Below are positions 1-27,034 of a stretch of 27,034 bases of DNA, piece after piece (the stretch's first letter is position 1; each line of letters starts with the position of its first letter). The notes under the pieces are model-generated. The model ran no database searches. It was not told the origin of the DNA and saw nothing but the letters and a program-made list of their open reading frames with translations. A program made the translations under genes and the position numbers. The DNA lies in the IMG/VR virus record IMGVR_UViG_3300000385_000010, positions 13,027 through 40,060 of that record, one strand, 5' to 3'. The DNA is from a virus.

Positions 1-104
1 TTGATTCTGTTGATGCATGGGCTGATAACTTTACAATTCAACAAGAAGCTGAGGCTGTATTGGACTTTAGCGAAACCAACCCATTTGGGGAGGATAACTG
101 GTAA
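1..104 (+). CDS. 14: Neck protein gp14, C-terminal fragment (5' truncated)
   Basis: This is the last 33 codons of a gene that begins before the window; codons run in phase from base 3 and end at TAA 102-104, overlapping the next ATG by one base. The visible tail is acidic and ends NPFGEDNW. In T4-like phages the gene directly before the tail sheath stabiliser gene 15 is neck gene 14, whose product joins head and tail, so the identity rests on gene order. No domain can be judged from so short a piece. Confidence 0.6.
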   Translation, partial: DSVDAWADNFTIQQEAEAVLDFSETNPFGEDNW

Positions 105-904
105 TGTTTGGTAACAGGTTTTATAACGAGACAACAAGACGCTACGTAGCCATGTTTGGGTCACTTTTTAATGATCTTGTAATCTATCGCCGTGACAATA
201 GTGGTACAATTCAGCAAACTATTAAGGTACCGATTGCATATGGCCCTATGCAAAAGTTTCTTGCAAAGCTCGAGCAGGATCCTAATTTGCAAGCGCCAGC
301 AATGCTTCTTCCTCGTATTTCTTTTGAAATTGTGGGGATGAACTACGATGGTGAACGCAAGCTTACAAGTTCCTTCCGTAATTCTGTTTCTATTCCTACA
401 GATAATGGATCATATAAGACGGCATTAAATCCTACACCATATAATATTGAATTTGAACTCGCTATTATGACCAAATATATGGAAGATGGGACAAAGATTA
501 TAGAACAAATTCTTCCGTTCTTTAAACCAGAGTTTACACCATCTGTTAAGTTGCTTGATGATCTTGAACACTACATGGATGTTCCGATTGTGTTGAATTC
601 TATTACAACCGAAGATACTTACGAAGGATCTTTTGAAGAGCGTAGAGCTCTGATTTGGACACTCAGCTTTACAATGAAGGGTTGGTACTTTGGTCCAACT
701 ACTGATAAAAAAGTGATTAAATTCTCAACGGTGAATTCCTATGGATCACTTACTGCGAATGATGCTTTTGAAACTGTTACTGTCCAGCCAGGTTTAACCG
801 CTAATGGTGAACCAACAACTGACATAACACAAACTGTACCTTATGCTGATATTAATGGAGAGGATGATTGGGACTATATTGTGACGATCATAGATAATAC
901 ATGA
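104..904 (+). CDS. 15: Tail sheath stabiliser / tail terminator gp15
   Basis: The 266-residue product matches the family length (272 in T4) and the recognisable start FGNRFYNETTRRYVAMFGSLF with a central LPRISFEIVGMNYD block. In T4, gp15 forms the hexameric ring that caps the finished tail and provides the surface where the neck of the filled head docks; it also stabilises the extended sheath. It is a cytoplasmic assembly protein with no signal peptide or membrane segment. The gene overlaps its upstream neighbour by one base and the next gene by four (ATGA), so translation is probably coupled through 14-15-16. Identification is from sequence pattern plus the canonical position before the terminase genes. 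Confidence 0.9.
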   Translation: MFGNRFYNETTRRYVAMFGSLFNDLVIYRRDNSGTIQQTIKVPIAYGPMQKFLAKLEQDPNLQAPAMLLPRISFEIVGMNYDGERKLTSSFRNSVSIPTDNGSYKTALNPTPYNIEFELAIMTKYMEDGTKIIEQILPFFKPEFTPSVKLLDDLEHYMDVPIVLNSITTEDTYEGSFEERRALIWTLSFTMKGWYFGPTTDKKVIKFSTVNSYGSLTANDAFETVTVQPGLTANGEPTTDITQTVPYADINGEDDWDYIVTIIDNT

Positions 905-1290
905 ATAAAAAAATAGATGAATCATTAGATATGGTTCCTCTCGATGAAGTATATGAAGGCGAAGTAGTCGAGAAGCCAGAAGTGCCGAGCGATGCCGATA
1001 ATGATTTCAAGTATGCTCGAGAAAATTTTTACAACGTAATTGAAAAAGGTACTGAAGCACTTGAGGATATGCTTCGAGTTGCACAAGCAAGTGAGCACCC
1101 GCGGGCGTATGAAGTTGTTTCTACGATTATGAAAACGTTAATGGATGCAAACAAAGACCTTGTAGATCTTTCTGATAAGAAACAAAAGAAAGACGAGCCA
1201 AAAGAGCAAGCAGTCACAAACAACAATTTATTTGTAGGTTCTACTGCTGAATTACAAAAGATGTTAAAGGATATGCGAGATGACGAATAG
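901..1290 (+). CDS. 16: Terminase small subunit gp16
   Basis: The 129-residue protein is highly charged and mostly helical in appearance, with an acidic N-terminus and a Lys/Glu-rich stretch around residues 92-103. In T4-like phages gp16 forms an oligomeric ring that recognises replicated concatemeric DNA and stimulates the gp17 ATPase. It is shorter than T4 gp16 (164 residues), apparently through shorter ends around a conserved central coiled coil (about 35-90: ENFYNVIEKG, MLRVAQASEHPRAYEV). The ATG overlaps the gene 15 stop, and its own end overlaps gene 17 by 11 bases. The assignment depends on position and general character, because the small subunit is poorly conserved. Confidence 0.85.
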   Translation: MNKKIDESLDMVPLDEVYEGEVVEKPEVPSDADNDFKYARENFYNVIEKGTEALEDMLRVAQASEHPRAYEVVSTIMKTLMDANKDLVDLSDKKQKKDEPKEQAVTNNNLFVGSTAELQKMLKDMRDDE

Positions 1291-2902
1291 ACTCGAGCGC
1301 GGCTATAACGGTAATAGCAATCTCAAAGGTAAAAATTCACAAATAGAATTTACTCCTGATATGATTCAGGAGTGGCTTAAGTGTGCTCGCGATCCGATTT
1401 ACTTTGCCGAAAAGTATATTCAAATCGTGCATGTGGATCATGGCTTGATTCCAATCCGAATGTATGATTACCAAAAAGAAATTTGTGAAGCAATTACACA
1501 CAATCGAAGAGTTACGGTAAATACATCAAGACAGGCTGGTAAGACGACTACTGCTGTTGCAGTGATTCTACATTATGTAATTTTTAATGATCATAAGACA
1601 GTTGCTCTTCTCGCAAACAAAGGTGATGCAGCTCGTGAGATTCTTGATCGTATTCAAATCGCTTATGAAGCTTTACCAAAGTGGATGCAGCAAGGTGTAA
1701 TTGAATGGAATAAAGGATCTGTTGCATTTGAAAATGGTTGTAAGATTATTGCTGCAGCCACATCTTCTTCTGCTATTCGTGGTAAATCTATTGCATTCCT
1801 ATATATTGATGAGACTGCATTTGTCGAAAACTGGGACGAATTCTTTGCTTCTGTGTTCCCAACTATTTCTTCTGGTAATACAACAAAGATTCTATTTACC
1901 TCAACGCCAAATGGATTGAATCACTTTTATAAAACATGTGAAGGTGCTAAAGAAAAACGTAATGGTTATATTTACATCGAAGTTCCATGGTGGCGAGTTC
2001 CTGGTCGAGATGAAAAGTGGCGCGAGGAAACTCTTCAAGGCATGGATCACGACGCTGAGAAGTTTGCACAGGAATTTGAATGTCAGTTCCTTGGTAGTTC
2101 TGGTACACTCATCGTTGGTTCAAAACTCAAAGAGCTTACATTTAAAACTCCATTACAAGAACGCAGTGGTCTTACTATGTATGAAGAACCACAAAAAGGT
2201 AGAACATATATTTGTGTAGCTGATGTTTCACGCGGCAAAGGACTTGATTATTCGGCATTTCATATTATTGATTCTACAAAAATGCCGTATAAACAAGTAT
2301 GCACATTCCGCGACAATATGATCGGCCCGATGGAATATGCAGAAGTCATTTGGAGAACAACAAAGAGCTATAACGAAGCATTGATCCTTGTAGAAATTAA
2401 TGATATTGGTGAACAAGTATCTGATGTACTTCACAATGATTTTGAAGTTGAAGGAATTCTTTTTACTGAATCTGCTGGTAGATCTGGCAAGCGCATTTCT
2501 GGCGGCTTTGGCAAAAATGTTGATAAAGGTATTCGAACAACAAAGAGTGTTAAGGCAATTGGCTGCAACATGCTTAAAATGCTTGTTGAACAAAATCAGC
2601 TTATCATTAATGACTTCAATACGATTCAAGAACTTTCTACTTTCTCGCGTAAAGGTAATTCATACGAAGCTGAATCAGGTTGTCATGACGATTTGGTGAT
2701 GGGTCTAGTACTATACGGTTGGCTAGCTGACCAACCGTTCTTTAAAGACCTTACTGATATTAATACACTTGCCGCACTTCGTGAAAGAAGTGAAGAAGAT
2801 ATGATTAACGATCTTACTCCATTTGGATTCTATGATGACGGAAATGATGAAGAAGAAATGATCATCCAACCAATCCCACAAGATAACTGGATGAATTGGT
2901 AA
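1280..2902 (+). CDS. 17: Terminase large subunit gp17 (packaging ATPase and nuclease)
   Basis: This 540-residue protein is the DNA-packaging motor. The N-terminal ATPase domain shows a Walker A motif SRQAGKTT (83-90), a Walker B FLYIDE (173-178) with catalytic Glu, and a coupling motif TSTP (207-210). The C-terminal RNase H-like nuclease domain has the metal-binding acids in VADVSRGKGLDYS (Asp315, Asp323), LVEIND (Glu372) and GCHDDLVMG (Asp470/471), matching the T4 gp17 Asp-Glu-Asp triad. T4 gp17 is 610 residues; the difference lies mainly at the N-terminus. The motor docks on the portal (gp20, encoded downstream), cuts concatemers and pumps DNA into the prohead. The gene starts inside gene 16, so translation is probably coupled. 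No intron or inserted homing gene interrupts it. Confidence 0.97.
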   Translation: MTNRLERGYNGNSNLKGKNSQIEFTPDMIQEWLKCARDPIYFAEKYIQIVHVDHGLIPIRMYDYQKEICEAITHNRRVTVNTSRQAGKTTTAVAVILHYVIFNDHKTVALLANKGDAAREILDRIQIAYEALPKWMQQGVIEWNKGSVAFENGCKIIAAATSSSAIRGKSIAFLYIDETAFVENWDEFFASVFPTISSGNTTKILFTSTPNGLNHFYKTCEGAKEKRNGYIYIEVPWWRVPGRDEKWREETLQGMDHDAEKFAQEFECQFLGSSGTLIVGSKLKELTFKTPLQERSGLTMYEEPQKGRTYICVADVSRGKGLDYSAFHIIDSTKMPYKQVCTFRDNMIGPMEYAEVIWRTTKSYNEALILVEINDIGEQVSDVLHNDFEVEGILFTESAGRSGKRISGGFGKNVDKGIRTTKSVKAIGCNMLKMLVEQNQLIINDFNTIQELSTFSRKGNSYEAESGCHDDLVMGLVLYGWLADQPFFKDLTDINTLAALRERSEEDMINDLTPFGFYDDGNDEEEMIIQPIPQDNWMNW

Positions 2903-2912
2903 TCCTTGTTTT

Positions 2913-2920
2913 TATAAATA
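2913..2920 (+). promoter_or_regulatory. T4-type late promoter for gene 18
   Basis: The octamer TATAAATA is the exact T4 late-promoter -10 element recognised by the gp55 sigma factor; no -35 box is needed. It lies just after the gene 17 stop and 57 bases before the tail sheath ATG. The gene 18 ribosome site AAAGGAGA follows at the expected distance. Confidence 0.85.
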
Positions 2921-2976
2921 ATCTAAGAAATAAATGAAGTTTTACACTATTCATAATTCACAAAAGGAGAATCGAA

Positions 2977-4578
2977 ATGGGATTTCAAGTTAGTCCTGGC
3001 GTAAATATCTCTGAGATTGACTTAACTACAGTCGTTCCAGCAGTTTCTACAACTGAAGGTGCGATTGCAGGTGTCTTTGCTTGGGGACCAACAGATGAAA
3101 AGATCCTTATCTCTTCTGAGGTAGAGCTTGTTCGTCGCTTTGGTGAGCCAAAAACAGGATACAACACAGAAACATTCTTTACAGCAGCTGACTTCCTTGC
3201 GTATGGTAATGCACTATATGTAACAAGAGTTTCTGATGGTAACACAGCTGTTTCTGATGCTAATACATCTATTGCGGCAAATCTTGATGATTTGACTGCA
3301 CTTTATCCAGGTGAAGCAGGTAATGCTCTTCGCGTTTACATGACAAATGAAGCAACGTTTGCTAATTCTTCATACGAAGCAAACTTTGATGAAGCACCTG
3401 AATCTAACACTCACGTTCATGTTGCGGTTATTGATACAGATGGTACGTTTACGGGTTCTGCAAATAGTATTGTTGAAATCTATGAAAACGTATCTCTTAC
3501 ATCTGGTGATAAAACTGAAGATGGCACTAACAATTATCTTCCAGATGTTCTTGAGCAGACATCTCGTTACATTGCGGCAACTGCAGCTTTTGCCACAGCT
3601 ATTCAAACATACTTTACATCAGAAGCTTCTGAATTTCTTTCAGATCTAATTGATGGTACTGATGGTTCTGACGAAGGTACTATCGCACAAGCTACAGTTC
3701 GTGCTGGATATGATCTTTATAAAAATGCTGAAGACGTAGATGTATCTCTTATTCTTATGGGTAAAGCTCGTGGAACAGGTAATGATGCTGAACTTGCAAA
3801 TTATGTAATTCAAAACATTTGTGAGTTCCGTAAAGATTGTATTGCATTCGTATCACCAGCTTCTACAGATGTTGTTAACAATTCTGGTTCTGAAGTTACA
3901 ACAATGATTGATTTCAGAGATAATATCACATCATCTTCTTATGGTGTAATGGATTCTGGTTATAAGTATCGCTATGATAAGTACAATGACCGTTATGTGT
4001 ACACGCCGCTTAATGGTGATACTGCAGGTCTTTGTGTTCGCACAGATGATACTCGTGATCCTTGGTTCTCACCAGCTGGCTACAACCGTGGTATCATGAA
4101 GAATGTTATCAAGCTTGCATTTAATCCAAATAAGACAGAGCGTGATCAGCTTTATAAGAAAGGTATCAACCCGGTTATTACTCAGCCTGGTCAAGGTACA
4201 CTTCTATTCGGTGATAAGACACTTCTTGCGCGTCCTTCTGCATTCGATAGAATCAACGTACGTCGTCTCTTCATTGTTCTTGAAAAGGCAATTGCAATCG
4301 CTGCTAAGTCTACACTATTCGAATTCAACGACGAGTTCACAAGAGCACAATTTGTAAATCTTGTTGAGCCATTCCTAAGAGATGTTGAAGGTAGACGAGG
4401 TATCTATGATTTCCGTGTTGTATGTGATGAAACAAACAACACACCAGAAATTATTGATCGTAACGAATTTGTTGGAGACATCTATATCAAACCTGCAAGA
4501 GCAATCAACTTTATTCAACTTAACTTTGTTGCAGTTCGCACAGGTGTTGAGTTTGAAGAAATTGTTGGCCGCTTCTAA
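2977..4578 (+). CDS. 18: Tail sheath protein gp18
   Basis: The product (533 residues) begins GFQVSPGVNISEIDLTT, the typical start of T4-like sheath subunits, and has the conserved C-terminal domain that packs on the tube (LARPSAFDRINVRRLFIVLEKAI, then EFNDEFTRAQFVNLVEPFLRDVEGRRGIYDFRVVCDETNN). Six-fold rings of this protein form the contractile sheath. It is about 125 residues shorter than T4 gp18 (659), consistent with smaller surface-exposed insertion domains; the Ser/Thr/Asp-rich stretch around 100-250 is the variable outer part. The gene has its own late promoter and a strong AAAGGAG ribosome site, in line with the high copy number needed. Confidence 0.96.
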   Translation: MGFQVSPGVNISEIDLTTVVPAVSTTEGAIAGVFAWGPTDEKILISSEVELVRRFGEPKTGYNTETFFTAADFLAYGNALYVTRVSDGNTAVSDANTSIAANLDDLTALYPGEAGNALRVYMTNEATFANSSYEANFDEAPESNTHVHVAVIDTDGTFTGSANSIVEIYENVSLTSGDKTEDGTNNYLPDVLEQTSRYIAATAAFATAIQTYFTSEASEFLSDLIDGTDGSDEGTIAQATVRAGYDLYKNAEDVDVSLILMGKARGTGNDAELANYVIQNICEFRKDCIAFVSPASTDVVNNSGSEVTTMIDFRDNITSSSYGVMDSGYKYRYDKYNDRYVYTPLNGDTAGLCVRTDDTRDPWFSPAGYNRGIMKNVIKLAFNPNKTERDQLYKKGINPVITQPGQGTLLFGDKTLLARPSAFDRINVRRLFIVLEKAIAIAAKSTLFEFNDEFTRAQFVNLVEPFLRDVEGRRGIYDFRVVCDETNNTPEIIDRNEFVGDIYIKPARAINFIQLNFVAVRTGVEFEEIVGRF

Positions 4579-4584
4579 TAAATA
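4577..4584 (+). promoter_or_regulatory. Probable late promoter for gene 19
   Basis: AATAAATA differs from the late consensus TATAAATA only at the first base. It overlaps the end of the gene 18 stop region and precedes the tail tube ATG by about 23 bases, which leaves a very short leader containing AAGGAGA. Position and similarity to the other copies support it; the mismatch lowers confidence. Confidence 0.55.
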
Positions 4585-4606
4585 GAAAAAATAAGGAGAT
4601 ATAGCA

Positions 4607-5158
4607 ATGGCTTTCAATATCAACGAAATCAGATCACAATTAACAGGTGGAGGAGCGCGTCCGACGCTCTTCCAAGTACAGATCACTAATCCAGCAAACA
4701 ATACTGGTGATCTTAAAGTTCCTTTCTTATGTAAGGCAGCTGCACTTCCTACTTCTAACCTTGGTCTTATCGAGGTTGGATACTTTGGTCGTAAGATTAA
4801 AATGGCAGGTGACCGTACATTTGATGAATGGACAGTAACTATTCTAAATGACGAAGACTTCCTTATTCGTAATGCGATGGAAGAATGGATGAACTCCATT
4901 AACCTTCATCAGCAAAACACGAATGCATTTGGTACTTCTGCTCCTTCTGCTTATAAATCACAGGCAACTGTGCAGCAGTATGGTAAGGACGGTTCAATTC
5001 TTCGTACATATAACTTCAATGGTCTTTTCCCGACTAACGTATCAGAGATTGGCATGGATTGGGATGCTAACGACACACTTGAAGAATTTACTGTCACATT
5101 CCAGTATGACTGGTGGAATGTAAGTGGTGGTATTACTGGTAACGCTGGTGGTCAGTAA
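4607..5158 (+). CDS. 19: Tail tube protein gp19
   Basis: The 183-residue protein starts AFNINEIRSQLTGGGARPTLFQVQIT and continues with LPTSNLGLIEVGYFGRKIKMAGDRTFDEWTVTI, the characteristic tube-subunit pattern; T4 gp19 is 163 residues. Hexameric rings of it form the inner tube that passes DNA into the host. It sits directly after the sheath gene, the invariant T4-like order. The C-terminal end is Gly-rich (SGGITGNAGGQ). A second protein with the same fold pattern is encoded at 10904-11410. Start choice is clear from the AAGGAGATATAGCA ribosome site just upstream. Confidence 0.95.
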   Translation: MAFNINEIRSQLTGGGARPTLFQVQITNPANNTGDLKVPFLCKAAALPTSNLGLIEVGYFGRKIKMAGDRTFDEWTVTILNDEDFLIRNAMEEWMNSINLHQQNTNAFGTSAPSAYKSQATVQQYGKDGSILRTYNFNGLFPTNVSEIGMDWDANDTLEEFTVTFQYDWWNVSGGITGNAGGQ

Positions 5159-5164
5159 TAAATA
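5157..5164 (+). promoter_or_regulatory. Probable late promoter for gene 20
   Basis: AATAAATA, one base from the late consensus, overlaps the gene 19 stop (TAATAAATA), exactly as the preceding copy overlaps the gene 18 stop. It is followed within three bases by a stem-loop and then by the gene 20 start at 5217. Confidence 0.5.
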
Positions 5165-5166
5165 GT

Positions 5167-5201
5167 ATTAGAAGGCGGGGGGAGACTCCCGCCAATCTAA
5201 T
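5167..5201 (+). repeat. Stem-loop between genes 19 and 20
   Basis: Outer arms ATTAGA (5167-5172) and TCTAAT (5196-5201) pair around a small internal loop. An inner stem GGCGGGGG/CTCCCGCC (5174-5181 with 5186-5193, one G-U pair) is closed by a GAGA tetraloop of the stable GNRA class. There is no T-run after the stem, so it does not look like a strong intrinsic terminator. It may lower read-through, act as an RNA processing or stability element, or sit at the 5' end of transcripts started at the late promoter just upstream. Confidence 0.75.
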
Positions 5202-5216
5202 GTAAAGGATTATTTA

Positions 5217-6749
5217 ATGAAGATTTTTGGTTTCCAAATCAAGCGCCAAGAAGAGGAAGAATTAAAATCGTTTGTCGAAAGAGACGACGATGACGGTGCT
5301 GTATCAGTTACAGCTGCCGGAACTGGTGGTTTCTTTGGTACTTCCTATATTGATATGGAAGGTGCTGCTAAAAATGAAGCCGAACTAATCAACAAATATC
5401 GTCAAATGGAGCAGCATCCAGAAGTAGCAAAAGCTATTGAGGATATTATTAATGAATCAATTATTGTTTCAGATGATCATAAAGTTGTTGATATTAATCT
5501 TGATGAAACAGATCTTTCTGATGCCATTAAGAAAAGAGTTTCTGAAGAGTTTCAAGTAGCATTAGAATTACTTGACTTTTCAAATCGTGGTTATGATATT
5601 TTTAACCGTTTTTATGTAGACGGTAGATTAAGATTTCATGCTATTATTGATGAAGATAATATCAAAGAAGGTATTAAAGAACTACGTTATGTAGATCCTC
5701 GTAAGCTTCGTAAGATTAAAGAGATTCAAAAGTCTCGTAATAATGAACTTGATGCCACATTCAAAAAGGTAAAGAACGAATATTGGATTTTTAACGATAA
5801 AGGTTTCCTTAACAATAAGAACACTAAAGCGACAGCAGATTTTGCCTCCGTTAAAGGTATTCGTATTGCAAAAGACTCTATTGTTGAAGTCACATCCGGT
5901 ATTCTAAACGAGACAAACACTCTCGTTCTTTCGCATCTTCATAAAGCAATTAAACCACATAACCAACTTCGCATGCTTGAAGATGCAGCAGTTATCTATC
6001 GTCTTGCGCGTGCACCTGAGCGCCGTGTATTTTATATTGATGTCGGTAACCTTCCGAAAATGAAGGCAGAACAATATCTTCGTGATATGATGGTAAAGCA
6101 TAAGAATCGTCTTGTATATGATGCATCATCCGGTGAAATTCGAGATGACCGTCGTCATATGACAATGATGGAAGATTTTTGGCTACCTCGTCGTGAAGGT
6201 GGTCGTGGAACAGAAATTACTACATTACCAGGTGGTCAAAATCTTGGTGAAATGGATGATGTTCTTTATTTCCAAAAGAACCTTTATAAAGCACTGAATG
6301 TTCCTATTTCAAGACTTGAACCAGAGCAAGGCTTTTCTCTTGGTAGAGCATCTGAAATTTCAAGAGATGAAGTGAAGTTTGCAAAGTTCATTCAAAGACT
6401 TCGTGTAAGATTCTCTATTTTATTTGATGAAATTCTCGAGCGTCAGCTTGTAATGAAAAACGTTATGACTCTCGAAGAATTTAAAGAGATTAAAAACAAA
6501 ATTCGTTATGACTTCCAACAGGATAACCATTACGAAGAACTTAAGCAATCTGAAATCCTACGTGAAAGATTACAAACATTACGTGATGTAGAGGATTATG
6601 TCGGTGTTTATTTCTCACGTGAATGGATTCGTAAAAATATTCTTCAACAATCTGATGAAGACATTGAAGAGATGCAAAAACAGATCGATGAAGAAAAACC
6701 TGAAGAAGAAGATGAAGATATAAATAATAATGATATTGGAGGAATTTAA
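5217..6749 (+). CDS. 20: Portal vertex protein gp20
   Basis: The 510-residue protein matches T4 gp20 (524). Recognisable portal segments include YRQMEQHPEVAKAIEDIINE (about 62-81), RLRFHAIID, LRYVDPRKLRKI, the APERRVFYIDVGNLPK block around 270 and the LEPEQGFSLGRASEISRDEVKF segment near 375. A dodecamer forms the vertex through which gp17 pumps DNA and on which the prohead core assembles. The C-terminus is strongly acidic (EEKPEEEDEDINNN). The gene begins after a stem-loop-bearing leader with an AAAGGA ribosome site. A late promoter for the next gene lies inside its last codons. Confidence 0.96.
   Translation: MKIFGFQIKRQEEEELKSFVERDDDDGAVSVTAAGTGGFFGTSYIDMEGAAKNEAELINKYRQMEQHPEVAKAIEDIINESIIVSDDHKVVDINLDETDLSDAIKKRVSEEFQVALELLDFSNRGYDIFNRFYVDGRLRFHAIIDEDNIKEGIKELRYVDPRKLRKIKEIQKSRNNELDATFKKVKNEYWIFNDKGFLNNKNTKATADFASVKGIRIAKDSIVEVTSGILNETNTLVLSHLHKAIKPHNQLRMLEDAAVIYRLARAPERRVFYIDVGNLPKMKAEQYLRDMMVKHKNRLVYDASSGEIRDDRRHMTMMEDFWLPRREGGRGTEITTLPGGQNLGEMDDVLYFQKNLYKALNVPISRLEPEQGFSLGRASEISRDEVKFAKFIQRLRVRFSILFDEILERQLVMKNVMTLEEFKEIKNKIRYDFQQDNHYEELKQSEILRERLQTLRDVEDYVGVYFSREWIRKNILQQSDEDIEEMQKQIDEEKPEEEDEDINNNDIGGI
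6719..6726 (+). promoter_or_regulatory. Late promoter inside the end of gene 20
   Basis: An exact TATAAATA lies in the final codons of gene 20, 33 bases before the gene 67 ATG, and is followed by the strong ribosome site GGAGGA. It would drive the core-protein block 67-68. Because it falls within coding sequence it could be chance, but the distance to the next start matches the other copies. Confidence 0.65.
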
Positions 6750-6751
6750 TT

Positions 6752-7000
6752 ATGCCACTACCTAATATGAATGTTGCAGATATTATTCAAAGTGCATTTG
6801 ATAGAAAACCAAATGATGTAGAAGATGCATTTAATAATGTAATTCAGCAAAAAATGGCTGATGCTATTGATGCAAGAAGAGAAGAAATTGCTCAGAGTAT
6901 GTATGGTTCCGAAGGCGATGAAGCTGACGTAGAGCCGGATGATGATTACGAAGATTTAGACCAAGTAGATATAGAGGAACCTACAGATGAAGACCTTTAA
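6752..7000 (+). CDS. 67: Prohead core protein gp67 (PIP-like)
   Basis: This 82-residue protein is close to T4 gp67 (80 residues) in size, position and composition: a short helical N-terminal half (MNVADIIQSAFDRKPNDVEDAFNN region) and an extremely acidic C-terminal tail from about residue 52 (GSEGDEADVEPDDDYEDL and on). In T4, gp67 is part of the internal scaffold and is cut by the gp21 protease into small internal peptides that stay in the head. The gene is preceded by GGAGGA and overlaps the next gene by 14 bases. Sequence conservation is low in this family, so position and composition carry the call. Confidence 0.8.
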   Translation: MPLPNMNVADIIQSAFDRKPNDVEDAFNNVIQQKMADAIDARREEIAQSMYGSEGDEADVEPDDDYEDLDQVDIEEPTDEDL

Positions 7001-7517
7001 AGACATCATCAACGAAGTTGCCGAACCGAAGGGTGGTGACGAAAAGCGTTTTAAGGCTAAGCACGTTGTTGCTAAGTACGATCATCCTATTGAGGACGGT
7101 GCTGAAGAAAACCAGTTCAAGGGTGGTACTAAAAAAGATAAGTCTAAAAAAGCTTCTTACGAAGATGGTAAAGATGCTGAAGTTTATGAAGGCTATGCCT
7201 CTGCTGCTCAGCGTAAAGCTGTTTGGGCATCACGTAATGATGAAAAAGAAGGCAAGAAAAAGAAAAAGTCTTTTAAAGAGATGTTTTCTACTCAAGCTTC
7301 TGTAGATGAAGAAGTCGAGCTTGATGAAGCATTTAAAATGGGTTCAATGAAGCTCAAAGATGGTTCTACTGTTAAGCTTTCAAAAGAAGAAGCAGAAGCT
7401 GTTAATGAACTTTTCAACGAGCTTAATTCTTCTAACAAAAAGCGTATGGAAGAAGAGATGATGAAAAACAAGTCTGGCTTTGATAAGGTTCTTAAGTTTG
7501 CTAAGGAGGCAATGTAA
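6987..7517 (+). CDS. 68: Prohead core protein (gp68-like)
   Basis: The 176-residue protein opens KTFKDIINEVAEPKGGDEKRF, a pattern I associate with prohead core proteins of marine T4-like phages, and is rich in Lys and Glu with a Lys cluster near residues 89-95. It occupies the gene 68 slot between 67 and 21; T4 gp68 is 141 residues. The role would be internal scaffolding of the prohead and later proteolysis by gp21. Acidic patches such as VDEEVELDEAF could be processing sites. The start lies inside gene 67 and the stop overlaps the next ATG by one base, so the three genes are translationally linked. Confidence 0.7.
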   Translation: MKTFKDIINEVAEPKGGDEKRFKAKHVVAKYDHPIEDGAEENQFKGGTKKDKSKKASYEDGKDAEVYEGYASAAQRKAVWASRNDEKEGKKKKKSFKEMFSTQASVDEEVELDEAFKMGSMKLKDGSTVKLSKEEAEAVNELFNELNSSNKKRMEEEMMKNKSGFDKVLKFAKEAM

Positions 7518-7765
7518 TGCCAAGCATTATTAAAGTAAAGGGCTCTTCAGCAAATGTTACAACAGCTAATACCGTAAGCGATTCAAAGCTTGTGCGTATT
7601 TATGCCGCAGCTAATACACTGATTACAATTGCTGATGATACTCCTACAACGCTTGGGACATTTATTATGCCAGGTGGTTCTGTAGAGTATGTAGAAAAGA
7701 ATCCTACAGACACTATTACAGCAAATTCTTCAGTATCTTGTACGCCGGTTTCATATAACACATAA
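7517..7765 (+). CDS. Small beta-rich structural protein of unknown function
   Basis: I do not recognise this 82-residue protein by name. It is Thr/Ser/Val-rich, almost free of Lys/Arg clusters, and predicted by eye to be all beta: repeated short stretches such as SANVTTANTVSDSKLVRIYAAANTLITIADD, then FIMPGGSVEYVEKNPTDTITA. The MPGGSVEYVEKNPTDTI segment resembles sequences in small virion or head-associated beta-sandwich proteins. It has no counterpart in the T4 order between 68 and 21. Translation is probably coupled to gene 68 (TAATG). Being inside the late head block, it is plausibly a virion or prohead component. Confidence 0.7.
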   Translation: MPSIIKVKGSSANVTTANTVSDSKLVRIYAAANTLITIADDTPTTLGTFIMPGGSVEYVEKNPTDTITANSSVSCTPVSYNT

Positions 7766-7776
7766 GGAATAATCAA

Positions 7777-8439
7777 ATGAAACTGATTAAAGAAATCAAC
7801 GAAGAAGTTCATTATATTACAGAGGCCAAAGAAGATGGCCAAAAGAACTATTTCATTGAAGGTATCATTATGCAAGGTGATATTAAAAACCGCAATGGGC
7901 GTGTTTATCCTTCAAATGTTCTTGTTAATGAAATGAATCGTTATAATCAAAACTACGTAGATAAGAAGCGTGCTTACGGTGAGCTTGGTCATCCTGATGG
8001 ACCTACAATCAATCTCGATCGTGTGTCTCACATGTTTACTAATCTTCGTCAAGAAGGATCAAATATCGTTGGTAAAGCAAAAGTGATGGATACACCAATG
8101 GGTAAGATTGTTAAGAATCTCATTGATGAAGGCGCTCAGCTTGGTATCTCTTCACGTGGTATGGGTTCTTTAAGAAAGAATAAAAGTGGTATTATGGAAG
8201 TTCAAGGTGACTTTATGCTAGCAACTGCTGGCGATATTGTTGCTGATCCGTCTGCACCAGATGCATTTGTTCAAGGTATCATGGAAGGTGTTGATTGGGT
8301 CTATGACGTTGCTGAACAAACTTGGAAAGCACAGAACACGTTTGATGAAATCGAACAAGAAGTCAAAGGTATGAGCAAACAAGAAATTGAAGAGCAAGCA
8401 TATGCACTCTTTAACAAGTTTCTTAAGTCTCTTACATAA
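7777..8439 (+). CDS. 21: Prohead maturation protease gp21
   Basis: The 220-residue protein (T4: 212) is a serine protease of the herpesvirus-assemblin-like fold. The substrate-strand start YFIEGIIMQGDIKNRNGRVYP is followed by the catalytic His in GELGHP (His72) and the catalytic Ser in GISSRGMGS (Ser125 or Ser126). It is assembled inside the prohead core, then activates and cuts core proteins, the capsid protein and itself, normally after Glu in (L/I)xE sites. It lies in the canonical order 68-x-21-22-23. The N-terminal leader (KLIKEINEEVHYITEAKEDG) likely is the self-removed propeptide. The ribosome site is a modest AAGGAA. Confidence 0.95.
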   Translation: MKLIKEINEEVHYITEAKEDGQKNYFIEGIIMQGDIKNRNGRVYPSNVLVNEMNRYNQNYVDKKRAYGELGHPDGPTINLDRVSHMFTNLRQEGSNIVGKAKVMDTPMGKIVKNLIDEGAQLGISSRGMGSLRKNKSGIMEVQGDFMLATAGDIVADPSAPDAFVQGIMEGVDWVYDVAEQTWKAQNTFDEIEQEVKGMSKQEIEEQAYALFNKFLKSLT

Positions 8440-8450
8440 AGTTGTGAAAT

Positions 8451-8458
8451 TATAAATA
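8451..8458 (+). promoter_or_regulatory. Late promoter for gene 22
   Basis: Exact TATAAATA eleven bases after the gene 21 stop and 40 bases before the gene 22 ATG, with AAAAGGAGATA as the ribosome site downstream. The context (gaaaTTATAAATAA) is nearly the same as that of the gene 23 promoter at 9481. Confidence 0.88.
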
Positions 8459-8490
8459 AAACAGATTATTATTCTAAAAGGAGATATCTA

Positions 8491-9474
8491 ATGTCTGATC
8501 AAGAATTTGAACAGTTAGACGAAGTAAAGGCAACTGGTGAAAATTCCATGGCTAACGACCCTGTTACACCAGCTGGCGGAAGCCCAATGAAAAAGAATCG
8601 TAAGGCTGACATGAGCAAGTCTGTTGATCCTAATGCTGATGAAATCGAAGACGATGTAAAGACACCAATGGGTGGTCCTTCTGCATCTGAAAAGTCTGCA
8701 GCTGAAGGTCCTACAGGCAAAAAAGCACCTGCTCGTAAAGCTGACAAAACAGGTATGAAAGAGTCTATCGAAGAAATGTTCGGTGGTCAAGATCTTTCTG
8801 AAGATTTTAAAGAACGTGCAACTGTTGTTTTTGAAGCAGCTGTTAATGCAAAGCTTCTAGAAGAAGTTGAAAGATTAGAAGAAGAGTTTGAACAAAAGCT
8901 TGAAGAGCAGGCAACTGAGGCTGTTAACGAGCTTATTGAAAACGTAGATTCCTATTTAGATTATGTTGTTGAAAAGTGGATGGAAGAGAATGAACTTGCT
9001 ATCGAAAATGGTATTCGTACCGAGATGGCAGAGTCGTTCATTGCAGGTCTTCATGACCTATTTGTTGAGCATAACATCGAAGTTCCTGAGGACAAAATCG
9101 ATGCATATGCTGAAATGGCTGAACAGCTTGAAAGCAAAGACGAAGAACTTAACGAAGCGATCAATGAAGCAATTGAACTTCGTAAGGCTCTTGCCGAAGC
9201 TCACAAGCAGGATGTTTTTGAAGATATCAGCGAAGGTCTAACCGATACTCAGCGTGAAAAGCTTGCTAAGCTTGCTGAAGGTGTTGAATTTGACGACATT
9301 GAAGGTTATAAGTCCAAAGTTGAAATCATCAAGGAAAACTACTTTGGTGGTAAGACACTTACTGAAGAAGTTGATGAAATCGATCCAATCGAAGAAGAAA
9401 CTTCTGAGACTCAGTATGTCGATCCAAATGTTGCAAAGTATGCAGCTGCGATTTCGAAAACTCTTAGAAAGTAA
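8491..9474 (+). CDS. 22: Major prohead scaffold (core) protein gp22
   Basis: The 327-residue protein is very rich in Glu, Lys and Ala and is almost entirely helical from residue 90 on, with long coiled-coil heptads (LLEEVERLEEEFEQKLEEQ and AEMAEQLESKDEELNEAINE). The first 90 residues are Gly/Pro/Lys-rich and likely disordered. This is the expected make-up of the T4 gp22 scaffold (269 residues), which builds the prohead core and is digested to small peptides by gp21. It is larger than T4 gp22, mainly through the disordered N-terminal part. It has its own late promoter, suiting the high stoichiometry. Confidence 0.92.
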   Translation: MSDQEFEQLDEVKATGENSMANDPVTPAGGSPMKKNRKADMSKSVDPNADEIEDDVKTPMGGPSASEKSAAEGPTGKKAPARKADKTGMKESIEEMFGGQDLSEDFKERATVVFEAAVNAKLLEEVERLEEEFEQKLEEQATEAVNELIENVDSYLDYVVEKWMEENELAIENGIRTEMAESFIAGLHDLFVEHNIEVPEDKIDAYAEMAEQLESKDEELNEAINEAIELRKALAEAHKQDVFEDISEGLTDTQREKLAKLAEGVEFDDIEGYKSKVEIIKENYFGGKTLTEEVDEIDPIEEETSETQYVDPNVAKYAAAISKTLRK

Positions 9475-9480
9475 TGAAAT

Positions 9481-9488
9481 TATAAATA
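9481..9488 (+). promoter_or_regulatory. Late promoter for gene 23
   Basis: Exact TATAAATA, 42 bases before the capsid ATG and starting seven bases after the gene 22 stop. The leader holds TTAAAAGGAGATAA as ribosome site. Together with the terminator at 10834 it defines a single-gene capsid transcript. Confidence 0.9.
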
Positions 9489-9522
9489 ATCTTAGACAAA
9501 CCTTAAAAGGAGATAATAACAA

Positions 9523-10806
9523 ATGTCTATTGAATCTTTAAACGAAAAGTGGCAGCCTGTCCTAGAGCATGCTGACCTTGGTAAGATCGAAGACTCTCAC
9601 CGCCGTAGCGTTACTGCTCAGCTTCTTGAGAATACTGAGACTGCACTTCGTGAAGGTGGTGCATGGAGCATGTCCAGCCTTCTTAACGAAGAGCCAACAA
9701 ACTCTGTAACTGCGGGTCAGGTTGACAACTACGATCCGGTTCTTATTAGCCTTGTTCGTCGTTCTATGCCAAACCTTATTGCTTATGACATTGCTGGTGT
9801 TCAGCCAATGACAGGACCAACAGGTCTTATCTTTGCAATGCGCTCTAAGTATGCGGTTGACCCAGCGAATACTGCAACATGGACTGAAGCGTTCTACAAC
9901 GAAGCAGATACAGACTTCTCTGGTACTGGTACTCATGCGGGTAACACAGGTACAGCAAACACTGCAAACAATGGTACTGGTATGGCAACAACTGCTGCTG
10001 AAGCACTCGGCGACGGTGGTGGTACTGATTTCAACGAAATGGCGTTTGAAATCGACAAAGTATCTGTTACTGCAAAGAGCCGTGCGCTAAAAGCAGAATA
10101 CACAACAGAGCTTGCACAGGACCTTAAGGCTATCCACGGTCTTGACGCAGAAACTGAGCTTGCAAACATCCTTACTTCTGAGGTTCTTGCAGAAATCAAC
10201 CGTGAGGTTGTTCGCACAGTTTACAACACTGCTAAAGCAGGTTCTCAGACTGGTGTTGCATCTGCAGGTACTTTCGACCTAGACGTCGATGCAAACGGTC
10301 GTTGGAGCGTTGAGAAGTTCAAAGGTCTTATGTTCCAGATCGAGCGTGAAGCAAACCAGATCGCAAAAGAAACCAGACGTGGTAAGGGTAACATCATTAT
10401 CTGTTCTTCCGATGTAGCTTCTGCTCTTCAGATGGCAGGTGTTCTTGATTACACCCCAGCTCTTAACAGCAACAACCTTAACGTTGATGACACAGGTAAC
10501 ACATTTGCTGGTGTTCTTAACGGTCGCTTCCGTGTATACATCGACCCATATGCGGGTGGTAACTATATGGTTGTTGGTTACAAAGGTTCCAGCGCATTCG
10601 ACGCAGGTCTCTTCTACTGCCCATACGTTCCACTACAGATGGTTCGTGCAGTTGGTGAGAATACCTTCCAGCCAAAAATCGGCTTCAAAACCCGTTACGG
10701 TATGGTTGCGAACCCATTCTCCAAAGGTGCAACTGCATCTGACGGTACTCTTGAAGCAGGTGCGAACGTTTACTACCGCCGCACTCTTGTTTCGAACATC
10801 CTATAA
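9523..10806 (+). CDS. 23: Major capsid protein gp23
   Basis: The 427-residue HK97-fold capsid protein shows classic gp23 landmarks: NYDPVLISLVRRSMPNLIAYDI (about 69-90), VQPMTGPTGLIFAMRSKY, SRALKAEYTTELAQDLKAIHGLDAE, KGNIIICSSDVASAL and NPYAGG-like YIDPYAGGNYMVVGYKG. It is shorter than T4 gp23 (521), as in many marine relatives. The N-terminal 56 residues likely form a delta domain removed by gp21, since LNE (54-56), just before EPTNSVTAG, fits the (L/I)xE cleavage rule. Codon choice looks more uniform and GC-richer than in neighbours, as expected for the most highly expressed gene. It has its own late promoter and terminator. Confidence 0.97.
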   Translation: MSIESLNEKWQPVLEHADLGKIEDSHRRSVTAQLLENTETALREGGAWSMSSLLNEEPTNSVTAGQVDNYDPVLISLVRRSMPNLIAYDIAGVQPMTGPTGLIFAMRSKYAVDPANTATWTEAFYNEADTDFSGTGTHAGNTGTANTANNGTGMATTAAEALGDGGGTDFNEMAFEIDKVSVTAKSRALKAEYTTELAQDLKAIHGLDAETELANILTSEVLAEINREVVRTVYNTAKAGSQTGVASAGTFDLDVDANGRWSVEKFKGLMFQIEREANQIAKETRRGKGNIIICSSDVASALQMAGVLDYTPALNSNNLNVDDTGNTFAGVLNGRFRVYIDPYAGGNYMVVGYKGSSAFDAGLFYCPYVPLQMVRAVGENTFQPKIGFKTRYGMVANPFSKGATASDGTLEAGANVYYRRTLVSNIL

Positions 10807-10833
10807 TAAGACTCGAGTCAATCGAGCTTACTG

Positions 10834-10861
10834 GAAGGGCCTTCGGGCCCTTCTTCTTTTT
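10834..10861 (+). terminator. Intrinsic terminator after gene 23
   Basis: A perfect 8-bp stem GAAGGGCC/GGCCCTTC (10834-10841 with 10846-10853) is closed by the very stable TTCG loop and followed by a T-rich run (TTCTTTTTAT). It sits 27 bases after the capsid stop, with a new late promoter immediately downstream at 10868. This is the only classic rho-independent terminator seen in the window. Confidence 0.93.
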
Positions 10862-10867
10862 ATGTAT

Positions 10868-10875
10868 TATAAATA
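10868..10875 (+). promoter_or_regulatory. Late promoter after the gene 23 terminator
   Basis: Exact TATAAATA, seven bases beyond the terminator T-run and 29 bases before the ATG at 10904. It would restart late transcription for the tail-tube-fold gene. Confidence 0.85.
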
Positions 10876-10903
10876 GTTCATATAAAGCATTAAGGATCTA
10901 TTA

Positions 10904-11410
10904 ATGGTACAAAACATCAAACAAAATTATCTTTCACCGGTAGAGTTTCGATTTGTGATTAAGAGACTTCCGTTTGTCACATTCTTTACTCAGCGTGTAT
11001 CCTTACCTGGTGTTACGATTAATCCTGTAGAACAGAGTACACCATTTAAGAATCTATATTTCACTGGTGATAAGCTATTATATGATCAATTTACTGTAGA
11101 GTTTCGTATTAATGAGAATATGGATAACTATATGGAAATCTATAACTGGATGACAGGCCTAGCATTTCCTGAAAGCTTTGAACAGTTTGCTAATCTTGAC
11201 GATTCTCAGGATGGTCTTTATTCTGACGCATCATTACTTGTTATGAATAGTGGACGTAATCCAAATATTCTTTATAAGCTTAAAGACATTTTTCCGATTA
11301 ATCTCAGCAACGTTGATTTAGATACAACAGCAGCTGATATTGATTATGTGCCAGCAAATGTTACATTCCAAATTGGATCATATGATATTGAGGTGCTACC
11401 TTCAAGTTGA
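10904..11410 (+). CDS. Tail-tube-fold protein (gp19/gp54-like)
   Basis: This 168-residue protein has the pattern of the T4 tube-protein fold: an opening LSPVEFRFVIKRLPFVTFFTQ, the hairpin SLPGVTINPVEQSTPFKNLYF, then GDKLLYDQFTVEFRINENMDNYMEIYNWM. This parallels the gp19 arrangement in the same genome (LPTSNLG, then GDRTFDEWTVTILNDED, then AMEEWM). It is therefore probably a tube initiator, terminator or a minor tube ring rather than the main tube. In related marine phages a tail-completion gene (often labelled gene 3) sits here between 23 and uvsY, but I see no specific T4 gp3 signature, so no symbol is given. A late promoter drives it, consistent with a virion role. Confidence 0.75.
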   Translation: MVQNIKQNYLSPVEFRFVIKRLPFVTFFTQRVSLPGVTINPVEQSTPFKNLYFTGDKLLYDQFTVEFRINENMDNYMEIYNWMTGLAFPESFEQFANLDDSQDGLYSDASLLVMNSGRNPNILYKLKDIFPINLSNVDLDTTAADIDYVPANVTFQIGSYDIEVLPSS

Positions 11411-11435
11411 CATTTGATCTATTTTGTTATATAAT
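11407..11435 (+). promoter_or_regulatory. Consensus sigma70-type promoter for uvsY-uvsW
   Basis: TTGACA (11407-11412) and TATAAT (11430-11435) match consensus perfectly with the ideal 17-base spacer. It overlaps the stop of the preceding late gene and lies 30 bases before the uvsY ATG, whose leader holds GGAGG. It marks the switch from late structural genes to early recombination genes. A 7-base inverted repeat, TGATCTA (11415-11421) and TAGATCA (11459-11465), brackets the -10 box and the ribosome site. Confidence 0.9.
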
Positions 11436-11464
11436 TGTTTGACTGTGATATATGGAGGTAGATC

Positions 11465-11902
11465 ATGATTCTAGAAGATATTTACGCCGAGTGGGCAAAA
11501 GATGGTGAAATTGATGAGACTAACATTTCAGGTGAGTCGACTCGCATCCCGAAGCTTCATAATAAATACTTTCAATGGTATGTTAAAGAAGGCTTGAAGC
11601 TTAAGAAGTATAAAGCAGACTATAAGAAGCTTTATAAACTTAAAACAGAATATTACAAAGGCGAGCTCGATATTGAAGAGCTCAAAGAATATGGTTGGAA
11701 ACCACAACCACTTAAAATTCTACGACAAGATATTCCGACTTATCTCGAAGCAGATGAAGACATCATTAATATGAGTCTTAAGATTGGAATGCAAGAGGCA
11801 ATCGTAGAATATCTCGAATCAATTATTAGACAAATCAATAATCGAAACTTTTATCTTAAAAATATTGTAGATTGGGAAAGGTTTAGAACTGGAGCATTAT
11901 GA
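11465..11902 (+). CDS. uvsY: Recombination mediator UvsY
   Basis: The 145-residue protein (T4: 137) begins LEDIYAEWAKDGEIDETNI, as UvsY proteins do, and has the central Lys/Tyr-rich helix (YKADYKKLYKLKTEYYKGELD) seen in the family. UvsY loads the UvsX recombinase on single-stranded DNA covered by gp32, for recombination-dependent replication and repair. The gene follows a perfect consensus promoter with a GGAGG ribosome site and overlaps uvsW by four bases (ATGA). In T4 uvsW precedes uvsY; here the order is reversed, as in marine T4-like phages. Confidence 0.9.
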   Translation: MILEDIYAEWAKDGEIDETNISGESTRIPKLHNKYFQWYVKEGLKLKKYKADYKKLYKLKTEYYKGELDIEELKEYGWKPQPLKILRQDIPTYLEADEDIINMSLKIGMQEAIVEYLESIIRQINNRNFYLKNIVDWERFRTGAL

Positions 11903-13356
11903 GCGATAAGGTATATATTGAGAAGGTTGATGAGGTATATGTAAGGGTTCATGCTGATCCTGGCATTAAAATGGAGATGTCAGGATACTTTGAGTTTTAT
12001 GTACCTGGTTATAAGTTTATGCCTGCCTATCGCAATCGCGTATGGGATGGTAAGATACGACTTCTCAATACTATGACTGGATTAATTTATTCGGGTCTTG
12101 TTGGTTATATTGCTAAATTTTGTAAACAAAGGGATTATGAACTTGAATTAGATGGAGAATTAAAAAATGAAGAAACATATGATGACGAATATGGCTATGC
12201 TCTCGCCCGTGAATTTGACTCAGCGTTTGAACCAAGAGACTATCAAAACAGAGCAGTTGTCGAAGCCCTTCGAAAGCAACGAGGATTACTACTCAGTCCT
12301 ACCGCATCAGGTAAGTCGTTTATCATCTACCTCTTATCCAGATACCATGTGGAACACCAGCGACGAGTCCTCATTATCGTACCAACGACTTCGCTCGTAT
12401 CTCAAATGGCGTCAGACTTTTTAGAATATAATAAAGCTCGTAAGCTTGATATACACAAGATTCAAGGTGGTGTAGATAAAAACGTTGATGCAGACTATAC
12501 TATTTCTACATGGCAATCTCTATTTAAAATGCCAAAAAGTTACTTTGAAAAGTTTGATGCTGTAATTGTAGACGAAGCGCACCTTGCAAAGGCAAAGTCT
12601 ATCACAAAGATTCTTGAAAAGATGCCTGAAGCAAAGTATCGGTATGGTTTTACTGGCACGCTCGATGAATCACAGACACATGAGCTTGTTCTTACCGGTC
12701 TTTTTGGTCCAGTATATCAGGTAACTCAAACAAAAAAACTTATTGATGATAACACTCTTGCTGACTTTAAGATTAAGGCTATATCACTCCAATATCCTGA
12801 CGAGATGAGGAAGATAAATAAGAGTAAGAGCTACCAAGAAGAGATTGATTGGATTGTAAAGAATGAAGCAAGAAATAAGTTTATTCGGAACTTGGCTTGG
12901 TCTCTGCCAGGTAATACTCTCATTCTTTTTCAGTTTGTCGAAAAGCATGGTAAAATACTTGAACCAATGCTTCAAAAAGACGGAAAGACCGTCCACTTTA
13001 TACACGGTGGTGTTAAAGGAGATGATCGCGAAAACGTTCGTCATATTGCTGAGTCTACCAGTGATAACATTATTCTTGCTAGTTACGGGACTTTTTCTAC
13101 TGGAGTTAACATTAAACGTCTTGATAATATCATTTTTGCTTCTCCTAGTAAATCCAAAATTCGTAACTTACAATCAATTGGACGAGTATTAAGAAAAGGT
13201 AACGGTAAAGACAAAGCAGTACTTTATGATATTGTTGATGATCTACAATGGAAGAGTCATAAGAACTTCGCAGTTCGACATTTCATGGAGAGGGTTAAGA
13301 TATATAGTAATGAGCAGTTTGAATTCAAGATCTATAATGTCCAATTGAAAGGATAA
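11899..13356 (+). CDS. uvsW: DNA/RNA helicase UvsW
   Basis: This is a 485-residue superfamily 2 helicase (T4: 503). The N-terminal substrate-binding domain ends around residue 100 and includes FMPAYRNRVWDGKIRLLN. The helicase core shows motif Q-like EPRDYQNRAV (111-120), Walker A PTASGKS (134-140), DEAH box VDEAH (224-228), motif III GFTGTLDE and motif VI SIGRVLRKG. UvsW unwinds R-loops and branched recombination intermediates and in T4 switches replication from origin use to recombination-dependent mode. Translation is coupled to uvsY. Confidence 0.95.
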   Translation: MSDKVYIEKVDEVYVRVHADPGIKMEMSGYFEFYVPGYKFMPAYRNRVWDGKIRLLNTMTGLIYSGLVGYIAKFCKQRDYELELDGELKNEETYDDEYGYALAREFDSAFEPRDYQNRAVVEALRKQRGLLLSPTASGKSFIIYLLSRYHVEHQRRVLIIVPTTSLVSQMASDFLEYNKARKLDIHKIQGGVDKNVDADYTISTWQSLFKMPKSYFEKFDAVIVDEAHLAKAKSITKILEKMPEAKYRYGFTGTLDESQTHELVLTGLFGPVYQVTQTKKLIDDNTLADFKIKAISLQYPDEMRKINKSKSYQEEIDWIVKNEARNKFIRNLAWSLPGNTLILFQFVEKHGKILEPMLQKDGKTVHFIHGGVKGDDRENVRHIAESTSDNIILASYGTFSTGVNIKRLDNIIFASPSKSKIRNLQSIGRVLRKGNGKDKAVLYDIVDDLQWKSHKNFAVRHFMERVKIYSNEQFEFKIYNVQLKG

Positions 13357-13359
13357 TAC

Positions 13360-13713
13360 ATGGAACTGAAGCACATCAAGTTAAGAACAGGCGAAGATCT
13401 TGTAGGTCCAGCTGAATTTATTAAAGATAATCTTGGTTATCGTGCGTTAAAAGTTACTACGCCGGTAAGCATTCATATGGATCCATCACTTGGATTTTAT
13501 GCTAAGTCTTGGTTACTTCTGTCGAAGGACAACGATGTCATTCTCAATCTTGAAGATGTAATGTTCTGCAAACCTGCTTCTGATACAGCCGAAGAATACT
13601 ACACTGAATTTGTACATAAATATGCTACAGAGTCTGATATCGATGATCAAGCAAATGAGCTTGAAGAATTGTTTCAAACACTACTAGAATCAAAGAGTAG
13701 TATCAAACATTAG
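13360..13713 (+). CDS. Conserved-looking small protein, possibly Sm-like fold
   Basis: I cannot name this 117-residue protein. The N-terminal half reads as short beta strands (LKHIKLRTGEDLVGPAEFI, then YRALKVTTPVSIHM, then WLLLSKDNDVILNLEDVMFCKPA), a pattern reminiscent of small Sm/Hfq-type barrels. The C-terminal third is an acidic helix (SDIDDQANELEELFQTLLES). It lies three bases after uvsW in the same transcript and ends the block before the gene 55 promoter. A link to recombination or RNA binding is only a guess from context and fold impression. Confidence 0.75.
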   Translation: MELKHIKLRTGEDLVGPAEFIKDNLGYRALKVTTPVSIHMDPSLGFYAKSWLLLSKDNDVILNLEDVMFCKPASDTAEEYYTEFVHKYATESDIDDQANELEELFQTLLESKSSIKH

Positions 13714-13774
13714 ATTATTTTCAATAGCTTAATAGCATTATACACAGTTGGCCAGAAATGTCAACTAAAAAAAG

Positions 13775-13786
13775 TATTGTACAATA
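13775..13786 (+). promoter_or_regulatory. Perfect palindrome over the gene 55 promoter -35 region
   Basis: TATTGTACAATA is a 12-base perfect palindrome that includes the presumed -35 bases. Its size and place are those of a dimeric repressor or activator site. No matching regulator can be identified in this window. Confidence 0.45.
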
Positions 13787-13806
13787 ACAATAACTTATGA
13801 TATACT
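13777..13806 (+). promoter_or_regulatory. Probable sigma70-type extended -10 promoter for gene 55
   Basis: A TATACT -10 (13801-13806) is preceded by the extended -10 TGA, with a weak TTGTAC -35 at 13777 and an 18-base spacer. It lies 30 bases before the gene 55 start, in the 122-base gap between two genes. A 6-base inverted repeat CTATAC/GTATAG (13805-13810, 13818-13823) follows before the ribosome site TAGGAG. Apart from these sites I see nothing else in the gap. Confidence 0.65.
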
Positions 13807-13835
13807 ATACTCAATACGTATAGGTAGGAGTGATT

Positions 13836-14399
13836 ATGGCCAAAAGAGCAAAAAAGAATTATGTCAATAACGCCGAGTTCTACGAGGCGATGGTTGAATA
13901 CAAAAATGCATGTCGAGAAGCAGAGGAGAGTGGTGAAGAACTACCACGTATTCCCAATTATATTGGAGAATGTATCTATCATATTGCTAATCGACTTTCT
14001 TATAAACCAAACTTTATTAACTACACATATCGAGATGATATGATCTCAGACGGCATTGAAAATGCTGTGATGTGTGTACATAATTTTGATCCAGAAAAAT
14101 CTAAGAATCCATTTGCTTACTTTACTCAAGTAATCTATTTTGCATTCATTCGTCGTATTCAAAAAGAAAAGAAGCAACTTTATGTTAAACATAAGGTTGT
14201 TGAAAATAGTGTACTTACAGGCACAGCAGTGACAGGATCAGAGACAAGTGATAATGGTGATGCTGCATTCATTGATTTGAATAACGACTATATGAATGAC
14301 TTTGTAGAAAACTATGAAGCTTCTATGAATAAGAAGAAAAAAGAGAAAGAAAAGAAAAAAGAGGGTCTTGAGAACTTTTATGAGGATGATGAAAAATGA
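13836..14399 (+). CDS. 55: Late-transcription sigma factor gp55
   Basis: The protein (187 residues from ATG 13836; T4 gp55 has 185) contains the conserved core IPNYIGECIYHIANRLSYKPNF (about 38-59), then RDDMISDGIENAVMCVHNFDPEKS and NPFAYFTQVIYFAFIRRIQKEKKQ. The latter two correspond to the sigma region 2-like helices that bind the RNA polymerase coiled coil and melt the TATAAATA element. It directs host polymerase to the late promoters found upstream. A GTG two codons earlier (13830) is in frame, but TAGGAG ends at 13830, so the ATG at 13836 has the proper spacing. The C-terminal tail is very Lys/Glu-rich. The gene overlaps the next by four bases. Confidence 0.95.
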   Translation: MAKRAKKNYVNNAEFYEAMVEYKNACREAEESGEELPRIPNYIGECIYHIANRLSYKPNFINYTYRDDMISDGIENAVMCVHNFDPEKSKNPFAYFTQVIYFAFIRRIQKEKKQLYVKHKVVENSVLTGTAVTGSETSDNGDAAFIDLNNDYMNDFVENYEASMNKKKKEKEKKKEGLENFYEDDEK

Positions 14400-14554
14400 G
14401 ACAACCACTACCAGTCATTATCGAAGACTTAATTGATAAAGCAACAAACAAAAGTGTTCACTACGAGCAAAGACAACACTTTGTGAAAACGCTTGATGAT
14501 ATTCGTAAAGCATGTCAAGAAGCAGTAAGACAATACGAGAATGAACGTAAATGA
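14396..14554 (+). CDS. 52-residue protein between genes 55 and 47
   Basis: A short gene begins at an ATGA overlap with the gene 55 stop and ends at an ATGA overlap with the gene 47 start, so it fills the gap exactly and keeps the translational chain. The product starts MRQPLPVIIEDLIDKATNKS and ends in a charged helix (TLDDIRKACQEAVRQYENERK pattern). It has no membrane segment or cysteine pair. Small proteins with a similar PLP.VIEDI start occur at this place in marine T4-like phages as far as I recall. Function is unknown; placement suggests a role with the gp46/47 nuclease or with gp55. Confidence 0.8.
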   Translation: MRQPLPVIIEDLIDKATNKSVHYEQRQHFVKTLDDIRKACQEAVRQYENERK

Positions 14555-15618
14555 AAGTTGCAATTATTAATGATACTCACTGGGGTGCAAGAAACGACAA
14601 TGCAGCCTTTACGGAGTATTTTCGAAAATTTTATGATGAAGTATTTTTCCCATACTTGATTGAAAATGATATTAAGACTGTTTTACACCTCGGCGATTTG
14701 ATTGATCGCCGTAAGTTCATTAACTTTGTTACAGCAAAGGCTATGACTGATTATATGATCCAGCCTTTGTTTGACAACGGTATTGAAATGCATTTAGTTC
14801 TTGGTAATCACGATACTTACTACAAAAATACCAACAGTCTAAATGGTGTAACACAAATCTATGGTAATTCAACATATGATAATTTGTACATTTATGAGAA
14901 TGATCCTGTTGAATTGCAACTCGGTTCTACAAAGATTTTGATGGTTCCTTGGATTGCTAAGGATAATTATGAGGTATGTGTAGAAGCTATTTCAAATACT
15001 GATGCACAAATTTGTATGGGCCACTTTGAAATTCAGGGTTTTGAGATGATGCGTGGCCAGCTTTGTGATCATGGCTTTGATAAAAAAGAATTTACCAAGT
15101 TTGATGCAGTATATTCTGGTCACTTTCATCATCCATCTGAGTACGATAATATTAAGTACCTTGGTGCACCATATGAAATGAATTGGTCTGACTATGATGG
15201 TAAACGTGGCTTTCATATTCTTGATACTGAAACACGAGAGCTTGAGTTTATTCCAAACCCATATAAAATGTTTCATAAAGTATTCTATGATGATACTGAT
15301 GCGACTGTAGAAGATATTGCCGAACTCGAAACAGAACAGTTGACAAATACACATGTAAAGGTTATAATCAAAGCAAAGAATAACCCATACATCTTTGATC
15401 TTTTCCTTGACCGTATTCAGTCTGCTGCTCCTGCTGATGTCAAGGTAGTTGAAGATCATATGAACCTTGATGTTGTTGATGAGGATGAACTCATTGATGA
15501 AGCACAGGATACACATACGATTCTAAATCAATACATTGACAACCTTGAAACTGGTGTTGATAAGAGCAAATTAAAGAAAGCTATTTCTGATCTCTATAGT
15601 GAGGCTATGAGTATATGA
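14551..15618 (+). CDS. 47: Recombination nuclease subunit gp47 (Mre11/SbcD family)
   Basis: The 355-residue protein (T4: 339) is a calcineurin-like phosphoesterase. Metal-binding motifs appear in order: INDTHWG (Asp8, His10), HLGDLIDRR (Asp49), GNHD (85-88), GHFE (157-160) and SGHFHHP (His191, His193). With gp46 it forms the nuclease that resects double-strand ends and makes 3' single strands for UvsX. The acidic C-terminal part (about 305-355) likely contacts gp46. It is flanked by ATGA overlaps on both sides. Confidence 0.96.
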   Translation: MKVAIINDTHWGARNDNAAFTEYFRKFYDEVFFPYLIENDIKTVLHLGDLIDRRKFINFVTAKAMTDYMIQPLFDNGIEMHLVLGNHDTYYKNTNSLNGVTQIYGNSTYDNLYIYENDPVELQLGSTKILMVPWIAKDNYEVCVEAISNTDAQICMGHFEIQGFEMMRGQLCDHGFDKKEFTKFDAVYSGHFHHPSEYDNIKYLGAPYEMNWSDYDGKRGFHILDTETRELEFIPNPYKMFHKVFYDDTDATVEDIAELETEQLTNTHVKVIIKAKNNPYIFDLFLDRIQSAAPADVKVVEDHMNLDVVDEDELIDEAQDTHTILNQYIDNLETGVDKSKLKKAISDLYSEAMSI

Positions 15619-17330
15619 GTGCATTACACTTCAAATACGTTGAATATAAAAACATTCTTTCTACAGGTAATCAATGGACTCGAATCGATCTCGATAAGAG
15701 TAAATCAACACTTGTAGTTGGTGAAAATGGTGCAGGCAAATCTACAATGCTTGATGCCATTTGTTTTGCCTTGTACGGTAAACCATTTCGTAAGATCAAT
15801 AAACCACAGTTGATGAACTCTATTAATCAAAAACATCTAAAGGTAAAAGTAGCCTTTAGCTCTGGTGGTAAAAACTACGAAATCGTTCGTGGTATGAAGC
15901 CAAATCTTTTTGAGATTTGGAGAGATGGTGAACTTTTAAATCAAGATGCTGCAGCAAGGGACTATCAAGCGTATCTTGAAGACAATATCTTAAAGATGAA
16001 TATGAAATCCTTTGGACAAATCGTAGTCCTTGGGTCTTCTACATTTGTGCCATTTATGCAACTTCCTGCTGGCCAACGCCGTGAAATTATCGAAGATCTT
16101 CTCGATATTCAAATTTTTACGACAATGAATGTTCTTCTTAAAGAAAAGGTATCTGATAATAAGTCCGAAATACAAGAACTCAAATATCATGTAGACCTTT
16201 TAAAAGATCGAATTCAGTCTGCAAAAGATCATAACGACTCTATTCGTACTATGAAAGAGGATGAAGTCAAAAGGATTAAAGAAAAAGTAAAAGAACATCT
16301 TGAATATATTGAGTCAGAGCAGTCAAAAATCGATGAAATCGAATCTCACATGGATGAGTTTGTAAAATCGATTCAAGACAAAGGTGATGTTAAGAAAAAG
16401 CTTTCAGAGATACAGGAAATCGACAATGAGCTCAAAACAAAATTCAATCGACTCTCAAAAGAAATCAAATTCTTCGAACAACATGACGACTGTCCAACAT
16501 GTAAGCAAGGAATCGAAGTTGAATTTAAGCAAGATACAGTTGATCAACACAAAAGTGAGATTAACAAAATCAAAAATGCAAGAGAGAAACTCGCATCTAA
16601 AGCTCTAGAAAAAGAAACAAGACTTATTGAGATTAGTGAAATTGAAGATGATATATCGAAGCTACATCTTCATGCATCTGAATGTAGAGCTAATATCAAA
16701 CTCACAAAGAATACTTTGGGCGGTATTAAAAAGGAATTGATGGAGGCTGAGAAGGAAGTCGAAGCAGTAGATACATCAAAGATCCAACAGCTCGAAAAAG
16801 ATCTTGTAGCATATCAAACAAAACAAGAACAGCTTTTAAATGATAAGGAAATTCTAAGTGTTCTTGGATCTATGCTCAAAGATGGTGGCATTAAAACTCG
16901 TATCATTAAGCAATATGTTCCGGTGATGAACAAACTGATCAATAAATATTTAGCGTCTATGGATTTCTTTGTAGACTTTCAACTTGATGAGGGATTTAAT
17001 GAAACAATTAAGAGCCGCTTTCGTGATGCTTTTTCTTATGCTTCGTTCTCCGAAGGTGAGAAGCTTCGCATCGATCTCGCGCTACTTTTTACCTGGCGCG
17101 CAGTCTCGAAACTCAGAAACTCGGTAAGTACTAACCTTTTAATTATGGACGAGATTATGGACTCGTCTCTAGATAATGCTGGCACTGAAGAGTTTTTGAA
17201 GATCATTAACGAGCTCACAGCAGATAGTAACATTTTTATTATTAGTCATAAAGGTGACCAGCTTTATGACAAGTTCGAGAATGTTATTAAATTTAAGAAA
17301 GTGAAAAACTTTAGTATGATGGAGGTATAA
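15615..17330 (+). CDS. 46: Recombination ATPase subunit gp46 (Rad50/SbcC family)
   Basis: The 571-residue protein (T4: 560) has an N-terminal ABC half with Walker A GENGAGKST (36-44), long coiled coils (about 175-290 and 300-410) meeting at a zinc hook CPTC (293-296), and a C-terminal half with ABC signature FSEGEK (around 479-483), Walker B LLIMDE (508-513) and a switch His in ISHK (545). It is the partner of gp47. ATP-driven dimerisation gates nuclease access to DNA ends, feeding recombination-dependent replication along with UvsY and UvsW. It overlaps gene 47 by four bases and the next gene by one. Confidence 0.97.
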   Translation: MSALHFKYVEYKNILSTGNQWTRIDLDKSKSTLVVGENGAGKSTMLDAICFALYGKPFRKINKPQLMNSINQKHLKVKVAFSSGGKNYEIVRGMKPNLFEIWRDGELLNQDAAARDYQAYLEDNILKMNMKSFGQIVVLGSSTFVPFMQLPAGQRREIIEDLLDIQIFTTMNVLLKEKVSDNKSEIQELKYHVDLLKDRIQSAKDHNDSIRTMKEDEVKRIKEKVKEHLEYIESEQSKIDEIESHMDEFVKSIQDKGDVKKKLSEIQEIDNELKTKFNRLSKEIKFFEQHDDCPTCKQGIEVEFKQDTVDQHKSEINKIKNAREKLASKALEKETRLIEISEIEDDISKLHLHASECRANIKLTKNTLGGIKKELMEAEKEVEAVDTSKIQQLEKDLVAYQTKQEQLLNDKEILSVLGSMLKDGGIKTRIIKQYVPVMNKLINKYLASMDFFVDFQLDEGFNETIKSRFRDAFSYASFSEGEKLRIDLALLFTWRAVSKLRNSVSTNLLIMDEIMDSSLDNAGTEEFLKIINELTADSNIFIISHKGDQLYDKFENVIKFKKVKNFSMMEV

Positions 17331-17749
17331 TGAAAGTAGGATTTACGTGTAGCACATTTGATCTACTTCACGCAGGCCATATAAGTATGCTTAGAGAATC
17401 AAAGCAACAATGTGACTATCTTATTGCTGGTCTTCAGGTTGATCCTTCAATTGATCGTCCTGAAAAGAACGCACCAGTTCAAACATTGGTCGAGAGGTAT
17501 ACACAGCTCGCCGCAGTAAAGTATGTTGATGAGATTATTTGTTATGTAACTGAAGAAGATTTAGTTGACATTCTTCAAATGTATGATATAAATGTAAGGA
17601 TACTCGGTGTAGAGTATAAAGACAAAGATTTTACTGGCAAAGATGTATGTCGTAAACGTGGCATTCAACTTTACTTCAACAAACGTGATCATCGCTTTTC
17701 AAGCAGTGGTCTTCGTAAATTAGTTCATGAAAGGGAAAATGAAAAATGA
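17330..17749 (+). CDS. Cytidylyltransferase-like nucleotidyltransferase
   Basis: The 139-residue protein is a HxGH-family nucleotidyltransferase close in size to glycerol-3-phosphate cytidylyltransferase (TagD). Visible motifs are the start KVGFTCSTFDLLHAGHISML with HAGH (15-18), the PEKNAPVQTLVERYTQLAAVKYVD segment (Arg and Val pattern typical of the CTP-binding face), and the C-terminal RFSSSGLRKLV replacing the usual RTxGISTT signature. It would couple CTP to a phosphorylated small molecule, giving a CDP-activated compound. The real substrate may be a sugar or polyol phosphate. It is joined to gene 46 by a one-base overlap and to the MazG-like gene by ATGA, so it travels with nucleotide metabolism genes. 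Confidence 0.8.
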   Translation: MKVGFTCSTFDLLHAGHISMLRESKQQCDYLIAGLQVDPSIDRPEKNAPVQTLVERYTQLAAVKYVDEIICYVTEEDLVDILQMYDINVRILGVEYKDKDFTGKDVCRKRGIQLYFNKRDHRFSSSGLRKLVHERENEK

Positions 17750-18165
17750 GTAATGACTGGGCTCAAGATATTAATGAAATGCACCAAAAGTTTGGTGTAC
17801 ATGAATGGTTCGAAAAGAACAAAGACAATAAAGAGTTGATGCGTAAGTATTTGAGCTTCCGTATTACTATGATGTATGAAGAACTTGGTGAGATTATCTC
17901 AGCAGCAAACGTGCAACAAAACTCTGAAGAAGTAGTAGACGGTCTTATCGATATTTGTGTCTTTGCTATTGGTACACTTGATGTGATGGGTGTTGATGCT
18001 CATAAAGCATGGGATGAAATTCTTCGGGCTAATATGAGTAAAGATGTTGGTGTTAAACCTGGCCGTCCAAACCCTTGGGGTATGCCTGATATGATTAAGC
18101 CTTCTGGATGGCAGCCACCTCGTCATGATGATAATCATGGTGATCTACCAAAAATTTTAGAATAA
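17746..18165 (+). CDS. MazG / phosphoribosyl-ATP pyrophosphohydrolase-like protein
   Basis: The 139-residue product has the all-alpha NTP pyrophosphohydrolase signature: YEELGEI (Glu45, Glu46, Glu49), then EEVVDGLIDICVF (Asp65, Asp69) and a third helix. It also has a Pro/Trp-rich tail (GRPNPWGMPDMIKPSGWQPP) common to phage members labelled phosphoribosyl-ATP pyrophosphohydrolase-like. It probably hydrolyses a nucleoside triphosphate to monophosphate, possibly cleaning the pool of an unwanted nucleotide. T4 uses gp56 for dCTP removal; no gp56 is visible here, so a dCTPase-like role is an attractive inference given the downstream dCMP hydroxymethylase. A promoter follows its stop. Confidence 0.8.
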   Translation: MSNDWAQDINEMHQKFGVHEWFEKNKDNKELMRKYLSFRITMMYEELGEIISAANVQQNSEEVVDGLIDICVFAIGTLDVMGVDAHKAWDEILRANMSKDVGVKPGRPNPWGMPDMIKPSGWQPPRHDDNHGDLPKILE

Positions 18166-18180
18166 AAACAAAAAAAGTAG

Positions 18181-18209
18181 TTGACATTCTCCATTGCTTG
18201 TGTTAGATT
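18181..18209 (+). promoter_or_regulatory. Promoter for the 18237 gene
   Basis: TTGACA (18181-18186), a 17-base spacer and TAGATT (18204-18209) with an extended -10 TG at 18201-18202. Transcription would start near 18216, within the loop or right arm of an 11-base inverted repeat. The leader ends with TGGAGACTATATC before the ATG. Confidence 0.75.
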
Positions 18210-18228
18210 AATAATATAAGCAATGGAG
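18189..18228 (+). repeat. Inverted repeat that can mask a ribosome site
   Basis: CTCCATTGCTT (18189-18199) and AAGCAATGGAG (18218-18228) are perfect 11-base complements separated by 18 bases. The right arm contains the GGAG ribosome site of the gene at 18237; the loop contains the -10 box. RNA started upstream would fold and hide the site, whereas RNA from the local promoter would lack the left arm. Confidence 0.8.
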
Positions 18229-18236
18229 ACTATATC

Positions 18237-18647
18237 ATGACTCAGTACACCTTCGACGAAAACATCGTTTCTGATCTTCATAAAGATGCTCGTGGTTGCC
18301 GTCCTAGCCAAGGCTGGATGGAGTTTTGGAATGAGATTTCCGATGATAGTAAACAAAAGGTTTGGGACAATCTCATCGAAGAACTTAATGAGACAATGGA
18401 TCGTGAGCGTAAAGCTCAAGCCGAAGCTCTTCTTAATTTGCAAGCCCGAATTTGTGAAACCCGTTCTCTTGGTGCTACGAGCGATAAAGAAGCTTTGAAG
18501 TGGATTATTGAAGCCGAAGAGTTTGACGAAACTGATCTTCAGTACGGTGCAGACTATTTTTGCTTTCACTTTGGTCTTAGCTATTCAGATAAAAATCTTT
18601 TTCCTATTCAGGAAGCAATTAATGAAATGTTGGCATTAGTTGAATAA
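18237..18647 (+). CDS. Unknown acidic protein with its own early promoter
   Basis: I do not recognise this 136-residue protein. It is acidic and largely helical (residues 35-75: DDSKQKVWDNLIEELNETMDRERK and on), with an aromatic patch YGADYFCFHFGLSYS (about 102-116). It contains no obvious enzyme motif, signal peptide or membrane span. It has a private consensus-like promoter, a leader nearly identical to that of the next gene, and an inverted repeat over its ribosome site. This resembles small early T4-type genes that act on the host soon after infection, but that is inference from regulation only. Confidence 0.8.
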   Translation: MTQYTFDENIVSDLHKDARGCRPSQGWMEFWNEISDDSKQKVWDNLIEELNETMDRERKAQAEALLNLQARICETRSLGATSDKEALKWIIEAEEFDETDLQYGADYFCFHFGLSYSDKNLFPIQEAINEMLALVE

Positions 18648-18672
18648 AGGGGTTGACATTGTCTTCCCCTTT
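18646..18672 (+). repeat. Inverted repeat around a promoter -35 box
   Basis: AAAGGGG (18646-18652) and CCCCTTT (18666-18672) pair perfectly with a 13-base loop that contains the TTGACA of the next promoter. The left arm overlaps the end of the upstream gene. It may be a weak terminator for upstream transcripts (the T tract is poor) or a protein site. Confidence 0.5.
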
Positions 18673-18681
18673 GTCTATAAT
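18653..18681 (+). promoter_or_regulatory. Perfect consensus promoter for the 18708 gene
   Basis: TTGACA (18653-18658), exactly 17 bases, then TATAAT (18676-18681). The leader CGGAGACTACATC precedes the ATG and differs by one base over the 12 bases GGAGACTAYATC shared with the 18237 gene. By consensus match this is among the strongest promoters in the window. Confidence 0.92.
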
Positions 18682-18707
18682 AAGAATGTAACAACGGAGA
18701 CTACATC

Positions 18708-18953
18708 ATGACACAACGCACTGACGCTTATTACTTCACTGTTGACATGAAAGACGGCCATCCTATTGGTGAAGGCGCTACTGCAGTTCGCGTACTTCGT
18801 ACATATGTTAAAATGTGCAATGAAAAATACGGCGAAACAAACTACGTTAAGTTGCAAGGTCGTGGCCACCGTATGGGTAATCGCCGGTACAATCAGTCGC
18901 TTCCTTTGAAATATGCTACTACTGCTGACGTTTATGTTTACAATCGTCGCTAA
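18708..18953 (+). CDS. Unknown small basic protein with strong early promoter
   Basis: The 81-residue product (MTQRTDAYYFTVDMKDGHPIG start) is basic, with a Gly/Arg stretch LQGRGHRMGNRRYNQSLP (about 49-66) that could bind nucleic acid. It has no recognisable family motif. A perfect TTGACA-N17-TATAAT promoter and a GGAG ribosome site with 8-base spacing predict strong early expression. Both this and the preceding gene start MTQ after the same leader, which suggests duplication of a promoter-leader cassette. Function unknown. Confidence 0.8.
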   Translation: MTQRTDAYYFTVDMKDGHPIGEGATAVRVLRTYVKMCNEKYGETNYVKLQGRGHRMGNRRYNQSLPLKYATTADVYVYNRR

Positions 18954-18964
18954 GGAAAAATACA

Positions 18965-19540
18965 ATGGCTTCTATTAATCGCAAAGATTATGAAGGTGTG
19001 GTACGCTGGGTAATAAATCAAAAAGAACATCTTCATGACGAAAGTCATAAGCTTATCACAATTAACTCTTTGCGCAATCTTATTTTTGATTTAAAGACCA
19101 TATGGACTGGTTATGCATCAAAGGCCGCCATTAAAAAGCATAACGGTCGTATAAGTAATATGACACCAGAACACTATAATCCTCGACAGCGTATGGCAGA
19201 AAAAATTGTTGAGGCTGTAATTGAAAATCGATCCTTTGACACTATTTTAGAATTATTACTTGACGCTTGTAAAATTCATTATGTAACTAATGAAGAAAAC
19301 AAAAAGCTTATTCCGCTCCAGCGTGCAGATAATTATGTTATGGAAGATGCATACAGTATATGCAAAATTGAACTTGTTCCTCATACACCAAAGCGTGGCC
19401 GCAAAGCTAATTGTGTACAATTCAGAGATATAGTATATAATAGTCCAAAAGAAGCCGCAAAAGCTTTAAATGTAACAACACAAACTATTCGCAATTATTG
19501 CAAAAATGAAAACAATATAGAGTGGAATTATGTCTCTTAA
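18965..19540 (+). CDS. Protein with NUMOD1-like C-terminal DNA-binding domain
   Basis: The C-terminal 42 residues of this 191-residue protein (from about 150: VQFRDIVYNSPKEAAKALNV, then TTQTIRNYCKN and IEWNYV) match the NUMOD1 / intron-encoded nuclease repeat pattern, a helix-turn-helix found at the end of HNH and GIY-YIG homing endonucleases. The first 140 residues are helical and basic (NPRQRMAEKIVEAVIENRSF) and contain IHYVTNEENKKL, which faintly recalls an HNH-type His-Asn block, but I cannot identify a complete catalytic motif. It may be a degenerate or divergent homing nuclease or a repurposed DNA-binding protein. It is followed by a PD-(D/E)XK-like gene. Confidence 0.65.
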   Translation: MASINRKDYEGVVRWVINQKEHLHDESHKLITINSLRNLIFDLKTIWTGYASKAAIKKHNGRISNMTPEHYNPRQRMAEKIVEAVIENRSFDTILELLLDACKIHYVTNEENKKLIPLQRADNYVMEDAYSICKIELVPHTPKRGRKANCVQFRDIVYNSPKEAAKALNVTTQTIRNYCKNENNIEWNYVS

Positions 19541-19572
19541 CACAATTAAAATTACATCTATAGGAGCAACGT

Positions 19573-20025
19573 ATGATTTCTAATCTTACATATGATGATA
19601 TTAAAGAACGGATCGGCGAGCTTGGTGAATGTGTAGTAGCCGAGAAATTTCCATATGCAGTGAGAAGTACATATAAGTATGACTCAGAAAAAGATGGTAT
19701 GATCGGTCCTCATAAATATGAGGTAAAAACCACTACATTCATAGCTAAAACACAAAGCCTTTGGATGGAAGAAAGTCAATGGCTTAAGCTTGATAATGTT
19801 GATTATATTTTCTTCATTGCTGTGCCTCATAAAAAATATGATTATTTTCGCAAAGAGAAAGTATGTCAACTCTTTATGTGTATTGATAATCGATATCGCA
19901 TTTTAAATTTTAAAAATAAACAAGTGAGAAGCTATGAACTAAGACATCTCACTCCAATTTGTGATGTTGATAAAATAATATCCAATGAAATCATTAGTCT
20001 CACTAACCAAATAACGAAAGGATAA
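19573..20025 (+). CDS. PD-(D/E)XK-like nuclease
   Basis: The 150-residue protein shows the arrangement of the PD-(D/E)XK nuclease fold: an N-terminal helix with IGELGE (14-19), then Asp41 in SEKDGMIG, then EVK (Glu50, Lys52) on the next strand, and a later IFFIAV strand. Small stand-alone nucleases of this fold in phages include restriction-like enzymes and free-standing homing nucleases (for example F-CphI-type in cyanophages). No PD-(D/E)XK gene sits here in T4. An AGGAG ribosome site precedes the ATG, and only 32 bases separate it from the NUMOD1-bearing gene. The specific role (homing, host DNA degradation or repair) is unknown. Confidence 0.65.
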   Translation: MISNLTYDDIKERIGELGECVVAEKFPYAVRSTYKYDSEKDGMIGPHKYEVKTTTFIAKTQSLWMEESQWLKLDNVDYIFFIAVPHKKYDYFRKEKVCQLFMCIDNRYRILNFKNKQVRSYELRHLTPICDVDKIISNEIISLTNQITKG

Positions 20026-20027
20026 TT

Positions 20028-20315
20028 ATGTCTGAACAAGAAGATCGCTATGCAATTGAAGTACTTTACGACTGTGCAGATTTGATGCGTCGTAAAGGTG
20101 CTGCATATAATCGTATCCCACAAGCAGAGTATTACCCGAATGGTCTACAAGACATTTGGGTTATGATGCATCAAAAGATGACTCGTATGCGCTCTTTGCT
20201 TGCTGAACCCGGTGAAAATGACTTTGAGTCTCTTGAAGACTCTGCTCGTGATCTCATCAACTATGCAGCATTCTTTTGTGAGTTTGCCGAAGGCAGAATG
20301 GATGGCCAAGAATGA
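20028..20315 (+). CDS. Nucleotide-modification-associated domain 1 (DUF1599-like) protein
   Basis: The 95-residue protein matches the DUF1599 / Nmad1 pattern: a first helix with KGAAYN, then GLQDIWVMMHQKMTRMRSLL and SLEDSARDLINYAAFFCEF. The domain has been noted next to thymidylate-synthase-family genes in phages with modified bases and is thought to assist nucleotide modification, but its activity is not established. Here it overlaps a dCMP hydroxymethylase gene by four bases, exactly that context. It starts two bases after the preceding stop with AAAGGA as the ribosome site. Confidence 0.75.
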   Translation: MSEQEDRYAIEVLYDCADLMRRKGAAYNRIPQAEYYPNGLQDIWVMMHQKMTRMRSLLAEPGENDFESLEDSARDLINYAAFFCEFAEGRMDGQE

Positions 20316-20977
20316 TGAGAGTAAGCGATATTCGTAAAGAGTTTATTCGCAAGCTTTGTAACAATGAATATGTTACAGACAAAACCGGTGTGAATACACT
20401 TGAAATTATGGGTGGTACCTTCATTGCAGATGAACCAGCAATCTTTGGTAAAGTAAACTGGGACTATGTAGAACGTGAAATCGCATGGTATGAGTCTTGC
20501 TCTTTGAATGTATATGATATGCCAGGTGGTGTGAAACAAGAAACTAATCCACCACAGATTTGGATGACCGTTGCTGATAAAGATGGCTTTATTAACTCTA
20601 ACTACGGTTGGTGTATTTTTTCACCTGAAAATGGTAATCAATATTCAAAGTGCGTCGAAGCACTCAAAAATGATCCAGATACTCGTCGTGCTATCATGAT
20701 CTATACTCGTCCTGAAATGCAGGTTGATTATAATAAGAATGGTCGATCTGACTTTATGTGTACTAACACTGTACAGTATCTCCAGCGTGATGGGCAAGTC
20801 AATGCTATCGTTCAAATGCGCAGCAATGATGCAATTTTTGGTTACAAAAACGATCGAGCATGGCAGGATTATGTTCTCGGTATGGTAGCAGATGAGACTG
20901 GATATCAAAAGGGTGATATTTACTGGAGTGCAGGATCACTCCACGTGTATGAAAGGCACTTTCATCTTGTCAAATAA
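20312..20977 (+). CDS. 42: dCMP 5-hydroxymethylase (gp42 type)
   Basis: The 221-residue protein aligns by eye almost throughout with T4 gp42: VTDKTGVNTLEIMGGTFIADEP, INSNYGWCIFS, DTRRAIMIYTRPEMQ, SDFMCTNTVQYL with the catalytic Cys150, and MRSNDAIFGYKNDRAWQ. In the last motif, Asp181 stands where thymidylate synthases have the dUMP-selecting Asn; Asp there is the hallmark of dCMP preference. The enzyme uses methylene-tetrahydrofolate to make 5-hydroxymethyl-dCMP, replacing cytosine in phage DNA with hmC. It ends just after GSLHVYERHFHLVK, about 20-25 residues short of T4 gp42 (246), all active-site motifs being retained. It is followed by overlapping dCMP deaminase. Confidence 0.92.
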   Translation: MMRVSDIRKEFIRKLCNNEYVTDKTGVNTLEIMGGTFIADEPAIFGKVNWDYVEREIAWYESCSLNVYDMPGGVKQETNPPQIWMTVADKDGFINSNYGWCIFSPENGNQYSKCVEALKNDPDTRRAIMIYTRPEMQVDYNKNGRSDFMCTNTVQYLQRDGQVNAIVQMRSNDAIFGYKNDRAWQDYVLGMVADETGYQKGDIYWSAGSLHVYERHFHLVK

Positions 20978-21431
20978 ATGGGATATTCGTTATCTTGGAC
21001 TGGCTCGAGAAGTATCGAGCTGGTCTAAAGATCCTTCTTCGAAGATTGGTGCAGTGGCAATTGGAAATAAAGGTCAAGTTCTTTCCCAAGGCTATAATGG
21101 ATTTCCGCGTGGTATTATTGATCGGCAAGTAAGGTACGAATATAAAGAGAAAAAATATAAATTAATTGTTCACGCCGAAATGAATGCAATATATAATGCT
21201 ACATATAACGGTGTTTCTCTCGATGGCTCTACCCTTTATATTTGGGGTCTTCCTTGTTGCTCTGAATGTGCAAAGGGTGTAATTCAAGTTGGTATCAGGC
21301 GAGTAGTCATGCCAAAGAAAAACTATCCTGAACAGTGGGCTGAGTCATTTAAATTGTCTAAAACCATGTTTCTTGAAGCTGGAGTTGAATATGAATTTAT
21401 TGATTGTGGGGATCAACCCATCTCAGGGTAA
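20949..21431 (+). CDS. cd: dCMP deaminase
   Basis: This zinc-dependent deaminase has HAEMNAI (His75, Glu77) and LPCCSECAKG (zinc ligands Cys104 and Cys107, numbered from ATG 20949, 160 residues), plus the substrate-region motif SKDPSSKIGAVAIG and GYNGFPRG. It converts dCMP to dUMP, supplying thymidylate and draining unmodified cytidine nucleotides. The ATG at 20949 overlaps the hydroxymethylase gene by 29 bases; a TTG at 20967, giving SNKWDIRYLGLAREV as start, fits family N-termini better and may be the true start. T4 cd (193 residues) is longer. It overlaps the next gene by 41 bases. Confidence 0.9.
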   Translation: MKGTFILSNKWDIRYLGLAREVSSWSKDPSSKIGAVAIGNKGQVLSQGYNGFPRGIIDRQVRYEYKEKKYKLIVHAEMNAIYNATYNGVSLDGSTLYIWGLPCCSECAKGVIQVGIRRVVMPKKNYPEQWAESFKLSKTMFLEAGVEYEFIDCGDQPISG

Positions 21432-21753
21432 TCCCAAGCGAGTAAGTGGAACAATCAAACGTCTAAATCGATGGGTAGATTATTTTAATGCTCAACACTT
21501 TTCATTCACAAATATTATTCATACACCAGGTCCATACAAGTCTGATATGATAGACTACAACATTTTAAATTCTTTCACCGAGGGTTATGACAAAGTAATA
21601 GCTCTCGGTGGCTTCGTTTCAAAAACACTAAATACAGCTGGGATCGAGCATTTTATGATGCCACACCCATCTCCGCTGAATAGACAGCTGAATGATAAGG
21701 AATTTGAAATGAACAAATTAAAGGAATGTAAAGAATGGCTAAAATCCTCATAA
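21391..21753 (+). CDS. Uracil-DNA-glycosylase-superfamily protein
   Basis: The 120-residue product shows both signature motifs of the UDG fold: LLIVGINPS at the N-terminus (GINPS 7-11, similar to the TDG/MUG motif 1) and HPSPLNRQ (92-99, motif 2, as HPSPL in uracil glycosylases), with the core strand VIALGG (69-74) between. It is about half the size of typical family members, so it is a minimal version. It could excise uracil or a damaged or modified base, or could act on free nucleotides. The ATG at 21391 has GGAG six bases upstream; an in-frame TTG at 21373 is less likely. It overlaps neighbours on both sides, placing it in the modification operon. Confidence 0.75.
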   Translation: MNLLIVGINPSQGNPKRVSGTIKRLNRWVDYFNAQHFSFTNIIHTPGPYKSDMIDYNILNSFTEGYDKVIALGGFVSKTLNTAGIEHFMMPHPSPLNRQLNDKEFEMNKLKECKEWLKSS

Positions 21754-22601
21754 CAGGTGCATGTGGTTATATTGGCTCTCATATTGTAAAGGCTGCATAT
21801 GAAGCTGGTCATAATGTTCATGGCCTAGATATTGAACACTCTAAAAACAGCATCTACAAATATATCACAAAATTCTATAATATTGATATCCGTAAAAAAG
21901 ATGAAATCTTTTGGATAGATCAGTATTATGATGTGGTAATCCATTGTGCAGCTCTTATCTCTGTTGCTGAATCTGTTGAGAAACCAAATAGCTATTATGA
22001 GACGAACGTACAAGGAACAATCAATCTCCTGCAAAATGTAAAATATGGTCACTTCGTTTTTGCTTCTACTGGTGGTGCATTTGATCCAATCTCTCCGTAT
22101 GCCAAGTCGAAAATTATTGCCGAAGAAGCAGTAAAGCAAATTGCAAATGACTATACAATCTTTCGTTTCTTTAACGTAGCAGGGAACAACGGAGAGTTTA
22201 GACAAATTTGTGATCCTTCACATTTAATGCATATTGCTGCTCTCACTGCTGCTGGTCAAAGAGACTCTATAACAATCTTCGGTGATGACTACGATACTCC
22301 TGATGGAACCTGCATTCGTGATTATGTCCATGTGGTTGATCTTGCTGAGTCACTTTTAAGTTGTATAAATACTCCGTCCAACACACCATACGAGTGCATT
22401 GGATCAGGTGCAGGATATTCTAACCTTGAGGTTGTAAATACAATGAAGCGAGTAACTGGAATTGACTTTGATGTGAACTTTGGTGAAAGAAGGTCAGGCG
22501 ATCCTGCAAAGTTAGTAGTTGACAATTTAAGCAAATATGTTAGTATTAATCATACGTTAGGCGATATGTGTCGCAGCGCATATTCTATGGAGAAAAAATG
22601 A
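21735..22601 (+). CDS. UDP-sugar 4-epimerase (GalE-like)
   Basis: The 288-residue protein is an extended short-chain dehydrogenase: NAD-binding GACGYIG (8-14), a Ser/Thr pair (111-112) and the YxxxK motif YAKSK (Tyr122, Lys126). The GalE hallmark FGDDYDTPDGTCIRDYVHVVDLA occupies 182-204, and RRSGDPAKLV lies near 252. GalE interconverts UDP-glucose and UDP-galactose; relatives act on UDP-xylose/UDP-arabinose. It is about 50 residues shorter than E. coli GalE (338), mostly in loops of the substrate domain. It is embedded between dCMP-modification genes and a transferase plus UDP-galactopyranose mutase, so it likely feeds UDP-galactose (or a pentose) into DNA sugar modification. Confidence 0.88.
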   Translation: MAKILITGACGYIGSHIVKAAYEAGHNVHGLDIEHSKNSIYKYITKFYNIDIRKKDEIFWIDQYYDVVIHCAALISVAESVEKPNSYYETNVQGTINLLQNVKYGHFVFASTGGAFDPISPYAKSKIIAEEAVKQIANDYTIFRFFNVAGNNGEFRQICDPSHLMHIAALTAAGQRDSITIFGDDYDTPDGTCIRDYVHVVDLAESLLSCINTPSNTPYECIGSGAGYSNLEVVNTMKRVTGIDFDVNFGERRSGDPAKLVVDNLSKYVSINHTLGDMCRSAYSMEKK

Positions 22602-23704
22602 GTAAACGAATTCTAATTACTGGTATTAACCAAGCACAAACACAACGCGACTTTTATCTTCGTCAGCAACTTCAGGTTGTTCCGAGTCATTATGGTCTTA
22701 TTCGATGTCTTGAAGATATGGGCTGGGAAGTAGATCAACGTCCTGTAACAATTGGCGAAGACCTTTCTGGTTATGATGAAGTCATTGTATACATTCATAA
22801 CCTTCAATCATTTGCAGCTCGTATTTGGTCTGGTCTTTGGACTATTGCTCAGCGTCCTGACTGTATTCTTGCATTTGACGACTGGCAATTCAAAGGCATG
22901 ATTGATAGTATTGTTAAGTACAAAGAGTCTATTATTGAAGACAACAAGCCTTTTCGTAAGTATCTTTTTGACCATTACGGCGGATCTGAAAGCGAAGAGA
23001 CTATTAAAGCACATGCACAAGACTATATTGATGGATGTACTATTGTAGAAAATCGAAACAATCGTCTTCTTGTTTCTGCATTTGCTGGTGGTGATCTCGA
23101 TCTTATGGATCTTGGCTGGCAAAAGGATAAACTCTTTACCTTTAATCCAAACCCATATCATTTGAATCGTAGACCTGATAACAACTTTGAAGATGGTACT
23201 GTAAAGCTTTTCACTGAGACTGTATCTCCTGAAGAAAAACAGCGTAAGTGGAACTTTGCATCACTTCTCCATCGCCGTACTCGTCGTTGGTTGAAAGATC
23301 AGAATGATGATTGGAAATGGGAGATTGATTACTTCGGCCAAAAGAATGCTGGCAAAAATGATGACTACAAAAGCGAGCGTCTTAAAGAATATGACATGTG
23401 TCGTGTTTATGAAAAGCAATGGGGTTGCTTGATGCCTGGCTACCACCACGCTGGTTCTGGTTGGTGGAGAGCTCGTCCACTTCAGGTTGCAGATGTTGGT
23501 TCTATTCTTATTTGTGATGACGCTGAAGGTAAGGTATATGGTGATGCATATGTTGGTCTTACTGCCGCACAAGTAGAAGAAATGACACTTGAACAACTCA
23601 TTCAAACAGCAAAAGATCAGCATGATTGCTTGTATGATAATCATCCTCTTGATAAGAATGTGACACAAAAAGAATTGGAGGCTATTCTCAATGCCAGAAA
23701 ATGA
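22598..23704 (+). CDS. Putative DNA hydroxymethylcytosine glycosyltransferase (BGT-like layout)
   Basis: The 368-residue protein looks like a GT-B enzyme. Its N-terminal part (KRILITGI, VVPSHYGLIRCLEDMGWEVD, GYDEVIVYIHN) parallels the T4 beta-glucosyltransferase start (TVPSSETIYLFKVISEMGLNVD as I recall it). Its C-terminal block (FGQKNAG, then LKEYDMCRVYEKQWGCLMPGYHH, then RARPLQVADVGSILICDD, 292-308) parallels the BGT donor-binding region. This is by-eye similarity, not an alignment score. It probably transfers a sugar from a UDP donor to hmC in DNA. The ATG at 22598 (GGAG six bases upstream, ATGA overlap) is preferred over a GTG ten codons earlier. Overlap with the mutase gene supports a furanose donor. 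Confidence 0.65.
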   Translation: MSKRILITGINQAQTQRDFYLRQQLQVVPSHYGLIRCLEDMGWEVDQRPVTIGEDLSGYDEVIVYIHNLQSFAARIWSGLWTIAQRPDCILAFDDWQFKGMIDSIVKYKESIIEDNKPFRKYLFDHYGGSESEETIKAHAQDYIDGCTIVENRNNRLLVSAFAGGDLDLMDLGWQKDKLFTFNPNPYHLNRRPDNNFEDGTVKLFTETVSPEEKQRKWNFASLLHRRTRRWLKDQNDDWKWEIDYFGQKNAGKNDDYKSERLKEYDMCRVYEKQWGCLMPGYHHAGSGWWRARPLQVADVGSILICDDAEGKVYGDAYVGLTAAQVEEMTLEQLIQTAKDQHDCLYDNHPLDKNVTQKELEAILNARK

Positions 23705-24701
23705 TATTCTCGTAATAGGCGCTGGATTTTCTGGCGCCACAATTGCTCGTATGCTCGCTGACAATGGAAGAAATGTGCATGTGATTGATCGTCGTGATCA
23801 TGTTGCTGGTAATGCATATGACTATCTAGATGAAAACGGTATTCGAATTCACCAGTATGGCCCTCATCTTTTTCATACAAATAACCAGGAGGTAGTTGAC
23901 TTTCTTTCTCGTTTTACTGCGTGGCTTCCTTATAAGCATAAAGTAAAGGCTCAGCTTAAAGATGGCCGTTATGTCACTTTGCCTGTAAATCGCGAAACTA
24001 AAGAGATCGTTGGTGAAGAGAATGTTCTCGATATTTTCTTTAGGCCATACACTAAAAAAATGTGGGGTATGAGTCTTGACGAACTCAATCCTGATATTGT
24101 AAATCGAGTTCCTATTCGCGATGATGACAACGAGTATTATTTTCCGAATGATAACTTTCAAGCAATGCCATTTGGTGGATATACGCACCTTGTAGAGAAT
24201 ATGCTCGATCATCCGAATATTAAAGTGATGCTCGAGGTTCAATTCAAAAAGGATATGGAATCCCATTATAACCACGTATTCAACTCAATGCCAATTGATG
24301 TGTATCATGGTAAAAAGTATGGTGAACTGCCATACCGTTCTATTCGATTCCATAATGTGACGCTGCCAATGGCTAAAGTACTACCAACTACTACTGTTAA
24401 CTTCACTCATACCGGTCCTTATACAAGAGTTACTGAATGGAAAAATATTCCAGGACATGGCATTAACGAAAAAATGACTGTTCTTACATACGAAGAGCCA
24501 TGCGATTACCGCGATAATGATATGGAACGTTATTATCCAGTGAAAGATAAAGATGGTGTAAATCGTGATCTTTATGCTAAGTATCGTTCTATTCCTACTG
24601 AGAATACTACTTTCATTGGAAGATGTGGTCTTTATGCTTATTTGGATATGGACATGGCTATTAACTCGGCAATGAAAACAGCACTAAGGTTTATGACATG
24701 A
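23691..24701 (+). CDS. glf: UDP-galactopyranose mutase
   Basis: The 336-residue flavoprotein has the FAD-binding GAGFSG (10-15) and DRRDHVAGNAYD, the family hallmark HQYGPHLFHTNN (54-65), FFRPYTKKMWGMSLDEL, FGGYTHLVENML, YTRVTEWKNI with a conserved Arg, and the C-terminal FAD motif GRCGLYAYLDMDMAI. The enzyme uses reduced FAD to convert UDP-galactopyranose to UDP-galactofuranose; some members also convert UDP-arabinopyranose. It is shorter than E. coli Glf (367), chiefly in the mobile helical domain. It overlaps the transferase gene by 14 bases and the next gene by four. No envelope-polysaccharide genes surround it, so a DNA- or virion-sugar role is inferred. Confidence 0.93.
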   Translation: MPENDILVIGAGFSGATIARMLADNGRNVHVIDRRDHVAGNAYDYLDENGIRIHQYGPHLFHTNNQEVVDFLSRFTAWLPYKHKVKAQLKDGRYVTLPVNRETKEIVGEENVLDIFFRPYTKKMWGMSLDELNPDIVNRVPIRDDDNEYYFPNDNFQAMPFGGYTHLVENMLDHPNIKVMLEVQFKKDMESHYNHVFNSMPIDVYHGKKYGELPYRSIRFHNVTLPMAKVLPTTTVNFTHTGPYTRVTEWKNIPGHGINEKMTVLTYEEPCDYRDNDMERYYPVKDKDGVNRDLYAKYRSIPTENTTFIGRCGLYAYLDMDMAINSAMKTALRFMT

Positions 24702-25888
24702 ATCATGCAGCCATCGTTCCCTTAATCGGTGGTCTTGTTTTAGGACAGCAAAAAGCTTTTGGTAGTAAGCCTGAGTATTTGCTGTCCTATTCAGATTTTC
24801 AAGACAATGATCAACATCTTGTAGAATATTATGGAGACGTTCCGTATTATCAATTAGGTAAAGGTGTTCCGGATTTGGGTTATGTTGATGTTATTTGCTC
24901 GACATGCCCATGTGCAGGTCTTTCTCGTCTATCAAAAGATGCTGGTTCTGACAACATTACTAATGACTGGCTTATCAAGACTACAGCTTATGTTCTTAAA
25001 TCATTGAAGCCACGTGTGTTATGGGGTGAGAATGCTCCAGGACTTGCCGGTAAAATGGGAGAACCAATCCTAAATGAAATGAAGCGTATTGGTTCTGAAC
25101 ATGGTTATACGATGTCTGTGTATAGAACCAAAAGTGAATTACATGGCAATCCACAAATTCGTGAAAGAGCATTTTACTTCTTTTGGAAAGATAGTAAGAC
25201 ACCACTTCTTTCTTATTACAAAACACCTTATATACCGATTGAGGAATTAATTTCAAATATTTCCTCAAATTCAATGAGAAAGTTGATAAATAAAAATGTA
25301 CCATCTCGTGACGATCCCTACTATAGGTACATTCTCGAAAATATTCACGAGGGCATTTCTCATAGGGAATTCTCAGAGATGGTACCACCTCGTTCAGCTC
25401 GTAATTCTGATGCGTTGGCTTATATTGAACAGCATCGTAATTACCTTGAAGTAGCTGAATGGATGAAAGAAAAAGGTTATAATGAAGAAGTTGAACGCTG
25501 TGAACGTCGATATGAAAAACTTAAAGCAGGAAATGAAATAACAAGAAGACACACCATTGTTCCAAAGGACAAGATTGGTGCATTTGTGGGAAGGTATCCC
25601 TTTATGCTTACACATCCTACAGAAGATCGTTATATTGATTTCCGAGAGGCTCTTACAATTATGGGTATGCCTGATGATTTTGAGCTTGTAAAAGCAAACA
25701 CTACAACAGTGAATCATATTTGTCAAAACGTTCCAGTCCAAACAGCCACTGATATGGCCACAGAGGTGAAAAAATATTTGAATAATGAGTTAGTAATGGT
25801 TGACACTGACTTTATAATGCAGTATAATGGTAATCAAACTGCTGAATATAATGAACGTAGTAATACATTGGAAGGATTTTTTTCTTGA
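24698..25888 (+). CDS. C5-cytosine DNA methyltransferase homologue
   Basis: The 396-residue protein has the ordered motifs of C5-methyltransferases: a motif I-like IVPLIGGLVLGQQKAFG (6-22), motif IV CPCAGLS with catalytic Cys72, motif VI GENAPG (Glu111), motif VIII QIRERAF (153-159) and a C-terminal motif X-like NHICQNVPVQTATDMA. Motif I lacks the usual FxGxGG acid-aromatic start and motif II lacks a clear acidic residue, so SAM binding may be altered. The middle part (about 200-290) is long and charged, as a target-recognition region would be. It may methylate cytosine in remaining unmodified DNA or act on a modified base. It is translationally coupled to the mutase gene. Confidence 0.85.
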   Translation: MNHAAIVPLIGGLVLGQQKAFGSKPEYLLSYSDFQDNDQHLVEYYGDVPYYQLGKGVPDLGYVDVICSTCPCAGLSRLSKDAGSDNITNDWLIKTTAYVLKSLKPRVLWGENAPGLAGKMGEPILNEMKRIGSEHGYTMSVYRTKSELHGNPQIRERAFYFFWKDSKTPLLSYYKTPYIPIEELISNISSNSMRKLINKNVPSRDDPYYRYILENIHEGISHREFSEMVPPRSARNSDALAYIEQHRNYLEVAEWMKEKGYNEEVERCERRYEKLKAGNEITRRHTIVPKDKIGAFVGRYPFMLTHPTEDRYIDFREALTIMGMPDDFELVKANTTTVNHICQNVPVQTATDMATEVKKYLNNELVMVDTDFIMQYNGNQTAEYNERSNTLEGFFS

Positions 25889-25904
25889 AACAAGTGGAGA
25901 GATA

Positions 25905-26192
25905 ATGAAAGACTATATTGATTATAAATTCAATGAAGATATTTACATTGATGAACTTCGAGACTATATTGATAAAACTTACGATCAACATTACGCAACA
26001 GGTAAAATTCAATCAACCGAAGTGATTATTGACCGGGGCCATGGGACTGGTTTTTGTATGGGTAATGTCGATAAGTATTCAAATAGATATGGTAAAAAGG
26101 GTGGTCCAGCAGAAGCACGTAAAGATTTGATGAAAGTATTGCATTATGCTATACTGCAGCTTTATGTACATGATATGGAGAATAATGTATAA
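25905..26192 (+). CDS. DUF3310-like small protein
   Basis: The protein (95 residues from ATG 25905, with GGAGAG just upstream) contains the DUF3310-style elements DQHYATGKIQSTEVI, then GTGFCMGNVDKYSNRYGKKGG and DLMKVLHYAILQL. The domain is common in phages and is known as a small nucleotide-metabolism-linked protein of unproven activity. A longer in-frame start at 25827 would overlap the methyltransferase gene and lacks a better ribosome site. It lies between the methyltransferase and the second glycosyltransferase, overlapping the latter by one base. Confidence 0.75.
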   Translation: MKDYIDYKFNEDIYIDELRDYIDKTYDQHYATGKIQSTEVIIDRGHGTGFCMGNVDKYSNRYGKKGGPAEARKDLMKVLHYAILQLYVHDMENNV

Positions 26193-27034
26193 TGAAAATT
26201 GAATTAAATGTAGAAGAGCTACGAAAAAAGAAGCTCTTTATTGCTACACCAATGTACGGCGGACAATGTGCCGGCATGTATACCAAAGCAACAAATGATC
26301 TTGCGATGGTCTGTGCTCAGCATGGTATTGAAGTACGATTCTATTATCTTTTTAATGAGAGTCTAATTACTCGCGCTCGTAACTATTGTGTTGATGAATT
26401 CCTTCGTTCGGGTTTTACACACTTGATGTTTATCGATTCTGATATTGGTTTTAACTACAAAGATGTCCTTGCGCTTCTTCATCTTTGTGATGAGGAAAAT
26501 GATTATGACGTTATTACTGGTCCTTATCCTAAGAAGACGATTGCTTGGGAAAAGGTAAAGGCTGCAGCTAATCAAGGCTATGGTGAAGATAATCCTTTTC
26601 AGCTCGAACATTTTGTTGGCGACTTTGTCTTTAATCCTGCAAAAAACATTAAGTCGTTTAAGCTTGATGAACCTGTAGAAATCCGTGAAGGCGGTACTGG
26701 GTTTATGATGATCAAGCGTTCGGTGTTTGATAAGTATGCTAAAGCATTCCCCGAATTAAGCTATAAGCCAGATCATGCTCGTACTGAACACTTTGACGGT
26801 ACACGAGAAATCACTGCATTCTTTGATACTATTATTGATCCAGAAACTCGTCGCTACCTATCTGAAGACTATATGTTTTCTTACAATGTTCGTAAGATTG
26901 GGCTTAAAGTTTGGATGTGCCCTTGGATGCAATTGAAGCATGTTGGTAACTATACATTTGGTGGATCAATGAGTGCTATGGCTGCAATTAAAGCATCTCC
27001 TACCGCATCGAAAGAGTCAAACAAAAAACACTAT
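26192..27034 (+). CDS. GT-A-like glycosyltransferase, 3' truncated by window end
   Basis: The open frame of 281 codons reaches the window end without a stop. The start KKLFIATPMYGGQCAGMYTKA, then NESLITRARNYCVDEFLRS and HLMFIDSDIGFN with the DxD-type metal/UDP motif (Asp82, Asp84), are typical of GT-A enzymes. PYPKKTIAWEKVKAA and GGTGFMMIKRSVFDKY follow. Similar proteins are annotated as glycosyltransferases in marine T4-like phages as far as I recall. It could add a second sugar to modified DNA or glycosylate a virion protein. TAATG overlap with the preceding gene puts it in the same operon as the epimerase and mutase. Confidence 0.8.
   Translation, partial: MKIELNVEELRKKKLFIATPMYGGQCAGMYTKATNDLAMVCAQHGIEVRFYYLFNESLITRARNYCVDEFLRSGFTHLMFIDSDIGFNYKDVLALLHLCDEENDYDVITGPYPKKTIAWEKVKAAANQGYGEDNPFQLEHFVGDFVFNPAKNIKSFKLDEPVEIREGGTGFMMIKRSVFDKYAKAFPELSYKPDHARTEHFDGTREITAFFDTIIDPETRRYLSEDYMFSYNVRKIGLKVWMCPWMQLKHVGNYTFGGSMSAMAAIKASPTASKESNKKHY

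Follow-up and report, generated by a model that had tools for sequence, protein, structure and literature searches.

Can a hairpin around the promoter of an early phage gene keep that gene from being translated when transcripts run into it from upstream? The question is raised by a locus in the window, i.e., the whole stretch of 27,034 nucleotides analysed here (positions 13,027 to 40,060 of IMG/VR record IMGVR_UViG_3300000385_000010). At this locus an earlier note had described a promoter nested in an inverted repeat that would hide the ribosome-binding site (RBS) of the following gene, here called X, in read-through RNA. The note had likened it to T4 genes e, soc and 49, with their late promoters. 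The comparison is apt. The T4 cases "are all late genes" that lie within early or middle transcripts (PMC2988022). In T4 e, soc, 49, I-TevI/II/III and segB and in Aeh1 mobE, the promoter lies inside an RBS-hiding hairpin, within or just 3' of its left arm, so that local transcripts lack this arm, and the Shine-Dalgarno (SD) sequence and/or the AUG is hidden in longer transcripts (PMC3014915, PMC2988022). According to a review, the structure at T4 e lowers lysozyme synthesis 100-fold (PMC3014915).

Source phage and genes around X

The 40,060-base viral record that contains the window belongs to a T4-like myovirus. On the + strand it carries, in order, the T4-type sheath, tube, portal, capsid, uvsY, uvsW, gp55, 47 and 46 genes (named from ORF reading and phage matches), and the uvsY gene of the window is nearest, among named phages, to those of the Sinorhizobium phages phiN3, phiM7 and phiM12 (about 62%). 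Late-type promoters of the form TATAAATA are found upstream of the sheath (2913), scaffold (8451), capsid (9481) and gp3 (10868) genes. As these promoters precede structural genes, the source phage likely has a gp55-type (T4-type) late programme; no TATAAATA late promoter is present at 18181-18236.

Gene 46 is followed on its 3' side by a cytidylyltransferase gene, a MazG-like gene, gene X and gene Y, in that order (Table 1), and X and Y each have their own TTGACA-type promoter. No terminator-like site was found on the + strand from 16000 to 18181, and none stands between the MazG-like gene and X. The product of gene X has no match in Pfam, its only PHROG match is to a family of unknown function, and a search of the PDB gave no significant match; its best viral matches are uncharacterised proteins (E about 0.002).

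Table 1. Positions of the promoter, hairpin and neighbouring genes in the window
Feature	Position	Strand	Remarks
MazG-like pyrophosphohydrolase gene	17746..18165	+	upstream of X; possible read-through source
-35 hexamer TTGACA	18181..18186	+	conserved before X homologues
Perfect left arm TCTCCATTGCTT	18188..18199	+	within promoter spacer; anti-Shine-Dalgarno
Left-arm extension GTGTTA	18200..18205	+	G-U/A-U pairs; holds first two -10 bases
TG of extended -10 element	18201..18202	+	promoter sequence
-10 hexamer TAGATT	18204..18209	+	promoter sequence
Hairpin loop GAUUAA	18206..18211	+	RNA fold
Right arm	18212..18229	+	perfect part 18218-18229 = AAGCAATGGAGA
Predicted transcription start	18216	+	placed from -10 position, 7 nt past box
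Shine-Dalgarno GGAG	18225..18228	+	spacing to ATG 18237
Gene X	18237..18647	+	136 aa; phrog_21968 (unknown function); all-helical AlphaFold model
Gene Y promoter TTGACA-17-TATAAT	18653..18681	+	-35 in loop of stem AAAGGGG/CCCCTTT
Gene Y	18708-18953	+	3' of X, own promoter at 18653

Anatomy of the hairpin

The two sequences that had been described as a perfect 11-base inverted repeat, CTCCATTGCTT (18189-18199) and AAGCAATGGAG (18218-18228), are exact reverse complements, and with one further outside pair the perfect repeat is in fact 12 bp long (18188-18199/18218-18229). In RNA, G-U and A-U pairs prolong the stem to 18 unbroken pairs (18188-18205 with 18212-18229), leaving a 6-nt loop (-25.8 kcal/mol, z -7.9). 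The -10 box, which had been placed in the loop, is indeed flanked by the perfect arms, although the extended stem takes in its first two bases. By its sequence the promoter is of the sigma70 type, as had been proposed: TTGACA-17-TAGATT with a TG before the -10 box matches the consensus at 10/12 positions. Most of the 17-bp spacer is taken up by the left arm, and GGAG lies within the right arm, where it had been located. The right arm also contains the beginning of a five-codon frame (18223-18240, ATG GAG ACT ATA TCA TGA), the end of which overlaps the start codon of X (ATGA).

As the predicted start near 18216 lies beyond the end of the left arm (18205), the local mRNA would have a 21-nt leader without the left arm. 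Folding of the read-through and native leaders, a check proposed in the earlier note, gave the 18-pair stem with GGAG fully paired for the former versus no stable fold for the latter.

An inverted repeat on both sides of a -10 box could also be a DNA site for a repressor closing the early promoter. We consider this very improbable: the pairing continues via G-U pairs down to a 6-nt loop, which is relevant for RNA only, no exact or one-mismatch second copy of an arm was found elsewhere in the window, and the arms of a hairpin at the X homologue of another phage (G003, see below) are wholly different in sequence and position. Alternatively, as the hairpin begins 22 nt past the stop codon of the MazG-like gene (18165), it might protect or process the 3' end of the MazG-like mRNA, with its effect on X translation being incidental. 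This, too, seems improbable. The stem is not followed by a U-run (T-run in the DNA) and no terminator-like site was called at 18188-18236; none of the Rfam covariance models reached its gathering score at the hairpin, the only match being miRNA-shaped (19.7 versus 98 bits); and the position of the SD within the stem, together with the AUG in G003, would be left unexplained.

Predicted accessibility of the Shine-Dalgarno sequence

By computation, 2.1 kcal/mol suffices to open GGAG in the local transcript, whereas the read-through RNA requires 12.0 kcal/mol. T4 positive controls subjected to the identical calculation gave 9.8 (e), 11.3 (I-TevII) and 7.6 kcal/mol (the long form of 49), and the barrier in the window is therefore equal to or above those of e and I-TevII. 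T4 soc is missed by the SD-opening measure because its SD sits in a loop.

Comparison with other promoters of related phages

Nine related IMG/VR records and phiM12 were fetched, and any sigma70-like promoter followed by an SD, an ATG and an open frame was scored as a unit. This yielded 128 sigma70-type promoter-leader units in 12 related records; the test of the SD alone covered 123 promoters. In a swap test, promoters were exchanged between leaders (16,256 swapped pairs).

Perfect pairing of this length exceeds chance expectation: the 40-kb record holds two perfect repeats of at least 12 bp with loops of no more than 60 nt, whereas dinucleotide-chain shuffles give 0.25 on average. The longest perfectly complementary stretch shared by the leader and the non-transcribed part measures at most 9 nt in 126/128 promoters; the two exceptions, with 12 nt in the window and 13 nt in G003, both belong to X genes, and a 12-nt complement arose in only 2 of the 16,256 swapped pairs. 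With X genes accounting for 9/128 promoters, the chance that both outliers would be X genes is about 0.4% by simple counting.

The window promoter stands out less when only the opening energy is considered. Its SD-AUG barrier was equalled by 6/1000 shuffles of the non-transcribed part and, in the swap test, by 2/127 swapped promoters (rank p 0.023). Over the whole set, p-values for the SD alone were near uniform (7/123 at p<=0.05), and the SD-to-AUG test gave a modest excess in the tail (8/128 at p<=0.02, with about 2.6 expected). The scans of 123 and 128 promoters rejected the idea that an anti-SD spacer is a general feature of early promoters in these phages; the RBS-hiding hairpin is no general habit of their early promoters.

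Several other sites came up in these searches. A second perfect 12-bp inverted repeat, TAGGACAGCAAA, is present at 24741-24752/24778-24789 of the window, within the first codons of a gene starting at 24698, which, to judge from its PCAGLS motif, may encode a DNA cytosine methyltransferase. At the uvsY promoter (11407-11467), the spacer sequence TGATCTATTTT pairs with GGAGGTAGATCA of its own leader (GGAGG), and the same is seen in L018; this hairpin at 11407 is weak (p 0.13 for the SD alone; 32/1000 shuffles for SD-AUG), hence we make no claim for it. A leader-motif scan returned matches on unrelated genes.

Homologues of gene X

The X homologue of G003 (L139/L140), downstream of a gp32-like gene (identity read from the ORF), encodes a protein 62% identical to that of the window and has the promoter TTTACT-16-TATATT. 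Its arms, TACATGGGGGG and CCCCCCATGTA, flank the entire promoter and bury both the SD and the AUG; the read-through barrier is about 27-28.5 kcal/mol versus 4.2 for the native leader, a value reached by 0/1000 shuffles. Arm sequence, arm position and genomic context all differ from those in the window while the topology is equal, which suggests that this topology arose independently in G003. At a second G003 promoter (L140 462-530; G003:28819, - strand), GGGGGGG upstream of the -35 pairs with CACCCC beside the start codon (barrier 12.3 versus 3.5 native).

The anatomy and the predicted energetics favour the switch proposed in the earlier note, but 7/9 X homologues are without an RBS-hiding hairpin, although all seven keep the promoter; one of them (L145/G004) has an 8-bp stem around the -35 instead. 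The device is therefore lineage-specific and not essential to the regulation of X generally. In IMG/VR, no relative of the locus above 67% protein identity was found for covariation analysis, and no exact copy of the hairpin arms was found elsewhere. The leader ATAAGCAAYGGAGA is common to related phages, as exemplified by ATAAGCAACGGAGA in G004:32205. Since other promoters of the group have this leader too, the left arm is most plausibly the newer element, and we infer from these comparisons that an inverted copy of the leader was placed in the free 17-bp spacer.

Such a copy might have no function at all, having entered the spacer by template switching or by chance and being neutral, given that spacer sequence can vary freely. 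We regard this as a reading of lower but appreciable probability. It agrees with the facts that most X homologues manage without the hairpin, that conservation is seen in generic leaders but not in the spacer, and that the SD-only test is near uniform over 123 promoters. However, it does not account readily for a second hairpin, unrelated in sequence but alike in topology, at gene X of another phage, the two being the only outliers among 128, or for the leader of the window reading AATGG versus AACGG in most related leaders, with the left arm matching AATGG exactly.

A third RBS-hiding case was found in a cultured Sinorhizobium phage, phiM12, at SmphiM12_441 (start 174937), where the promoter (TTGACC-17-TATCTT), the SD and the start codon all lie within a fold of -39.6 kcal/mol (KF381361, 174868-174960). 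In this fold the -35 pairs with the start codon region and the -10 with the leader, the longest perfect match being just 8 nt. The barrier is 16.3 versus 1.4 native (1/1000 shuffles; swap-test rank 1/128). The region is 99-100% conserved in phiM7, phiM19 and phiN3, and such close relatives (>=99% identical) are therefore uninformative for covariation.

Stems around the -35

Stems of at least 8 bp whose loop holds the -35 and whose right arm falls within the spacer occur in 5/128 own pairs versus 24/16,256 swapped pairs. Promoters with the -35 in a loop are those at phiM12 36848, 98854 and 150044, G004:46638, G005:72693, G006:32994 and gene Y of the window. The three phiM12 stems, with T-runs behind them, resemble intrinsic terminators overlapping promoters; that at G006:32994 is shorter (6 bp by the same count) and has a T7 run, and gene Y (region 18645-18681) has a 7-bp version, a possible alternative insulating device.

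The stem-loops of the PeSL cassettes are terminators, and Arbiol 2010 and Comeau 2014 are said to deal with these cassettes. As far as they are characterised where PMC4503421 names them, PeSL cassettes are early promoter/stem-loop units of T4-like phages, and the -35-stem promoters resemble these promoter-terminator units. The locus of X, too, shares with them an early sigma70-type promoter and a stem-loop before small early genes; it differs from the units so named in that its stem has no T-run and covers the SD. The hairpin at X could be a former terminator stem-loop, now a remnant or a recombination point, since -35 stems are found at the neighbouring promoter (18653), at the G004 X homologue and at phiM12, G005 and G006 promoters, several with T-runs. 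However, the stem in the window encloses the -10 and not the -35, and it lacks a T-run, which makes such a descent most improbable.

It is a tentative idea, which we hold to be rather doubtful, that T4-like phages of alphaproteobacteria insulate their early promoter-gene modules from upstream transcription in two interchangeable ways, both overlapping the promoter itself: by a terminator around the -35 or by an RBS-hiding hairpin around the -10, with the X family using one or the other depending on the phage.

Discussion

Most likely, the hairpin provides translational insulation of early gene X against upstream read-through, although we hold this with only moderate confidence. The switch is backed by its anatomy, the predicted fold, the difference in accessibility and a hairpin with unrelated arms at a homologue. 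Host sigma70 RNA polymerase would initiate at about 18216, giving a 21-nt leader with the right arm only, in which GGAG and the AUG would be free for translation. RNA reading through from gene 46, the cytidylyltransferase gene or the MazG-like gene, or late transcripts from further upstream, would contain both arms, and 18 pairs over GGAG would block 30S binding, so that the X product would be made only while its own promoter fires. Expression of X that is "early only", as had been suggested, would be a reasonable consequence. We infer the transcription start, the amount and timing of read-through and the translational effect at X.

As in the T4 cases, the SD would be hidden in read-through RNA and the local transcript would lack the left arm, and the computed barriers are similar. 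In contrast, the T4 promoters are late, whereas that in the window, with TTGACA as its -35 and a spacer occupied by the left arm, is of the sigma70 type. As its promoter is not a late one, the locus is a variant rather than a member of the e/I-TevI switch.

In IS10 and IS50, a host sigma70 promoter lies near the element end, and transcripts that run in from outside mask the transposase initiation region by folding. The locus of X resembles these elements in using host-promoter logic against external transcripts; it differs in that theirs is the transposase of a mobile element and X is an early phage gene without an assigned function. Nothing at the X locus points to an insertion sequence.

What appears to be new here, judging from the sequence, is the known hidden-RBS logic of late genes on an early sigma70-type promoter. 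If this is true, the hidden-RBS promoter switch would not be confined to excluding late proteins from the early phase; an early gene would be turned off at the end of its own window in time, the later read-through mRNA being untranslatable; and regulatory code would be packed into the 17-bp spacer of the promoter, a stretch normally free of constraint. The phiM12 case presents the same idea in a cultured phage with a tractable host, open to direct testing.
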